A program made the translations under genes and the position numbers. A stretch of 64,000 bases of DNA from Cytobacillus oceanisediminis 2691. Lineage in GTDB: Bacteria > Bacillota > Bacilli > Bacillales > Cytobacillaceae. The DNA is taken from the NCBI RefSeq assembly GCF_000294775.2, contig NZ_CP015506.1:5121501-5185500 (forward strand), read 5' to 3'. The notes below the pieces were generated by a model. The model was not told the DNA's origin. It did no database searches and saw only the letters and a program-made list of their open reading frames with translations. This document shows positions 1-64,000 of this stretch, in pieces (the first letter of the stretch is position 1; each line of letters starts with the position of its first letter).

Positions 1-1481
1 TTCGCTTCGAAGATGATAAGGTTTTGGCGACGGTCCAGGATGTGACTCCCGCAAAGGTTGAACTTAATCTTGAGTTCATTCATTTGAGCGAGTGTTCCTG
101 TCCGGCTGAAGGTTTTTGCCGCCATCAGACTGCGGTATTTCTGCAGCTTCTTTCCAAAGCCAAAAGTGTGTCCATGTGGATTGAAGAGTGGAGGAAGCCG
201 ATAAAGGAAAAGCAGACAGCCAAGAATTGGGGGCTTCAAAGAGCGAAGGATCTTTTGAAATCCTCCGGTCAGATGAAGACAGGTTACGACGGCTGGGTTG
301 CCGGATTCGAGGAAAGCTTTACCGAGCTGCTGGAAAAACAGGGAGAGCCTCGTCCCTATGTACTCCCTGAGCTTTTCCATGTTTATCTGCGGCGCATGAA
401 AGCGGGAGCACCGGTTGAACAGGAATGGAAGCTGCTGTATCTGCTTGTCGGCTATGTCTTTTCTTTTAAAAAGCTAATGGCGCTGAGCAGGAAGTACGGC
501 CATGGCGAAGAATTGATTGACCGTTATTACCGCCATCTCTATCAGTCCCTGATGGAAGATTCGGTTGAGATAATGAACAAACTGTCGGTGCACTCCCTTC
601 CCTTCGCTTTCGATCAATATATTGAAAAACTGAAAGATGATTCCGCCGGGCTGATCACCGGTTCTTTTGGGTTGGATTATGAGCGGGCCCATTTATATCG
701 GCTGTTATGGACACATTTTTTTAAAAAGAAAGAATGGCGTGAAGCGGAGATCCAGAAGCTGGAATCCTCCATCAAAGAGGAATCGCCCAGCCTTCCGTCT
801 GTGACAGGCTATGTGCATCTTCATATCCTTGAACGTAATGATGAACAGGCACTCAGTGTTTTAAATGTGCCAAATCATTTAATGACTCCTTACATGCTTT
901 ACTGGATCGATTATTTTTCAGCCAATAAGGACTGGAATCGGATGGGTCCTTATGCAGAAGCATTTATCCATAAATTACGGGATTACTTGAAACAATCTGA
1001 TGACTATTATGCCTGCATGGATTTTACCAGGATGGCCATCAAGGCTATTTCTCCGTATTGCCTGGAAAGCAGCAAAATGGATTTATACGAGAAAGCCTTG
1101 ATGGAAACGCTGCCGTACAGCTACAGCGACTATGAATACCTCCTTTTTGAAAAAGGCGAATTCATAAAGTGGGCCGATCTGCAGGCGTTTATTGGCTTTG
1201 ATATTGATTCTTTAGGCAAGGACCGGATCAGGGAAATCAGCAAAAAGGAACCCTCCATACTCCTGCCGCTCTATCACCAGGCCATCACTGCCCATATCAA
1301 TATGAAAAACAGGGATCATTACCGCGAGGCTGTCCGGAAAATGAAAAAGCTTCGCACGCTGTACAATAAGCTGAAACGCCAGGAAGACTGGCAGCTTTTT
1401 CTTGAATTGCTGCTTGAAAAAACGAAACGTCTCCGCGCCTTTCAGGAAGAATGCAAAAGGGGTAAGCTAATCGATGCTTAA
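1..1481 (+). CDS. ywqB: SWIM zinc-finger protein, 5'-truncated by window edge
   Basis: The reading frame is open from the first bases, so the true start lies upstream and only the C-terminal part (about 490 residues) is present; a TTG at 24 is not a convincing start. Near the visible N-terminus is a SWIM-type zinc ligand set, CSC followed by CRHQ (C-x-C...C-x-H). The rest is helical and charged, without another recognisable domain. It overlaps the next gene, an SNF2 helicase, by 8 bp, which implies translational coupling. The same SWIM/SNF2 pair is ywqB-ywqA in B. subtilis. SWIM domains are thought to bind nucleic acid or protein, so a helicase-partner role is inferred, not shown. Confidence is high for the family and moderate for the symbol. 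Confidence 0.85.
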   Translation, partial: RFEDDKVLATVQDVTPAKVELNLEFIHLSECSCPAEGFCRHQTAVFLQLLSKAKSVSMWIEEWRKPIKEKQTAKNWGLQRAKDLLKSSGQMKTGYDGWVAGFEESFTELLEKQGEPRPYVLPELFHVYLRRMKAGAPVEQEWKLLYLLVGYVFSFKKLMALSRKYGHGEELIDRYYRHLYQSLMEDSVEIMNKLSVHSLPFAFDQYIEKLKDDSAGLITGSFGLDYERAHLYRLLWTHFFKKKEWREAEIQKLESSIKEESPSLPSVTGYVHLHILERNDEQALSVLNVPNHLMTPYMLYWIDYFSANKDWNRMGPYAEAFIHKLRDYLKQSDDYYACMDFTRMAIKAISPYCLESSKMDLYEKALMETLPYSYSDYEYLLFEKGEFIKWADLQAFIGFDIDSLGKDRIREISKKEPSILLPLYHQAITAHINMKNRDHYREAVRKMKKLRTLYNKLKRQEDWQLFLELLLEKTKRLRAFQEECKRGKLIDA

Positions 1482-4293
1482 AACGAGATTTCTCCATGTG
1501 AAAGTGAAACCAATAAACAATGACCGCTACCTGATTTTTGCCGTCAATGAAGAAGGCCGCCTCCTGTCCCCAAAAGAATGGAAGCCGCTTCTTTTTAACC
1601 ATCACAGAGAAAGTTTCTTTGGAACAATGCTTGATGCTGTTGATGCGGACGGAATCAAAGGGATCTCTGTAAGCGGCTGGCAGCTCGTTACCCTGTTTGC
1701 GGCTGAGCAGTTCAACCGTTTGATTGATTGGAGCTGGGATGAAACTGCCGAAATCCTGCTGGCTTCCTCTCATGCTCTTTACGATTCGATCGTGGAAAAA
1801 GAATGGATGCCGGATTTCGCCGCCTGGGAACAGGATCAATTCCGCTGGGCACTGCCGGAAAGTGTGGTTACCGAATTCGGCACAAACTTTTGGGACCAGG
1901 CTGTAGAAGGCTCACCTGTCAGGGAGTTTATCGGAGATTTATTTCACTGCTCCCTTGATGGCTATATGAATCAGAATCAGGAAGCGAAAGCACAGTTCGG
2001 TGAAAAGCTTGAAGCATTGCGGAGTGAGCACCTCTCACCAAAGGATCTTGCTGCTTATTTTGATGAAGAAAGCTGGCAGGAATGGATCGGGGTTAAATCA
2101 AATGAAGCTCCTTTTTCGATTGGACTTAAGCTGGAAGAGCCCGGGGATATTGATTCCAGCTGGGATCTGGCGATATTCCTCCGCGGAAAAAATAATTCTG
2201 ATGTCTTTGTCGACTTCAAGGACTATTCGAACTATCCCCACGACTGGCATGATTTTGAAGATTCTATTGACAAAGAGATCGAGCGCTGGCTTGAGCTATT
2301 CCCATGGCTTGAAGGCAAGCCTGGAATGATCTCCACTTCACTGACTGAAGATGACGCCTGGACCTTTCTCACTGAAGCGAGCGAAACCCTGCTGGCACTT
2401 GGCGTGGAAATCCTGCTTCCTTCGTGGTGGCAGGCTATGAAAAATGCAAGCCTAAAGGTCAAAGCAAAAGTGAAAGGAACCGGGAGCCACCGTCCTTCGT
2501 TTGTCGGGCTTCAGTCCATGCTTGATTATGATTGGCGCTTCAGCATGAATGGCGTTGATTTAACAGAGGATGAATTCCGGGGTATGGTTGAGGAAAAAAG
2601 AAGGCTTGTCTACATTCGCGGCCGCTGGATCAAGCTGGATCCCCATTTTGTCCGCCATATTCAGGATTTAATGAAGAAAGCGGAAAAAGAAGGATTGCAT
2701 GTCCGTGACTTGATAGAACAGGAGCTTATGGCTGACGAGAGCACGCAGGAAGACGAGCTGGATAATCCTAAGGCTTTTGCCCGCATTCAGATCGAGCTTA
2801 ACCGCCAATGGAAACAGATGGTGAAGCAGCTTCGCGATATCAAAAGTCTTCCGCTTGAAGAGGTCCCTGCAAGCTTCAAGGGTGATCTTCGCCCTTATCA
2901 GAAGCTCGGCATGAGCTGGCTGCTGTTTCTGCGCCGATATGGTTTTGGCGCCATTCTGGCAGATGATATGGGGCTTGGAAAAACGATTCAGCTGATCTCT
3001 TATCTGTTAAAGGTAAAGAAAGAGGAAGACAGCGGCCCATCGCTTATCGTCTGCCCTACATCTGTCCTCGGCAACTGGCAGAAGGAAATCGAGCGCTTTG
3101 CACCTGGCATGAATGTTTATCTCCATTACGGTTCAAATCGTCTGAAGGGTGAAAGCTTTTCTGAAAAAGTAATGGAGTCTGATATTGTGCTGACCTCCTA
3201 TGGACTAACCCATATGGATCTGGAGGATTTTGAAACCATCGAGTGGAGCTCCATTTCAATTGATGAAGCTCAAAATATTAAAAATGCCCAGACAAAGCAA
3301 TCGCGGGCTGTCCGAAAGTTAAAAGGCAAGCACCATATTGCCCTCACCGGCACGCCCATGGAAAACCGGCTGACCGAGCTCTGGTCCATTTTTGACTTTA
3401 CGAACCATGGCTATCTCGGCAGCCTCGGGCAGTTTCAGAAGCGCTATGTACTGCCGATTGAAAAGGATGATGACAAGGATAAAGTCAGGCAGCTGCAGGC
3501 ATATATCCGTCCCTTCCTCCTCCGCCGCACGAAGAAGGATGAGGATGTGGCCTTGAACCTGCCTGATAAGCTTGAGCAGAAGGAATATTGTCCTCTTACT
3601 GCTGAGCAGGCCTCGCTATACGAGCAGCTTGTCCAGGATACATTCGCACAGATCGAAAAGCTGTCCGGGTTTGAGCGTAAAGGTCTGATCCTGCAGTTAT
3701 TAAGCCGCTTAAAGCAGCTGTGCAACCACCCGGCCCTTTATTTAAAAGAGGAGAAGCCTAAGCATGTCCTTGAACGTTCTGTAAAGCTTGAAAAGTTAAG
3801 CGAGCTTGTCAGTGCTGTACATGAGCAGGGAGAAAGCTGCCTGATTTTTACCCAGTATATTGAAATGGGGAACATGATCGCCCGCTTGCTGAAAAAACAA
3901 TTCGGATTCGACGTTCCATTTTTAAACGGCAGCGTGCCAAAGCAGGAACGGGACAATATGATCAGCCGTTTTCAAGATCATGAATTCCCGGTTTTCCTGC
4001 TGTCGCTTAAAGCTGGCGGAACCGGTTTGAATCTGACGGCAGCAAACCATGTCATCCATTATGACCGCTGGTGGAATCCCGCCGTCGAAAACCAGGCAAC
4101 CGACCGCGCATACCGAATTGGGCAAAAACGCTTTGTTCATGTCCATAAAATGATTGCCACCGGGACGCTCGAAGAGAAGATTGATGCCATGCTCGAAAAA
4201 AAACAGTCCCTTAATGATCAAATTATTACGAGCGAGAATTGGATTACCGAGCTTTCAACAGATGAGCTGAGAGATCTGGTTCACCTGACATAA
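1474..4293 (+). CDS. ywqA: SNF2-family DEAD/DEAH helicase, RapA/HepA-like
   Basis: A 939-residue protein with a long N-terminal bacterial SNF2-associated region (about 1-450) and a two-lobed SNF2 ATPase. Walker A is DDMGLGKT near residue 497, motif II is DEAQ near 597, the SNF2 motif ALTGTPMENR follows, and motif VI is seen as TDRAYRIGQ near 877. These proteins are ATP-driven translocases on double-stranded DNA; the bacterial branch includes RNA-polymerase recycling factors such as RapA. It starts inside the end of the SWIM gene and is followed by a strong terminator, so the two form an operon. All ATPase motifs look intact. The function in Bacillus is not well established. Confidence 0.93.
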   Translation: MLKTRFLHVKVKPINNDRYLIFAVNEEGRLLSPKEWKPLLFNHHRESFFGTMLDAVDADGIKGISVSGWQLVTLFAAEQFNRLIDWSWDETAEILLASSHALYDSIVEKEWMPDFAAWEQDQFRWALPESVVTEFGTNFWDQAVEGSPVREFIGDLFHCSLDGYMNQNQEAKAQFGEKLEALRSEHLSPKDLAAYFDEESWQEWIGVKSNEAPFSIGLKLEEPGDIDSSWDLAIFLRGKNNSDVFVDFKDYSNYPHDWHDFEDSIDKEIERWLELFPWLEGKPGMISTSLTEDDAWTFLTEASETLLALGVEILLPSWWQAMKNASLKVKAKVKGTGSHRPSFVGLQSMLDYDWRFSMNGVDLTEDEFRGMVEEKRRLVYIRGRWIKLDPHFVRHIQDLMKKAEKEGLHVRDLIEQELMADESTQEDELDNPKAFARIQIELNRQWKQMVKQLRDIKSLPLEEVPASFKGDLRPYQKLGMSWLLFLRRYGFGAILADDMGLGKTIQLISYLLKVKKEEDSGPSLIVCPTSVLGNWQKEIERFAPGMNVYLHYGSNRLKGESFSEKVMESDIVLTSYGLTHMDLEDFETIEWSSISIDEAQNIKNAQTKQSRAVRKLKGKHHIALTGTPMENRLTELWSIFDFTNHGYLGSLGQFQKRYVLPIEKDDDKDKVRQLQAYIRPFLLRRTKKDEDVALNLPDKLEQKEYCPLTAEQASLYEQLVQDTFAQIEKLSGFERKGLILQLLSRLKQLCNHPALYLKEEKPKHVLERSVKLEKLSELVSAVHEQGESCLIFTQYIEMGNMIARLLKKQFGFDVPFLNGSVPKQERDNMISRFQDHEFPVFLLSLKAGGTGLNLTAANHVIHYDRWWNPAVENQATDRAYRIGQKRFVHVHKMIATGTLEEKIDAMLEKKQSLNDQIITSENWITELSTDELRDLVHLT

Positions 4294-4300
4294 ATTTTGT

Positions 4301-4687
4301 TCAGTCTTCAAGTCCTTGATATGCATAAAGGCTTGAAGGCTGTTTTTTTATTATCGCATATTCAGGCTTGTTAGGCTTTTGAGTCAGAAAAGTTACTTTG
4401 CTGCCTTCTTTAATAATGAAACAGGATAGCAGCTGGTATGTAGGATTCTTGTTCCCGGCGTTTATTGCCACCTGGCCGAATAAGAAGTTGAATTTGTAGT
4501 GAAGAAAACTTTCCTTATCGTTAAATGTGAGTGAAGTATGGCTTCTAAGAGGAATTCTATGATAGGATTTATTACTCTGCAGCTGAATAAGCTGAAGTGC
4601 ATCAAAGAAGCTTGGCTGATGATTGGTGTTTAATCTTTTATTTGCTGTTTGAAAATACAGGTATCCGGTTTTATCTCCTTTATCCAC
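4301..4687 (-). CDS. hypothetical protein, 128 aa
   Basis: The start is placed at a GTG preceded by a near-perfect Shine-Dalgarno (GAGGAGGTG) with 7 nt spacing; the frame is open further upstream but has no better start. The product is a soluble-looking, basic protein with no signal peptide, no membrane segment and no motif I recognise. It sits at the left edge of the accessory block, convergent to ywqA. The strong ribosome-binding site supports it being a real gene. Function unknown. Confidence 0.55.
   Translation of the reverse strand: MDKGDKTGYLYFQTANKRLNTNHQPSFFDALQLIQLQSNKSYHRIPLRSHTSLTFNDKESFLHYKFNFLFGQVAINAGNKNPTYQLLSCFIIKEGSKVTFLTQKPNKPEYAIIKKQPSSLYAYQGLED
4303..4350. terminator. Rho-independent terminator, probably bidirectional
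   Basis: Inverted repeat (AGTCTTCAAG...CTTGAAGGCT) with T-run GTTTTTTT on the + side, just after ywqA. The 3' end of the convergent gene at 4301-4687 lies within the stem. Confidence 0.8.
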
Positions 4688-4978
4688 TAAATTGCACCTC
4701 CTCTTTATTATTTTCAAAAAGTATATTCGACACATTCTGTGAAAATCCTCCCTGGTTCTTAATGCCCATATGTAATATTTGTTTTCACATGTGGATTTTA
4801 ATTAAAAATGGCATGAATGTTACTCATTTTTAGTTCCTTTTTTAATTAATATGTGACACTATTTTTAACGTGAACTGTCATCAATCAGCTTTTTTGTAAT
4901 ATTTTTTGTCACTTTTACTAAAAAAATTATTAGCGAGTTTCCCTAAGACTTCTCCTATCTTATAGTTATCAATGAATG

Positions 4979-5308
4979 TTATTGGTGGATGAACGAAATG
5001 ATTGCGTTTTCTTGGAACTTAGGAATCGATATCAAGTTATAAGAAAATCGTATTGGTAAAACACCAATACGTATACCATTATTATTACTTCTCTGTTTCC
5101 AATATTCCGATTCAAATTCAGAAGCCGGTTGTAATTCAATATTTTTCATAATATCTCTTTCTAATGCTTATAAATTTTTATTATCCCTAAAATTATCAAG
5201 ACACTTTGCCGTTACTTCTTCAAAGGGCAGTAATGAATTTTCTTTTTTTAAAATCCTAGGTTCCCTACCATAAATTAATGTTTTGATTTTGAAATTTTCA
5301 CAAATCAT
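4979..5308 (-). pseudogene. possible gene remnant with one in-frame stop
   Basis: Starting at an ATG with a good upstream Shine-Dalgarno (AGAGGAGAAAT), the frame runs 46 codons to a TAA. It then continues in the same frame through 62 further codons to a second TAA. The second part could also start on its own at an ATG at 5149 (56 aa). Either this is a 108-residue protein broken by one nonsense mutation or two very small genes. No family recognised. Confidence 0.35.
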
Positions 5309-5621
5309 ATTTCTCCTCTATTTCATTCAAAAACCTCAATGTTTTCTATATGTATGTTAAGTGCTCCAAACATAGCTTTAAGTAACTTATGTAGCCGTCT
5401 TTATAAAATCCACAACTGAGATTAGTAGCAACCTCGTAATATTAGGATTAAAGCGCACTCTTCGTTATACAACTAATTTTGGTTCAAAAGAAAGTTGCAT
5501 GATTGTTTTCTATTAACCCTGTACGAATGAGCTCCTAGTTCGGACTCGGGCTCTAAGTTTTTAATCAAGTCCATAATTATATGTAAAAGTTAAACAATAA
5601 TTTTCATCTCAAAAATCTAAA

Positions 5622-5653
5622 TAAAAAGGCCCAGCGGCCTGCTGCGCCTTTTT
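5622..5653 (-). terminator. Rho-independent terminator after GntR gene
   Basis: Stem pairing AAAAAGGC with GCCTTTTT around a GC-rich centre, with a T-run on the minus strand, 36 bp beyond the GntR-family stop codon. Confidence 0.75.
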
Positions 5654-5688
5654 ACTACTTTACTTAAGTACGAGTAGTTTATAGGAAC

Positions 5689-6093
5689 TTACTTTTTACT
5701 GATATTTTCATTTACGAAAGCCTTTATTTCTTCAAGTGTCATTCCAAGATAAAGAGCTTCCAAAACCATTTTTTTCAATTCTCTTTTTATAAAGCATTTG
5801 CGATTATTACCAATTGCTTCAGGGACTAAAAGTACAAAGTTTCCTTTTCCCTTAATACTAATTAAATATCCCTGATCTTCTAAATCTTTGTATGCCTTTT
5901 GTATTGTATTTGGATTTATACCTATATGACTTGCTAATGACCTTATTGAAGGTAATTTCTCACCAGGCAAGAAAAAATTATTAATTATTTTGCCTTTTAT
6001 ATCTTCTGATATATTCTTATAAAGCGGGGCATTAGTATTAAGATTTATATTAAACAGCTTACCTTCAAGAATACTAATTGACGTCTTCTTCAT
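5689..6093 (-). CDS. GntR-family (YtrA-type) transcriptional regulator
   Basis: A short (134 aa) GntR regulator: a winged helix-turn-helix at about residues 25-90 (PLYKNISEDIKGKI, LPSIRSLASHIGINPNTIQKA) and a roughly 40-residue helical tail, the YtrA-subfamily layout. YtrA-type regulators usually repress their own transporter operon. Here the partner is a lone substrate-binding lipoprotein without ABC permease or ATPase genes. The ATG at 6093 overlaps the upstream gene by 20 bp and has no clear Shine-Dalgarno. A near-cognate start around residue 13 (CTG after GAAGG) would match family N-termini better, so the start is uncertain. Confidence 0.8.
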   Translation of the reverse strand: MKKTSISILEGKLFNINLNTNAPLYKNISEDIKGKIINNFFLPGEKLPSIRSLASHIGINPNTIQKAYKDLEDQGYLISIKGKGNFVLLVPEAIGNNRKCFIKRELKKMVLEALYLGMTLEEIKAFVNENISKK

Positions 6094-7303
6094 AAGCAGT
6101 TAAAAGGGAATCAATTGTATCTTTGCCATTAAGGTACTCGGTAAAAAACTTTGCCCCTGCAGATTCAACCTTTAAATACTCATCGGCTTCAATACTTGGC
6201 TTTGTTAATAATGCTCCTCCCTGGTCATAAATTGGAGAGAAATCATGCCCATACTTTTTTATTAAAGTTTCTTTTACCCCTGTATCCCAGTATGTTGGTA
6301 ACAAAGATCCCTCCATTAGGTAATTAGCAAACTCTTCGCCTTGGATATAATTAAGAAAGTCGGTTGCTGCCTCCTCACTCTTACTATTAGTGGATAGCGC
6401 GAACAAACTATCTGAATACGCTAACCCTCCATCAATTTCCTGGAATACGGGCATTTGAACAATACCAATATCGAGGTTGTTATCCCCAAATTGATTAAAT
6501 AATTCCTTATCCATAATAGATGCTACAGGCATCACTGACATTGCAACATCACCTTTTAAGAACTCTTTCAAATTTGCCTTTTTATTATCCATATATATTT
6601 TTGTAAACAAAGACCAGTATTTTTTATTCATTTCATTGTTAACTTGAATACTGTTATTCACCTTTTCTATGCTATATATAGGCCTAGTTAATATCTGATA
6701 TAAATAATAAAATTCTTCATCAGAGTCAGGAACTCCCAGAGCCAGCCCCTTGTATTTAGAATTTTGTTGTAATTTCACACTCAAATCATATAAATCCTCC
6801 CAACTCATACTGTTTTTTGGCTCTTCTATTTTTGATTTAGCAAAAATTTCTTTGTTGTATGCTAACACATAACTATTAAATGTAGGAGTAACCGCATAAA
6901 TTTCTCCTTTGCCTGCTTCTTCTATTGGCATGCGTATAGCAGGCGCAAAATTATATAATGCTTTTTTATCTAGTTTTCCATTTAGACTTTGGATAGTGCC
7001 TGTTTCAACCAATCCAGCCAAATATTCAGGTGGAAATCCAAATACCAGATCAACATCATTATTTTCGTTTATATATTTTGCAATAATATTATCTAGCTCT
7101 TCCCAATGTTCTCCAACTTTTTCCACACTATCTAGTATGGGTTTAATTTCTATTTGAGTATTTTTTTTATACTGATTATTAAACACCTGTTCTAGTATTT
7201 CTCCCTGCTCTGGAGATACAACTGCAATTGTAATAGATTTAGATTCGCTGCAACCAGATATCAAAATTACAAGTAAAGCTAATAATAAGGATATTCTTCT
7301 CAA
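6074..7303 (-). CDS. extracellular solute-binding lipoprotein (family 1 type)
   Basis: A 409-residue protein with a TTG start (AAAGGA upstream), a signal peptide and a lipobox ISGC with lipidated Cys18. It is therefore anchored on the outer face of the membrane. The sequence has the features of family 1 (sugar-type) substrate-binding proteins of ABC importers: two-lobed length, AVTPTFNSYVLAYNKEIF in the middle and repeated aromatic ligand-side positions. No permease or ATPase gene is nearby; the only cotranscribed gene is the GntR regulator. It may feed a remote transporter or act as a sensor. The ligand cannot be predicted. Confidence 0.82.
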   Translation of the reverse strand: MRRISLLLALLVILISGCSESKSITIAVVSPEQGEILEQVFNNQYKKNTQIEIKPILDSVEKVGEHWEELDNIIAKYINENNDVDLVFGFPPEYLAGLVETGTIQSLNGKLDKKALYNFAPAIRMPIEEAGKGEIYAVTPTFNSYVLAYNKEIFAKSKIEEPKNSMSWEDLYDLSVKLQQNSKYKGLALGVPDSDEEFYYLYQILTRPIYSIEKVNNSIQVNNEMNKKYWSLFTKIYMDNKKANLKEFLKGDVAMSVMPVASIMDKELFNQFGDNNLDIGIVQMPVFQEIDGGLAYSDSLFALSTNSKSEEAATDFLNYIQGEEFANYLMEGSLLPTYWDTGVKETLIKKYGHDFSPIYDQGGALLTKPSIEADEYLKVESAGAKFFTEYLNGKDTIDSLLTAYEEDVN

Positions 7304-7413
7304 TATACACAGTCCTTTCTTCCTATTTTTTATAAATATGTATATTTTTTACAATTAAACCCAAAAAAATGATAACCTATTCCTGTAACTGTTAAATACT
7401 GGAGGGATTAAAC

Positions 7414-8055
7414 TTGGATTCACGGTACATAGTAACTTTCTCACAAAATAAAAGTTATTCAAATCTACTAGAATTAGCCTTCAAGCAACATCGCATTCAA
7501 TTATTAGAAGTTAGTGATGTTACCGAACTATTGGAATTTATAGAAGATGATTATTGCTTAGCAGTTCTTTATGACGGTTACTTTAAAGATTCCATTCAAG
7601 AATTATTAAGCATGGAGATACATAAACCCATAATTTTATTTTCAAGTCTTCTAAAAAGTATAAATCAATATTTATCATTTCAAGATAGTATTATTAGTAT
7701 CAGCGAACCCATGTTAGATGCCGTAAAAAACTTCTCTAAACAAGAAGCTGCCGATCAATATGTGCTCGATAAAGATGTGGTCTTTTCTATAGAAAATCAC
7801 TGTATTAACAATAAAGAAGAATACTTTAACTTAACCAATTTAGAATTTAGACTTCTATATACTCTTTTAAAGAACCGAGGAAAATTTCTAAGTGTTGATA
7901 ATTTACTAAGTAAACTTGATTTGATGACCCCCTCATCTTTATATGTATGTATAAAGAAGCTTAGAGAAAAGATTGAAAAGGATTCTACCAATCCTTCCCT
8001 ACTAATCTATCATAAAAACAAAGGTTACACTTTAAATATTCTAAATATTAACTAA
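7414..8055 (+). CDS. orphan OmpR-type winged-helix protein with atypical receiver
   Basis: 213 residues with a TTG start behind GGAGGGATTAAAC. Residues 1-105 look like a degenerate receiver: a candidate phospho-acceptor Asp54 (VLYDGYF) is present, but the acidic pair expected after the first strand is replaced by TFSQNK. Residues 130-210 form an OmpR/PhoB winged helix (LTNLEFRLLYTLLKNRGKFLS, then the ICIKKLREKI recognition region and the GYTL wing). No sensor kinase is adjacent. It is divergent from the lipoprotein gene and directly upstream of a secreted protein, so it may control either. Phosphorylation-independent control is an inference from the missing acidic pocket. Confidence 0.72.
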   Translation: MDSRYIVTFSQNKSYSNLLELAFKQHRIQLLEVSDVTELLEFIEDDYCLAVLYDGYFKDSIQELLSMEIHKPIILFSSLLKSINQYLSFQDSIISISEPMLDAVKNFSKQEAADQYVLDKDVVFSIENHCINNKEEYFNLTNLEFRLLYTLLKNRGKFLSVDNLLSKLDLMTPSSLYVCIKKLREKIEKDSTNPSLLIYHKNKGYTLNILNIN

Positions 8056-8238
8056 AATTAAGATTCGAATAGATTTTAATTAAGAACATCTAGGTTAAAA
8101 CCGTTTTAAAGCAATTCTTAATCGTTTTGAAATTTAGAGTTACTAGTATTAACAAAAATTAATGGAATTCTTAATTTTATAATATTTATAATTTTTTTAT
8201 TTTTTAATAATATTAACCTATAAAACGGAGGTGATTAT
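8056..8238 (+). promoter_or_regulatory. AT-rich leader with direct and inverted repeats
   Basis: Upstream of the secreted-protein gene, ATTCTTAAT occurs twice about 53 bp apart (five helical turns). The second copy is part of an inverted repeat (AAAATTAA...TTAATTTT). Direct repeats at helical spacing are typical of OmpR-type binding sites, which makes this a candidate operator for the neighbouring winged-helix protein. Confidence 0.35.
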
Positions 8239-8625
8239 ATGAAGAAGAAGATGAAATCATTAATATTAACAGGAGCTTTAGCAGCTTGCTTAGCTGCCAC
8301 CCCGAATTTTGCATCTGCTGATTCACCATACAACACGCAGTTGGGACCACTTCAATCCAAGTACATTGCTGAAGAGGTAATCTGGGCCGATGCATCAATA
8401 CGAGGAAATCAACAACCAGTATACTCCGGAGGTCGCTGTGGTGTAGAATACCGAGTTGTTAACTCTGGTGGAGCTACAGTTGATTTTGGACAAAGATATG
8501 GTGTTGGGGAGTTTACGCTTAGTCTGGATTTAAACAGTACTGGAGCAAAGCTTCGATTAAAAGCTAAGAACTTATACGCTGATCTTGTAAATACTGTTAA
8601 GATTTGGGGTACTTGGCTAGATTAA
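8239..8625 (+). CDS. small secreted protein of unknown function
   Basis: 128 residues with an ideal ribosome-binding site (GGAGGTGATTAT-ATG). A classical Sec signal peptide ends near ASA-DS (about residue 28), leaving a mature chain of about 100 residues with one Cys (GGRCGVEYR) and many polar, Gly- and Ser-rich beta-type segments. No lipobox, membrane anchor or catalytic motif. The gene lies between an orphan regulator and a CPBP membrane protease, an arrangement seen with bacteriocins and their immunity proteins. However, the sequence does not show lactococcin-972, lantibiotic or double-glycine features. A secreted toxin or signal is possible but unproven. Confidence 0.75.
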   Translation: MKKKMKSLILTGALAACLAATPNFASADSPYNTQLGPLQSKYIAEEVIWADASIRGNQQPVYSGGRCGVEYRVVNSGGATVDFGQRYGVGEFTLSLDLNSTGAKLRLKAKNLYADLVNTVKIWGTWLD

Positions 8626-8628
8626 AAT

Positions 8629-8674
8629 AAAAGCCAGTGACTTTATTTTATAATAAGGTCACTGGCTTTTTTTA
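8629..8674. terminator. bidirectional Rho-independent terminator
   Basis: Perfect 12-bp-class stem (AAAGCCAGTGAC / GTCACTGGCTTT) flanked by A- and T-runs. It separates the convergent secreted-protein and CPBP genes. Confidence 0.92.
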
Positions 8675-9358
8675 TTATATAACTAGTAAAGCGTATAAGT
8701 TCCAAATTAGGTGGGCAACTATCGGAACCCATAAATTCTTAAACTTAATTGTAAGAATACTTAGACCTATTGAAAATGATATTGCAAATATAACGTCATT
8801 GTGGATTATAGTAAACCAAGATATTGATACTAGCAACCAAAGATATCGAAACTTATTATTAAACATAAATAAAAGGGGGCTCCTAAAAACAAGCTCCTCT
8901 TCCAAAGGAGTAATTATAGAAGTCATTAAAAAGAGAATAGCATACTCAGTAAAATGAAAAGGGTGGATATTAATCTGAAAGATATATTTAAATCCGGTTG
9001 AGGCATGTTCTAACATAAAAATCAACAGCAAAAAAACTGTTATCCATATATAAGTATTCACCTTTTTTAAGGGTTTAATAGAGAAATATACTAGTAACTT
9101 TTTTTTGAAGAAAATTAAACAGACTAGAAGGAATAAGAAAATAACTAACAGACTTCCTTCAGGGTAAAATTCTCTTCCAAAATCTATTCTGTCTAGATGT
9201 TTAGAAATGAACCGAAATTCATCTGGATATCTAAGGTTTTGTAAAATGAAAATTGCTGAAAACAATATTACATAGGCAATGGCCTTAACTATAATAAAAC
9301 CCCATCTATTTTTTATGTCATTCTTGTTCTCCTCCACAATACCTTCTCCCTTAAACAT
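8675..9358 (-). CDS. CPBP-family intramembrane metalloprotease
   Basis: Up to 227 residues with about six hydrophobic segments. The CPBP (Abi/CAAX protease) motifs are present in order: EEELVFR (EExxxR), FTIIHND with the motif-2 His, and HLIWN with the C-terminal His. The family comprises membrane-embedded Glu/His proteases; in Gram-positives many are encoded with bacteriocin operons and act in immunity or maturation. It converges on a small secreted protein, which fits that pattern. An alternative start is GTG at 9337 behind GGGAGAAGG, giving 220 aa. The membrane topology and motifs make the family call secure; the substrate is unknown. Confidence 0.83.
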   Translation of the reverse strand: MFKGEGIVEENKNDIKNRWGFIIVKAIAYVILFSAIFILQNLRYPDEFRFISKHLDRIDFGREFYPEGSLLVIFLFLLVCLIFFKKKLLVYFSIKPLKKVNTYIWITVFLLLIFMLEHASTGFKYIFQINIHPFHFTEYAILFLMTSIITPLEEELVFRSPLLFMFNNKFRYLWLLVSISWFTIIHNDVIFAISFSIGLSILTIKFKNLWVPIVAHLIWNLYALLVI

Positions 9359-9583
9359 TGTAATATATTCCTTTTTTTATTAAATCACTTATCAAATAAC
9401 TTTATTTTCATAAAAAGGCCTTTATCTCTTCTAAAGCTTATATACTTTAATTTAACATATTATGTATAAATTGTTATTAATATTAAATATCTTGTTTATT
9501 AGATAAAGCGTTGACGAAGATTCATGTGAATTTTTTAGAGAAATTCTTATTAAATATTGTAAAAATAATTTAGGGGGAATTAA

Positions 9584-10320
9584 ATGAAAATTATTACCAA
9601 GAAATTCTTTGAATGGATCAAGAAGGAATCCAAGAGCTAAAAAAAAGGTTAATAACTCTCATTTTGGATCTACAGAAATTTTCTCAGCTAGATTTGTCCT
9701 TACTTGAGAGCATCATCATACCGGATAACTTAGAAAAGGAATTGATCATACCAAAGGGAACATGACCTTTTAGAAGGTTTTACCCATAATGAACACGCGA
9801 AGGCTTACGCCAAGGTCTTGGATTACATGGTTAATGACAAAAAGCGATGCACTATATTTTTGGAAAAGCATATTGTAGCAGGCTTATATAGACAAGATAC
9901 ACAGCAATTTTCTATTAATACCATCCACCATGAACTTTGCCATGTACATGATGATTTCATTAAGATGAATATATTTAACTCTGATTCTAAGCTCTTGGGC
10001 GATACTGAACTATCCACCCGACTTTACGATAACGCCTGGGGAGCCTGGTTCTGAATATTTCGCCCTCCGGACACCTTCCCCGACATTGCCTAAGGATTCA
10101 GACATTTTGATTCTGTTTTTAGTAGATATAGTTGAGTATACAAAAGGAAAAGCCAGAGAGGAAATCATGTCTATCGGCGCCACGATGATATAGGGAACAT
10201 CCACGACACAAAGCGGCTGCCTGATGATATGGTCGTTAGTCTTAAAGAAAAATTATTCAAGGAAAGTTATTTTGAGGACTTGTGGAAAAACCTTTGGGAT
10301 GCATTGGCTGATTTATATGA
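9584..10320 (+). pseudogene. decayed HExxH peptidase-like gene, several frameshifts
   Basis: A good Shine-Dalgarno (TTAGGGGGAATTAA) precedes an ATG at 9584, but that frame closes after 18 codons. Coding continues in another frame from 9613 (MDQEGIQELKKRL...) to a TGA near 9765. It goes on in a third frame at about 9763-10054, including INTIHHELCHVHDD with an HExxH zinc-binding motif. A further shifted frame encodes SEYFALR, and the last one ends in LADLYDTYPNWTG near 10320. At least four frame breaks make this a pseudogene of a small zinc-peptidase-like protein, reminiscent of the ImmA/IrrE type but not assignable. It converges on the next gene. Confidence 0.7.
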
Positions 10321-11341
10321 TACTTATCCAAATTGGACTGGATTTTATCTCATAATCTTTGGATAGTATTGGACCTTCTTTATTTCCTTTAAGGTGAGGT
10401 TCAATCCATATTAACTTTCGTTCTTTTCTCCCTTTTCCTACTGGCTGGTTCCTCCAATGTCCTCTGACCAACCAGCCATATTCTCTTTCTGTTTTGAGTG
10501 GGCTCCTTTTATGCTCACTGAGCCGTTTTTTTAGACTTGGTTCAATTACTATCTTACTGCCTATCCTGTAATGTCCCGCTCTTTTATCAGCGGGTACCGG
10601 CTTTTGTACGACCAGTAAGGGCTTAGTTGGTTCCACAAACTCAACATCCGCAGTATCGGTCTGAATATAAAAGAGGGTATTCACCACTAAAGCAAATACA
10701 TCCGTTGCTAGCTCCTCGAACTGCAATCCAGCCCTTTTATAGTTGTCCTTTAATTGTTCCCGAACATTTCCGTTCTTGAATTTGAGATGTATCGTGCCAT
10801 ACCGGTATTCCCCTTCAGACTTCATGACCAGTCCTAGTTGGATGTATGAGATGATGCCCTTCCCTACCAGTTGATTCAATTCCTTCTGGCTGTAAGGTCT
10901 CAAATTATATTGATGAACATAGATTCCTTCTATTTCAACTGACTTGCCTTGAGCACTGCCATTAAACATTCCTTTTGGAACTGTTAAATAGATGGTCTGG
11001 AATGGGAGCTTTAAAAACTGAACGTGTACATCTTTCATATCGGTTTGCAGCAATAGATTTGTTACATCAGTGGATAAATCGAAGTGCTTCTTTTGATTTT
11101 TAAAATAGTGATACGTCATCAAGACCATGTTAATCCATACGAGATATCGTTCTCTATCCTTTTTCAAATACTCTAGGTATTCATTTCCGGAGGTCTGTTT
11201 AATAAAAAATTCCAAGGTGAGTTCACTCATATCCATATGGTCCGTCCCGAAATCACTGTCAACTTGGTAGAGCGATTCAAAAAAGTCGAAACCAAACCGC
11301 TTATCCAGGTCGTTTTTGAATTCTACGTAATGTCGATTCAT
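10313..11341 (-). CDS. AcrVA2-like mobile-element protein
   Basis: 342 residues with a strong ribosome-binding site (AAGGAGGGGATGAACGT). No signal or membrane segments. The C-terminus (about 292-320) has VRGHWRNQPVGKG followed by KLIWIEPHLKG. This matches, from memory, the RGHW...G.G...W.P pattern at the C-terminus of the Cas12a inhibitor AcrVA2; a mid-protein segment (FLKLPFQTIYLTVP) resembles its FLNLP...VYV region. AcrVA2 relatives are spread over bacterial mobile elements, most without a tested function. The gene lies between a peptidase pseudogene and an IS110 element. Family similarity is likely; anti-CRISPR activity is not claimed. Confidence 0.55.
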   Translation of the reverse strand: MNRHYVEFKNDLDKRFGFDFFESLYQVDSDFGTDHMDMSELTLEFFIKQTSGNEYLEYLKKDRERYLVWINMVLMTYHYFKNQKKHFDLSTDVTNLLLQTDMKDVHVQFLKLPFQTIYLTVPKGMFNGSAQGKSVEIEGIYVHQYNLRPYSQKELNQLVGKGIISYIQLGLVMKSEGEYRYGTIHLKFKNGNVREQLKDNYKRAGLQFEELATDVFALVVNTLFYIQTDTADVEFVEPTKPLLVVQKPVPADKRAGHYRIGSKIVIEPSLKKRLSEHKRSPLKTEREYGWLVRGHWRNQPVGKGRKERKLIWIEPHLKGNKEGPILSKDYEIKSSPIWISII

Positions 11342-12104
11342 ACGTTCATCCCCTCCTTTTCAGAGTATTTATTTATTCTTATAATTCATTCTACTAATTT
11401 ATAGGAGAGCCATCCATTAAAACCTTTTCCCCTTATTGGATCAACTCACCCGTTAGTTGAAGAAGCCATTATTTTCGAATCTCACTAAAGTGTTTTCTGG
11501 TATTTCAATTGAGTCAATATCAAAGTTATTGATTTGAAGAGTTATCTAACCTTCACGCTTATCCGTTTCTTCTCCAAAAGAAAAGCGCCTTAGATGGCAG
11601 CTGGAATCTTAAAGTAATGCACCCGTTTTGTTTAAGTACATTCCTTCACAAACTTTCTTTTGCTATTTCTTTAATTACAGGAATGCTCCCTCAATAAAAG
11701 AAGCGAAAACGGCTGTTTACTCTAGTTTTCTTAGATTTTCATAGTTAATTACCTGCCGTTAAGTCCTTTATTGTTGGACATTTTTCACTTGAAAGGATAT
11801 ATTTGGACCATTAAAGAAAAAAGAACTATAACCCACTAACCAACCAATTGCAGAAATTGGTGGATAAGTCAAAATATGACCGCACTGGTGGATGTCCACA
11901 TTTCTCATGGAGGTCTACCCTCCCATGCCTCACAGAGTCTTCGCTCTCAAATTCCTTCGTCCAACCTTTCCATGAGGTGGATGTCGGCCATGCTGCCCCA
12001 CAGGGTCCATGCCCGTAATTAAGTTGCTTTGCCGACTAATCCGTGCTTCAAATGTCTCCAAAACTATAAACCAAAAACTATTACTAATCTAAATGAATCC
12101 AGTT
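11342..12104. other. non-coding segment left of IS110 transposase
   Basis: No intact gene. It contains two short accessory-block repeats (about 11436-11472 and 11577-11645). It also has a segment rich in inverted and direct matches (about 11870-12050) with GGTGGATGTC repeated, next to the 3' end of the transposase. This probably includes one end of the insertion sequence and may hold a structured RNA. Confidence 0.5.
11577..11645. repeat. accessory-block repeat, copy 1
   Basis: Shares the pattern AGATGGCAGCT..ATCTTAAAGTAATGC.CCCG with 14387-14435. Further shortened relatives of its flank (gctcc/gcccc-ttttgttt-aataa) lie at 13503-13540, 15095-15130 and 16022-16060. Confidence 0.6.
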
Positions 12105-13400
12105 TTAAGCGGCCAGTTCTGCCTTCTTTAATCCTGACAAGTGAGGGATGTCTTTTAACATCTTTTCTTCACTAAATTCGAATTGCTTTTTATTTATACT
12201 AAAGAAAATACGGATCAATTTATTACACAAAGCGATAAGGGACTGCATCTTCTTTAAAGGATTTTCCGTCCGTTGCGTATAGTAAGTATGAAGGGCCTTA
12301 AAAGCTGAATTTTTGGCAACGAGAATCATGCAAACCCTAAACAACAGAGCCCTTAGCTTCTTCCGGCCTCTCTTAGAGATGGTGGTTTTCCCCTTATGCT
12401 TTCCAGACGTATTTTCCTTTAGGCTCAAGCCGGCCAGCTTAATGATTTGACGGGGGTGAGTGTAGTCACTTAGGTCACCCACTTCCGCAAAGAAACCAGC
12501 GACAGTATCTCTTCCAACACCCTTGACCGCTAACATTTGAGCTACACCTGGGATTTCATCAAGCAGGGAATCTATTTTTGCATCCGATTCTTCGAGTTCC
12601 ATTTGAATCAAATCATATTTAGCCAGAAGAGTTTTCAGCTCCATTTTTGCCATCTCAGAGCCTTGGCGAAGTCCGATGGACTGACTCGCTGCTCGCTTTA
12701 ACTCCCGAATCTTATTGGCACCTACACTTCTTTTTACGGTTTTTCTTAAATGGATAAGTAATTCATCTTCCGTGAAATTGGCTATTTCATGTGGTAATGC
12801 ATAAAGACGTAAGAATTGTAATGCAGCCTTGCCTTCCCACTTCTTAAAGACCTTCAAGAATTCCGGAAAATACCGGTCAATCCAGTTGTGCACCTGTCCC
12901 TGGACCGTTTGTAGGTCCTCGGTTAAAAGATCGCGAATTTTCTTTGCCACACGGAGTTCGGCATAAACACCTTGCGGTATAGTAGGTTCGGCGTATCTTC
13001 CGTCCTTGACCAGTTGGGCAATGACCTTGGCATCTTTTACATCATTCTTAGTTGGAGAATTATCATCAAGCTCCTTGCTTTTCTTGACGTGCAAGGGATT
13101 TACAGCTACAAACTTAATCTCGTTTTCTTTTAAAATGTGAGCCAGGTTAAACCAATAATGACCTGTTGGCTCCATACCGACAATCACTTTCTCCATACTA
13201 TGTGTTTTCTTCGTTTCCGAAATCCAATATAGAAAATGCTCAAAACCTTCTTTTGTATTTTCGAAATAACAAGGGGATCCAAATTCTATTCCCCTGAAAT
13301 CCTGGGCACGTGCCACATGCTTGAATTTCGCAATATCCACCCCTATAATCAGGGTGCAAGGAGTAATTTGAGCAATCTTCTTATTTTGGTTATAATTCAT
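12105..13400 (-). CDS. IS110-family DEDD transposase
   Basis: 431 residues. The N-terminal RuvC-like DEDD domain starts with IIGVDIAKFKHVARA and contains VIVGMEPTGHYW and DAKVIAQLV, which carry the catalytic acids. The C-terminal Tnp_20 domain contains IPGVAQMLAVKGVGRDTVAGF and the Ser nucleophile region around LAGLSLKENTSGKHKG and TISKRGRKKLR. The ribosome-binding site is AGGAGG. IS110 enzymes are RNA-guided recombinases using a bridge RNA from the element's non-coding end. The reading frame is complete, so the element could be active. No other copy is seen in this window. Confidence 0.93.
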   Translation of the reverse strand: MNYNQNKKIAQITPCTLIIGVDIAKFKHVARAQDFRGIEFGSPCYFENTKEGFEHFLYWISETKKTHSMEKVIVGMEPTGHYWFNLAHILKENEIKFVAVNPLHVKKSKELDDNSPTKNDVKDAKVIAQLVKDGRYAEPTIPQGVYAELRVAKKIRDLLTEDLQTVQGQVHNWIDRYFPEFLKVFKKWEGKAALQFLRLYALPHEIANFTEDELLIHLRKTVKRSVGANKIRELKRAASQSIGLRQGSEMAKMELKTLLAKYDLIQMELEESDAKIDSLLDEIPGVAQMLAVKGVGRDTVAGFFAEVGDLSDYTHPRQIIKLAGLSLKENTSGKHKGKTTISKRGRKKLRALLFRVCMILVAKNSAFKALHTYYTQRTENPLKKMQSLIALCNKLIRIFFSINKKQFEFSEEKMLKDIPHLSGLKKAELAA

Positions 13401-13560
13401 TTTAAAGCCTCCTGGTATATGAGTTTTGTCCTTTCTGCTGCCCGGCTTCAGGACTCTCTCATTCTACCAAGAGGTTATTTTTTTGTTCAAACTCCATTTT
13501 CCTTTATTACAGGAATGCTGCCCCTTTTGTTTGAAAAGAAAAAAGCTGCCTGATTAGCAG
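13401..13560 (-). ncRNA. candidate IS110 bridge-RNA region
   Basis: The 5' non-coding stretch of the IS110 gene (about 150 nt on the minus strand) can form hairpins around GAGAGAGTCCTGAAGCCGGG and AGGACAAAACTC. In the IS110 group the bridge RNA is encoded here; in the IS1111 group it would lie at 11870-12104 instead. Position and folding potential are the only evidence. Confidence 0.3.
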
Positions 13561-13565
13561 CTGAA

Positions 13566-14291
13566 CTAAGTATTCTCAACTAACTTTTTTATCGCAGAGA
13601 CTACCACTTCCGGTTCATCATTTTGGATATAGTGAGCACTGTTTTCAGCAATTACCAATTCTCCATCAGAGGATATGTCAAGTATTTCTCTCTGCATTTC
13701 ATTCCATAACTTTTGTGATCCCATAGAATAATGAGCTTTCTTACCCGCTGAAAGAACAATTAATGGTACATTTAATTTTTGTTTAGTGTCTTTTAACTGC
13801 TTTAGACTTTCCATAAATTCGTCATAATTTCCTTCGTAAACGAATTGCTTGTTATATGCTTGCTGAAAATCTTGTGACATAGTAGGGAGAAATCGTTCTT
13901 TGTAATCTTCGGGAGTAGAGTCAATTAAGACTAGTCCACAAACTTCATTTGGATATTCTGTAGCAAACATCCGCATATTTACTCCACCAAATGAATGACC
14001 TGCTAATATGTAGGGAGGTTTAATCTTGGCTTCACTAAGCAGTTCCTTTAATTCTTTTACCATTTCACGGCTAGTTCTGGGATTAGAACTTGGTTCACTT
14101 CTCCCAAGTCCAGCTCTATCATATATTAGTACACTAGAGAGCATTGAAATCTCTTTTAATACTGAATTCCAGGCCTTAGAAAAGTCTCCGTATCCAGCAT
14201 CCATTATGACTGTTGGCTTTCCTTTATTTTCTCCCACCAATTTAGCATATAGTTTACATTTACTTATATGTATAAACATTTCCTTATCCAT
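13566..14291 (-). CDS. alpha/beta-fold hydrolase
   Basis: 241 residues with the alpha/beta hydrolase fold: an oxyanion-strand region (VIMDAGYGDFSKAW), the nucleophile elbow GHSFGG near residue 104, an acid candidate in LVLIDST and a catalytic His in AENSAHYIQ near the C-terminus. No signal peptide, so probably cytosolic. The start has AGAGGAATG upstream. It is separated from its neighbours by the short accessory repeats, so it is probably monocistronic. The family is broad (esterases, lactonases, haloperoxidases); the substrate is unknown. Confidence 0.85.
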   Translation of the reverse strand: MDKEMFIHISKCKLYAKLVGENKGKPTVIMDAGYGDFSKAWNSVLKEISMLSSVLIYDRAGLGRSEPSSNPRTSREMVKELKELLSEAKIKPPYILAGHSFGGVNMRMFATEYPNEVCGLVLIDSTPEDYKERFLPTMSQDFQQAYNKQFVYEGNYDEFMESLKQLKDTKQKLNVPLIVLSAGKKAHYSMGSQKLWNEMQREILDISSDGELVIAENSAHYIQNDEPEVVVSAIKKLVENT

Positions 14292-14386
14292 TGGTTCATT
14301 CCTCTCGTTTTGCCAACTATCCTTAGTTAAAATTTAACAGTATTAAAACTCTTCTTCAACAAACCTGCCCCGTTTGTACAATAATA

Positions 14387-14435
14387 AAAGCCACCTGAGA
14401 TGGCAGCTTGATCTTAAAGTAATGCGCCCGATTGA
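14387..14435. repeat. accessory-block repeat, copy 2
   Basis: Same pattern as 11577-11645 (AGATGGCAGCT..ATCTTAAAGTAATGC.CCCG), located between the hydrolase gene and a small membrane protein gene. Confidence 0.6.
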
Positions 14436-14449
14436 TAAACAATTTTTAT

Positions 14450-14644
14450 CTAAGAAAATACTGCAATTATAAAACTGATAGCAAAGAGAATAAATGCAAA
14501 CTGTATCGTGAAATACATAATTAACTCAAGTGAGACAAGTTTCCTTTGCCTTTTACTCTTTTCTAAATGTCTTAGATAGAAACCAGCACTTATAATAAGC
14601 AAAACACTAGCTATGGCTCGTAAAATTTCCACAAAAATAATCAA
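14450..14644 (-). CDS. small two-helix membrane protein
   Basis: 64 residues with a TTG start behind AAAGGA. Two hydrophobic segments (about 5-22 and 42-62) flank a basic loop (HLEKSKRQRKL). No known family recognised. The hydropathy and start signal support a real gene. Confidence 0.5.
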   Translation of the reverse strand: MIIFVEILRAIASVLLIISAGFYLRHLEKSKRQRKLVSLELIMYFTIQFAFILFAISFIIAVFS

Positions 14645-14757
14645 GCGTATAATTCCTTTCTCTCCAAGACATTCTCTCGTAAGCTGGCCCTATTCTGGCA
14701 TTGTGTTGTACGGCAACGCTCTATATTATTGAGTATCTTTATTGAGCTAATGCCCTA

Positions 14758-15057
14758 TTAGCTAAAAAACATCAAAAATAGCATATCTTTAAAAAATATC
14801 CATAAAAATAAAAACCAAAGTGCTGCTATTCCTTGAAAAATGTATTTTATATATCGAGGGCTTTCCTTATTAAAAGCACCGAACCACTCCGCTAATAAAG
14901 CGATAATTAAGGATAAAAATACATATACTATTAATGGAATCATTTCTGCATCTTGTTCAGATGAAAAAAATTGATTAGAAAAATAAAGTAGAGTTAATGT
15001 TAGAAACATCAAAAAATATATACACAACCAAATAAGGCGACCTTTTCTAGTTTTCAA
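14758..15057 (-). CDS. small membrane protein, three predicted helices
   Basis: 99 residues with a TTG start behind GGGGAGGA. Hydrophobic segments lie at about 8-27, 42-62 and 75-97. Basic residues at the N-terminus and in the second loop suggest an internal N-terminus. No catalytic motif or named family. It sits among other single accessory genes and need not be functionally linked to them. Confidence 0.55.
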   Translation of the reverse strand: MKTRKGRLIWLCIYFLMFLTLTLLYFSNQFFSSEQDAEMIPLIVYVFLSLIIALLAEWFGAFNKESPRYIKYIFQGIAALWFLFLWIFFKDMLFLMFFS

Positions 15058-15178
15058 AATATCCTCCCCATATAAAGAATATTCTTATCGAACTTAAACA
15101 ATACTGCTCCTTTTGTTTAATAAGAAAAATAGCGATATTCTCGATTGAATGATCGCTGTCCGCACCAAGGATAAATAA

Positions 15179-15952
15179 TTAAATAATTCCATACTTTTTT
15201 AATGCATATTCAATTCCATCTTCACTTGATTTCTTAGTGACAAAATCGGCGACCTTTTTCAATTTCTCGTTACCATTCCCCATTGCTATACCTAACCCTA
15301 CTAATTCCAACATATCAATATCATTTTCACCGTCACCAAAAGCGATAGCTTCCGATTTATCGATTCCAAAGAAATCTAAAGTTTTCATAGTAGCTAAAGA
15401 CTTTGAAACATCCTCCTGCAAAACATTTAACACATAAGGATGCCATCTTTTAAATGTTAGATGCGGGAACTTTAGCTTATACTTTTCAACTGTTTCATCA
15501 TTTGCAAACAAACACAATAAGAATATATCTTCATTGTGAATTAGGGGATGAGTTTCAGGATACTCATTTAGAGACAGTGTTTCCTTTAAAGCTTTTAAAA
15601 TTTCCTCCTCCGTTACGCCATTCATACTGAATTCTTCTGTATAGAACGACAAACCGTTATTCTCTATTTTGGCAAATTCTATGACTTCTTGAATAATACT
15701 TTTATTCATTGGTACTTTATGTATAACTTCCTTAATGTGCTTCACGTATCCACCATTTGCAGTTATAAATGTTTCTATACCAAATTCTTGCAGATCCCGA
15801 CACATTGAAAGCGGCCTTCCTGTTGCAGCCACAACCTTTAGCCCTTTGCTTTTCAAAGTCTTTATTGCTTCAATTGCAGATATAGGAATGCTTCCATCTT
15901 TGTGATTTGTAATAGTTCCATCAACATCAAAAAAAACAATTTTATAACTCAT
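15179..15952 (-). CDS. Cof-type HAD-IIB phosphatase
   Basis: 257 residues with the four HAD motifs: DVDGTI at residues 9-14 (nucleophile and acid Asp), a Thr in AATGRP (motif II), a motif III Lys around VSKSLAT, and GDGENDIDML (motif IV, Mg2+ ligands). The cap between motifs II and III is the type IIB cap of the Cof family. These enzymes dephosphorylate sugar phosphates, nucleotides or flavin precursors. Length and N-terminus resemble B. subtilis YkrA rather than YwpJ, although ywpJ lies in the equivalent region there. The ribosome-binding site is CGGAGAT. Substrate unknown. Confidence 0.88.
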   Translation of the reverse strand: MSYKIVFFDVDGTITNHKDGSIPISAIEAIKTLKSKGLKVVAATGRPLSMCRDLQEFGIETFITANGGYVKHIKEVIHKVPMNKSIIQEVIEFAKIENNGLSFYTEEFSMNGVTEEEILKALKETLSLNEYPETHPLIHNEDIFLLCLFANDETVEKYKLKFPHLTFKRWHPYVLNVLQEDVSKSLATMKTLDFFGIDKSEAIAFGDGENDIDMLELVGLGIAMGNGNEKLKKVADFVTKKSSEDGIEYALKKYGII

Positions 15953-16076
15953 AAATATCTCCGTTAAATAGTTTTTTTATAATAAACTAATATTTAATAT
16001 TCGCCCATCATACAGGGAATCCTTCTTCAACAAACCTGCCCCGTTTATTTAATAAAGAATTCAACAAAAAAGGGGC

Positions 16077-16243
16077 TTAATCCTCCTGGATCAACGCACC
16101 CATATGTACTATTTCCTTACTCTCAATGATTGCTCCAATTCTCTTCACCATTCTATTTTGAGAATGATGATTTCCCCAGTACCGATATTCATTAATCTGC
16201 TCCTTTTATTTCTCCAAAGACATTGATCAACAAGTTGTTCCAT
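16077..16243 (-). pseudogene. possible small-gene remnant with frameshift
   Basis: An ATG at 16243 follows a near-consensus Shine-Dalgarno (AAAGGAGGAGAT). The first frame gives MEQLVDQCLWRNKRSR and soon ends. A second frame carries NEYRYWGNHHSQNRMVKRIG on to a stop at 16077. A single frame break would join them into a protein of about 55 residues. No family recognised. Confidence 0.3.
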
Positions 16244-16761
16244 TATTATCTCCTCCTTTGAAGATATTATATAACAAACAAACGTTCCGTTTTAAAGAGT
16301 AAGGGAAAATTGAGTTTTTGACATCGTAAGTCAAAAAATTGAGCAGCATACGTACTGTACGCCACCCGATTTTTTTAAATTACCACACTTGTCTTTGCCA
16401 GTCCCCGATTCATTTAAGAACGAAGATTCGGTTACCAACTTTGTTTTTGAGTTACTAAATTTGTTTTAATTAAACAACACCACCAAGCCTCTGAAAGGAA
16501 ATTTACCACTATAACAGTTTTAGCATGGTTCCTCAGTTTATCTAAACTTAAAATAAATGACATTATTATTTAAAATTAATTTCGTTTACAAACAATAAAA
16601 ACTACTGGTCTAACCACAGCAAGGTATGACAGGATCATTTTAGGAAAACCTTGATAAGATAACATTTTTAAGGTGTCACCTATAGTAAAATATTGTGACA
16701 TTTTATTTTTAAATCTGTGACATTTTATATTAAAATACACATCACAAACAGAGTTAGAAAT

Positions 16762-16785
16762 AACCCGGCACAGGAGTACCGGGTT
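16762..16785 (-). terminator. hairpin after ssbB operon
   Basis: AACCCGG/CCGGGTT stem with a 10-nt loop, followed on the minus strand by ATTTC. The T-run is short, so it is only a probable terminator. Confidence 0.5.
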
Positions 16786-16866
16786 TCAAATTTAGGGGAA
16801 GTGCTGGGGATAGGATTGATTCTCTATAGGGAAGGAAAATATGTGGACAGCTGGTTGGGGAAGCCG

Positions 16867-17058
16867 TCAGTTCATGAAGGTTAATCTTCCGGATTTCTCC
16901 CGGGGACCGTTTTGCATAGCGGTTTCACGAATGAAGGATTCAAGCTGGAGAACCCGTATATTCAAGTCATCGACTCTTTGGTTCGATTTACCGAGCATCT
17001 TTATGAGGCTTTCGAGCATATATTCCAATGCCTTTTCTCTTTCAGACACTTCTTTCAA
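16867..17058 (-). CDS. small coiled-coil protein cotranscribed with ssbB
   Basis: 63 residues. Its TTG start overlaps the ssbB stop codon (TTGA), with AAGGAGG 11 nt upstream, so translation is probably coupled. Heptad-like spacing of Leu/Ile/Val (LEYMLESLIKML, VDDLNIRVLQLESFI) predicts a helix or coiled coil over most of its length. No named family. The tight link to a competence-type single-strand DNA-binding protein suggests a role in the same process, but that is inference only. Confidence 0.65.
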   Translation of the reverse strand: MKEVSEREKALEYMLESLIKMLGKSNQRVDDLNIRVLQLESFIRETAMQNGPREKSGRLTFMN

Positions 17059-17423
17059 AATGGCAGTTCCTCCTTGGTCACGGTCACCGGGAATTCTTCT
17101 GTCTTCTTCCGGTCAAGAAAGCGGACCGATTCCGCTACCACCTCTGTTACATAAATGCGTTTCTTTTCCTGATTATCATAATGCCTCGTCTGAATTCTCC
17201 CGGTTATCCCAATCAAGGTGCCCTTCCGGCAATACTGGGATGTATTTTCCGCCGTTTTCTTCCATAAGGTGCATTGTACAAAATCCGCATCGATTTCACC
17301 CTTCTGATTGCGGTATTGGCGGTTTACTGCCAGCGTCACATTTGTCACCGGAATGCCTTCCTGTGTCCGTTTCAGCTCGGGATCCCTTGTCAGTCTTCCA
17401 ACCAGGGTCACTTGATTAATCAT
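17055..17423 (-). CDS. ssbB: single-stranded DNA-binding protein, competence type
   Basis: 122 residues, a lone OB-fold: MINQVTLVGRLTRDPELK, then FVQCTLWKKTAEN and GTLIGITGRIQTR. It lacks the long Gln/Gly tail and the acidic DDDLPF tip of the replicative SsbA, which matches the short SsbB. SsbB protects incoming single strands during transformation. Its position next to ywpF and fabZ equals B. subtilis ywpH. A pair of A4N5T4 boxes upstream fits ComK control. The start is an ATG with GAGAGGAGATG upstream. Confidence 0.92.
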   Translation of the reverse strand: MINQVTLVGRLTRDPELKRTQEGIPVTNVTLAVNRQYRNQKGEIDADFVQCTLWKKTAENTSQYCRKGTLIGITGRIQTRHYDNQEKKRIYVTEVVAESVRFLDRKKTEEFPVTVTKEELPF

Positions 17424-17453
17424 AGGTTTTCATCTCCTCTCTTTGATAGCTTT

Positions 17454-17483
17454 ATCATATCCGGAACTCATTCACTGTGTAAA
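17454..17483 (-). promoter_or_regulatory. predicted sigma-A promoter of ssbB
   Basis: TTTACA (-35) and TATGAT (-10) separated by 18 bp on the minus strand, 30 bp upstream of the ssbB start. Confidence 0.5.
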
Positions 17484-17530
17484 AAAGACAAAAAGAGTTT
17501 TTTGCAGTGCTTTTTCGGCAAAAACACCAT

Positions 17531-17586
17531 AAAAATTCATTTTTCAGCCTCTTTTCCGGAAAAAACAGCACCTAAAATCTAATTTT
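17531..17586 (-). promoter_or_regulatory. candidate ComK binding site (K-box)
   Basis: Two perfect AAAA-N5-TTTT boxes, at 17531-17544 and 17574-17586, with 29-30 bp between them. They lie upstream of the ssbB promoter. Known ComK sites pair such boxes at a few fixed spacings, the widest near 31 bp. Confidence 0.55.
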
Positions 17587-17691
17587 CAACATACAAAATA
17601 AGAAAATTCGACAAACCCTCAAATTCGCTTTCAGTTTGGCCTGTGTTATAATTTTTTATAAAACAACTTATTTTAGAGATGGAGGTAAGCC

Positions 17692-18150
17692 ATGAAAACA
17701 TTTAAACTTGTTTCTCTGCAATTAGTGGAAGAAAATGGCCTGATTGATATTCAACTGGATGATGGGTTGATTATCAATAAAGAAGACGAGAAGAGCACCT
17801 GGCTCCTGGAGGCATTTATTGATAAATCCTATCTTGAGTACTTCAAAAAGCGCGCTGATGACAAGGACGAGCTGACCATCCAAGTTGTAATTACGAAAAA
17901 AGAAAACGATCCAGCCGCATTCCAAACTAAAATTACCTCTATCAGTGAACTGGAAAACCATATCAGCATCCTTTTTGAAGGATCACTCAAAAGAACAAAA
18001 AATGATTATGCCGAACTGCTGCTTCAGGACCTCCTGGAAAAGGGCTTTATTGGAGACAGCCTGCTTGATGAATTCAAGGGTAAGATGCAAAGCAAGCCGC
18101 GCCTGGCTGCTGCCAAAAAGGAAAATAAAGAAACTCCCGCTCAATCATGA
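17692..18150 (+). CDS. ywpF: YwpF-like protein
   Basis: 152 residues starting MKTFKLVSLQLVEE after a good ribosome-binding site (GATGGAGGTAAGCC). The body (about 1-135) matches the YwpF family by start, length and location between ssbB and fabZ; the last 20 residues are a basic, low-complexity tail (AAAKKENKETPAQS). There is no membrane segment or signal. It is transcribed alone and ends in a strong terminator that begins inside the stop region. The molecular function of the family is not known. Confidence 0.82.
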   Translation: MKTFKLVSLQLVEENGLIDIQLDDGLIINKEDEKSTWLLEAFIDKSYLEYFKKRADDKDELTIQVVITKKENDPAAFQTKITSISELENHISILFEGSLKRTKNDYAELLLQDLLEKGFIGDSLLDEFKGKMQSKPRLAAAKKENKETPAQS

Positions 18151-18163
18151 CGGGAGTTTTTCT
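18131..18163 (+). terminator. Rho-independent terminator of ywpF
   Basis: AACTCCCG/CGGGAGTT stem followed by TTTTTCTTT. The ywpF stop codon lies in the loop. Confidence 0.9.
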
Positions 18164-18168
18164 TTAGA

Positions 18169-18192
18169 AAAGGACAGGTTCACCCCTGTCCT
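18169..18192 (-). terminator. terminator of the lipoprotein gene
   Basis: AAGGACAGG...CCTGTCCTT stem with TTTTCT following on the minus strand. Confidence 0.75.
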
Positions 18193-18199
18193 TGCCTTT

Positions 18200-18517
18200 T
18201 TACTTATCTTTATTATCTTTATCCTGCATATCTTTGTTATCTTCGATTGCATCTTCGCCCGGCTCGTTGTTATCTTCCATCATGTCGCCGTCATCATCTG
18301 TGTTGATATCGTTGTCATCCGTATTTTCATTCAGATCATTAGTCATATCGCCGTTGCCACCGTTGCCGCCGTTCATACCGCCTTCATCTACGTTTCCATT
18401 ATCCTCTGTAATTGTATCATCTTCCGGCGGAGGATCCTGGTTATCTGTGGCACAGCCTGCTAGAAGCATGGCAGAAAGAACAGATCCTCCGATAAGTGTT
18501 AAAAGCTTTTTATTCAT
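18200..18517 (-). CDS. small acidic lipoprotein
   Basis: 105 residues from MNKKLL; this start is chosen because AAAGGAGC lies at proper distance, while the longer frame start has none. A signal peptide ends in a lipobox LLAGC, so the mature protein is lipid-anchored outside. The mature part is almost entirely Asp, Glu, Asn and Gly (repeats such as GGNGGNGD and DDNDINTDDDGD) with no folded-domain pattern. A surface-exposed, disordered acidic chain with cation binding is possible but speculative. It is flanked by terminators on both sides. Confidence 0.75.
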   Translation of the reverse strand: MNKKLLTLIGGSVLSAMLLAGCATDNQDPPPEDDTITEDNGNVDEGGMNGGNGGNGDMTNDLNENTDDNDINTDDDGDMMEDNNEPGEDAIEDNKDMQDKDNKDK

Positions 18518-18615
18518 CGTAAAAGCTCCTTTCATAGGGTTTTATTGTTGACCTGCTGCATTGGTCTTCCTTTATATTTCCCAAAAACCGAAACAACTTG
18601 CATATTTTTTTACAG

Positions 18616-18651
18616 AAAAAATCCCGTACGCTTCGTACGGGATTTCTTTTA
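18616..18651 (-). terminator. terminator downstream of fabZ
   Basis: AATCCCGTACG-CTTC-GTACGGGATT: ten paired bases with a UUCG-like (GAAG on minus) tetraloop. T-rich on the + side, A/T-rich on the minus side. Confidence 0.75.
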
Positions 18652-18654
18652 TCA

Positions 18655-19083
18655 TTACCTTTCAATTACAAACATAATTTCAGCTTCCATCGCCACTTCG
18701 CCCTCTACAGTCGCAACGGCTTTTCCTTTTCCGATTCCCCTGCGGACGGAGAGCAGTTCGACTTCCATGATGAGTGTATCGCCCGGCCGCACCTGGCGTT
18801 TCCAGCGGCATTTCTCCACACCGGCAAAAAAGGCAAGCTTTCCTTTATATTCATCCAGTGACAGCAGGGCAACAGCACCTGTCTGTGCACAGGCTTCAAG
18901 TGTCAGGCATCCTGGAAATACATTGTAATTCGGGAAATGCCCATTGAACACTTCCTCGTTGGCACTTACATTCTTTTTGCCGACAGCTCTTTTTCCAGGC
19001 TCAAGCTCTTCAATGGAATCCACAAACAGAAATGGGTATCGGTGAGGGATTATTTCTTTAATTTCTTCAACATTCAATTTCAT
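18655..19083 (-). CDS. fabZ: 3-hydroxyacyl-[ACP] dehydratase FabZ
   Basis: 142 residues, the usual FabZ length, with a hot-dog fold. It dehydrates 3-hydroxyacyl-ACP to trans-2-enoyl-ACP in fatty-acid elongation in the cytosol. Visible features are the [12 protein letters not shown] start, the catalytic His in [13 protein letters not shown] and the catalytic Glu in LEACAQTGA. The NYNVFPGCL stretch departs slightly from the commoner xxPxMPGVL, but the key residues are retained. Location between flhP/epuA and ywpF matches B. subtilis ywpB (fabZ). Confidence 0.93.
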
Positions 19084-19210
19084 ATGTATCGCTCCCCTGC
19101 AGTATTTAGTACCAGATACTAATAATAGCTTATATTTATTTTACTAAAAAAATGGGCGAACGCAAAGTGGAAACAAAAAAGAAGGGCATCATCGCCCTCC
19201 TCTTCATTTT

Positions 19211-19480
19211 CTATTCTTTTTCAACTAACTCCACAATATGCATCCATGTGGACTTTGTAAAAATATCCTTTACTTCCCCGCCGCCGATGACTCCATACCC
19301 GACCGCGGCTCCGGCCGTAACGCTCAGGAAAATTAAAAGCACGACAATAATAATCCGAAGCCAGATCGGAATGAGGCGAATGCGAACCCGCCCTTTACGC
19401 GGTGATTCTTCTTTGCTGTGTTCTTTTTTCAGTTGTTCACGCGTCTTGACTGCTTCTTGATTACTGTTGTTTACTGACAT
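19211..19480 (-). CDS. EpuA-like single-pass membrane protein
   Basis: 89 residues: a charged, basic N-terminal half (to about 35), then RLIPIWLRIIIVVLLIFLS as one transmembrane helix and a short external tail with GYGVIGGGE. The IPIWLR...GYGVIGGG pattern is that of the EpuA family. That family is often mislabelled as an RNA polymerase beta subunit because it is fused or adjacent to it in some genomes. It follows flhP closely and may be cotranscribed with it. Its role is not established. Confidence 0.75.
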   Translation of the reverse strand: MSVNNSNQEAVKTREQLKKEHSKEESPRKGRVRIRLIPIWLRIIIVVLLIFLSVTAGAAVGYGVIGGGEVKDIFTKSTWMHIVELVEKE

Positions 19481-19497
19481 TTTATTTCCCCTTTTAC

Positions 19498-20325
19498 CTA
19501 ACGTATTCCGTTGATCAGCCCCATCATTTGATCAGCCATGGAGACAGATCTTGACTGAAACTGATATGCCCGCTGCAGGTTGATCAAATCTGTCATTTCC
19601 TTAGACATATCCACATTGGATTGTTCAAGGGAACCCTGGGCCATTCCTATCTGGCCGCGGAGCGCACCATTCAGCTCTGTATAGATCCCCTCGCCGTCAA
19701 CTCCATCAGGAAGGCCAAGAAGATTATCCCCTTTTTGCTCCAGGAATTGAGGCTTGTTAATCAGAACCACTCCAAGATTGAATTCCTGGATGGAACCATT
19801 GGCTGCTTCTGCCAAAAAGCTCCCTGTTTCGGTCACTTTAAAATTTTTAGCTTGTCCATTTATTATAATCGAATTATTATTTTCATCAAGAACAGGAAGT
19901 CCGTCACCTGTTACAAGCATGGTCTCATTATCTGAAACCGGTGTTAAATAAAAGGCGCCTGTTCTGGTAAAACGCACAGCTGCTCCCTCTTCGGTCTGCT
20001 CGAGCACACGGAAATACTGCCCTTCTTTTGTGAAGGCTAGATCAAGCGGCCGTTCGGTTGCCTTTAAGGCACCCTGCTTCATGACAATTTGGGATTGCGC
20101 GAGCTTTGCCCCTACACCTTGCCTGATGCCTGCAGGTGTTAGTCTTGCGGTCTCCGCATTCGGATTCCGCTGATTATTGAACTGCTGAAAAAGCAAATCG
20201 GTAAAATTGGCTTCTCTTCTTTTATAGCCCGCTGTATCAATGTTGGCCACATTATGACTGACAATATCCATCTGCTTCTGCAGCTGTGCCAGAGTATTCG
20301 TTGCTGTGATCATGGTTCTATTCAT
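19498..20325 (-). CDS. flhP: flagellar hook-basal body rod protein FlhP
   Basis: 275 residues of the FlgG/FlgF rod family. The N-terminal rod motif (TLAQLQKQMDIVSHNVANIDTAGYKRREANF) and the C-terminal helix (LEQSNVDMSKEMTDLINLQRAYQ) form the coiled-coil D0 domain that builds the distal rod and hook base outside the membrane. Second of two paralogous rod genes 34 bp apart, downstream of mbl as in B. subtilis (mbl-flhO-flhP). The ribosome-binding site is AAGGGGGAAG. FlhO and FlhP are separated from the main fla/che operon in Bacillus. Confidence 0.92.
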   Translation of the reverse strand: MNRTMITATNTLAQLQKQMDIVSHNVANIDTAGYKRREANFTDLLFQQFNNQRNPNAETARLTPAGIRQGVGAKLAQSQIVMKQGALKATERPLDLAFTKEGQYFRVLEQTEEGAAVRFTRTGAFYLTPVSDNETMLVTGDGLPVLDENNNSIIINGQAKNFKVTETGSFLAEAANGSIQEFNLGVVLINKPQFLEQKGDNLLGLPDGVDGEGIYTELNGALRGQIGMAQGSLEQSNVDMSKEMTDLINLQRAYQFQSRSVSMADQMMGLINGIR

Positions 20326-20359
20326 TGTTCTTCCCCCTTAGCGGGTCTGCCGCAGGACA

Positions 20360-21199
20360 TTACCCGATCCGCCCGATTTCATTTGCGGCTTTCTCCATAC
20401 TGCGGTCATAAGCCTGCAGGACCTTTTGGTTTGCTTCAAAAGAGCGATAGGCGGTCATCATATCTGTCATCGTCCGGGAAGCATCTACATTGGAACGCTC
20501 CAAATAGCCCTGCTGCAGCTTGAATTGGACATTCTGTGCATTATAGGCATTCTCAAGGACGCTTTCTTCTGTCACTGCAAACAGTCCGTCACCCTCTTTA
20601 CGCAGGCTTTCAGGGTTTTGTGCATACATAATGCCCAGTCTCGCTGTTTCACCCGCTTCACCTGTTATCACACCATCTTCACTCACTTTAAAGCGGTCAC
20701 TGGAGAGCTGAATCCGTTCACCCGCATCATCCAGAATATATAATCCGCTCGCTGTCGTTAAATAACCTTCTCCATCAAGGGTAAAATTTCCATTCCTTGT
20801 ATAGCGCTGCTCGCCATCAATACCTGCTGCTGTATAAAAGACAGACCCACTTAAGCCAGTATCCGGATTAACTGGAAGATTAAGATCAAGCAAGGCCAGG
20901 TCCGTATTCAGGCCTGTTTCCTTCATATCTCCCTGCATGAAGGATGGCAGTGTCTCCTGCATATAGACCCCTGAATTCAGGCTGCCCACTTCCGGATTAA
21001 AAGGAAGATTAAGGCCTTTCTCGGTCGGAACTGTCTTCTGGCCAATTCGCTGCAAAAGCATCTCAGGAAAAGCCCTTAAGCTTGTCTGATCTGCTTTAAA
21101 ACCTGGTGTATTGGCATTCGCCATATTATTCGTCAGCACTTCTGTCCTCCGCTGCTGCGCAAGCATCCCGGAAGCAGCCGTGTAGAAACCTCTAAACAT
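20360..21199 (-). CDS. flhO: flagellar hook-basal body rod protein FlhO
   Basis: 279 residues, paralogous to the next gene. The N-terminal rod signature is MFRGFYTAASGMLAQQRRTEVLTNNMANANTPGFK (split here as GFYTAASGM and NNMANANTPGFK). The C-terminal signature is ERSNVDASRTMTDMMTAYRSFEANQKVL. A D1 beta region lies between them. It polymerises in the axial rod of the flagellum after export by the type III apparatus; there is no Sec signal. Start ATG after GAGGTGATTAAAG. First gene of the flhO-flhP unit, about 330 bp from mbl. Confidence 0.92.
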   Translation of the reverse strand: MFRGFYTAASGMLAQQRRTEVLTNNMANANTPGFKADQTSLRAFPEMLLQRIGQKTVPTEKGLNLPFNPEVGSLNSGVYMQETLPSFMQGDMKETGLNTDLALLDLNLPVNPDTGLSGSVFYTAAGIDGEQRYTRNGNFTLDGEGYLTTASGLYILDDAGERIQLSSDRFKVSEDGVITGEAGETARLGIMYAQNPESLRKEGDGLFAVTEESVLENAYNAQNVQFKLQQGYLERSNVDASRTMTDMMTAYRSFEANQKVLQAYDRSMEKAANEIGRIG

Positions 21200-21373
21200 C
21201 TTTAATCACCTCTAAATTGCAATTCCGAACATCTATTTACCTCTATTATAAGAAACTTTCCGACAATAAACATTAAAAATTTTGAAGAATTGAGTCAGAT
21301 TTTGAAAAAAGCTGTACCTTTTTTTAATCGGCTGGAATAGGAGAAAGTTTACTAAAGATATATTCACTTATTG

Positions 21374-21473
21374 ATATCGGTCAGATTTCATTTTTACCGG
21401 TCACATTTTTTATTTATCGGCCAATTTAGAATTTTATCGGTGAATTTCTAAATTTATTGGTCACTTTGCGCAA
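21374..21473 (+). repeat. TATCGGTCA array, five units of exactly 20 bp
   Basis: The GG of the core falls at 21379-80, 21399-400, 21419-20, 21439-40 and 21459-60, an exact 20-bp period. Units read TATCGGTCAGATTT, TACCGGTCACATTT, TATCGGCCAATTTA, TATCGGTGAATTTC and TATTGGTCACTTTG. Each core is degenerate, while the spacing is fixed. The same core and period recur at 57657-57728. Confidence 0.85.
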
Positions 21474-21498
21474 AAACAGCACTTGAGCTGTTCCCAAA

Positions 21499-21524
21499 AG
21501 AAAAACCCGCCAAAAAGACGGGTC
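21499..21524 (-). terminator. terminator of mbl
   Basis: ACCCG/CGGGT stem followed by TTTTTCTTTT on the minus strand, 6 bp past the mbl stop. Confidence 0.75.
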
Positions 21525-21529
21525 CACAA

Positions 21530-22531
21530 TTATACAAGCTTCTTCTTTGGAAGCTTATCAATATTATCAAGCATGATACCTGTTCCAACGGCTACGCAAT
21601 CCATCGGGTTTTCTGCAATTAAAACAGGGACTTTCAGCTCTTCAGCCAGAAGCTGGTCAATTCCGTGAAGAAGGGCCCCGCCGCCTGTTAAAATAACCCC
21701 GCGGTCGATGATGTCTGCAGACAGTTCAGGCGGTGTGCGTTCAAGCACGCTTTTGGCAGCCTGTACGATGACATCAACAGATTCTGCCAGAGCACCCTGA
21801 ACTTCTTCAGAGCGTACGGTAATCGTTCTCGGCAGACCTGAAACCATGTCACGGCCCCGGATTTCCATTTCCTCGCTTTTGCCGCCAGGAAATACGGTCC
21901 CGATTGTTACTTTAATATTTTCGGCAGTTCTTTCGCCGATTAGAAGCTTGTATTCTTTTTTGATATATTGAAGAATTTCGTTGTCAAATTTATCTCCGGC
22001 CATCTTAATAGAAGAAGACGTAACAATGTCTCCCATTGATAAAACCGCTACATCTGTTGTACCGCCGCCGATATCGACAACCATGTTTCCGCTCGGCTGG
22101 AAGATATCCATGCCTGCTCCGATTGCCGCAACTTTTGGTTCTTCTTCAAGATATATCTTTTTGCCGCCGCTTTTTTCAGCAGCTTCCCTAATCGCCTTCT
22201 GCTCAACACCTGTAACATTTGTCGGGCAGCAGATTAAAATGCGCGGCTTTGATAAGAAGCCTTTAACATTCAGTTTATTGATAAAGTGCTTCAGCATCGC
22301 TTCTGTCACATCAAAGTCGGCAATAACACCGTCTTTTAGCGGGCGGATTGCCACAATGTTCCCTGGTGTGCGTCCGACCATGCGGCGCGCCTCTTCCCCG
22401 ACGGCCAGTACTTTGTTTGTATTTTTATCAATTGCCACTACAGATGGTTCATTCAGCACAATTCCGCGTCCTTTAACGTGGATTAGCACGTTGGCAGTTC
22501 CTAAATCAATCCCAATATCCCTAGCAAACAT
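21530..22531 (-). CDS. mbl: MreB-like actin homologue Mbl
   Basis: 333 residues from MFARDIGIDLG; chosen over the longer frame because GCAAGGAGG lies just upstream. An actin/Hsp70-fold ATPase with the phosphate-1 loop GIDLGTANVL, phosphate-2 VVDIGGGTTDVAV and adenosine motif LTGGGALLHG. Mbl forms dynamic membrane-associated patches that guide elongation-type wall synthesis. The location beside spoIIID and flhO is that of B. subtilis mbl, which distinguishes it from mreB and mreBH. Downstream terminator present. Confidence 0.95.
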   Translation of the reverse strand: MFARDIGIDLGTANVLIHVKGRGIVLNEPSVVAIDKNTNKVLAVGEEARRMVGRTPGNIVAIRPLKDGVIADFDVTEAMLKHFINKLNVKGFLSKPRILICCPTNVTGVEQKAIREAAEKSGGKKIYLEEEPKVAAIGAGMDIFQPSGNMVVDIGGGTTDVAVLSMGDIVTSSSIKMAGDKFDNEILQYIKKEYKLLIGERTAENIKVTIGTVFPGGKSEEMEIRGRDMVSGLPRTITVRSEEVQGALAESVDVIVQAAKSVLERTPPELSADIIDRGVILTGGGALLHGIDQLLAEELKVPVLIAENPMDCVAVGTGIMLDNIDKLPKKKLV

Positions 22532-23051
22532 TTCTCTTTTTCCTCCTTGCAAAATGGCCAGCTTCTGTCCGCACCTTTGAAGGCTCTCTCTATTTAGGCA
22601 TTCTTAAAGCGAACTTCGCTTATAAATTTTTAGTTAGATGTTCAAGTCATTATTCGCAACTGCAGTTTAAGCCACGCAAAAAAATCAGTTCTTTTTAAAA
22701 AGAAATGATTTTGCCCGGCGTTCTCATTAGGAGTCCTAGTCTTTACGAACCAAGTTCTATCCTAATTTTATATTTTAACACATTCCTTGTGAAAGCAGTA
22801 ACATTTTGACAGATTTTGTGAGACTTTTTGAGGGTTTTTGTCGAAATGGGGAAATAGATGCAGGCGACTTAGGAAGGGGCTTAAATCCATATAGCAAAGC
22901 CTTGTTCAGGCCATGGAAACAGCTTATGATCTTTTAGCCCCCGGAGCCGCATGAAGGTCCATCATGTACAGCAAAACAAAAATTGCCATGATACTGCTAA
23001 AAACGGCAGTCTTTAGCCTTTGACGCCTTTATCAGCGCCTTTTGAATCTTT
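22532..23051. other. intergenic region between spoIIID and mbl
   Basis: About 520 bp with no gene. It contains a strong hairpin at 22677-22712 and, near 22990-23010, a weaker stem (ACTGC...GCAGT) after spoIIID. The mbl promoter should be between 22560 and 22670. Confidence 0.6.
22677..22712 (-). terminator. terminator between spoIIID and mbl
   Basis: AAATCATTTCTTTTT / AAAAAGAACTGATTT stem followed by TTTTTTGCG on the minus strand. Confidence 0.75.
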
Positions 23052-23324
23052 TCATTTAACTGGCTCTTCTTCCATTTCCTCTTTTTTGTATTTCATTTTT
23101 GTGGCTTCGCCGCCGCGCAGATGGCGGATCGATTTATGATAATCCAGGATTTCCTTTACTTCGTTTGCCAGTTCAGGATTGATTTCAGGTAGTCTTTCCG
23201 TCAAGTCTTTATGGACTGTACTTTTGGATACGCCAAACTCCTTCGCGATTACGCGAACCGTTTTTTTCGTCTCCACGATATACTTTCCAATCTTGATAGT
23301 TCTCTCTTTGATGTAATCGTGCAC
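23052..23324 (-). CDS. spoIIID: sporulation transcription factor SpoIIID
   Basis: 90 residues from a GTG start (VHDYIKERTIKIGKYIVE) with GGGAGG upstream. The frame is open further upstream but family length (about 90-93) fixes this start. The helix-turn-helix lies at about 25-42 (VIAKEFGVSKSTVHKDL), followed by the basic C-terminal helix (KSIRHLRGGEATKMKYKK) that also contacts DNA. SpoIIID acts in the mother cell, repressing or activating many sigma-E genes and promoting the switch to sigma-K. Nearly identical to the B. subtilis protein through the DNA-binding region. Confidence 0.96.
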   Translation of the reverse strand: MHDYIKERTIKIGKYIVETKKTVRVIAKEFGVSKSTVHKDLTERLPEINPELANEVKEILDYHKSIRHLRGGEATKMKYKKEEMEEEPVK

Positions 23325-24018
23325 ACCACTCGCCCTCCCCGATTTGGATGTGAGAAGTGTGAAATGAGACTCGCTTTCTGTCTGGTTTTTAACTGTATTC
23401 CGCATGGATTCATGATTAAAATGAGTTTAATCGTGCATGCGCCTGAAAGGCTTGCTTTCAGCTTGCGATAATTAAACATGTCCTCAACATATTCATTAGT
23501 TTTAGTAAAACGATCCCTCACCTCATACATTCTCTTTGTAAGGTTTGTAACAGTTTATTAGCTTGGTTGAGGTAATATGCACGAAAAACTCAATAGGGAC
23601 AAGGTTTTGTGTAAATTTTTTGAAAATAGGACATCTGGAGGCCAAAAATCAGAAATGTTTTCAAAAAATCCTTTGGGGTATTTGAAAAATAAGCGGCCTA
23701 AAGACCAGTGAAGACTTTCCTAATTTTAATTGATTCATTAATAAAATCCAGTACTTTTACCGCATATCCATCAAAACCCTTCATTGCCGGATCATTCATT
23801 TCTATAGACATAAACAATTTCTTTAGAATCAGATAAATGCATAAATCTAGGAATTGCAGAGTGGATTGAACTATGTACATCATCGGAAACAAGGGTAAAG
23901 AGCCAGGAACTCCTCCCTATTGTGAACCGGATATTTTTACCGTACTATTTTTCTCGGAAAACAATTCATTTAATTGGTTATAAAACCATTATATTCCAAA
24001 GGATAGGATGAACATAGT
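23325..24018. other. intergenic region between spoIIID and a LysM gene
   Basis: About 690 bp. A minus-strand frame at 23698-23892 (64 codons, TTG start, poor ribosome-binding site) is not convincing. No RNA gene or repeat is visible. In B. subtilis a short leader gene (usd) precedes spoIIID; I could not identify one here. Confidence 0.5.
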
Positions 24019-24657
24019 ATGCAAACACGCAAGGAAAGAATTCTAAACGATAAAAGAAAGAAGATAAAAGCAAGAGGAATGGCGGCAGCCAGCACTGTGT
24101 TCGCTGCAGTAATCGCATCAGCCGGTTTCAGCGTTTCATCAAAAGAAGCTCAGGCATTGACAGGCACCTACAAAGTGAAGCATGGAGATACATTATATAA
24201 AATCTCCAGGGAACATGATATGACTGTTAAAGAATTGAAAGCGGTTAACCATCTGAAGTCTGACACAATTCATCCAGGGCAATCACTGGAGGTTCGGACT
24301 GAGCGTCATACAGAAGAACCGTTCAATAATGAGACAGCTGTTTATACCGTGGTGCCGGGCGATACACTATGGGGAATCGCAAAGCGCTTCCGCATGAATG
24401 TCAATGAACTGAAAAGATTAAACAAGTTAAAAAGTGATATGGTACTCATTAATCAGAAATTGACCATTAAAGGGGATATTTCCAAAATAAAAGCAGTCAT
24501 CACTGGTGCGGCAGACAATTTTACGGTGGAATTTAAAAATGGGGATGATTATTTCACACTGAAGGTACCTTATGGAACAGCACAAACCTATCAAAAAATG
24601 TCAGGAAAAGAAGTCCTGGTGGTTTATAAGGACGGTTCACTGATCGATATACAGTAA
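24019..24657 (+). CDS. secreted double-LysM protein
   Basis: 212 residues: a long basic N-terminus with a signal peptide (AAASTVFAAVIASAGFSV, cleavage near QALT), then two LysM peptidoglycan-binding repeats (YKVKHGDTLYKIS and YTVVPGDTLWGIA). A C-terminal region of about 55 residues is beta-like and unassigned (KVPYGTAQTYQKMSGKEVLV). It probably sits in the wall after secretion. No hydrolase domain is recognisable, so it may be a wall-bound structural or regulatory protein. Monocistronic, with a hairpin just downstream. Confidence 0.85.
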   Translation: MQTRKERILNDKRKKIKARGMAAASTVFAAVIASAGFSVSSKEAQALTGTYKVKHGDTLYKISREHDMTVKELKAVNHLKSDTIHPGQSLEVRTERHTEEPFNNETAVYTVVPGDTLWGIAKRFRMNVNELKRLNKLKSDMVLINQKLTIKGDISKIKAVITGAADNFTVEFKNGDDYFTLKVPYGTAQTYQKMSGKEVLVVYKDGSLIDIQ

Positions 24658-24662
24658 AGGCA

Positions 24663-24690
24663 TGGAAAGCCGCATTCTGCCGGCTTTCCA
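24663..24690 (+). terminator. hairpin after LysM gene
   Basis: TGGAAAGCCG / CGGCTTTCCA, ten paired bases with an 8-nt loop, then CTGGTTT. The T-run is short. Confidence 0.6.
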
Positions 24691-24740
24691 CTGGTTTAAC
24701 CGCATCAATCATCCACTCACCAACATTCCAACCACTGTCA

Positions 24741-25403
24741 TTAAAATAGGGATCTCATTTGACTGTCGGTTGCTTTAATCAATTCCCCCCAGGTTTTATG
24801 GCCCCTCTGCTGAAACTGAAAGAGCAATTCAACATATAGGTATGCGGTAGTTAAAGCATCCCCTACTGCACTATGGCGGTCATATATGCGGGTGCCGAAT
24901 GCCATGGCATATCTCTCAAGGTCGCGCATATCATAGGACGGGGCGATAAAGCCAATCAAATCCAGCGTGTCAATAGTAAGGAAATTTTTCAAAGCAAGCT
25001 TTTCGCGTTTAAATTCACTTTTGATAGCAAGTGCATCAAAGCCTACATAATGGCCAACCAGGCATACCGCTTCCCTTGATTCAACATAATCAAAAAAGCT
25101 TAGAATGGCTTCCAATGCCTGCGGGGCATCTTTAACCAGCTCATCGGAAATAGAGGTTAATTCTCTTATTTCCCGAGAAATTTGTCGTTTTGGGTTAACA
25201 TATGTCTGAAAAAGGTCCTTTTCCTGCACTTGAAATCCTTTTACAGGGACGGCACCAATCTCAATGATCCGGTCTGTTGCAGATACTTGAAATCCTGTTG
25301 TTTCAGTATCAAATACAATAAAACTCAGATCTTCAAGCGGCGTGGATAACGGAATATTCTCATACGTTAAGGAACACGTCACATTCTTTCTGAGAAAAAA
25401 CAT
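24741..25403 (-). CDS. DEDDh 3'-5' exonuclease (DnaQ/PolC-epsilon type)
   Basis: 220 residues from MFFLRKNVT; this start has GAAGGAGGCTGGT upstream and begins 18 bp after the preceding gene's stop. DEDDh motifs: FDTETTGF (ExoI, two acids), VGHYVGFDALAI (ExoII) and DRHSAVGDALTT (ExoIII, His and Asp). A stand-alone proofreading-type exonuclease of single-stranded DNA or RNA. It is the last gene of the symporter/CBS operon, an arrangement often seen in bacteria with ActP-type symporters, though the functional link is unclear. Confidence 0.9.
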   Translation of the reverse strand: MFFLRKNVTCSLTYENIPLSTPLEDLSFIVFDTETTGFQVSATDRIIEIGAVPVKGFQVQEKDLFQTYVNPKRQISREIRELTSISDELVKDAPQALEAILSFFDYVESREAVCLVGHYVGFDALAIKSEFKREKLALKNFLTIDTLDLIGFIAPSYDMRDLERYAMAFGTRIYDRHSAVGDALTTAYLYVELLFQFQQRGHKTWGELIKATDSQMRSLF

Positions 25404-25420
25404 ACCAGCCTCCTTCAGAT

Positions 25421-27334
25421 CTATAGAGAGAATCTTGCGATTGCCTGGCTCTGCAGCTCCCTTAATGTCTTTAAGCTTAGAATCAATTCTTCTTTTTCGC
25501 GGGTAGACATTCTTGTAAATGATATAACGGAAGAGAAAGAGGCACCTGCTTTCTCCTGCTGCCATCGCTGGGTGACATACAATGTCATAATAGTACTTAC
25601 CGCTTCCTTTAAATCGGATGCAAACTCCTTTGAGAACACCTGCTTCTCCTGCAGGAAATCTATTTTTTCCATTGGTGTGCCTGATAGTTTTCCATGTATA
25701 AGTGACAGGATCTGCAGACTATGATGATAGGGAAATAGAATATCTTTTTTCATATCGATGTTCTTTCGATGCAGCTTGAATAGGGATCGGATCGGCTGAT
25801 CCAGGGCGGGTATGCCATGTTCCTTTTCCAGCTGTGCCAGCCGGTATAAAAAAATTCTGGACCGCTTAACCTGTTCAGCGGCCAGCGCTTCAAATTCCGC
25901 ATGCAGCCCTTCACTCCCCGCAATTAGCCGATAGGAGAAGAAGTTTTGCGCTAATAATAAATGGTCATTTGTTGAATGGAGCATCCATGTTCGCAGCCTC
26001 TCTTCCCATACTGTCAATGAGCCGCGCCATTTCTGTTCACTGCACATCATGAGCCCTTTGCAGCGTGCATAGCCAGCTGCTTCCATATTAGAGGTGATTC
26101 TTTTTCCCAGCTCTTCAAAAAATGCCGTGGCTTCTTCTGAATGACTCTCATAAACGAGGAAATGATCCTGGTCTGTGAGCATGAACTGTTCTCCACGGCC
26201 GCTTGAGCCCATTTGATAGAAAACAAATTCGCAGGGCTGCTGTAAACCTTTTTCTCTCAGTTCAGAAATAGATAGAGCTATAATCCTTGCTGCCAGACGA
26301 TCGTATAGCTTTGTAATAATTTCAAGCATTTTTAATATGGGAACACGATCACTTATTAAAGAATCAATAATGTCATAGATGCCCGTTTTGATTTGCGGAA
26401 GATTGTCCCGGTCGGCTTTTTCAATTTGTCGAACAGTCTTCATCACATTCTCGTTTTTCTTTCTCAGCAAATCTGATAGCGTCACAATCCCTACCACCTT
26501 AGAATCTTCCTTGACAGGCAGGTGTTTGACACCCTTAAACAGAATCAGTGAAAGGGCCTCATAATAATACGCAAACCTTGATATCGTGACTGGATTTTCT
26601 GTCATAATGGTTCTTGCCTGAGCAGATAAATCAGCACCTGCAGCAGCTACCCGTTCCACTATGTCTCTTTCCGTAATAATCCCTAACAAGCAATCATTCT
26701 CTGCAACGAGGATCGAACTTATTTTCCTATTATGCATTAATTTAGCGGCCTCCTGAATGGATGCGTCCGGACTGACTGCAGCCGCCTCAGTACTCATGAC
26801 ATCCTGAACCCGGATTATGAATGGGTCATTTTCTCCATGATCTGTCGCGAGTTTTACCTGTTCTGCAAGAGAAGCGTAAACATCTTTCAATCTGATGACT
26901 ACCTGTGTCAGCAAGTAATCATGAACAGCAGGGTCATCCCATCTTTTTCTCACCACTTCAAACGGAATGAACATCGCCCTTACCTCGCTGGAGGCTTTGA
27001 CTTCGACCATTGACTCTGTATCGATCTTTTTGGAAACTCCCAGGAAATCGGCGAGGCTGGAAAAACCAATCATTTCCCCTGCCTGGACTACTTCAAGTAC
27101 TTCTTCCCGTCCATTATGTTCATTTTTTACCAATACCTCTGAAAGACCTTCTAAAAGGAGCAGAAGGCCTTCACGCGGTTTATCTTTTTTCAGGATAATT
27201 TCACTTTTCCCATAGCGGCGGACTTCACACAAAGATAGAAGTGAAAGGGCTGTGTCAAATTCCACCCCTTGAAAAAAGGGGTGAAACCGCACAGCCTCCA
27301 AATGGTATAGGTTATACAGATTTTGATCCATCAT
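25421..27334 (-). CDS. cNMP-binding/CBS/DUF294 nucleotidyltransferase-like regulator
   Basis: 637 residues with ordered domains: a cyclic-nucleotide-binding-type fold (about 20-130), a CBS pair (about 170-285; VQDVMSTEAAAVSPDAS, ARTIMTENPVTI), a DUF294 nucleotidyltransferase-like domain (about 315-455) with GSSGRGEQFMLTDQDHF, and a DUF294 C-terminal helical domain (about 490-625). The GSxGR...DxD pattern suggests GlnD-like transferase chemistry or a ligand sensor. It overlaps the symporter gene by 23 bp, so it probably regulates that transporter in response to an adenine nucleotide. Direct targets are not known. Confidence 0.88.
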   Translation of the reverse strand: MMDQNLYNLYHLEAVRFHPFFQGVEFDTALSLLSLCEVRRYGKSEIILKKDKPREGLLLLLEGLSEVLVKNEHNGREEVLEVVQAGEMIGFSSLADFLGVSKKIDTESMVEVKASSEVRAMFIPFEVVRKRWDDPAVHDYLLTQVVIRLKDVYASLAEQVKLATDHGENDPFIIRVQDVMSTEAAAVSPDASIQEAAKLMHNRKISSILVAENDCLLGIITERDIVERVAAAGADLSAQARTIMTENPVTISRFAYYYEALSLILFKGVKHLPVKEDSKVVGIVTLSDLLRKKNENVMKTVRQIEKADRDNLPQIKTGIYDIIDSLISDRVPILKMLEIITKLYDRLAARIIALSISELREKGLQQPCEFVFYQMGSSGRGEQFMLTDQDHFLVYESHSEEATAFFEELGKRITSNMEAAGYARCKGLMMCSEQKWRGSLTVWEERLRTWMLHSTNDHLLLAQNFFSYRLIAGSEGLHAEFEALAAEQVKRSRIFLYRLAQLEKEHGIPALDQPIRSLFKLHRKNIDMKKDILFPYHHSLQILSLIHGKLSGTPMEKIDFLQEKQVFSKEFASDLKEAVSTIMTLYVTQRWQQEKAGASFSSVISFTRMSTREKEELILSLKTLRELQSQAIARFSL

Positions 27335-28982
27335 CGTTCATCCATACTTCACCATCTTTGTAGACCATTTGCTCCGGATAGCGAAGATCCATAACCTCCT
27401 CCTGAATTTTTTGCGAAGGGGCAGCTGTCATGAGAGAAACAATGATATTAGCTGCAAATGCTGCAGCGGCACCAAACACACCAGCACCTGTATCAATGAT
27501 ACCCAGGATGGTGAAGCCGCCATATTTAGCTGCAAAGATGTAAGCCAAAGTTACACCTAATCCGACCAGCAAGCCGGCAATAACCCCCTGTGAGTTTGAA
27601 CGCTTCCACCAGACCCCCAGAACAAGCGCAGGGAAGAATGTTCCGGTCGCGAGTGCGAATGCCCAGGCAACAATTTGCGTAATCGCTCCTGGAGGGTTAA
27701 GTGCGATTACACCTGCTAAAAGAGTGGCGATTACAATGGACCAGCGAGCAACAGAAAGACGTGTCTTTTCAGTTGAATTCGGTTTTAGCACCCGGTAAAA
27801 AATATCATGGGCAAAGGCAGAAGATATCGCAATCATCAAACCGCCGGCTGTTGATAATGCAGCAGCCATTGCCCCAGCCGCCACAAGACCGATGACAAAC
27901 ATGCCAAGATTGGCAATTTCAGGTGTCGCCATAACGACTATATCGTTCGAGATAATGAGTTCATTCCATTGCAGTACCCCATCGCCATTGCCATCAGCTA
28001 CTTGCAGCTTGCCTGTATCAACCCATGTCTTCGTCCAGGCAGGCAGTTCTGTAATTTTGCTGCCGGCAACCTGTGTCATTAAAATGAAACGGGAGAATGC
28101 AGAGTATGCAGGTGCAGATAGATAAAGCAAGCCGATGAACAGCAATGCCCATGCCCCAGACCAGCGGGCGGCCTTCATCGTTGATACCGTATAGAAACGG
28201 ACAATTACGTGCGGAAGACCGGCTGTACCAGCCATCAGTGTAAACATAAGAGCCAGGAACTGCCACTTTGTTCCATTTGTAAATGGTGCAAAATATTCAG
28301 AGATTCCAAGCTCCCGGTCGAGTTCACCCATTTTACCGACAAGCTCCCCATAAGAAAGCCATGGGGCCGGGTTTCCTGTAATTTGAAGGGACATGAAAAC
28401 GACTGGAATGATATATGCGATAATCAAAATGACATACTGAGCAACCTGCGTCCAAGTAATCCCCTTCATGCCGCCGAATGCAGCATAAAAGGCAATAAGA
28501 ACGACACCGATCATGGTTCCAAGCTTCGCATCAATTTCAAACAGGCGGCCAATAACCACTCCTGAACCGGAAAGCTGGCCAATCGAATAAGTGAAGCTGA
28601 TAATGATCGTACAAAGGGCTGCAATCACACGGGCTGTGTGGCTGTCAAACCGGTCACCGATGAATTCAGGAACCGTGTAGCGGCCGTATTTCCTCAGCTG
28701 TGGTGCCAAAAGGAAGGTTAAGAGCAGATATCCGCCCGTCCAGCCCATAATATAGGCAAGACCGTCATAGCCCAGGAGCATGATCGTTCCCGCCATCCCG
28801 ATAAAGGAAGCGGCACTCATCCAGTCGGCGCCTATCGCCATTCCATTAAAGACTGGCGGCACCCCGCGGCCGGCAACATAGAACTCCGATGTTTCTTTTG
28901 CCTTATTATAAATGGCTATTCCAATATATAAAGCAAATGTAGCTAAAATAATGGATAATGAGACCAAAAATTGTGTATCCAA
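27312..28982 (-). CDS. sodium:solute symporter, acetate permease type
   Basis: 556 residues from a TTG at 28982 with GGGGG six nt upstream; an ATG two codons earlier would sit on the Shine-Dalgarno. About 13 transmembrane helices of the SSS family: FYVAGRGVPPVFNGMAIGADWMSAASFIGMAG (short pieces FYVAGRG and GADWMSAASF) and the Na+-site helix AAALSTAGGLMIAISSAFAHD. A short insert, VADGNGDGVLQWNELI, looks like an EF-hand-like external loop. With the DUF4212 subunit upstream it belongs to the ActP/YwcA-like branch carrying acetate or related short carboxylates. Substrate not proven. Confidence 0.9.
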   Translation of the reverse strand: MDTQFLVSLSIILATFALYIGIAIYNKAKETSEFYVAGRGVPPVFNGMAIGADWMSAASFIGMAGTIMLLGYDGLAYIMGWTGGYLLLTFLLAPQLRKYGRYTVPEFIGDRFDSHTARVIAALCTIIISFTYSIGQLSGSGVVIGRLFEIDAKLGTMIGVVLIAFYAAFGGMKGITWTQVAQYVILIIAYIIPVVFMSLQITGNPAPWLSYGELVGKMGELDRELGISEYFAPFTNGTKWQFLALMFTLMAGTAGLPHVIVRFYTVSTMKAARWSGAWALLFIGLLYLSAPAYSAFSRFILMTQVAGSKITELPAWTKTWVDTGKLQVADGNGDGVLQWNELIISNDIVVMATPEIANLGMFVIGLVAAGAMAAALSTAGGLMIAISSAFAHDIFYRVLKPNSTEKTRLSVARWSIVIATLLAGVIALNPPGAITQIVAWAFALATGTFFPALVLGVWWKRSNSQGVIAGLLVGLGVTLAYIFAAKYGGFTILGIIDTGAGVFGAAAAFAANIIVSLMTAAPSQKIQEEVMDLRYPEQMVYKDGEVWMNDDGSKSV

Positions 28983-29075
28983 AGACATCCCCCTTTATTC
29001 CGTAAAAAATTTATATGACGCCCCTTTTTTCTCTATTTATAGCGGCGGCTTGAACAGCCGCTCATTTTTCATTAA

Positions 29076-29378
29076 TTAATGATCAAGAACTTTCCCTGAG
29101 CTGATCTGTTCATTTTTGTTTTCATCAATTCCATATTTCCGGTCAATGGCATCCCCCATTTTGGCATTAACGAACAGCAGAATGATAAAGGTCAGGACCG
29201 CGCCCTGTGCGCCCATGAAGTAATGGAATGGAAATCCGTTAATCGAAATATCGCTTAATGGTTCTGCAAAAAAGACCACGCCAAAAGAGGCAAGAAATCC
29301 AATAGCAAAATAAATGATCATGTTCCGAGTCTTTTCGCGGAAATAACTGTCTGCTACTTTTTTATCAATTTTTTTCAA
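29076..29378 (-). CDS. DUF4212 symporter small subunit
   Basis: 100 residues with a TTG start behind GGGGGTGGAG. Two transmembrane segments (about 20-40 and 52-72) joined by FAEPLSDISINGFPFHYFMGAQGA, the typical DUF4212 central motif (cited here in parts as FAEPLS and FPFHYFMGAQG). This family is a small partner of SSS-type carboxylate symporters and lies immediately upstream of the large subunit here. It is analogous to YjcH beside ActP. Confidence 0.92.
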   Translation of the reverse strand: MKKIDKKVADSYFREKTRNMIIYFAIGFLASFGVVFFAEPLSDISINGFPFHYFMGAQGAVLTFIILLFVNAKMGDAIDRKYGIDENKNEQISSGKVLDH

Positions 29379-29523
29379 AACTCCACCCCCGGTAAAAATG
29401 ATAAATTCGCACTCTTGATTCTGATTAACAGACTTTATTGTCAGGAATCACTCCTTTATCGGTTATCTGCAGCTGAATCGCCGCTATTTCACCGGATCCG
29501 TTATCCGGACCCGGACAAAACCA

Positions 29524-29706
29524 TTACCTTAAACTGAAAATAAATTTGACTGTATCCATGAAAGGTGCGGGAACAAGAATGATTTGAACGAGGAAGTAAG
29601 CAAAGATTGATAGAAATGGAACTGCCAGGAAGATTGGTCTTTTCTTTCTTAAAGCTAGAAAAAGGCAGATACCTGTAATAATCATCATAGACATTAACGT
29701 AAGCAA
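29524..29706 (-). CDS. small two-helix membrane protein
   Basis: 60 residues from a TTG with AAAAGGAGGG seven nt upstream; a longer frame from an ATG at 29739 lacks a ribosome-binding site. Two hydrophobic segments (3-19 and 25-46) separated by the basic turn RKKRP. It precedes the symporter subunit by about 145 bp and may be its first operon member. No named family. Confidence 0.6.
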   Translation of the reverse strand: MLTLMSMMIITGICLFLALRKKRPIFLAVPFLSIFAYFLVQIILVPAPFMDTVKFIFSLR

Positions 29707-29724
29707 TTTGGTTCCCTCCTTTTT

Positions 29725-29738
29725 AGAAAGCGCTGTCA
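29725..29738. promoter_or_regulatory. cre-like CcpA site upstream of symporter cluster
   Basis: AGAAAGCGCTGTCA differs from the cre consensus TGWAANCGNTNWCA at one position. It lies just upstream of the ribosome-binding site of the small membrane protein gene. Catabolite control of acetate uptake would be sensible. Confidence 0.4.
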
Positions 29739-29983
29739 TTTTTTGCCGCTTTCTGCTTTAAGTTTTAAAATAGTTATTTTCTGACTTCATTTAATTTTAA
29801 GAAAATTCATACTTCATTATGTACAAAAATCATTTCCAGGTCAAGTACATGCTGGAAATATATTAAATTTTTTTAAAAGAACCAACTGCTCCCATTGATA
29901 CTTAAGGGTTTTTGTCCGCAAGTATGGATGGCGGAGGCTTTAGGGCATTAGAGGAAAACACTATAGTGATAATAAAAACTTCG

Positions 29984-30010
29984 AAAAAAAAGAGCCTGTC
30001 CGGCTCTTTA
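29984..30010 (-). terminator. terminator of pcp
   Basis: AAAGAGCC-TGTC-GGCTCTTT stem followed on the minus strand by TTTTTTCG. Confidence 0.88.
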
Positions 30011-30613
30011 ATCCAATTCTTTGATGATAAGAGTAATTGCCTCCAGCAAATCTGAATCAGACCAGCTTGCCATGCCTTTTTTGCTGGCAGCTGCCAGCTC
30101 GTGGGAAGCAGGAATATGCACAAAACCCGCCGGTACTTCAGTGTTTGCGGATTTTAGCAGATGAAGCACAGAGTACATAACGTTATTGCATAAATAAGTC
30201 CCCGCTGAGTTCGAGATGGCAGAAGGATATCCCGCTTCTTTAAGCCTATTAACCATCCGGCGGATTGGAAGCGTTGAAAAATAGCCATCGGGACCATTTT
30301 CCTCTATCAGTTTGTCTTCAGGGGCGACTCCGCTATTATCCGGCTCCCCGTCCTGGCAATTGATCGCGATTCTTTCAGGTGTGATGGCTGTACGGCCAGC
30401 TGCCAGTCCAAGAGAAATCACTGCATCCGGTTTTTTCGCCATTACTTCCTCTGCTATTTCCTTAGGGGCGAGATTAAAATCCACCGGCAAAAGGTGCCCC
30501 ATAATTTCATAGTCTCCAACAGCTTTGCCATCCAATGCATGTACAATCTTTTCCGTCGGATTGATTGGAAAATCAAGAAAAGGTTCAAATCCGGTTAATA
30601 GAAGCTTCTTCAT
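30008..30613 (-). CDS. pcp: pyroglutamyl-peptidase I
   Basis: 201 residues from MKKLLLTGFEPF, chosen because CAGGGGGAGAAAT precedes it and enzyme length is about 200. Family C15 cysteine peptidase that removes N-terminal pyroglutamate from peptides in the cytosol. Catalytic triad: Glu in TPERIAIN, Cys in NSAGTYLCNN and His in FVHIPASHE, all present. Monocistronic, followed by a strong terminator and separated from spoIIQ by a dispersed palindromic repeat. Confidence 0.95.
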   Translation of the reverse strand: MKKLLLTGFEPFLDFPINPTEKIVHALDGKAVGDYEIMGHLLPVDFNLAPKEIAEEVMAKKPDAVISLGLAAGRTAITPERIAINCQDGEPDNSGVAPEDKLIEENGPDGYFSTLPIRRMVNRLKEAGYPSAISNSAGTYLCNNVMYSVLHLLKSANTEVPAGFVHIPASHELAAASKKGMASWSDSDLLEAITLIIKELD

Positions 30614-30717
30614 ATTTCTCCCCCTGTATAACTCTTCGTTTTCCGAAATATTATACAGGACAATGGCAGAATTGTCTAAAAAATGTTGATTCGACAAAAA
30701 TCGGGTGGTACCTGTCA

Positions 30718-30790
30718 AAAGAAAAGCGGAAGCGCCTTGCCCACCCCCTACAAATCGAGGGGGCAGGCTCCTTGCACTAGACAGTTATCA
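30718..30790. repeat. GC-rich palindromic repeat, short copy
   Basis: GAAAAGCGGAAGCGCCTTGC...CCCCCT/AGGGGG hairpin...CACTAGACAGTT. A shortened member of the family at 43083, 52563, 52690, 62816 and 63829; the centre found in the longer copies is missing. Confidence 0.7.
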
Positions 30791-30814
30791 AACTTCAGGA
30801 TTCATACATTCTGT

Positions 30815-30846
30815 CAAAAAAAGAGCCCGCCATTTCGGCAGACTCC
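30815..30846 (-). terminator. terminator of spoIIQ
   Basis: GAGTCTGCCG...GGCGGGCTC stem followed by TTTTTTTGA on the minus strand. Confidence 0.8.
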
Positions 30847-30852
30847 CTATCA

Positions 30853-31818
30853 TTATGCGTCAGTTGATTCAGTTGCAGTGTCTTCCTCAACTTGGTCGTC
30901 AGTTTGACCTTCGTCTTCAGAAGTTCCAGCTGGATCTTCTTCTGTATCAGCAGACTCGTCTTCTTCCGTATTTCCGGCATTTTCATCCGCAGGTTCTTCA
31001 GCAGAACCTTCGTCTTCCGTTTTGCCAGACTCTTCAGCTGACTTGTCCTCAGAAGGAGCAGCTTCGTCGTTTCCTTCAGTTGCACCGCTGTTTTCTTCAG
31101 CATTAGCTTTGTCAGTTGTGTCTAACTCCTGTAAAGAGCTAAGCGGCTTATTGAAGTAATCAAGCGGATTGACCGGCATTCCGTCTTTACGGATTTCAAA
31201 GTGTACATGTACGCCTGCTTCTTCATTAAACAAGCTTTCGCCTGCCTTCGCAAGGGCATCACCTTGTTCTACCTGGTCGCCAACCTTAACATTCATCTCT
31301 GTAACAGATTGATATTGTGTTACAATTCCTTTGTCATGCTCCACTTCAATGACATTGCCCAAAAGTGAATCTTCTTCTACCTTAGTTACTTTTCCGCTTA
31401 ATGCAGCAAGGACATCAAAAGTTTCTCCATCCTTTGTAGCGATATCAATACCTGTGTTCGGATGGTATGTGTTATTGTAAAATACTAGAGCAGCTTCCTG
31501 TTCTTCAGCCTTGCCGTCATAGTCATAGAATTGTTTTTGAATGACAGCTGAGTCTGGATCTTTGACAGGCATTACGAAGTTTTCCATTGCGCGGTTAACT
31601 TCCAATGCTGGCTCGTCGTACTTTTTGCCGGTAATATCAGTGGCTTCGTAATCGTAGCTGTCAGTGTCTGTAGCGTTGTCGCTTGTTTGATACCAAAGAA
31701 CACCGGTTAGAATGATTGCTGCACTTGCAATGTAGATAGCTGGGAATGCCCACCGCTTCTTCATAAAGCGTTTAAAGCTGGAATCTTGAGAAGATCGTTT
31801 CTTTTCTTCCTCTCTCAT
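30853..31818 (-). CDS. spoIIQ: forespore engulfment protein SpoIIQ
   Basis: 321 residues: cytosolic N-terminus, one transmembrane helix (about 24-43), an extracellular M23/LytM domain (about 80-225) and a long acidic, Glu/Asp-rich tail (about 240-321). SpoIIQ is made in the forespore and pairs with SpoIIIAH across the intermembrane space. In the M23 metal site HVHFE is kept (His204, His206), but the position two residues before GID is Asn121, not His, so the domain is probably not a peptidase, as in B. subtilis. A neighbouring His119 is out of register. A sigma-F-like promoter lies upstream. Confidence 0.95.
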   Translation of the reverse strand: MREEEKKRSSQDSSFKRFMKKRWAFPAIYIASAAIILTGVLWYQTSDNATDTDSYDYEATDITGKKYDEPALEVNRAMENFVMPVKDPDSAVIQKQFYDYDGKAEEQEAALVFYNNTYHPNTGIDIATKDGETFDVLAALSGKVTKVEEDSLLGNVIEVEHDKGIVTQYQSVTEMNVKVGDQVEQGDALAKAGESLFNEEAGVHVHFEIRKDGMPVNPLDYFNKPLSSLQELDTTDKANAEENSGATEGNDEAAPSEDKSAEESGKTEDEGSAEEPADENAGNTEEDESADTEEDPAGTSEDEGQTDDQVEEDTATESTDA

Positions 31819-31894
31819 TTATCATCACCTCAGCAATCAGTCTGAACAGATTGAGAGGATTATATACATTTCTCAAAAAAAATTTTTTGGGCTT

Positions 31895-31924
31895 ATTTTT
31901 CGACAAAGGTTTTCGGATTATGCA
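31895..31924 (-). promoter_or_regulatory. sigma-F-type promoter of spoIIQ
   Basis: Minus-strand TGCATA (-35), 14-bp spacer, GTCGAAAAAT (-10). Close to the sigma-F pattern GYATA / GGNNANANT and about 75 bp upstream of the spoIIQ start, in agreement with known forespore expression. Confidence 0.6.
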
Positions 31925-31961
31925 TGATTTGGGAAAAAAATTTATAAGGAGTTACTTATAG

Positions 31962-32381
31962 ATGGTTAAGTGGATAATACGGGTGCTGCCTTTCCTTTAT
32001 ATGGCGCTTATTTGGGTCCTGTCCAGCATGCCGGCAGATGCAGTGGTGGAGCTGCCGGATCTGGCGGTGGACCGTTTTTTAAAAGAATCTATGCATCTGA
32101 TTGAGTTTGGTATTTTGTATGTTCTTCTGGTTTTGGCTGCTTTAACAGTATTTAAGCTAACCCCGGGAGTAAATATTTTATTGGCCGTATTGGCTTGCTT
32201 TTACGGGATTCTCGATGAAATTCATCAATCGTTTGTACCTTATCGGTCTGCTACTGTGATTGACGCTGTCAAGGATATTACCGGTGTGCTGGTGTGCTGG
32301 TATTTGATCAGCCGGGCTCTTTTTTATGGGAAGTTTAAAAAGCTTGCTAATTTTCTTGGTTTTTTTAATAAAGCAAATTGA
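31962..32381 (+). CDS. VanZ-like family membrane protein
   Basis: 139 residues with four hydrophobic helices and the VanZ-like signatures MALIWVLSSMPAD at the N-terminus, HLIEFGILYVLL, and YGILDEIHQSFVPYRSAT with DxxHQ. VanZ relatives have been linked to teicoplanin tolerance and envelope lipid or polysaccharide functions, but their biochemistry is unsettled. Start ATG behind AAGGAGT. It is divergent from spoIIQ and convergent with spoIID, sharing a bidirectional terminator with the latter. Confidence 0.88.
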   Translation: MVKWIIRVLPFLYMALIWVLSSMPADAVVELPDLAVDRFLKESMHLIEFGILYVLLVLAALTVFKLTPGVNILLAVLACFYGILDEIHQSFVPYRSATVIDAVKDITGVLVCWYLISRALFYGKFKKLANFLGFFNKAN

Positions 32382-32413
32382 AAGAGCTGATTCAATGAAT
32401 CAGCTCTTTTCCT
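32380..32413. terminator. bidirectional terminator between VanZ-like gene and spoIID
   Basis: AAAGAGCTGATTCA-AT-TGAATCAGCTCTTT-type perfect stem with T-run on each side. Confidence 0.9.
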
Positions 32414-33444
32414 TATTTCTTAGCCGTGACTTTCGTCAGCAGCTGGTCAGAAGCGGCAATTTCCACCCCTTTATAATAATGGGCAACGATTTCTTTGTAG
32501 CTCTTTCCTTCAACTGCCATGCCGTTTGCGCCGTATTGGCTCATGCCGACTCCATGGCCGTAGCCCTGGGTATTGATGATGATATTGTCTCCTTTGCGTT
32601 CCCAGGTAAAGTCTGTTGATTTCAGGCCAAGCTTCTCCCGGATGTCTTTACCGCTGACGACTTTTCCGTTAATATCCACTTTTGCGACCCGCTGGCCGGC
32701 TGTGCGTTCAGTTACGGTGCCAATCGTGCTATCATTAGGAAGCTGTACACCCAATTTCCTTTCAAAATCCTGGACTGTGAATACCTCTCTGCCGTTAAAC
32801 TTTGGAGAATGCAGGTCCCATTTGCTTTCTACACTTTTTAAGTAAGGAACAGAATTTGGCCAGATAGCTTCGGAATTTTCCGTAAAGCCATTGCTTGTTG
32901 AAAAGAAGGAGGCTGTAATCGGTGAGCCGTCGAAAGTAAGAATCTGGCCTTGCGTTTCGGTAACGGCTTCTCTTACCTTTTCGATTTTCCACTTATAATC
33001 TTGTTTCCATTGCTGTCTCAATTCCTCATCACTTTTATAAACCTGATGGGTTACTGTATCGTAAACTAATGCCCCCTCAGGAAGTTCAACGCTATCTTTA
33101 TTCATTAACTGCTTCACAATGAATGTCCTGGCTGCCAATGCCTGAGCCTTCAAAGCCTCCTCTTCAAACTCAGCCGGCATTTCCGATGCTACTACTCCGA
33201 CGATATACTCTTCAAGCGGAACCGTCTCCAGCTTTTTCTGTGCAAGGCGGTAGACCCCTACCTCTATGGCTGGCCCTTGAGGAATTTCTGCCGCTGTCTC
33301 TTTTTTCGTCTCAGTCTTAAGCTCCTCGCCAAGTTTCCCGCTGACTTTTCCTTCTGTAAAGGGAATCACAAGCAGGGCGGGAACGATAAGCGTGACGGCA
33401 AACAACAGTGCGGCTAGTACGATGAAAGGTTTGAATTTTGTCAT
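32413..33444 (-). CDS. spoIID: stage II sporulation protein D (lytic transglycosylase)
   Basis: 343 residues: an N-terminal membrane anchor (about 7-28), then the SpoIID domain with EEYIVGVVASEMPAEFEEEALKAQALAARTF (parts EEYIVGVVASEMP and LKAQALAART), where Glu in ASEMP is the catalytic acid. It continues with SNGFTENSEAIWPN and ends with QGYGHGVGMSQYGANGMA. SpoIID cleaves glycan strands in the septum with SpoIIP and SpoIIM to drive engulfment. The ribosome-binding site is TATGGAGG. A sigma-E-like promoter is visible upstream. Confidence 0.96.
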   Translation of the reverse strand: MTKFKPFIVLAALLFAVTLIVPALLVIPFTEGKVSGKLGEELKTETKKETAAEIPQGPAIEVGVYRLAQKKLETVPLEEYIVGVVASEMPAEFEEEALKAQALAARTFIVKQLMNKDSVELPEGALVYDTVTHQVYKSDEELRQQWKQDYKWKIEKVREAVTETQGQILTFDGSPITASFFSTSNGFTENSEAIWPNSVPYLKSVESKWDLHSPKFNGREVFTVQDFERKLGVQLPNDSTIGTVTERTAGQRVAKVDINGKVVSGKDIREKLGLKSTDFTWERKGDNIIINTQGYGHGVGMSQYGANGMAVEGKSYKEIVAHYYKGVEIAASDQLLTKVTAKK

Positions 33445-33487
33445 GTTTTAAGCCTCCATAGCAAATAAATAATTCGAACTCATTTCA

Positions 33488-33516
33488 TGTTTATGGCTAT
33501 GGACAAGCTATTATGA
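33488..33516 (-). promoter_or_regulatory. sigma-E-like promoter of spoIID
   Basis: TCATAA (-35) and CATAAACA (-10) on the minus strand with 15 bp between. This resembles the sigma-E pattern ATA / CATACANT with two -10 mismatches, and fits known mother-cell expression of spoIID. Confidence 0.45.
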
Positions 33517-33549
33517 CAACTTAATGAACCGGACTGCCATTTAACCAAT

Positions 33550-34407
33550 TTATGCTTTACTGCCGCGGATAAATTCAATAAAAGCATTTGAGACGGAGAG
33601 ATTCAGTGAACTTGCATTAAATACAAGCCATGTTTTCCGGTAAAGCGTTTCACCCTTTAAGTTCAATTCCCATGTGTTTAGATCTGTGCAGCCTTTAAGG
33701 CAAATTTCCGGCAGGATTCCATAACCCAGCCCATTCAGAACCATTTCACGGCATGTATCGATAATATCTACTTCCATTGTAATAGTAGGAGGATGGTTAA
33801 AGTTTTCCTTCCACCAAAGATCGATAATATTTTTTAAGGATGGATCGGTGTTATAATCTATTCTCGGCAGATATGGAAGCTGTTCTAAATCGATTTTATC
33901 GTTTGAAGCAAGGAAGATTCTCTCTTCATCTATTAAAATTTTTGGCCCCTTCCAATCATAAGGATCACGGACGATGCCAATATTCGCTTCTTCTTTATGA
34001 ACCATTTGGATTACTTCATAGCTGAAGCCGGTTTTTAACTTCAGGTCTACCTGTGGATATTGAATTAGAAATGCAGCCAGTATTTCAGGCAATTTATATC
34101 TGGCATACGTTTGTGAGACTCCAAGCCTTAATGCTCCTCTTACCTCACCCTCCATGCTGCTGAGAAAATCCTTCGTTTCCCTTAGCTGATGAATCATCCT
34201 ATTGGCATATTCCACTAAATATTCCCCTTCAGATGTAAAATCCACTCCTCTCTTTCTTCGTGATAGGATTTTTACAGCAAATTCTTTTTCCAGCTGCTGA
34301 ATCCTGTACGTCAATGAAGGCTGCGAGATATACAACTGTTCCGCAGCTTTCGTAATATTCCGTTCTTTATGGATTGTCTGCAGGATGAGCCAATCTTTTT
34401 CGTCCAT
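33550..34407 (-). CDS. LysR-type transcriptional regulator
   Basis: 285 residues from MDEKDWLIL; the second ATG is used because GGAGG lies five nt before it. N-terminal helix-turn-helix (about 3-60: NITKAAEQLYISQPSLTYRI) and a periplasmic-binding-like effector domain (about 90-285). Divergent from a tricarballylate-dehydrogenase-like gene, the standard LysR layout; it would be the TcuR counterpart. The shared intergenic region carries an AT-rich perfect palindrome. The likely inducer is a tricarboxylate, inferred from neighbours only. Confidence 0.9.
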   Translation of the reverse strand: MDEKDWLILQTIHKERNITKAAEQLYISQPSLTYRIQQLEKEFAVKILSRRKRGVDFTSEGEYLVEYANRMIHQLRETKDFLSSMEGEVRGALRLGVSQTYARYKLPEILAAFLIQYPQVDLKLKTGFSYEVIQMVHKEEANIGIVRDPYDWKGPKILIDEERIFLASNDKIDLEQLPYLPRIDYNTDPSLKNIIDLWWKENFNHPPTITMEVDIIDTCREMVLNGLGYGILPEICLKGCTDLNTWELNLKGETLYRKTWLVFNASSLNLSVSNAFIEFIRGSKA

Positions 34408-34449
34408 TTCCTCCTCCATTGAAATAGAAATTTTTAATCGTTAACAATA

Positions 34450-34463
34450 AAATATCAATATTT
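34450..34463. promoter_or_regulatory. palindromic candidate LysR operator
   Basis: AAATAT-CA-ATATTT, a perfect 6-2-6 palindrome in the 120-bp divergent region between the LysR gene and the flavoprotein gene. Confidence 0.35.
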
Positions 34464-34530
34464 CATTTATTTTACCATTCCCCCTACAATAAAGTTATAA
34501 ATAGTAAAAATTCGTCGGGAGGTACTTAAA

Positions 34531-36030
34531 ATGGCTAAATATGATGTATTAGTGGTAGGAGCCGGCAATGCGGCACTATGTGCGGCGATTTCGGCAAAGG
34601 AGAATGGGGCAAGCGTCCTGATCCTTGAAAAAGGTCCTGAACATAAGCGCGGAGGCAATTCTTATTTTACAGATGGGGCCATCCGTTTTGCTTATAACGA
34701 TTTAAGCGATATCAGAAGAATCATGCCCTCATTGACAGATGAAGAAGCCGGTAAAATTGTGATGCCGGAGTACAGTGATTCTGACTATTATAATGATTTA
34801 ATGAGGGTGACTGAAGGCCAGAGCCATCCGGAGCTGGCAAATCAGCTTGTTTCTAAGTCTTACGAAACAATCGTTTGGATGAAAGAGCAGGGTGTCGAAT
34901 TTGAACTGAATTATGATAATCAATCATTTAAAAAGGATGACAAAATTCACTTCTGGGGCGGCCTTCCTGTTAAAACTAAGGAAAAAGGAATTGGCTTAAT
35001 GAAGGCACTTTTCCAGCGTGCTAAGGAAGCAGGGATTGACATATGGTATGAGGCCCAGGCAACAAAGTTATTAACCGAAGACAGCAGAATAACCGGCGCA
35101 GTCGTTCAGCAAAAAGAGAAAGAACTTATCGTAGAGGCAAACAGCGTCGTGCTTGCCTGCGGAAGCTTTGAAGCCAATAAAGAAATGCGCTCCAGGAATT
35201 TAGGACCTGAGTGGGAAGCAGCTGCTGTCCGGGGCACAGAATTCAATACAGGTGACGGAATCAATATGGCGATTGAGGCTGGAGCCGAAACATTTGGTGA
35301 ATGGTCAGGATGCCACTCCATTGGTACAGACTATAATGTTCCAAAGGTCGGTGATTTCACAAAGCCAGGCGATATCTTCAAGAAGCATTCATACCCGCTT
35401 GGAATCATGCTAAATAAAGAGGGGTACCGCTTTGTGGATGAAGGCGCCGACTTCAGGAACTATACCTATGCAAAATATGGACGCGAAATTTTAAAACAGC
35501 CTGGACATGTTGCTTACCAGATCTTTGATAGCCAAGTGAGACCTCTTCTGCGCAAAGAATATAATCTGGAAGAAGCAACTGTTTATCAGGCAGACACGCT
35601 CCAGGAATTAGCGGAGCAGCTCCCTGTTGAAAAAGAACAGTTTTTAAAAACCATTCAAGAATATAATGATGCTGTTCAAGATGGTGATTATAATCCGTCT
35701 GTCAAAGATGGAAAATCAACATCAGGCATCACTCCTGAAAAAACGAACTGGGCACTGCGGGCTGAGAAAGGACCCTTCTATGCCTTCCCGGTTACATGCG
35801 GAATTACCTTTGCCTTTGGCGGACTACATGTTAACACCGATGGAGAAGTACTAAATAAAGAACAGACCCCAATTCCAGGGCTTTTTGCAGCAGGAGAGAT
35901 GGTCGGCGGAATCTTTTATAAAAACTATCCAGGCGGATCAGGCTTAATGTCCGGTGCCGTTTATGGCAAAGTCGCCGGAACTCAGGCCGCCTCATTCGCA
36001 GTGAATCAATCCAAGGCTTCAATTAAATAA
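34531..36030 (+). CDS. tcuA: FAD-dependent tricarballylate dehydrogenase-like protein
   Basis: 499 residues of the FAD-binding succinate dehydrogenase/fumarate reductase flavoprotein fold. N-terminal dinucleotide motif VVGAGNAALCAAISAKENG (7-25), then EKGPEHKRGGNSYFT; C-terminal FAGGEM-like FAAGEMVGG and NYPGGSGLMSGAVYG. Length and these motifs are characteristic of TcuA, which oxidises tricarballylate to cis-aconitate. No tcuB (Fe-S/heme partner that reoxidises TcuA in Salmonella) is nearby. Divergent from a LysR regulator. Substrate assignment is by family and context. Confidence 0.82.
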   Translation: MAKYDVLVVGAGNAALCAAISAKENGASVLILEKGPEHKRGGNSYFTDGAIRFAYNDLSDIRRIMPSLTDEEAGKIVMPEYSDSDYYNDLMRVTEGQSHPELANQLVSKSYETIVWMKEQGVEFELNYDNQSFKKDDKIHFWGGLPVKTKEKGIGLMKALFQRAKEAGIDIWYEAQATKLLTEDSRITGAVVQQKEKELIVEANSVVLACGSFEANKEMRSRNLGPEWEAAAVRGTEFNTGDGINMAIEAGAETFGEWSGCHSIGTDYNVPKVGDFTKPGDIFKKHSYPLGIMLNKEGYRFVDEGADFRNYTYAKYGREILKQPGHVAYQIFDSQVRPLLRKEYNLEEATVYQADTLQELAEQLPVEKEQFLKTIQEYNDAVQDGDYNPSVKDGKSTSGITPEKTNWALRAEKGPFYAFPVTCGITFAFGGLHVNTDGEVLNKEQTPIPGLFAAGEMVGGIFYKNYPGGSGLMSGAVYGKVAGTQAASFAVNQSKASIK

Positions 36031-36035
36031 CTATA

Positions 36036-36071
36036 ATGGCGTGCTCAGTTAAGTGAGCACGCCATTTTTTC
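36036..36071. terminator. terminator between tcuA and SLC13 gene
   Basis: ATGGCGTGCTCA-GTTAAG-TGAGCACGCCAT, 12 perfect pairs, then TTTTTTCTT on the + strand; serves tcuA. Confidence 0.92.
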
Positions 36072-36105
36072 TTCAAAATTGAAGAAGAGACAGCCGTAAG
36101 TCGCC

Positions 36106-37473
36106 TCATCCCTGCCAATAAAATGCGAACGCTCCTAAAATAACCCCGATCCAAATCAAAAAGGAAACAGCACCCGCTTTAAGCAAATCTCTCTCACTAA
36201 AATGGCCATATGAATAACTGATTAAATGGACAGGCGATTGGGTGATAAAGAAGAAGCCTGGAATACCTGCCAAAAGCACGGCCTTCACCAGGTTCAGAGC
36301 TGGGAAGCCGCTTAATACATCCCCCAGTGAAATAACTAAAGGGAGCATAATGGCCAGGAAACCTAAGACATTCACAAACATGATTCTCATCAATGAAGTT
36401 AATAGAATTAAAATCAAAACAGTCATAAACGGAGTCTTCAGGGCAAGGATTGGGGTGAGATACTTAACCAGCAAATCGATGGTGCCTGTACTTAACAGCA
36501 TCCCTGAGACCATGAGCGTGGAAGCAAAAAACAGAACGATATCCCAATTAATCGATTTTCTTGCCCGCTCCCATTCCCAGACTCCGATTCCCGGGAATAT
36601 GGTCAGACAGGCGCCCAAAAGTCCAATGAGGGGAATTGAGTATCCATGTATGGTCTGCGTGATCCAAAGAGTAAGTGTAACGCCCATAATCGCAAGCATT
36701 TTCTTTTCTCTTGCACTGATGTTTCCCAATTCGCTGATTTTGGCTTCAAGCAGACACAGCAAATGCTCTTTGTTCATTTTCTCCGGCGGAAACATGATGA
36801 TGAATGCCAGACCGAGCAGCACGGCAAAAATAGCGATTGGCACTCCAAAAGTAAGAGTCCATTGCAGATAATCAATATGATGGCCACTATCGGACAAAAG
36901 ACTGTAAGCATAGATCGTTGAACTTGCTCCTGTAGCAACAAAAGCACCAGTAATCGGGATCAGATAGGTGATGCCGATGAACAAGGATTTCGCCAGATTG
37001 CTTGATTCGTCCATTGACTTTAAGCTTCTGATCAGACTATCAAATACGGAGGAAATAAGACTTGCTTTCCCGACATTGGACGGTACAAGGACCGATAAAA
37101 TAAAGACAAGTAAAAATGAGATGAAGACAAGCACCTTGCCTGCACCGCGCGACCATTTCAAAATCACCAGGGAAAGCCTGTCGGCTAATCCAGTATCGAT
37201 AAAGGCTCTTGAGATGATAAATGTAGAAACCAGCAGCCAGACAACATCAGAACTAATATATGCCAGCACCTCTTCATAAGTAAAAAAATGAAAGGAAAAC
37301 ATCAGCATGACTAGTAGTGAGCTGTAGGCCAGGGGAAATACGTTTCCCACCCATAATAGCTGGATGATCACAAGCGCGACGAGCGACTGTACTTTTATAT
37401 TCCATTGCATCGGGAGGATAAAAAAGAAAAGATACAGCGCGATTGCTATAATCATTAGAAGTTTCTTTTTCAT
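36106..37473 (-). CDS. SLC13/DASS-family carboxylate permease
   Basis: 455 residues with about 12 transmembrane helices. DASS features include the first hairpin FVPSNVGKAS-type segment (SVLVPSNVGKASLI), GAFVATGASSTIYAY resembling the SNT Na+/carboxylate motif region, and a second pseudo-repeat around MIMFVNVLGFLAIMLP. Family members import di- and tricarboxylates with Na+ or exchange them. Convergent to tcuA, with a good ribosome-binding site (AAGGAGAAACATT). It may be cotranscribed with tctCBA, which ends 67 bp upstream, although a hairpin lies between. Confidence 0.82.
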   Translation of the reverse strand: MKKKLLMIIAIALYLFFFILPMQWNIKVQSLVALVIIQLLWVGNVFPLAYSSLLVMLMFSFHFFTYEEVLAYISSDVVWLLVSTFIISRAFIDTGLADRLSLVILKWSRGAGKVLVFISFLLVFILSVLVPSNVGKASLISSVFDSLIRSLKSMDESSNLAKSLFIGITYLIPITGAFVATGASSTIYAYSLLSDSGHHIDYLQWTLTFGVPIAIFAVLLGLAFIIMFPPEKMNKEHLLCLLEAKISELGNISAREKKMLAIMGVTLTLWITQTIHGYSIPLIGLLGACLTIFPGIGVWEWERARKSINWDIVLFFASTLMVSGMLLSTGTIDLLVKYLTPILALKTPFMTVLILILLTSLMRIMFVNVLGFLAIMLPLVISLGDVLSGFPALNLVKAVLLAGIPGFFFITQSPVHLISYSYGHFSERDLLKAGAVSFLIWIGVILGAFAFYWQG

Positions 37474-37496
37474 AATGTTTCTCCTTCGGCGTAAAC

Positions 37497-37530
37497 AGGA
37501 AAATCCACCATTATTCTGGTGGACTTTCCT
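37497..37530 (-). terminator. hairpin between tctA and SLC13 gene
   Basis: AGTCCACC/GGTGGATT stem followed by TTTCC on the minus strand. Partial read-through into the permease gene is possible. Confidence 0.6.
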
Positions 37531-37539
37531 GGATCCATA

Positions 37540-39045
37540 TTAAGCAGAGATAGCATCTTTATCATCATTTCTGCTTTTCTTCTTGAACTTATTGATCACA
37601 ATTGGATAGAACAAAGAAAGTACAGTCAGCACAATCAGTGTAATCGATATTCCGGAAGAAAAGAATATACTTAAGCTGCCGTTAGATGAAGTCAGGGCCA
37701 TCCGGAAATTCTGCTCCATATCCCCGCCCACAATAATTGCCAGCACCAGAGGGGCAATTGGGAAGTCCATTATTTTCATAAAAAGCCCAATTACGCCAAA
37801 AAGAAGCAGCAGGAAATAATCAACGGTGCTATAGCTGAGTGTGTATGTGCCTATAAACGCCAGCATGATGATAAGCGGATATAGAACCTTAGCTGGTGTA
37901 TCCAGGATTTTCACCAATAAGCCGACAAGGAGAATATTGATGATGACTAATGCGATATTTCCAATAAACATGCTGTTGATCAGGGCCCATACCATTCCAG
38001 GATCATTTTCAAAAAGCAAGGGGCCAGGTCTCACTCCCAGCATAATAAGAGCTCCCAGCATGACCGCTGTCGTGCCTGAACCTGGGATTCCCATGGTCAA
38101 AAGCGGAATCATTGCCCCAACAGAAGCAGCATTATTGGATGATTCCGGAGCTGCAAGTCCCTCAACAGCACCTTCACCGAACTCCTCAGGCTTCTTTGAT
38201 AGCTGCTTCTCAGAAGAATAACTCATCATGGAAGCAATCGATCCTCCCGCCCCAGGGAGGACACCAACGATAAATCCTAATGGAGCACTGCGAAGTATCG
38301 GCCACTTCGACCTTTTCCATTGTTCCTTGGTAAACCAGATTCTGCCAACCTTTTTCTTTTCTTTTTTTACTTTATCAATAGTTAAAAAGTTATAAAAAAC
38401 TTCTCCTACTGCATAAACACCGATAATAACAATGAGGAATTCAATACCTTCACTTAAATGGGGAATATCCATTGTAAAACGGTGCACTCCCGTCTGGGGG
38501 TCAATTCCAATGGTACTGATCAGAAGACCCAGCGCCATCGCGATGAAGCCTTTCACCATTTTACCGATAGAAAGTGATACAATGGCCGATAATGTTAAAA
38601 GCATTAATAGGAAATATTCTGATGGGCCAAATTTTAAAGCGAAGTTTGCCAGCGGCTTTGCCAAAAAGATAAAACCAAAGACCGCCAATACACCGCCAAT
38701 AAAGGAAGCCACTGCGGAAATGGCCATTGCCTCTCCTGCCTGTCCCTTTTGAGCCATCGGATATCCGTCAAAGGTGGCCGCGATGGCAGATCCATCCCCC
38801 GGTGTATTGAGTAGAATCGAACTTCTTGAGCCGCCATACATGGCACCATAATAAATGGCAGCCATTAAAATGATCGCACTTGTCGGGTCCATCCCAAAGG
38901 TAATGGGTATTAACACCGCAACAGCTGTAGCTGGCCCCAGGCCTGGGAGCATGCCGACAATCGTGCCTAAAAACCCGCCAATTACAACCCAAAAGATATT
39001 CATTGGCTGTAAAACGATCTGGAACCCTTGCAAGAAAGCATCCAT
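37540..39045 (-). CDS. tctA: tripartite tricarboxylate transporter, large membrane subunit TctA
   Basis: 501 residues with about 12 transmembrane helices. TctA signatures: GTIVGMLPGLGPATAVAVLIP near the N-terminus, YGGSRSSILLNTPGD, and the second repeat FIVGVLPGAGGSIASMM and PESSNNAAS. It forms the Na+- or H+-driven channel of a TTT transporter together with TctB and receives ligand from the lipoprotein TctC. Genes run tctC-tctB-tctA with short gaps. Substrate likely citrate or tricarballylate from the neighbouring tcuA and CitST-like genes. Confidence 0.92.
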   Translation of the reverse strand: MDAFLQGFQIVLQPMNIFWVVIGGFLGTIVGMLPGLGPATAVAVLIPITFGMDPTSAIILMAAIYYGAMYGGSRSSILLNTPGDGSAIAATFDGYPMAQKGQAGEAMAISAVASFIGGVLAVFGFIFLAKPLANFALKFGPSEYFLLMLLTLSAIVSLSIGKMVKGFIAMALGLLISTIGIDPQTGVHRFTMDIPHLSEGIEFLIVIIGVYAVGEVFYNFLTIDKVKKEKKKVGRIWFTKEQWKRSKWPILRSAPLGFIVGVLPGAGGSIASMMSYSSEKQLSKKPEEFGEGAVEGLAAPESSNNAASVGAMIPLLTMGIPGSGTTAVMLGALIMLGVRPGPLLFENDPGMVWALINSMFIGNIALVIINILLVGLLVKILDTPAKVLYPLIIMLAFIGTYTLSYSTVDYFLLLLFGVIGLFMKIMDFPIAPLVLAIIVGGDMEQNFRMALTSSNGSLSIFFSSGISITLIVLTVLSLFYPIVINKFKKKSRNDDKDAISA

Positions 39046-39066
39046 GCTAACTTCTCACCTCCATAT

Positions 39067-39516
39067 TTATGGTAAACTCACACCCAATAATTCACTAAAG
39101 CCGTACCAGGTTATGAACGAAAATGAAACCGTGACAATGATATTAGCCTTCCACTTCTTCCATCCATTCACATAGAAGAGCAGACATCCAAGGAAAATAA
39201 TGGTAGAAGCCAGAAATCCAAAAGGTTCGAAAATAAAAGCGTAAATCACTCCCAGGGCGATGGTCACTGCTATTAATTTCAATGTTCTCCCCTCAAAAAG
39301 CCCCTGGATTTTCCCATTATGTTCATGCAGGGTTTTTAATTCGTTAAAGAGATAGATGACGCTAAGCACCAGCATGAAAATACTTAATCCTATCGGAAAG
39401 TATAAAGGCCCGTTTGGGTTTCCGAGATTTGCCTTTGGAATGGCGAATGAGCTGATTAAAAAGAAACCGGCAATGATGATCATTAACAAAGGCATTCCTA
39501 TTTTTACGGCTTTCAT
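39067..39516 (-). CDS. tctB: tripartite tricarboxylate transporter, small subunit TctB
   Basis: 149 residues with four hydrophobic segments (about 7-25, 38-57, 78-98 and 103-140), the usual TctB size. Low sequence conservation is normal in this family; the position between tctC and tctA (12 and 21 bp gaps) decides the call. Visible family features include GNPNGPLYFPIGLSIFM and FEPFGFLASTIIFLGCL, split here as PNGPLYFPIG and FEPFGFLAST. Ribosome-binding site AAGGGAGCG. Confidence 0.88.
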   Translation of the reverse strand: MKAVKIGMPLLMIIIAGFFLISSFAIPKANLGNPNGPLYFPIGLSIFMLVLSVIYLFNELKTLHEHNGKIQGLFEGRTLKLIAVTIALGVIYAFIFEPFGFLASTIIFLGCLLFYVNGWKKWKANIIVTVSFSFITWYGFSELLGVSLP

Positions 39517-39528
39517 CCCATCGCTCCC

Positions 39529-40506
39529 TTACTTAACCAATCCAGAATCATTGATCAGATCTTTGTATAACTTCTCCTGTTCATCAAAAAACGCTTTGGT
39601 TTCTTCACTATTTTGATAGAAGTCATCCCAGTCATTATTCTCAAGCAGCTTCTTCCATTCATCCGTTTTAACCATTTCCGTTAACTTCTCATCCCAATAT
39701 TTGATTTCTTCTTCAGTCATGTCAGGCGGGCCCATAATACCTCTCCAGTGAGGAAAGACCATATCTATTCCTTCTTCCTGAAGTGTAGGCACATCTTCGA
39801 GCTCTTCCAATGTCTTATCAGAGGATACAGTCAAGATTCTAAGCTTTCCAGCCAAGTGCTGATCCTTAACCTCTGATAACGATGTGGTTACAGCATCCAC
39901 ATGGTTCCCCATCAAAGCGGTAACCACATCTCCCCCGCCACCATCATAAACAAGGAAATTCAAATCTGCTGGTGTGATCCCTTTCATGTCTGCAACCTGT
40001 ACAAATGCCAGATGGTCATCATTTCCTAATCCAGGGCCAACTCCGATTTTAATGGACTTTGGATCCTTCTTGATCTGGTCCATTAAGTCATTGATGGATT
40101 TATATGGAGAATCAACCGATACGGCAATTGCCTGCCATTCAGTGGCCAGAGTTGCTAACGGAGTAAATTCTTTGTGCGTCAGCTTACTTTGTCCCAGTAA
40201 ATTATTCGTCAGGAGCAAACTCGAATTTACTGCAAGGTTATGAGAGTCTTTGCTGTGCAGATAGTTCCAGCCCACCTCACCGCCGCCTCCCGGCTTATTA
40301 ATGACATTTACATTACTCTTGACTAGTTTGTTATCTTTTAAGATTTTCTGTACGGATCGGGCAGTCAAATCCCATCCTCCACCCGGAGATGCAGGGGCTA
40401 CAATTTCAATGTTCTTAGAAGGGTAATCTGCACTGTTAGATGCTTTACCTGATGAACATGCCGAAAGCAATACTACAGATAATATTAATATTCCAAGTTT
40501 TTTCAT
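39529..40506 (-). CDS. tctC: tripartite tricarboxylate transporter substrate-binding lipoprotein TctC
   Basis: 325 residues from the ATG at 40506 (AAGGAG eight nt upstream; a GTG three codons earlier touches the Shine-Dalgarno). Lipobox LLSAC with lipidated Cys17. Bug/TctC signatures: YPSKNIEIVAPASPGGGWD after the signal, VINKPGGGGEVGWNYL, and IKIGVGPGLGNDDH. It binds a carboxylate outside the membrane and delivers it to TctAB. First gene of the operon; the promoter region carries a perfect cre site, so catabolite repression is expected in addition to the two-component system. Confidence 0.92.
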   Translation of the reverse strand: MKKLGILILSVVLLSACSSGKASNSADYPSKNIEIVAPASPGGGWDLTARSVQKILKDNKLVKSNVNVINKPGGGGEVGWNYLHSKDSHNLAVNSSLLLTNNLLGQSKLTHKEFTPLATLATEWQAIAVSVDSPYKSINDLMDQIKKDPKSIKIGVGPGLGNDDHLAFVQVADMKGITPADLNFLVYDGGGGDVVTALMGNHVDAVTTSLSEVKDQHLAGKLRILTVSSDKTLEELEDVPTLQEEGIDMVFPHWRGIMGPPDMTEEEIKYWDEKLTEMVKTDEWKKLLENNDWDDFYQNSEETKAFFDEQEKLYKDLINDSGLVK

Positions 40507-40542
40507 GGTATCCACTCCTTATAAGTTATTTATTCTGAATTT

Positions 40543-40571
40543 ATAATAAATTCTAAATACCATAGTGTAAA
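40543..40571 (-). promoter_or_regulatory. predicted sigma-A promoter of tctCBA
   Basis: Minus-strand TTTACA (-35, 40571-40566), 17-bp spacer, TATTAT (-10, 40548-40543); the tctC start lies 37 bp downstream. Confidence 0.65.
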
Positions 40572-40579
40572 CGTTTTCA
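40566..40579. promoter_or_regulatory. cre site (CcpA operator) overlapping tctC -35
   Basis: TGTAAACGTTTTCA matches the cre consensus TGWAANCGNTNWCA at every position. It shares its TGTAAA half with the -35 box, so CcpA binding would block RNA polymerase. Confidence 0.8.
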
Positions 40580-40689
40580 AAAAAATGTCCATATAAACCT
40601 TTATATGCATTTTGTTCATTATGTTCATATGTTCATTGGTTCACATATTTATAAAAAAAAGAAAAAGCCCTGATCACTCGGACCTTTCC

Positions 40690-41376
40690 TCATCCTTCTT
40701 TTATGTAATAATTTCGTTCCGGCCGTCCTACAATTCCATACTCCTGCTCCACATACGCTTTATTGGCACTTACCAAATATTCAAGATACCTTCTGGCCGT
40801 AGTCCTGGATGCGCCCATTTTTTCGCCAACCTTGTCAGCGGACATGCCTTTCGTCTCTTTCTTTAGTATTTGGCTTACTTTGTTTAAGGTAAGGTAGTCA
40901 ATTCCTGCAGGCAAATCAAGTTTATCCTCTTTCACCTTGCGGCTTCCAAATAACCGGTCAATGGCATCCTGATTTACTTCCGCTATTGAGTCCAGGATCT
41001 GCTTATCTTGCCTATATTTCTCAAGTGTTCCGATCAAGGTCTCCATTGTTACCGGCTTAATCAAATAGTTATGGACGCCAAATTTCAAGGCTTTTTGCAA
41101 ATATTCTTTTTCTCTGGCGGCTGATATCAAAATAACATCCAGTGTGGGGAACTTTTCACGGATTTCCAGCAGCAGGTCTGTTCCCAATCTATCCGGCATA
41201 TATATGTCCAGCAGCAGCAAATCCACTTGATGGACGTTCAATAAATTCATAGTTTCCCTAGCATTTAAGGCCTTCCCGACTAACTTCATGCCCTTAACCC
41301 TTGATAAAAATTCTTCATGGATTTGCGCAATTCGGAAATCATCCTCAGCAATTACAACATTGATTACCCCACTCAA
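40690..41376 (-). CDS. CitB-type response regulator (CitT/DctR-like)
   Basis: 228 residues with a TTG start after AAAGGGGGAA. Receiver (about 5-122): acidic EDD at the first strand, phospho-acceptor Asp in LLLLDIYMPD, Thr/Ser and Lys (ISAAREKEY, LIKPVT) in place. C-terminal helix-turn-helix about 165-215 (MSADKVGEKMGASRTTARRYLEYL), the layout of CitT, DctR and MalR of Bacillus. Cotranscribed with its kinase (25-bp gap) and located upstream of tctC, so it should activate the tct operon when the carboxylate is present. Confidence 0.9.
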   Translation of the reverse strand: MSGVINVVIAEDDFRIAQIHEEFLSRVKGMKLVGKALNARETMNLLNVHQVDLLLLDIYMPDRLGTDLLLEIREKFPTLDVILISAAREKEYLQKALKFGVHNYLIKPVTMETLIGTLEKYRQDKQILDSIAEVNQDAIDRLFGSRKVKEDKLDLPAGIDYLTLNKVSQILKKETKGMSADKVGEKMGASRTTARRYLEYLVSANKAYVEQEYGIVGRPERNYYIKEG

Positions 41377-41401
41377 ATTCCCCCTTTATAAGAGATAATC
41401 A

Positions 41402-42985
41402 TTATGGCAAGTAGACAGTGAACACCGTACCATTTTCTTCATTACTGTCAAATTCAATCATTCCGCCTAATGATCGTGCTTCATCGTTTACATTCCCAAG
41501 TCCATATCCTCTATGTTTTCCCTTAGAAGAAAAACCGGTTTGAAAAATAAACGGCTTATCCTCATCCTTAATTCCCTTGCCGTTGTCATTGATTTCAAAA
41601 ATTACGTCATTTCCGATATCTGTCACAAAGAAATGAACCATCTTTTCTTCTTTTTCTGCAACGGCATCAAATGCATTATTAATGAGATTTCCCAAAATAA
41701 TGATCAGGGAAGATAGCTTGAATTTTACCGGTAGGGATTCCAGCGAGCTTTCTGGGTCAATAACAAAATTTATCTTCTTTTCCGATGCCTGCGCCATTTT
41801 CCCTAATAGGATGGCCTGGACTTTTTCATCCTGTATTTTCGATAGTAATAAATCTTCCTCTATTGAATGGATATGTGCCTCATTTTTAATAAACTCAATC
41901 GCTTCCCTCTTCTTATTCAGCTGAAGAAGGCCGAGAATGGCATACAGCTTATTGGTGAATTCATGAGCTTGAGCTCTCAGGTCATCGGAATACTGCCTAA
42001 CCTCAGATAGGGCATCAATCATATGCTTAATCTCTGTCCGATCACGAAAGCTTCCGACCATCCCTTTCTTTTGTTCTTCTTCAATAATTGGCTCAGTGCT
42101 GACGATCATAATTTTTTCTTTGTATTGTATTTCAACATTCATTTGTTTTTCATTGTTTGAAAGGATCTTTAACATTTCTGAGGAGTCAATTACTTCAGTT
42201 AAGGGCCGACCTTCTGCCTGTGCCTCAATATCCAGCATATGCTGTGCAGACGAGTTCATCATGGTGATAACTCCTTGTGCATCCACAGCAATGATTCCCT
42301 CTCGCACCGATTGCAGGATTGCATTTCTTTCTCTGAACAAAGCGGCAATTTCATATGGTTCCAGATTGAGAGTATCTTTGCGAATGCTGTTGGCCAATAG
42401 GAAGCTTCCAAAAATCCCCATAATTAAGATCAATACGGAGGCCTTTAGAATCTTTGCGATGTCGTCCCAAATAGAAATATATATCGCATCCATTTCATAT
42501 AAAACAACGACTGTACCCTCGACTTTTTTATATGGTCCATAATCCACCATAACTGGGGCAATCGCTTTAAGCACCTTTCTGCCGTTTTCCGTTGTTTGGA
42601 GTACGTAATAGCTCCCATAAGTAAGCGCTTTATCTGCATTGTCATTATTCAGCATTTTATATAAACCCTGTTCATCTGTTGAAGCAATCAGCCTCCCATC
42701 ACGGCCCTGAAAAAATACAGTCATGGGCTTGGATTGATATTTAATCTGGTCCATCAATATATTGATATTTTCATATTCGCCGCCATGCCGAAAAAAATCT
42801 TGCAGGGCAGGCATATAAGACAGGGTCTTGGCCGTTTCCAAGGAAATTTCCCTCGCCTTTACCACATCATCAGCCTGCTTCATATAAATAAATAGACCTG
42901 ATAAAGAAGTGATGATAAATATAATCAGCATAAGGACCAATCCCAGAATTTTCACCTTCAATGAAACCTTTAGGAATTTTTTCAT
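41402..42985 (-). CDS. CitA/DcuS-type sensor histidine kinase
   Basis: 527 residues: transmembrane helix 1 (about 11-33), an extracellular PDC/CitAP sensor region (about 38-180) as in carboxylate sensors, helix 2 (about 183-203), a cytosolic PAS (about 215-320) and a kinase core. H-box: LRAQAHEFTNKLYAILGLLQ, with the SPOB-like RxxxHE pattern of CitA/DcuS. ATPase: NLINNAFDAV (N-box), NDNGKGI and GYGLGN (G-boxes). Operon with a CitT-like regulator next to tctCBA. Ligand probably citrate or tricarballylate. Confidence 0.9.
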   Translation of the reverse strand: MKKFLKVSLKVKILGLVLMLIIFIITSLSGLFIYMKQADDVVKAREISLETAKTLSYMPALQDFFRHGGEYENINILMDQIKYQSKPMTVFFQGRDGRLIASTDEQGLYKMLNNDNADKALTYGSYYVLQTTENGRKVLKAIAPVMVDYGPYKKVEGTVVVLYEMDAIYISIWDDIAKILKASVLILIMGIFGSFLLANSIRKDTLNLEPYEIAALFRERNAILQSVREGIIAVDAQGVITMMNSSAQHMLDIEAQAEGRPLTEVIDSSEMLKILSNNEKQMNVEIQYKEKIMIVSTEPIIEEEQKKGMVGSFRDRTEIKHMIDALSEVRQYSDDLRAQAHEFTNKLYAILGLLQLNKKREAIEFIKNEAHIHSIEEDLLLSKIQDEKVQAILLGKMAQASEKKINFVIDPESSLESLPVKFKLSSLIIILGNLINNAFDAVAEKEEKMVHFFVTDIGNDVIFEINDNGKGIKDEDKPFIFQTGFSSKGKHRGYGLGNVNDEARSLGGMIEFDSNEENGTVFTVYLP

Positions 42986-43082
42986 GATATCTTCATTAGC
43001 TGTTCACTATATCCCATCTTTTTCTATTATATTAGTATAAATATTCAAAATTATCCATGAATACTTCTTACTAGTCGGCCAA

Positions 43083-43205
43083 TAAGAAAAGCGCAAGCGC
43101 CTTCGGAACAAGCCAAAAGCGCTTGTTCCGTGCGAAGAACACCCAAGGAAGCTTCCCTTAGGTGCTCACCCCCGACAAGCACAAGTCGAGCCTCTCGGCG
43201 TTCAA
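43083..43205. repeat. GC-rich palindromic repeat
   Basis: AAAAGCGCAAGCGCCTTCGG at the left, an inner hairpin (GGAACAAGC...GCTTGTTCC), and CCCCCGACAAGCACAAGTCGAGCC at the right (given in parts elsewhere). The ACAAGCAYAAG-CGAGCC core is shared with the copies at 52563, 52690, 62816 and 63829. Confidence 0.75.
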
Positions 43206-43224
43206 ATGTTATTAATATCAGAAA

Positions 43225-43280
43225 TTAAAAACCGCAGAATCGATTTGTCAGTCCTCTGACAGCTCGATTCTGCGGTTTCA
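43225..43280 (-). terminator. long terminator of murA with nested hairpin
   Basis: Outer stem AAACCGCAGAATCGA / TCGATTCTGCGGTTT (15 pairs) with an inner TGTCAG/CTGACA hairpin in the loop. T-rich on the minus side (TTTTTAATTTC). Confidence 0.85.
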
Positions 43281-43344
43281 GTTTGAAATGCGCGCAAGGC
43301 GACTATTTTGACGACTTGCAGGTGGCCGCCTTGATTGGCATTAC

Positions 43345-44655
43345 TTACGCGTTCATGTCAGAAACAATGCTGTTATTAACAGGTGTTTCTTCCACTTCTG
43401 TCACACGTTCGATATCTGCACCGAGTGCAGCAAGCTTTTCGTGGAAATTCACGTATCCGCGGTCAAGATGCTTCAGCTCTGTTACGCGTGTTACGCCATC
43501 TGCCACCAATCCAGTCAGGATCAACGCAGCGGCTGCACGAAGATCTGTAGCAGCTACTTCTGCACCCTGCAGATTGCTTGGTCCGTTCATAATGACAGAA
43601 CGGCCTTCAATTTTAATATCAGCGTTCATGCGGCGGAATTCCTCCACATGCATGAATCGGTTTTCGAATACAGTTTCCGTGATCACACTTGTACCCTGAG
43701 CATGAAGCAATAGGGCCATCATCTGTGATTGCATGTCTGTCGGGAAGCCAGGGTGAGGCATTGTTTTAATATCAGCTGCCTTTAATTTATCTGGACCCAG
43801 TACACGAATTCCTTCAGCTTCTTCGATGAAGGTAACACCCATTTCTTCCATCTTGGCGATCAAAGAAGCGGAATGCTCAGGAACAGCACCCTTTACAAGA
43901 ACGTCTCCGCCTGTAATGGCAGCTGCTACCATGAATGTACCTGCTTCAATGCGGTCAGGAATGATGTTGTGCTCTGCACCAAACAGTACGTCCACGCCTT
44001 CAATGCGGATCGTGCCAGTTCCTGCCCCTTTAACCTTGGCACCCATTTTATTCAGGAAGTTAGCTAAGTCAACAATTTCCGGTTCCTTTGCTACGTTTTC
44101 CAAAATCGTTGTGCCTTTGGCTAATGTTGCAGCCATCATAATGTTTTCCGTAGCACCAACACTAGGGAAATCGAGATATATTTTTGCTCCATGCAAGCGG
44201 CCTTCTGGTGCTTCCGCTTCAATAAAGCCATTACCAACCTTTACTTTCGCACCCATCGCTTCAAAGCCTTTTAAATGCTGATCGATCGGGCGGGAACCAA
44301 TTGCGCAGCCCCCTGGCAATGCCACACGGGCACGGCCATTTCTTGCTAATAAAGATCCCATGACTAAAACTGAAGCACGCATTTTGCGTACATATTCAAA
44401 AGGTGCTTCTACCTTCAACTCTCGAGATGCATTTACTGTTACTGTATTATTTTCAAACTCCACTTCGGCGTTTAAATAGCGTAATACTTCATTAATAGTA
44501 TATACATCGGAGAGTGTTGGGACATTACGAATTACGCTTTTGCCATCACTTGCTAACAGTGTTGCGGCGATAACCGGTAAGACAGCGTTTTTTGCTCCTT
44601 CTACTTTGACAGTACCGCTTAACCTATTTCCGCCGCGGACGATGATTTTATCCAA
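43345..44655 (-). CDS. murA: UDP-N-acetylglucosamine 1-carboxyvinyltransferase
   Basis: 436 residues, TTG start behind GGAGGGG. First committed step of peptidoglycan synthesis: enolpyruvyl transfer from PEP to UDP-GlcNAc in the cytosol. EPSP-synthase-like fold with [17 protein letters not shown] at the N-terminus (Lys in the KNA motif) and the fosfomycin-target Cys in [14 protein letters not shown] near residue 117. The C-terminal repeat ends in [18 protein letters not shown]. Neighbours ywmB and spoIID identify it as the murAA paralogue. All key residues present. Confidence 0.96.
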
Positions 44656-44688
44656 AGTGTATTCCCCTCCGCGTCCAATTTCTCTATA

Positions 44689-45432
44689 TTAATATTCAAT
44701 CGTAATGATGGGTGTGCCAATAACTATGTTTGTCTTGGCGCCCATTCCTTGTGTCCGTAATCCAAGCTGCATGTTCATTTTATTGCCATTTGTCTCAATG
44801 GATTCACCAAAAAGCGGTGAATTTGCTGATGCTGAAATAAATTGGTCTTCTTTTATTGCTTCTATTTCCGTTGCATTAAAAGCTGCCAGCAATTGAGCTG
44901 CAGTATCAGGCAAAGACTTATTCATCTTATCATTGAATTCACCCTGGATACAAGAGAAAATTGTGGCATTTCCTCGAAAAATGTCAGAAATCTTACTATT
45001 CAGTTCTGCAGCCAGTTCGCTTTGTTCTTTCTTCCACCCCTGACCTTTGGCCTCATAAATCACATACGTCTGAACTTGACCTTTTGTGGGGGTCGATAAA
45101 ACTTTTACTGCTTCTGACTGAGTATCTGTTTTCATAATAATAGCTTCTGCTTCCCAAGCCTTTTCTGATCTTTGAAAGCTCCATTCCCAATCAGGATATT
45201 TCGACTGCAATTCATCGGTGAATGCTTTCACTTCCTGAAGGGTTTGAAGATTTTCCATTTTTTCTCTCGCATGCAAAGTCCAATTCTTGATAAAAATATT
45301 CTTGCCCTGTAAAACCGAGGCCATCGTTAACAGGTCAAGCTCCCCTTTGGCTACAGTCGTCTTATTCCCAATGTTTATCATCATGAAACCAATAATGGCA
45401 ATAATGGATAATGTCATGAATAATTTTTTCAT
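44689..45432 (-). CDS. ywmB: YwmB-like secreted protein
   Basis: 247 residues from MKKLFMTLSIIAIIG with GGGGAGGAG upstream; the frame extends further but without a start signal. N-terminal signal sequence or anchor (about 5-25), then the YwmB (TATA-box-binding-protein-like) domain. It contains WTLHAREKMENLQTLQEV and ends in GMGAKTNIVIGTPIITIEY. Position immediately upstream of murAA matches B. subtilis ywmB. It acts outside the membrane; its biochemical role is not known. Confidence 0.88.
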   Translation of the reverse strand: MKKLFMTLSIIAIIGFMMINIGNKTTVAKGELDLLTMASVLQGKNIFIKNWTLHAREKMENLQTLQEVKAFTDELQSKYPDWEWSFQRSEKAWEAEAIIMKTDTQSEAVKVLSTPTKGQVQTYVIYEAKGQGWKKEQSELAAELNSKISDIFRGNATIFSCIQGEFNDKMNKSLPDTAAQLLAAFNATEIEAIKEDQFISASANSPLFGESIETNGNKMNMQLGLRTQGMGAKTNIVIGTPIITIEY

Positions 45433-45704
45433 CTCTAAACTCCTCCCCTTAGTACCATTGTTACCAAGGATAGAGAGAGCATACTTGGGAATTGTCGTCA
45501 CTTTTTGACAAACTGAAAAGGCAGCAAAATCACTGTTAACTCCGATGCTATTCCTGCCCTTTTTTGCATACTTTGAAAACCATTTCACAAACTAGTATGT
45601 ATGCAGGAAAACAAGCAACAAAAAGATTTTACTCAATAATTATCAAAATGAAAACATGTATGAAGACCTATATTTATAAAAAATATGGCCATCAAATGCA
45701 TCTC

Positions 45705-45956
45705 CTAAAGAAAGGTGATGTTCTGCAGAATAAGCGGCAGCTGCTGGGACCATAGAAGATAATCGAGAAAGAAATTGCTTACGGCTGATCCAATCACAAT
45801 GGAAAGCAGAACATACAGTACTCTTGCCTGAAAAACATGATTCGCCCGCAATAGCGTTTCAAACCGCAGTGCCTGAAGCGCCCACCAGGCCAGCGCAATA
45901 AACACCAGATGAGACATAATGCTGATAAGTGCCTGTTGCCCAAATCCTGATACCAT
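45705..45956 (-). CDS. ywzB: DUF1146 membrane protein YwzB
   Basis: 83 residues with two transmembrane helices (about 14-30 and 46-66) and the DUF1146 core FIALAWWALQALRFETL...ARVLYVLLSIVIGSAVSNFFLDYL (given here as AWWALQALRFE and VIGSAVSNFFLDY). It precedes ywmB-murA as in B. subtilis. Start behind GAAGGGAAG. Function unknown, but the gene is conserved beside the atp/murAA region of Bacilli. Confidence 0.88.
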   Translation of the reverse strand: MVSGFGQQALISIMSHLVFIALAWWALQALRFETLLRANHVFQARVLYVLLSIVIGSAVSNFFLDYLLWSQQLPLILQNITFL

Positions 45957-46148
45957 CTTCTTCCCTCCCTTAACAATTTGCCACGTCGCTTACCTGTTTT
46001 GTGCGCTACAATACCATTTGACGTTTATCTTACCAGGTAAGTTTCATGACTGTATATTTTTTGAAAATTAAGTTTCTTTCTTTTTCGCAGTTTGTATGTC
46101 TATTATATCGAATTGTCGAAAAAACACGAAGTGTAAACAGGGGCAAAC

Positions 46149-46182
46149 AAAAAGAAGGGGTAAATTCCCCCTCTTATTAATA
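46149..46182 (-). terminator. terminator of the nuo operon
   Basis: GGGGGAAT/TTACCCC stem followed by TTCTTTTTG on the minus strand, about 65 bp after nuoN. Confidence 0.65.
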
Positions 46183-46245
46183 CCCCTTTTGTCCCCTTTT
46201 TGTAAAAGCTTTTTTATAATCCCCATCCTATAAAGCGATTTTACC

Positions 46246-47760
46246 TTACTGAAAGAAATCAGTGAACTGATTGAAATTGCCCTGCAGGAAGTCAAATGCG
46301 ATATTCGGTGCAACTCCAAATAGGATTGTTGCTGCCAGGCTAATGCCGATAACAGCTGTTAATGCAGCTGGGATCTTAACCTTCCCTGTATCACCTGCTG
46401 GCCTGAAGAACATTTGCACCATTACGCCGAAGTAATAGAAGTATGAAACAACTGTTGTCGCAATCATTATCGATACTAATACATAATGCCCTTCACTCGG
46501 CACTAATGCACCCATAAAGATATTCAGTTTGCCAATAAAACCGGCTGTTCCCGGAATTCCTGCAAGCGAGAGCAGGAAGATGGCCATGGCAATGGCCAGG
46601 AACGGAGCGCGGCGGTATAGGCCGGCAAATTGGCTGATATCTTCAGAGCCCGATTTATGTGTTACATGCTGGATGATCGCAAAAGCACCCAAGTTCATGA
46701 ATAAGTAGGCTCCCAGATAAAACCAGAGTGTATCAAACATGAACAATGACATGCTCGCAATGACGACCAGCAGATAACCAGCCTGTGCGATACTGGAATA
46801 GGCAAACAAACGCTTGATATTCCGCTGTCTTAACGCAATCAGGTTCCCAATAATCATCGTGGCGCCGGCCAGGAAGGCTATGTAATCCTGGAAAGCAAGA
46901 ATCATCGGCAGCCCCTGAGCCTCACCGGATGGTGCATTCGCAAAGATTGAGAACAGGATGCGGATTATAATGATGAACCCGGCTGTTTTGGAAACTACAC
47001 TTAAAAAAGCTGTTACAGGTGTTGGTGCGCCCTGGTACACATCAGGCGCCCACATATGGAACGGTGCTGCTGCCAACTTGAAGGATAGCCCCACCACAAT
47101 CATAAAGAACGCAAGGCCAAGCAGGTAAATATGCTGCTCGTTATAGATGGATGGCAAAAATCCTGCCATTTCCTTTAAGTTCGTAGTTCCAGTTAAACCG
47201 TATACATAACTCATTCCAAACAAAGTGATCGCTGTGGCGATACTGCCATTTATTACATATTTCATGGCAGATTCATTTGAATGCAGATTTCTTTTTCTCA
47301 TGCCTGCCAGAATATAAGACGAGATGGAAAGAAGCTCAAGTCCCACAAACAGGGTGATTAAGTCTCCGCTTGAAGACATGATCATCGCTCCAAGCAATGC
47401 AGCCATGAATAGATAGAAAAATTCCCCCCTGAACTCTTCCAATCCTTCATTTGGCTCATAGCCAATGGCAATCAGCAGTACCATTGCCGATCCGATCAAA
47501 AGCAGCAGCTTAAAAGCTTTTGCAAATGAATCAAGCCTGAATGTATCAAGCAAAATGGATTCCGGGCCGTGTCCGATAAGGCCAAGTAAAGAAACAAGTG
47601 CTGCCAGAACTCCGGCAAAGCCGACCCAGCCGAGAATTTTACGGCTTTGTGATTTCGGCATAAACAAATCCATTAGTGAAAGAGCGGTCGCAACACCAAG
47701 GATGATGAACTCCGGCGTCATAATGCCCCATTCATATGATAATAATGTTTCGAGATCCAT
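46246..47760 (-). CDS. nuoN: NADH-quinone oxidoreductase-like subunit N
   Basis: 504 residues with about 14 transmembrane helices, one of three antiporter-like proton-pumping subunits. Family features: GLELLSISSYILAGMRKR, the pump Glu/Lys helices (SNESAMKYVINGS), FKLAAAPFHMWAPDVYQGAP and FSIAQAGYLL-like YSSIAQAGYLLV. Last gene of the 11-gene operon, 6 bp after nuoM. It translocates protons during electron transfer to menaquinone. Confidence 0.95.
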   Translation of the reverse strand: MDLETLLSYEWGIMTPEFIILGVATALSLMDLFMPKSQSRKILGWVGFAGVLAALVSLLGLIGHGPESILLDTFRLDSFAKAFKLLLLIGSAMVLLIAIGYEPNEGLEEFRGEFFYLFMAALLGAMIMSSSGDLITLFVGLELLSISSYILAGMRKRNLHSNESAMKYVINGSIATAITLFGMSYVYGLTGTTNLKEMAGFLPSIYNEQHIYLLGLAFFMIVVGLSFKLAAAPFHMWAPDVYQGAPTPVTAFLSVVSKTAGFIIIIRILFSIFANAPSGEAQGLPMILAFQDYIAFLAGATMIIGNLIALRQRNIKRLFAYSSIAQAGYLLVVIASMSLFMFDTLWFYLGAYLFMNLGAFAIIQHVTHKSGSEDISQFAGLYRRAPFLAIAMAIFLLSLAGIPGTAGFIGKLNIFMGALVPSEGHYVLVSIMIATTVVSYFYYFGVMVQMFFRPAGDTGKVKIPAALTAVIGISLAATILFGVAPNIAFDFLQGNFNQFTDFFQ

Positions 47761-47766
47761 CCTTCA

Positions 47767-49284
47767 TCACCCTCCTATCCCCAGCATGATCGTTTCAAGT
47801 GTTGATGTCAGCGGTTCGCTCAGTACACTCGGATAAACACCAATCAGGACAATTAAGCCGACTAATACCAGGACAGGCACAAACTCAAACTTCCTCATAT
47901 CCGTTACGCCGGCAAAATCTCTAAGCGCTTTGCCGTATGTGATGCCCAGTACCGCGCGAAGCAGGTAAACAGCTGTCATAATGATTCCGATCGCACCGAC
48001 TGCGGCAAGAATCGGCATTTCTTTAAACAGGCCAAGGAAGGCCATAAATTCACTTACAAACCCAGACATGCCAGGCAGGCCAAGTGAGGCCATAGCCCCT
48101 GTAAGCAGGAAGCCTGCTGTAAGCGGCATCCCTTTTGCCAAACCTCCGAGATTTTGAATATTGGATGTTTGAACGCGTTCATAGAAAACACCAACAAGGA
48201 AGAATAAAAGTGCTGCGATTAAACCGTGGGAAACAACCTGGAAAATCGCCCCCTGGATTCCTGCCTCATTTAATGCGCCTAACCCGATTAAAACGATTCC
48301 CATGTGGGAAATAGAGGAGTAGGCAAGCACCATTTTAAAATCGGTCTGAACAAATGCCAGAAATGCTCCATACAGTAAATTCACGACTCCGAGCACAGCC
48401 AGCCATACAGCAATACTTTGGAATTGCTCAGGAAATATTCCCATACCAAAGCGGATTAAACCGAAGGCACCAATTTTCAAAAGCACTCCGGCATGCAGCA
48501 TGACGATTGATGGCGGAGCTTGTACGTGCACCCTTACCATCCAGCTGTGCAGCGGGAATATAGGAAGCTTCACTCCAAACGCAATTAAAAGCGCAATCAG
48601 CATGCCCATTTTCATATTTTCAGAGATTGGCGCAACTAGCTGCGGATTATCCGCGTTCATTGCGGCCATCAAAGCATCAATATTAGCTGTGCCAGTACGG
48701 GCAAACAGCACCATAATGACAATCAGCAGCACAGCAGATCCGAGACCGTTATAGATCAGGAAGCTGTAAGCGGCATTTTCCTTTTCAAAGTAACCCCATT
48801 TCCCGATCAGGAAGAAGGTCGGAATCAAGGTGATTTCAAAGAAAATAAAGAAAAGAATCAGGTTTTCAGCCGCAAATACACCAAGCATGCCGACTTCAAG
48901 CAGCAGGAACAGCATGAAGTAGCCCTTCCATTCTTTTTTAATATGAATAGAAGCAATAGCTGCCAGTGTAGAAAGCACAGCAGTGAGCACAACCATGATT
49001 AATGAAAATCCATCCAGCCCCAGTTCATAATCAATGGAAAAAAGGTTGCCCAGCTGGCCGGAATCTCCAAACTGAATCCAGCTGACTTTTTCATTCAGCT
49101 GTTCCAGACTTGCACCTGCCCGGTATTGAAAATAGGCTATCAGCGCCAATATCAGTGCCGGAATGGTAGCCAAAAATCCTACGGTCTTGATCAATGTTTC
49201 CTGTGTTTTCGGCAGGAATGATAATACTAAAATACCAAGGAGCGGGGAGAAAACTAAAATGGATAGAAAATACGCTAAGTTCAT
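47767..49284 (-). CDS. nuoM: NADH-quinone oxidoreductase-like subunit M
   Basis: 505 residues with about 14 transmembrane helices, antiporter-like. Recognisable: FEITLIPTFFLIGKWG with the conserved membrane Glu, LPIFPLHSWMVRVHVQAPPS, AYSSISHMGIVLIG and the discontinuous-helix prolines. Overlaps nuoL by 4 bp (ATGA type) and ends 6 bp before nuoN. A proton channel of the membrane arm. Confidence 0.95.
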   Translation of the reverse strand: MNLAYFLSILVFSPLLGILVLSFLPKTQETLIKTVGFLATIPALILALIAYFQYRAGASLEQLNEKVSWIQFGDSGQLGNLFSIDYELGLDGFSLIMVVLTAVLSTLAAIASIHIKKEWKGYFMLFLLLEVGMLGVFAAENLILFFIFFEITLIPTFFLIGKWGYFEKENAAYSFLIYNGLGSAVLLIVIMVLFARTGTANIDALMAAMNADNPQLVAPISENMKMGMLIALLIAFGVKLPIFPLHSWMVRVHVQAPPSIVMLHAGVLLKIGAFGLIRFGMGIFPEQFQSIAVWLAVLGVVNLLYGAFLAFVQTDFKMVLAYSSISHMGIVLIGLGALNEAGIQGAIFQVVSHGLIAALLFFLVGVFYERVQTSNIQNLGGLAKGMPLTAGFLLTGAMASLGLPGMSGFVSEFMAFLGLFKEMPILAAVGAIGIIMTAVYLLRAVLGITYGKALRDFAGVTDMRKFEFVPVLVLVGLIVLIGVYPSVLSEPLTSTLETIMLGIGG

Positions 49285-51149
49285 TTTAAGTACCCCCCCG
49301 TAAACGCATAGATGACAACTAAAATAGCAAGCCCGACAAACGCTGCTGTTCCGTATGTCTGAATCTGGCCATTTTGAAATTTAGAACCCAGTCTTCCGAG
49401 TGCAGACGTGATTCCAGTAACGCTCTTCACGAGTCCTTCAACCAGGAACACTTCCAGGAATCGCAGAAATGAGCTAATGAATTTCGCACCATTCACCACT
49501 GTCAGCGAATAGAATTCATCAATATAGTATTTATTGTACAGAACGTTGTATGAAAGCGGCATTCTGCTTGTAAGCCAGTCACGGGCAAGCGAACGTTTGC
49601 CGTACATTAGCCAGGCAAGGAAAATTCCAAGCAGGGATACAGCAGTGGCGACAATCATTATCCATGCAGGTCCCTCAATATGGCCATGGCCCAGAGCATG
49701 GTTATCTTCCACGAGCCAATCACCAAGAAACGTACCAAACCATGGCGTATTCACATATCCAGCCACTACAGCCAGCACTCCTAGGACCACCATTGGCAGC
49801 GTCATTACACTAGGCGACTCGTGAACATTTTTCATATCGGTTCTTGCTTCACCAGCGAAAACCATAAAAAACAGACGGAACATATAAAATGCCGTAAAGA
49901 ACGCAGCAATCACCGCTAGCCAGAACAGTACTGTATTCCCATGCGCCCAGGCAGCAATTAAAATCTCATCTTTACTGAAGAACCCTGAAAATAATGGAAC
50001 CCCGCTGATCGCCAGTGTCCCAATCAGGAATAGAGGGCCAGTCACGCGCAGCTTTTTCCATAATCCGCCCATATGTTCAATATTCTGTGTATGAACCGCG
50101 TGGATGACACTTCCGGCTGCAAGAAACAGCAAGGCCTTGAAAAAGGCATGTGTCATTAAATGGAATACACCGGCTACATATCCGGCAGAACCGAGCGCCA
50201 GCATCATATAGCCAAGCTGGCTGACGGTTGAATAAGCGAGCACCCGCTTTATATCCTTTTGGACCAGGCCGATGCTTGCCGCAAAAATGGCTGTGAATGC
50301 CCCAATTACAGCAACAGTCATCAGTGCTGTTTCACTTGCTGTAAACAGCGGGAACAGCGCTGCCACTAAATACACACCTGCCGCTACCATTGTCGCAGCA
50401 TGGATTAATGCGGAGACCGGCGTCGGTCCTTCCATTGCGTCCGGAAGCCAGGTATGCAGCGGGAATTGGCCCGATTTACCGACAGCCCCTACAAAGATAA
50501 GAATGGCTGTTAACGTAATCATTGTGCCAGAAATGGCACCAGCTTCAACAGCTGCAAAAATTTCATCATACTCAAAGCTGCCAGCCTGCCAGAATAATAG
50601 AATCATTCCGATCAAAAGGCCGACGTCCCCAATACGGGTCATGATAAATGCTTTTTTAGCCGCAGCCTTTGCTTCCTCTTTGTAAAAATAGAATCCGATC
50701 AGCAGGAAGGAACCAAGTCCGACAAGTTCCCAGAAGAAGTACGTCTGAAGCAGATTAGGCGAGATGACAAGGCCCAGCATGGCAAATGTAAATAACCCTA
50801 AATAAGCATAGAAAACAGGGAAGCGGTCATCACCCTGCATATACCCTTTCGAATACGTATGTACCAGGAAACTGACAAGTGATACAATTACCAGCATCAA
50901 TGCATTTAACTGATTAACTTCAAAACCCGCTGTTAACTGAACATCCCCTATAGTCAGCCAAACGCCTTCTGCTTTAAAAGTTGGTGCCGAAAACCGGTCA
51001 AATAGCACCAATATTGAATAGACAAGCGATGCCAGGGTAAACAGAATTCCTATATAAGCACTCGCTTCTTTTAGCCGTTTGCCGAATAAAATAAGGAACA
51101 AAAACGATAAAAGCGGGAAAAGCGGTATGATCCATGCATTCTCCATCAT
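49281..51149 (-). CDS. nuoL: NADH-quinone oxidoreductase-like subunit L
   Basis: 622 residues from MMENAWIIPLFPLL; the start is chosen by AAAGGGGA upstream rather than the longer frame. About 16 transmembrane helices, with ELVGLGSFLLIGFYFYKEEA, QFPLHTWLPDAMEGPTPVSAL and YSTVSQLGYMMLALG. The C-terminal extension includes the lateral-helix region (LPLSYNVLYNKYYIDEFY) typical of NuoL and of MrpA-type subunits. Context within nuo settles NuoL. Distal proton-pumping subunit. Confidence 0.95.
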   Translation of the reverse strand: MMENAWIIPLFPLLSFLFLILFGKRLKEASAYIGILFTLASLVYSILVLFDRFSAPTFKAEGVWLTIGDVQLTAGFEVNQLNALMLVIVSLVSFLVHTYSKGYMQGDDRFPVFYAYLGLFTFAMLGLVISPNLLQTYFFWELVGLGSFLLIGFYFYKEEAKAAAKKAFIMTRIGDVGLLIGMILLFWQAGSFEYDEIFAAVEAGAISGTMITLTAILIFVGAVGKSGQFPLHTWLPDAMEGPTPVSALIHAATMVAAGVYLVAALFPLFTASETALMTVAVIGAFTAIFAASIGLVQKDIKRVLAYSTVSQLGYMMLALGSAGYVAGVFHLMTHAFFKALLFLAAGSVIHAVHTQNIEHMGGLWKKLRVTGPLFLIGTLAISGVPLFSGFFSKDEILIAAWAHGNTVLFWLAVIAAFFTAFYMFRLFFMVFAGEARTDMKNVHESPSVMTLPMVVLGVLAVVAGYVNTPWFGTFLGDWLVEDNHALGHGHIEGPAWIMIVATAVSLLGIFLAWLMYGKRSLARDWLTSRMPLSYNVLYNKYYIDEFYSLTVVNGAKFISSFLRFLEVFLVEGLVKSVTGITSALGRLGSKFQNGQIQTYGTAAFVGLAILVVIYAFTGGYLK

Positions 51150-51293
51150 TATCACAATCCCCTTTTTGAACACACCCTAATGCTTGGCGTGTCAGATTGG
51201 GACCTTTTTTCAGGTCCATAAAGGCGGCGCCATATATGGCAGCCTTCACTACTCTCTATTCTCAGCCAGTCCGGCTGCATTTCCACAGTCTCT

Positions 51294-51608
51294 TTAGTGC
51301 TTCATAGCATCCATTTCATCAATATTAACACTCTTTTTATTACGGTACAGGGCAATTAATATCGCCAGGCCAACTGCTGCTTCTGCTGCTGCAACAGTGA
51401 TTGTAAACAAAGCAAATATCTGGCCTGTTATGGATGGCATAATGCCGTATTTGCTGAATGCCACCAGATTGATATTGACCGCATTCAGCATCAGTTCGAT
51501 TGAAATCAGGACAATCACGGTATTGCGCTTTGTCAAGGCACCATACAGCCCGATGCAGAAAAGAATTAAAGCCAAGGCCAGGTAGGCTTGAACGGGAACT
51601 GTACTCAT
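51294..51608 (-). CDS. nuoK: NADH-quinone oxidoreductase-like subunit K
   Basis: 104 residues with three transmembrane helices. Conserved NuoK features are the two membrane Glu residues in [17 protein letters not shown] and in [18 protein letters not shown]. Overlaps nuoJ by 4 bp. Part of the E-channel linking quinone reduction to the pumps. Confidence 0.95.
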
Positions 51609-52126
51609 TCCTTTTCCGCCTCCTTTTCATCATCTCTCTTAGCCAAAACAATTGAACCAATTAAAGCGACCAATAATAGGACAGATGTTACTTCAAATGG
51701 AATTATGAATTTTGAGTAAAGCTCAATTCCGATTTGCTCTGTATTATTGACATGAAGGTCATTCGGTGCTGACGGCAAATCGAGGTTATAAATCCCGATG
51801 TACACCGCGAAAGCAAAGCCAAGCACACCCAGGAATAATAACAGCTTTCGAAAGCGTCCTGTTTTCGGCTCGCTTGTATCGTTATGGCGTGTCAGCATGA
51901 TTCCGAACAGCATGATGATGGTAATGGCACCGGAGTAAATTAAGATCTGGACGGCTGCCAGGAATTCAGCTGAAAGCAGCACATAAATTCCGGCAATGCT
52001 TACAAATGTAAATACCAGAGCGACAACCATATGCACGACTTTGGTAAGGTTTAATAAAAGCACGCCGCCGATGACCGCAACTAAAGCTAGAGACATAAAC
52101 GCTAAAAACTCACCTGAAAACGTCAT
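51605..52126 (-). CDS. nuoJ: NADH-quinone oxidoreductase-like subunit J
   Basis: 173 residues with five transmembrane helices. Contains the pi-bulge helix region [22 protein letters not shown], the NuoJ hallmark (A.QvlvYaGAimvLflFvim type). Overlaps nuoI and nuoK by 4 bp each, so translation is coupled. The C-terminal tail is charged ([12 protein letters not shown]). Confidence 0.95.
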
Positions 52127-52542
52127 GCTTTATTCACCTTCCGTATATTTTCATCATTTTCATCAAGCCATTCAAGATTTTTAAACAGCTCATCCCGGCT
52201 ATATTCCGCCAGTTCAAAATTATTGGTCATGATAATCGCTTCGGTTGGGCAGACTTCTGTGCACAAGTCGCAAAGGATGCAAATTTCGAAATTGATGTCA
52301 TAGGTATCAATGATTTTTCCCTTTTTGGCAGGGTCCGGATGCTTTTTGCCTGTCAGCTGGATACAATCGGTTGGACAAATATTTGCACACTGATTGCACA
52401 CGATGCACTTTTCAGGATAAAACTTTTGAATTCCCCTGAACCTGTCCGGAAGCGGAAGCGGTTCATTCGGATAGTCATAGGTTACCTTTTTGCGTGTCAG
52501 GTTTTTTAGGGTATACGATAATCCTTTCGCTAAACCAAGCAT
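52123..52542 (-). CDS. nuoI: NADH-quinone oxidoreductase-like subunit I (2[4Fe-4S])
   Basis: 139 residues. Two ferredoxin-type [4Fe-4S] motifs, CIVCNQCANICP and CILCDLCTEVCP, hold clusters N6a and N6b, which pass electrons to NuoB. FRGIQKFYPEKCIVC matches the NuoI start of the iron-sulfur domain. The C-terminus is shortened relative to proteobacterial NuoI. It is separated from nuoH by about 390 bp that carry two palindromic repeats, an unusual break in an otherwise tight operon. Confidence 0.95.
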   Translation of the reverse strand: MLGLAKGLSYTLKNLTRKKVTYDYPNEPLPLPDRFRGIQKFYPEKCIVCNQCANICPTDCIQLTGKKHPDPAKKGKIIDTYDINFEICILCDLCTEVCPTEAIIMTNNFELAEYSRDELFKNLEWLDENDENIRKVNKA

Positions 52543-52936
52543 GTTTTTTCACCCCTTGTTAAGAAATGCATAAGGCGCCCGCTTATCGGCGACAAGCATA
52601 AGACGAGCCGGCTAAAAGGTTGTTTTTTTACCTTTTGGACGGATTGGCTTAGACCCGAGAGCCGATGGCGCCTGGAGCTGGACAATTTTAGAAATGCGGA
52701 AGCGCCTTGCCCACCCCCGACAAGCACAAGACGAGCCCTTTCAGAAGGTGTTCTTTCCTTCTGAAAGGGATTGGCTAGTCTTTCGTCCCTAGGAGCCGCA
52801 ACTAGACAAGCTTGTGACCTCGAGGGGGGTAGGCGCTCCTAAAAGCTAACGCTTTTTAGTCCTGCGATGAAGATGCTGTCGAATCGTTCCTTGTGGAGCT
52901 AGACAGTTCACGAAACTTTATGAGGCCGGTCTTCAA
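52543..52936. repeat. two palindromic repeats in tandem between nuoH and nuoI
   Basis: First copy about 52563-52685 (GACAAGCATAAGACGAGCC, ending GGCGCCTGGAGCTGGACAA), second about 52690-52840 (GCGGAAGCGCCTTGCC, GACAAGCACAAGACGAGCC, AGAAGGTGTTCTTTCCTTCT, then CTCGAGGGGGGTAGGCGCTCC, quoted in parts). A further CTAGACAGTT-type end is at 52900-52910. No gene in this gap. Confidence 0.8.
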
Positions 52937-53944
52937 TTAAAATATATTCAGCCATTCTTTCAGCAAAGCTGTTAAGAAGATATTCGCAAGCGCTACGGGC
53001 AGCAGAACCTTCCAGCCAAATTCCATGAGCTGGTCTGCACGAAGGCGCGGGAATGTGACACGAAACCAAACCAAGATAAAGATTACAGCCGTGAATTTAA
53101 GTGCAAACCAAACGGCACCCGGAATGAATTCCAGGAATGGAAGCGGCAGCCACCCGCCAAGGAATAATACGGTTGTCAACGAAGCCATTGCAAAGAAATA
53201 TACATATTCCGCAAGCATGAAGAACGCCCAGCGGAAGCCGGAATATTCAACATGGAAACCTGCGACCAGCTCTGATTCAGCTTCAGGCAAGTCAAATGGA
53301 ACACGGTTCAGCTCAGCTGTCGAAGCAATCAGGAATACGATGAAAGCAATTGGCTGCCAAATGATGAACCAGCCATTCTTTTGCGCTTCCACGATCTCAT
53401 TGAGGTTTAAGCTGCCTGTTAAAAGGATAATGCCTAATACAGACATAACGAGCGGGATCTCATAAGAAATCATCTGGGCCGCAGCACGCATCCCCCCAAG
53501 CAGGGCATATTTATTATTGGAAGCCCAAGCTCCGGTGACAATACCGACTGTTGTCAGTCCGGAAATGGCTATGTAATACAGCAGTCCAACTCCAATATCA
53601 GCAAACTGAAGTTTATCTGTAAAAGGAATCGTTGCCAGCACCATAAATGCCGGTGCAAACGCAATGACCGGTGCAAGAATGAACAGCGGCCTGTCTGCAA
53701 GTTTAGGAATGGTGTCTTCTTTTAATAAAAGCTTTAATACATCAGAAACGGTCTGAAGAAGCCCCCAGCGTCCTCCGACCTGATTCGGGCCATGGCGCAG
53801 CTGCATAAACCCCATGACTTTTCGTTCTGCCAGGATGGCATAAGTAACAAACCCCAAAACGACTAATAGCAAAACGGTGGCAAGCAAGAAGAAAATACCG
53901 AAATTCAGCAGACCTGCTTCGGAATAAAGAAGTTCTTCTACCAT
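52937..53944 (-). CDS. nuoH: NADH-quinone oxidoreductase-like subunit H
   Basis: 335 residues with about eight transmembrane helices. NuoH signatures: YAILAERKVMGFMQLRHGPNQVG (parts ILAERKVMGFMQ and RHGPNQVG), DLPEAESELVAGFHVEYSGF with conserved Glu of the quinone cavity, and WFRVTFPRLRADQLMEFGWK. It forms the quinone site with NuoB and NuoD. The start codon overlaps the nuoD stop by one base. Confidence 0.95.
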   Translation of the reverse strand: MVEELLYSEAGLLNFGIFFLLATVLLLVVLGFVTYAILAERKVMGFMQLRHGPNQVGGRWGLLQTVSDVLKLLLKEDTIPKLADRPLFILAPVIAFAPAFMVLATIPFTDKLQFADIGVGLLYYIAISGLTTVGIVTGAWASNNKYALLGGMRAAAQMISYEIPLVMSVLGIILLTGSLNLNEIVEAQKNGWFIIWQPIAFIVFLIASTAELNRVPFDLPEAESELVAGFHVEYSGFRWAFFMLAEYVYFFAMASLTTVLFLGGWLPLPFLEFIPGAVWFALKFTAVIFILVWFRVTFPRLRADQLMEFGWKVLLPVALANIFLTALLKEWLNIF

Positions 53945-55044
53945 TAACCGTCCACCTCCCCAAGGACAATATCAATTGCCCCTAAAATAGCAATCAAGTT
54001 CGCAATGTTTTCGCCTTCAAGCAGTTTAGGGAGAATTTGAAGATTATAGAATGATGGCCTTCGGAATTTTAAGCGATATGGCTCCTTCTTTCCATCACTC
54101 GCGATATAGCAGCCGATTTCCCCCCGCGGAGATTCGATTCTTACAAACGCTTCCCCTTTTGGCGCTTTGATGATTTTCGGAACTTTTGCCAGTATTTCGC
54201 CTTCTGAAGGGAATTGTTCCACTGCCTGTTCAAGGATCTTTAATGATTCTTCAATTTCCTTCATGCGCACATGATACCTGGCCCACGCATCCCCGCCGTC
54301 CTGAACGGCAACATCGAAATCGAAGCGGTCATAGATGGAATACGGCTCATCTTTCCGGAGATCCCATTTCACGCCTGTGCAGCGAAGATTTGCACCGCTC
54401 AGGGAGTAGTTTAAAGCATCCTCTTTCGTATACTTTCCTACCCCTTTGACACGGTTCATGAAAATTTCATTTCCTGTTACAAGCTGATGATAGCCTTTCA
54501 GCTGTTCACGCATATAGGGAACAAACTCTCTTACTTTTTCAACCCAGCCTTCAGGAGCATCCCATTTTACACCGCCGACACGCATATAGTTAAACGTTAA
54601 GCGGCCCCCGGATATTTCATTCAGCATATTGATGATCATTTCACGTTCTCTGAATGCATACAGGAATGGGCTTGTCGCTCCAATATCCAGCAAATAGGTA
54701 CCCCACCATACGAGATGGCTGGCAATCCGGCCAAGTTCCATGGTAATTATCCGAAGATATTCGGCCCGATCCGGAATTTTAAGATCCATCATCGTTTCAA
54801 CGGCATGCACAAGGATATAGTTATTCGTCATGGCGGCAAGATAATCCATTCTGTCTGTATAAGGAATAATTTGCGTATACTGCAGGTTTTCAGCCAATTT
54901 CTCCGTTCCGCGGTGCAGATAGCCGATGACCGGTTTCGCCTCTTTGATGATCTCACCGTCAATTTTCAGAACAAGGCGGAAAACACCGTGCGTACTTGGA
55001 TGCTGAGGTCCAACATTCAAAAGCATTTCTTCGGTTCGCAGCAT
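53944..55044 (-). CDS. nuoD: NADH-quinone oxidoreductase-like subunit D
   Basis: 366 residues, the 49-kDa-type subunit. Key sequences: LNVGPQHPSTHGVFRLVLKIDGE (parts GPQHPSTHGVFR), the quinone-binding His and Tyr in GYLHRGTEKLAE and YTQIIPYTDRMDYL, SGANLRCTGVKWDLRKD, and the C-terminal GAIDIVLGEVDG. It lies 3 bp downstream of nuoC and is separate from it, not fused. Peripheral arm, at the quinone site. Confidence 0.96.
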   Translation of the reverse strand: MLRTEEMLLNVGPQHPSTHGVFRLVLKIDGEIIKEAKPVIGYLHRGTEKLAENLQYTQIIPYTDRMDYLAAMTNNYILVHAVETMMDLKIPDRAEYLRIITMELGRIASHLVWWGTYLLDIGATSPFLYAFREREMIINMLNEISGGRLTFNYMRVGGVKWDAPEGWVEKVREFVPYMREQLKGYHQLVTGNEIFMNRVKGVGKYTKEDALNYSLSGANLRCTGVKWDLRKDEPYSIYDRFDFDVAVQDGGDAWARYHVRMKEIEESLKILEQAVEQFPSEGEILAKVPKIIKAPKGEAFVRIESPRGEIGCYIASDGKKEPYRLKFRRPSFYNLQILPKLLEGENIANLIAILGAIDIVLGEVDG

Positions 55045-55047
55045 TGG

Positions 55048-56427
55048 TTACACCTCCACATCGTACGGTTCATAGTCTTTGCGCAGCGGATGCCCAATCC
55101 AGTCTTCCCCAAGCATAATCCGATATAAATTAGGGTGGCCCTTGAACTGAATGCCCAGCAAATCATACGTTTCACATTCCGGCCAATCCGCTCCAGCCCA
55201 TAACGGCTGCAGAGAATCAATTTCCGGCTTATCGCGGTCAATTTTAACCTTAAGGGCTACAGATTGGCGCTTTTTGTATGAGTATAAATGAGCATACACT
55301 TCCATATGCGTCTCAAAATCAGTGCCATGAAGCTCTGATAGGTAATCAAAACCAAGTTGTTCATTATATTTCAGGAATTCTGCCAATTTAAAATATGATT
55401 CAGCCTTGGCAACTAAAGTAGGCACATCCTTGGAAAGATCATTAATATAGTACTCTTCAAGAACGTCAGCACCAAGATTCTCTTCAATTACCTTTACATA
55501 TTTATCAAGATAAGGCTGATTAACGGATGGCGCTTTTGCTGCAGCCGGTTCAGTGTCTGCCTTGCTTCCGGCAGCTTTTGCCTTTGCGGCAGCTGCGGCG
55601 GCGGCCTTTGCCTTTGCGGCTGCGATTGCCTTGGCCTTTTCATCATCAGCTGATCCGCCAGCTTTGCCTGCCGCAGCTAATTTTGCTTTTGCTGCAGCGG
55701 CGGCTTTCGCCTTTGCGGCTGCAATAGCCTTTGCTTTCTCGTCATCCCCGCCAGCTTGTTTTGCTTGAGCAGCGGCTTTCGCCTTAGCTGCTGCTGCGGC
55801 CTTTGCTTTTGCGGCGGCGGCGGCTTTTTGCTTGGCAATGTCCATATCTTCTGCTGGGGATTCTTCCTTCGCTTCCCCCTGCTCTTTCGCCTTCACTTTA
55901 GCCAGTGCTGCAGCCTTCGCCTTCGCAGCGGCAGCGGCTTTTTGCTTGGCCAGATCCATGTCTTCTGCTGGGGATTCTTCCTTCGCTTCACCCTGCTCTT
56001 TCGCCTTCATTTTAGCCAGTGCTGCAGCCTTTGCCTTCGCAGCTGCGGCGGCTTTTTGCTTGGCCAGATCCATGTCTTCTGCTGGGGTTTCTTCTTTCGC
56101 TTCACCCTGCTCTTTCGCCTTCATTTTAGCCAGTGCTGCGGCCTTTGCCTTCGCAGCGGCAGCAGCTTTTTGCTTAGCCAGATCCATGTCTTCTGCAGGT
56201 GTTTCTTCCTTCGCTTCACCCTGCTCTTTCGCTTTCATCTTTGCTAGGGCAGCAGCCTTTGCCTTCGCAGCTGCGGCGGCTTTTTGCTTAGCCAGATCCA
56301 TGTCTTCTGCAGGTGTTTCTTCCTTCGCTCCGCCCTGCTCTTTCGCCTTCATTTTAGCCAGAGCTGCAGCCTTCGCTTTAGCTGCTGCTTCTTTTTTCAG
56401 CTGTTCAAGATCCTTTTCTCCGCTCAT
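55048..56427 (-). CDS. nuoC: NuoC with long Ala/Lys repeat N-terminal extension
   Basis: 459 residues. Only the C-terminal part (about 300-459) is the normal 30-kDa NuoC domain, with HGTDFETHMEVYAHLYSY, the WAGADWPECETYDLLGI signature region and HPLRKDYEPYD. The first 300 residues are low complexity: five tandem units of 38 residues (AKAKAAALAKMKAKEQG then AKEETPAEDMDLAKQK), followed by denser AAAKAKAAAAAKAK runs. This is probably an extended helix or coiled coil with alternating charge. Ala/Lys-rich NuoC extensions occur in other Bacilli but vary in length. Its function is unknown. Confidence 0.93.
   Translation of the reverse strand: MSGEKDLEQLKKEAAAKAKAAALAKMKAKEQGGAKEETPAEDMDLAKQKAAAAAKAKAAALAKMKAKEQGEAKEETPAEDMDLAKQKAAAAAKAKAAALAKMKAKEQGEAKEETPAEDMDLAKQKAAAAAKAKAAALAKMKAKEQGEAKEESPAEDMDLAKQKAAAAAKAKAAALAKVKAKEQGEAKEESPAEDMDIAKQKAAAAAKAKAAAAAKAKAAAQAKQAGGDDEKAKAIAAAKAKAAAAAKAKLAAAGKAGGSADDEKAKAIAAAKAKAAAAAAAKAKAAGSKADTEPAAAKAPSVNQPYLDKYVKVIEENLGADVLEEYYINDLSKDVPTLVAKAESYFKLAEFLKYNEQLGFDYLSELHGTDFETHMEVYAHLYSYKKRQSVALKVKIDRDKPEIDSLQPLWAGADWPECETYDLLGIQFKGHPNLYRIMLGEDWIGHPLRKDYEPYDVEV
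55826..56400 (-). repeat. 114-bp tandem repeat inside nuoC, five units
   Basis: The CAGATCCATGTCTTCTGC segment (plus-strand view) recurs at 55952, 56066, 56180 and 56294, and as the variant CAATGTCC at 55838: an exact 114-bp (38-codon) period. Units differ mostly at third positions (GGGGATTC/GGTGTTTC), so the array is not freshly duplicated. Confidence 0.92.
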
Positions 56428-56430
56428 AGG

Positions 56431-56943
56431 TTAGATCACCTTCTTCCCAGTCTTAGCCTCATAACGGATTTTTTCCTTTAGCTTATTAATTCCATAAATC
56501 AATGCTGCCGGGTTCGGCGGGCATCCTGGTATGTATACATCAACAGGGACAATCTGGTCGACCCCTTTTACAACTGAATAAGATTTAACATATGGCCCTC
56601 CCGCTGTTGCACAGGAGCCCATTGCAATCACCCATTTTGGTTCAGGCATTTGATCGTAAAGACGGCGGACGATTGGCGCCATTTTCTTTGTTACTGTACC
56701 TGAAACAATCATGACATCAGACTGGCGGGGAGATGTACGGAAAAAAGATCCGAAACGGTCCAAATCGTAATGCGATGAACCAACACCCATCATTTCAATG
56801 GCACAACAAGCAAGCCCGAAGGTCATTGGCCACAATGAATTACTCCGCGCCCACGCTTTAATCTGTTCCAAAGTTGCCATAAACACATTTCGCTGCAGTT
56901 CTTCCATTTCTTCTGGTGAAATATTATCCAACTTTAAATCCAT
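56431..56943 (-). CDS. nuoB: NADH-quinone oxidoreductase-like subunit B ([4Fe-4S] N2)
   Basis: 170 residues from [12 protein letters not shown] (GAAGGTG upstream); the start overlaps the end of nuoA by 10 bp. Ligands of cluster N2: adjacent Cys pair in [11 protein letters not shown], Cys in [11 protein letters not shown] and Cys in [28 protein letters not shown] is the family signature region. N2 donates electrons to menaquinone at the NuoD/NuoH interface. Confidence 0.96.
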
Positions 56944-57308
56944 TTCAGCACCTTCTTTTTCCATGCATAAACAAGTCCAATTACTAGCATAAATACAAAA
57001 ATCAGCATCTCAATCAATGCAAAAATACCAAGTTTCTCATAGGCCACAGCCCAAGGATACAAAAATACCGTCTCTACATCAAAAATGACAAACATCAGGG
57101 CAAAAATATAATAGCGGACATTGAACTGCACCCTCGAATCATGGAATGGCTCAATCCCGCTCTCATATGTGGTATACTTCGTATCATATGGCTTATAGGG
57201 CCGCAAAAGCTTTCCCAAAAACAAAGCCACCACAGGCAGTAAAACTCCCAGGCACAAAAACACAAAAACTATCAAATAGTTATTCTGATATAAATTCCAA
57301 AGCTCCAT
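56934..57308 (-). CDS. nuoA: NADH-quinone oxidoreductase-like subunit A
   Basis: 124 residues from [12 protein letters not shown] with GGAGGGGATAGGC upstream. Three transmembrane helices (about 8-30, 65-85 and 93-115). The NuoA loop [28 protein letters not shown] (parts TTYESGIEP and [12 protein letters not shown]) and [12 protein letters not shown] are present. First gene of the operon nuoABCD-H-IJKLMN; nuoE, nuoF and nuoG are absent. Confidence 0.96.
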
Positions 57309-57954
57309 GCCTATCCCCTCCAATGCTGAAAATTTTCACAACATTTAAACATGTAACCGTAACCATTATACACCCTACTCCCCCATGTGTCGACACAACC
57401 TCAGACTATTATTGGAAATTCTATCTAGGCCTCAAATCGGATCGCCGGAAGAGAATTTCCATACGCACTTCCCAGCTGGTTTAACACCTTCTCCAGATTA
57501 TATGAGCTTGCCCCCAGTCAATATCCATTAAAATCTTCATTTATATTTATCTACCATTAAAAATTAAACCACCTGCTTTGTCAGTGAGATATTTAACACC
57601 TTAAAAGAGTTTTTTATTTTAAGCCTGAGTTTTTTGCATTCATTGCTCCTTAAGTTTATCGGCCACTTTTCCAATTTATCGGTCAGTTCCTGTTCTATCA
57701 ATATACAGCACCGACATATCGGAAAATAAATCACATACAAAAGTTTCTATTTAAACCATCTTAAGGATTAAATGTATCAAATATGACCATTTCTGATGCT
57801 TTTTGTTCATCTATTATGAACATTATTATGTTTTGCCGTTTCTTCGTTAATTTCTTGAAATGTGCGTAATTAAATTATAACTCCCCTGTTCTTTTTCTCT
57901 GAATTTTCTGTGCTAGCATAGAAATTGTCAACCAAGCTATTAGGAGGCTTTAAT
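57309..57954. other. intergenic region between nuoA and the LysM-3D gene
   Basis: About 650 bp with the divergent promoters and the 20-bp periodic repeat at 57657-57728. No gene; a plus-strand frame over 57146-57484 is antisense to nuoA and not credible. Confidence 0.65.
57657..57728 (+). repeat. TATCGG array, four units of about 20 bp
   Basis: TATCGGCCACTTTT, TATCGGTCAGTTCC, TATCAATATACAGC and TATCGGAAAATAAA. The TATC ends fall at 57660, 57680, 57699 and 57720, so three keep the exact 20-bp grid and one is off by one base. Same core and period as 21374-21473. Confidence 0.75.
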
Positions 57955-58671
57955 ATGAAAAAATATTTTTATTATCTGCTCGCAGCTTTAACCATCTGGA
58001 GTACAGCAGGTGCGAGCGCATATGCAGAAGAAGTAACTGTAAACAAAGGGGATACCCTTTGGTCCATAGCACAAAAACATGAAGTGACCGTTCAGGATAT
58101 TAAAAACTGGAATGGTCTAGCCGCGGATTTGATTCATCCAAATGATAAACTCGATGTTTCACCTGAAGAAATATACATAGTAAAATCCGGTGATACACTA
58201 TGGAATATTGCCAAAACATACGGTATTACAGTACATAACCTCAAAAAATGGAATCAGCTAAACTCAGACGTTATTAAACCCGGTTTAGAGCTTATCATCT
58301 ATAAAAATGGCTCTGAGAAGGAAATAAAATCTAAAACAGTTGTAAAAGCCGCTAACACAGGACAGCCTGCAGGTGAAGCAGGCAAAAACCTGACTGTCAC
58401 GGCAACTGCCTATACAGCCAGCTGTGAAGGATGCATCGGCATTACTAAAACAGGAGTAAATCTTATTGATAACCCGGATGCAAAAGTTATTGCGGTGGAT
58501 CCGGACGTAATTCCTTTGGGTTCTAAAGTATTTGTAGAAGGATACGGGTATGCTACTGCCGAGGATATTGGCGGAGGAATTAAGGGAAATGAAATTGATG
58601 TGTTTATTCCTGCCACACCAGATGCCATGCAATGGGGAAGAAAAGAGGTAAAAGTTACGATTCTGAATTAA
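57955..58671 (+). CDS. secreted LysM-3D domain protein (YocH-like)
   Basis: 238 residues from MKKYFYYLLAALTI; AGGAGGCTTTAAT precedes this ATG. Signal peptide (cleavage near AYAEE), two LysM repeats (VNKGDTLWSIAQKHE and VKSGDTLWNIAKTYG), a short linker, then a 3D domain (about 150-238) with the three Asp residues in AVDPDVIPLGSKV, AEDIGGGIKG and NEIDVFI. The 3D domain is MltA-like; proteins such as YocH act as wall hydrolases or muralytic enzymes. Divergent from the nuo operon and followed by a hairpin. Confidence 0.9.
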   Translation: MKKYFYYLLAALTIWSTAGASAYAEEVTVNKGDTLWSIAQKHEVTVQDIKNWNGLAADLIHPNDKLDVSPEEIYIVKSGDTLWNIAKTYGITVHNLKKWNQLNSDVIKPGLELIIYKNGSEKEIKSKTVVKAANTGQPAGEAGKNLTVTATAYTASCEGCIGITKTGVNLIDNPDAKVIAVDPDVIPLGSKVFVEGYGYATAEDIGGGIKGNEIDVFIPATPDAMQWGRKEVKVTILN

Positions 58672-58682
58672 TTGCAATTCCG

Positions 58683-58709
58683 AAGAGGTCTCTCACACAG
58701 GGACCTCTT
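58683..58709 (+). terminator. terminator of the LysM-3D gene
   Basis: AAGAGGTC/GACCTCTT stem with an 11-nt loop, then AATTGT. The T-run is weak. Confidence 0.55.
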
Positions 58710-58732
58710 AATTGTGCTATTCATAATAATGG

Positions 58733-58963
58733 CTACTTTTTAACCAGGTATGTTTCAGACACCCGGCAAAAGGCTTTTAATAGATTTTGCATACATTTTA
58801 TCCGAATCGCTTCGTCAAATAAAAATACATTGAAAATCTCCGCTTCAAGCATGATGAATATTTTCATGGTTGCATCACCCTTATTGCTTATATGATTATT
58901 TGTAAAATAGCTGATTAATTCTCTTTCATAGTATTCTATCGTTCCAAATAATACAGTCGACAA
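58733..58963 (-). CDS. hypothetical protein, 76 aa
   Basis: TTG start at 58963 with AGGGGGTGA at good distance; an in-frame GTG three codons earlier sits on the Shine-Dalgarno itself. The sequence is rich in aromatic and aliphatic residues (TIEYYERELISYF, MLEAEIFNVFLF) but has no clear membrane helix, signal or known domain. It converges on the LysM-3D gene. I considered the Sda checkpoint family but the motif is not there. Possibly a sporulation-related small protein; unproven. Confidence 0.5.
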   Translation of the reverse strand: MSTVLFGTIEYYERELISYFTNNHISNKGDATMKIFIMLEAEIFNVFLFDEAIRIKCMQNLLKAFCRVSETYLVKK

Positions 58964-59184
58964 GGATATCACCCCCTGGTTTTCTTAAGCCTTGTCATTC
59001 TAAGCCATGTTGATAATATATGACTCTATTCCCCGGGTTTCAACAGAATCTGACACATTTAACAAAATAGTTAAATTAGTTAAAAAGGCCATTTGTTTTT
59101 AATATAAATGTCACACGGCTGTTTCCCATGAAATTATATTTTGTGATAAAGTTATCTTAAGAGCTTAAATTAGGAGAAATTCAT

Positions 59185-59373
59185 ATGACTAAAAACAACT
59201 GCCCAGTTATTCAAAAATTCGATGAGCTCGTTAAAAAAAGCAATGAGCTAAAAAAAGAACTAGACGTCACTCCTTTTGAAGATAAACAAAAGTTCATGAG
59301 CCTTCTCAAAAAGCTTATGACCGTGCATAAAAACCTGGATCAGTTAACCCTATATGACCAGACAAAGTATTAA
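59185..59373 (+). CDS. small helical protein, 62 aa
   Basis: Start ATG behind AATTAGGAGAAATTC, with a clear terminator 8 bp past the stop, so probably a real monocistronic gene. The chain is charged and helical with heptad-like Leu/Ile spacing (FDELVKKSNELKKELD, FMSLLKKLMTVHKNLDQL). Size and helix pattern recall Spo0E-like phosphatases, but their SQELD motif is missing. Function unknown. Confidence 0.6.
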   Translation: MTKNNCPVIQKFDELVKKSNELKKELDVTPFEDKQKFMSLLKKLMTVHKNLDQLTLYDQTKY

Positions 59374-59380
59374 AATAATA

Positions 59381-59410
59381 CAAGGACAGGCCTATGCCTG
59401 TCCTTTCTTA
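59381..59410 (+). terminator. terminator of the 62-aa gene
   Basis: AAGGACAGGC-CTAT-GCCTGTCCTT followed by TCTTA. Confidence 0.88.
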
Positions 59411-59489
59411 TGTATAAAACCCGGATTACGGCTATTAGCCACTCACCCACCAACATATCAACCATCAATTCCATTCGATTAAGTTCACC

Positions 59490-59530
59490 TAAAAACAGGC
59501 TGCCCTCTAAAAGGCAGCCTGTTTTTTATT
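59490..59530. terminator. terminator of ftsZ
   Basis: AAAACAGGCTGCC...GGCAGCCTGTTTT, 13 pairs with A-run and T-run on both sides; bidirectional. Confidence 0.92.
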
Positions 59531-60689
59531 AATAGCGTCTTCTTCGGTTTCTAAGGAACGCCGGGGTATCAAGTGACTCTTCTTGCGGGTCAGCCTGCAC
59601 CCGGTAATCTTCCTGAATCGGTTCCCTTTGTTCTCTAACCGGCCGGCGATTGCTTGGTTCTTCTGCATACTGATATGTATGAGCATAGTCTCTTTCTGCT
59701 GATGGTTTTAACTTAGGTTTGGCACGTAATTCCTCTTGCTCGTTAAAGCCAGTCGCAATAACCGTAACAAGTATTTCTTCCTTTAGGGAATCATTGATGA
59801 CCGAGCCAAAAATCATATTCACTTCCTCGTCTGAAGCGGAGGCGACGATATCTGCAGCCTCTTGCACTTCATATAAGCTGATATTAGCACCGCCTGTAAT
59901 ATTCATGATGACGCCGCGGGCTCCATTAATGGACGTTTCTAATAAAGGACTTGATATTGCTTTACGGGCTGCTTCAGCCGCACGGTCTTCCCCTGTGGCA
60001 ATTCCAATCCCCATCAAGGCTGTTCCTTTATGGGACATAACTGTTTTAACATCGGCAAAATCGAGATTGATTAAACCAGGAACGGCAATCAAATCAGAAA
60101 TACCCTGAACTCCCTGGCGGAGGACATTATCCGCTTCCATAAACGCTTCAAGCATAGGTGTTTTCTTATCAATAATCTCTAATAAGCGATCATTTGGAAT
60201 AATAATTAGCGTATCGACTGCTTTTTTCATTGCCTCAATGCCTGCATCTGCATTGGCTGCACGCTTGCGGCCCTCGAACTTGAAGGGGCGGGTTACCACA
60301 CCAATTGTCAGAGCGCCTACTTCACGGGCAATGCGTGCAATGGCAGGAGCAGCACCAGTTCCAGTTCCGCCGCCCATTCCGGCAGTAACGAATACCATGT
60401 CAGCACCCTTCAATACTTCACGAAGCTGGCTTTCACTTTCTTCAGCCGCCTTCCTGCCTACATCAGGATTTGCCCCTGCTCCCAGGCCCCTCGTTAAGGT
60501 AGCGCCGATTTGCATGGTTACTTCTGCCTTTGATTGATTTAGAGCTTGTCCATCTGTATTAACAGCAATAAACTCTACTCCCTCAACTCCATGTTCAATC
60601 ATCCTGTTTACAGCGTTGTTTCCCCCGCCTCCGACACCGATGACTTTGATTGTAGCATATTGGTCTATATTTGTATCAAACTCCAGCAT
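59529..60689 (-). CDS. ftsZ: cell-division protein FtsZ
   Basis: 386 residues from [20 protein letters not shown], with AAAGGAGGAGCCGCA upstream. Tubulin-type GTPase: [13 protein letters not shown] (T1), tubulin signature GGGTGTG at 106-112, T7 loop [11 protein letters not shown], a variable linker (about 318-372) and the C-terminal conserved peptide DTPAFLRNR plus basic tail that binds FtsA/SepF. All catalytic motifs are intact. FtsZ forms the division ring. Unusually, it has no ftsA, ftsQ or other dcw gene beside it and lies between a small unknown gene and atpC, with terminators on both sides. It may be a second copy or a relocated one. Confidence 0.95.
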
Positions 60690-60732
60690 TGCGGCTCCTC
60701 CTTTAATTCAAATAGACTTGCATGATTGCTTT

Positions 60733-60770
60733 AAAAAAGAGAGTAACCCTTTAAAGGTTTACTCTCTTCT
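60733..60770 (-). terminator. terminator-like hairpin in ftsZ upstream region
   Basis: AGAGAGTAAACC-TTTAAA-GGGTTACTCTCT then TTTTTTAAAG on the minus strand, 44 bp before ftsZ. It is the second terminator after atpC, so it could act either as a back-up terminator or as an attenuator in an ftsZ leader. Confidence 0.65.
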
Positions 60771-60856
60771 ATTGTAAAGGCCTATATGAAAGAATTCGAG
60801 TGATTTATCTATTTTTTGGGGCAATTTTCTTAAAATTCCGGTGGTAAATATTACTA

Positions 60857-60898
60857 TAAAAAACACCCCCAGCTTAGCCAGGGGTGCTGATGTTTTTA
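60857..60898 (-). terminator. terminator of the atp operon
   Basis: CACCCC/GGGGTG stem with TGGCTAAGCTG loop region followed by TTTTTTATAG on the minus strand, directly after atpC. Confidence 0.88.
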
Positions 60899-61309
<411 letters not shown>

Positions 61310-61328
61310 TTACCCTCCTGGTCCAGAA

Positions 61329-62795
<1,467 letters not shown>

Positions 62796-62815
62796 TCACC
62801 TGCTAACTCCGCTTT

Positions 62816-62940
62816 TCGTTTGTCTAGCTCCGGCGCCTAGCCCCTCGAGTCATAAGCCATTTCCTTCCAGAAGGATAGAACACCTTCCTGCAGGGCTCGT
62901 CTTATGCTTTTAGGGGCTGATCGAGGCGCTTCTGCTTTTC
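62816..62940. repeat. GC-rich palindromic repeat between atpG and atpD
   Basis: On the minus strand: GCAGAAGCGCCTCGATCAGC, AGCATAAGACGAGCCCTGC, AGGAAGGTGTTCTATCCTTC, then CTCGAGGGGCTAGGCGCCGG and AGCTAGACAAACG (quoted in parts). Very close to the 63829 copy. Confidence 0.88.
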
Positions 62941-62944
62941 TGTA

Positions 62945-63808
<864 letters not shown>

Positions 63809-63828
63809 TCACCACCCTTATTCAGATT

Positions 63829-63950
63829 AGGCCAGCTGCAGCGCCTAACCCCTCGAGGTCATTAGCCAATCCCTTCCGGAAGTAAAGAACACCTTCCTGC
63901 AGGGCTAGTCTTATGCTTGTCGGGGCTGACCAAGGCGCTTCCGCTTTTTA
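63829..63950. repeat. GC-rich palindromic repeat upstream of atpG
   Basis: On the minus strand: GCGGAAGCGCCTTGGTCAGC, AAGCATAAGACTAGCCCTGC, AGGAAGGTGTTCTTTACTTC, CTCGAGGGGTTAGGCGCTGC and AGCTGGCC (quoted in parts). Sister of 62816-62940. Confidence 0.88.
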
Positions 63951-64000
63951 TTGTTTGTCAGAACCGAATTGAGGTGCTTAGATGGGGATCACTTCCCCAT
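63951..64000. other. window end; upstream of atpG
   Basis: The last bases form ATGGGGA-TCACT-TCCCCAT, a 7-bp inverted repeat. The end of atpA should be near but I cannot identify it securely in these 50 bp. Confidence 0.4.

Follow-up and report, generated by a model that had tools for sequence, protein, structure and literature searches.

A Tn7-like element of Cytobacillus oceanisediminis 2691 carries a gene of the AcrVA2/FinQ superfamily, a candidate silencer of rival genes

The 342-aa protein P0001 of Cytobacillus oceanisediminis 2691 is almost certainly a member of the superfamily that contains AcrVA2 and FinQ, and its gene is cargo of a Tn7-like insertion. The gene lies in a stretch of 64,000 nucleotides, here called the window, to which coordinates refer unless another sequence is named. 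The mRNA decay due to AcrVA2 and the mating inhibition by FinQ had been reported earlier; what is added here is the homology between AcrVA2 and FinQ and the carriage of P0001 by a Tn7-like element. A preliminary description of this DNA had proposed the likeness to AcrVA2; the minus strand of the gene, the link with FinQ and the carrier element go beyond it. The gene and its immediate surroundings comprise the following features, where "both groups" stands for the window clade and the AcrVA2/FinQ-type proteins compared below.

10313-11341, minus strand: AcrVA2/FinQ-superfamily gene, 342 aa (P0001), from the frame as read and from fold and profile matches
10397-10465, minus strand: C-terminal signature RGHWRNQPVGKGRKERKLIWIEP (RGHW...G...IWIEP), residues 293-315, conserved in both groups
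10985-11017, minus strand: mid-protein segment FLKLPFQTIYL, residues 109-119, with P113 and Y118 conserved in both groups
11352-11358, minus strand: Shine-Dalgarno sequence AAGGAGG, 10 nt 5' of the P0001 ATG
12105-13400, minus strand: IS110-family transposase gene within the element, the family being taken from the names of near matches
about 9584-10366, plus strand: broken frame with an HHELCH motif, which reaches the 3' end of the opposite-strand P0001 gene

The frame of P0001 is uninterrupted over its 342 codons, and the plus-strand reading of the same positions is full of stops. Both the intact frame and the strong ribosome-binding site of the preliminary description were thus found. Its account of the neighbours held for the IS110 gene, which ends 763 bp upstream of P0001 and belongs to an IS110 that shares about 92% identity with plasmid-borne copies from Cytobacillus, and for the decay of the frame on the other side; the name "peptidase" given to the latter has the HHELCH motif as its only basis. 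A 128-aa protein encoded at 8239-8625 had no Pfam match, and we take it to resemble lactococcin 972. P0001 is single-copy in its own genome (5.85 Mb, 2 contigs). Of 151 genomes of relatives, including its own, two gave a match at E <= 0.001, one of them weak (E 3.2e-4). Across the phylum, the clade profile matched 3 of 398 genomes, again including its own, the other two matches being weak and partial. The gene is therefore rare around its host.

The AcrVA2-like identity, which had been claimed from two motifs, was confirmed by the predicted fold. An AlphaFold2 model of P0001, built from 50 aligned sequences (mean pLDDT 80.4, pTM 0.81), was compared by Foldseek with 350,542 PDB chains. Only three chains matched at E <= 0.001, all of them AcrVA2: 7ci2_A (E 6.2e-9), 7ci1_B (3.3e-8) and 7ci1_A (4.2e-8). 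The TM-scores were modest (0.44-0.58) and the rmsd was 7.6-9.9, which suggests either a different domain arrangement or an imperfect P0001 model; identity within the structural match was 14-15%. Among viral models, 13 matched P0001 at E <= 0.001, including a protein of Erwinia phage RisingSun, a phage in which the AcrVA2 protein of Shewanella phage Y11 also has a sequence match. The superfamily member of this phage (vB_EamM_RisingSun, 128443-129123) is annotated as "putative mycothiosynthase", a name that is likely a misannotation.

Profile-profile comparison agreed with the fold over the middle and C-terminal domains. The bridge to AcrVA2 was the Y11 protein (WIF21996.1), which is AcrVA2 by its record name and matches 7ci1 at 1.5e-72. 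A profile of 35 window-type proteins, P0001 included, taken as full-length picks from 154, was compared with six AcrVA2/FinQ-type proteins, namely WIF21996.1 and five picked from its matches (P0011-P0015). The match scored 98.9% (E 1.4e-17) with 235 columns in order, and it stayed at 94.4% (8.6e-8, 66 columns) when the RGHW end was removed, a cut by pattern that was possible for 32 of the 35 clade proteins and five of the six others. Two control sets of 20 (one reversed and 19 shuffled) each gave 0.3% or less. With a larger set of 39 AcrVA2/FinQ-type proteins, left from 51 extracted after length and 85% redundancy filters, hhalign gave 99.2% (E 5.6e-20) and, with the C-terminal domain removed, 97.7% (1.8e-12, 192 columns); the shuffled controls belong to the six-protein comparison only. 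Since the match survives without the C-terminal domain, the homology to AcrVA2 rests on more than the motif of the preliminary description. Simpler searches did not reach it: P0001 gave nothing meaningful directly against Pfam, PADLOC, NCBIfam and PDB, where no unrelated family fitted it better either, and no match to the six AcrVA2/FinQ-type proteins when used alone, and AcrVA2 was missed in PDB searches with the relatives P0003 and P0007 and with the HMMER clade profiles A1 and A2. From the window clade, AcrVA2 was reached only by profile-profile and fold comparison.

FinQ was reportedly described in 1989 as a transcriptional inhibitor. The FinQ protein of pEC224_2 (P0011), which is the first row of the AcrVA2/FinQ profile matched by the window clade, matched AcrVA2 7ci1 directly (E 3.5e-16), and on sequence FinQ is an AcrVA2 homologue. 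P0011 was translated from an upstream ATG (363 codons), the record annotating a shorter finQ frame: in pEC224_2 (468-1559 of the locus extracted), finQ is annotated from 780, but the open frame reaches back to 468 and the part homologous to the phage AcrVA2 to 504. The Y11 protein matched 607 plasmid records, 563 of them conjugative, and the name FinQ stood on 32 of the 40 plasmid matches listed. In the full-text literature, preprints not covered, no paper was found that names both FinQ and AcrVA2. P0001 shares with FinQ the superfamily and most of the conserved columns; it differs in that FinQ falls outside the window clade (support 1.0), its own position being poorly supported (0.42), and in that the window gene does not lie in a conjugation region. 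The Cas12a peptide LSKT was absent from 33 F transfer proteins. These held five loose matches to it, of which those in TrbB (LTKS, residue 3) and TraN (LTKT, residue 307) came nearest, and a shared motif is unsupported.

Relatives of P0001 were collected by tblastn, which gave 19 plasmid records and one phage record, and by motif-pattern scans. In species genomes 111 stretches matched the motif and 65 loci were kept; in viral contigs, where a first scan with P0001 alone had found no relative, 164 stretches matched, 103 relatives were found and 80 were kept. Relatives thus occur on plasmids, on phages and viral contigs and on chromosomes of many phyla, and the annotated records seen were named "hypothetical protein". 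Both motifs of the preliminary description, RGHW...IWI.P and FLKLP...IYL, are present and are conserved beyond chance in the clade and in AcrVA2/FinQ-type proteins. P113, H295, W296, G302 and P315 are invariant in the 35 aligned full-length clade members (P0001 included) and their columns are 85-100% conserved in the 39 AcrVA2/FinQ-type proteins. Among the relatives from the collection scans, conservation of the motif is partly by construction because they were found through it; the plasmid relatives were not. Columns alike in both groups are, in window numbering, T100, P113, Y118, G139, Y225, D232 (replaced by E in roughly half of the AcrVA2/FinQ-type proteins), G261, R293, H295, W296, G302, W312 and P315. 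The window clade has GHWRNQ where AcrVA2/FinQ proteins mostly have GHWH, and its chemistry or partner may therefore differ.

A tree of 74 proteins built with FastTree united all 35 window-type proteins in one clade with a support of 1.0, in which P0001 grouped with two proteins from viral contigs (0.97). Some of the relatives (L006, L007, L036, L043, L061) are 546-585 aa long and have an extra N-terminal part. P0001 also matched phrog_15934 of PHROGs, of unknown function (E 2.5e-12), as did all nine members of profile A1; P0001 covers only the C-terminal part of that family model. On Citrobacter freundii plasmid pZY-2 a window-type relative (4284-5471 of its locus) has a toxin-antitoxin pair on one side and an integrase with a Tn3 transposase on the other, and this hit recurs on a Shewanella bicestrii plasmid.

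No constant partner gene was seen by Pfam among 86 immediate neighbours of genome loci. For 73 viral loci, PHROGs was run on 93 of the 131 immediate neighbours (the 38 left out being mostly on the opposite strand), and no family had more than two members. These inconstant neighbours fit a stand-alone effector. A partner exonuclease was considered because RNase_T occurred in 5 of the 86 neighbours; by motif, RNase_T-type neighbours belong to the near-identical loci L072, L073 and L080 and perhaps to the pair L043/L044, and the candidate was dropped since near-identical loci leave few independent cases.

The gene of P0001 lies within an insertion that was delimited by comparison with related genomes and has the following parts.

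4790-16741, no strand assigned: Tn7-like element carrying P0001, 11,952 bp, from empty sites in related genomes and from end structure
4785-4789, plus strand: left copy of the target-site duplication TCACA, single copy in the empty site of genome G151
16742-16746, plus strand: right copy of TCACA, likewise single in that empty site
4790-4814, plus strand: left terminal inverted repeat, beginning TGTGGATTTTAAT, compared with the right tip
16717-16741, minus strand: right terminal inverted repeat, beginning TGTGTATTTTAAT, compared with the left tip
starts at 16694 and 16716: two TGTGACATTTTAT repeats near the right end

In G151, which is of the same species, and in G005, G006, G024 and G032, no more than about 26 bp separate the sequences that flank the element; these are the five genomes inspected closely of 36 of the genus. 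The two tips are identical at 20 of 25 bases and at 12 of the first 13, an agreement reached by none of 20,000 random 13-mer pairs from the region. TGT..ACA ends, 5-bp duplications and insertion after glmS are marks of Tn7-like elements. Relatives of the right end, at 83-84% identity over 68 bases from the very tip, were found in G016 (five places) and G018, and over 62 bases in G026. A GlmS-type gene, so called because its domains (SIS, glutamine amidotransferase) are those of GlmS, precedes the related end by 25 and 28 bases in G018 and at one of the G016 places; beyond the related end of G018 lies a type I restriction system. Four of the G016 places (contig C4, 4520000-4532000; 4743-7157 of locus L239) stand in tandem, exactly 782 bp apart. 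Beside a Tn7-like end of the same contig (4600000-4614000, locus L242), two tandem 651-codon GlmS-type frames (6462-8414 and 8725-10677) with identical domains and scores look like a glmS duplication.

The window element thus shares with Tn7-like transposons the TGTG inverted ends, the end-proximal repeats, the 5-bp duplication and ends whose relatives follow a GlmS-type gene; it differs in being inserted away from glmS and in its lack of detected tns genes. No tns-type gene was found in seven element frames searched against Pfam, a set without the IS110 gene and the small frames. Outside the element, the genome has a frame of 648 codons that weakly matches rve and could serve in trans. The other cargo, by Pfam, comprises a GntR regulator, a solute-binding protein, a response-regulator-type DNA-binding domain, a CAAX-protease-like protein and two hydrolases. 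The whole element was not found on plasmids, the best cover being 29%, in Cytobacillus firmus.

According to published work, AcrVA2 recognises Cas12a during its synthesis and triggers the decay of its mRNA (PMC13131331; PMC10403363), a mechanism described as unprecedented in prokaryotic defence conflicts (PMC13131331). On the basis of the homology to AcrVA2, we propose that P0001 may read a nascent peptide and silence the mRNA that encodes it, a reading to which we give slightly less than an even chance. Like AcrVA2, it would use its middle domain to bind one specific protein at the ribosome while the chain is still being made, and the conserved RGHW C-terminal domain would couple this binding to decay of the mRNA for that protein. 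The target here would not be Cas12a, and most likely it would belong to a phage or conjugative element in competition or to the defences of the host; given the silencing mechanism, we consider it evenly balanced whether the target is such a rival-element or defence gene. A rival-element target is suggested because FinQ inhibits F transfer and P0001 is carried on a mobile element. FinQ, which lowers F-plasmid transfer transcripts, would be the model. A review describes this IncI1 inhibitor of F transfer as terminating tra transcription at more than one site and without Rho (PMC8744291), and transcription termination rather than decay speaks against silencing of the proposed kind; co-translational decay would also yield fewer distal tra transcripts, and the FinQ data may thus be compatible with decay.

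An action as an anti-CRISPR, whether the Cas protein is a Cas12a met in earlier or different hosts or is not Cas12a at all, is decidedly improbable for P0001, even if membership of the AcrVA2 superfamily and carriage on a mobile element would suit it. P0001 resembles AcrVA2 (Moraxella; PDB 7ci1 and 7ci2) in its fold and in the conserved P113, G139, G261, R293, H295, W296, G302 and W312. It differs in its low identity, in having GHWRNQ for GHWH, in being carried by a Tn7-like element where AcrVA2 lies in a prophage, and in a host without detected Cas12a: profile searches of its own genome found neither Cas12a (TIGR04330) nor Cas1, the latter search being positive in 9 of 14 controls. Among other carriers, 50 of the 65 loci were submitted and 49 genomes were searchable, and Cas12a was detected in 0 of 49; many of these are MAGs with no completeness given, so that single absences are weak. 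The search was able to detect Cas12a: applied to 398 genomes of the phylum, it was positive in three, two of them above the cut-off. These counts, with the plasmid records, uphold the earlier claim that relatives are found on mobile elements and in genomes without detected Cas12a. Furthermore, the relative FinQ has a published function as a mating inhibitor (PMC8744291).

If P0001 instead bound a finished defence or conjugation protein and blocked it directly, no mRNA decay would be involved. This is unlikely, but the fold can bind such segments, as AcrVA2 in the crystal is reported to bind also the internal Cas12a peptide 618-634 (PMC13131331); the effects reported for AcrVA2 in vivo are on mRNA (PMC13131331) and those of FinQ on transcripts (PMC8744291), which argues against it. 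That the gene is an unexpressed passenger in a decaying island appears improbable: the neighbouring frame is broken, a transposase gene ends shortly upstream and promoter-like sites are no more numerous than in shuffles (4 vs a mean of 5.7), yet the frame is open over its full length, its ribosome-binding site is strong and it has kept the residues that both groups conserve. The surroundings of some relatives on plasmids include parA, rep or toxin-antitoxin genes, as might be expected if P0001 regulated its own carrier through control of copy number or transposition; with no tns-type genes found in the element and with inconstant neighbours of the relatives, we regard this as highly improbable.

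We further suggest, tentatively, that AcrVA2, FinQ and the window clade could form a single ancient family of programmable silencers that belong to mobile elements. Each would read a short peptide in the nascent product of one rival gene and destroy the mRNA of that gene during translation. The anti-CRISPR action would then be one use of the family, FinQ would work in the same way, and the window protein would silence a Bacillaceae gene.

The homology of FinQ makes an AcrVA2-type mechanism testable in the classical F-plasmid system. One mechanism could explain many genes for "hypothetical proteins" across plasmids, viral contigs and chromosomes, and a peptide-programmable knock-down tool could follow from it. 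Rival mobile DNA may have in the AcrVA2/FinQ superfamily a general means of silencing genes.
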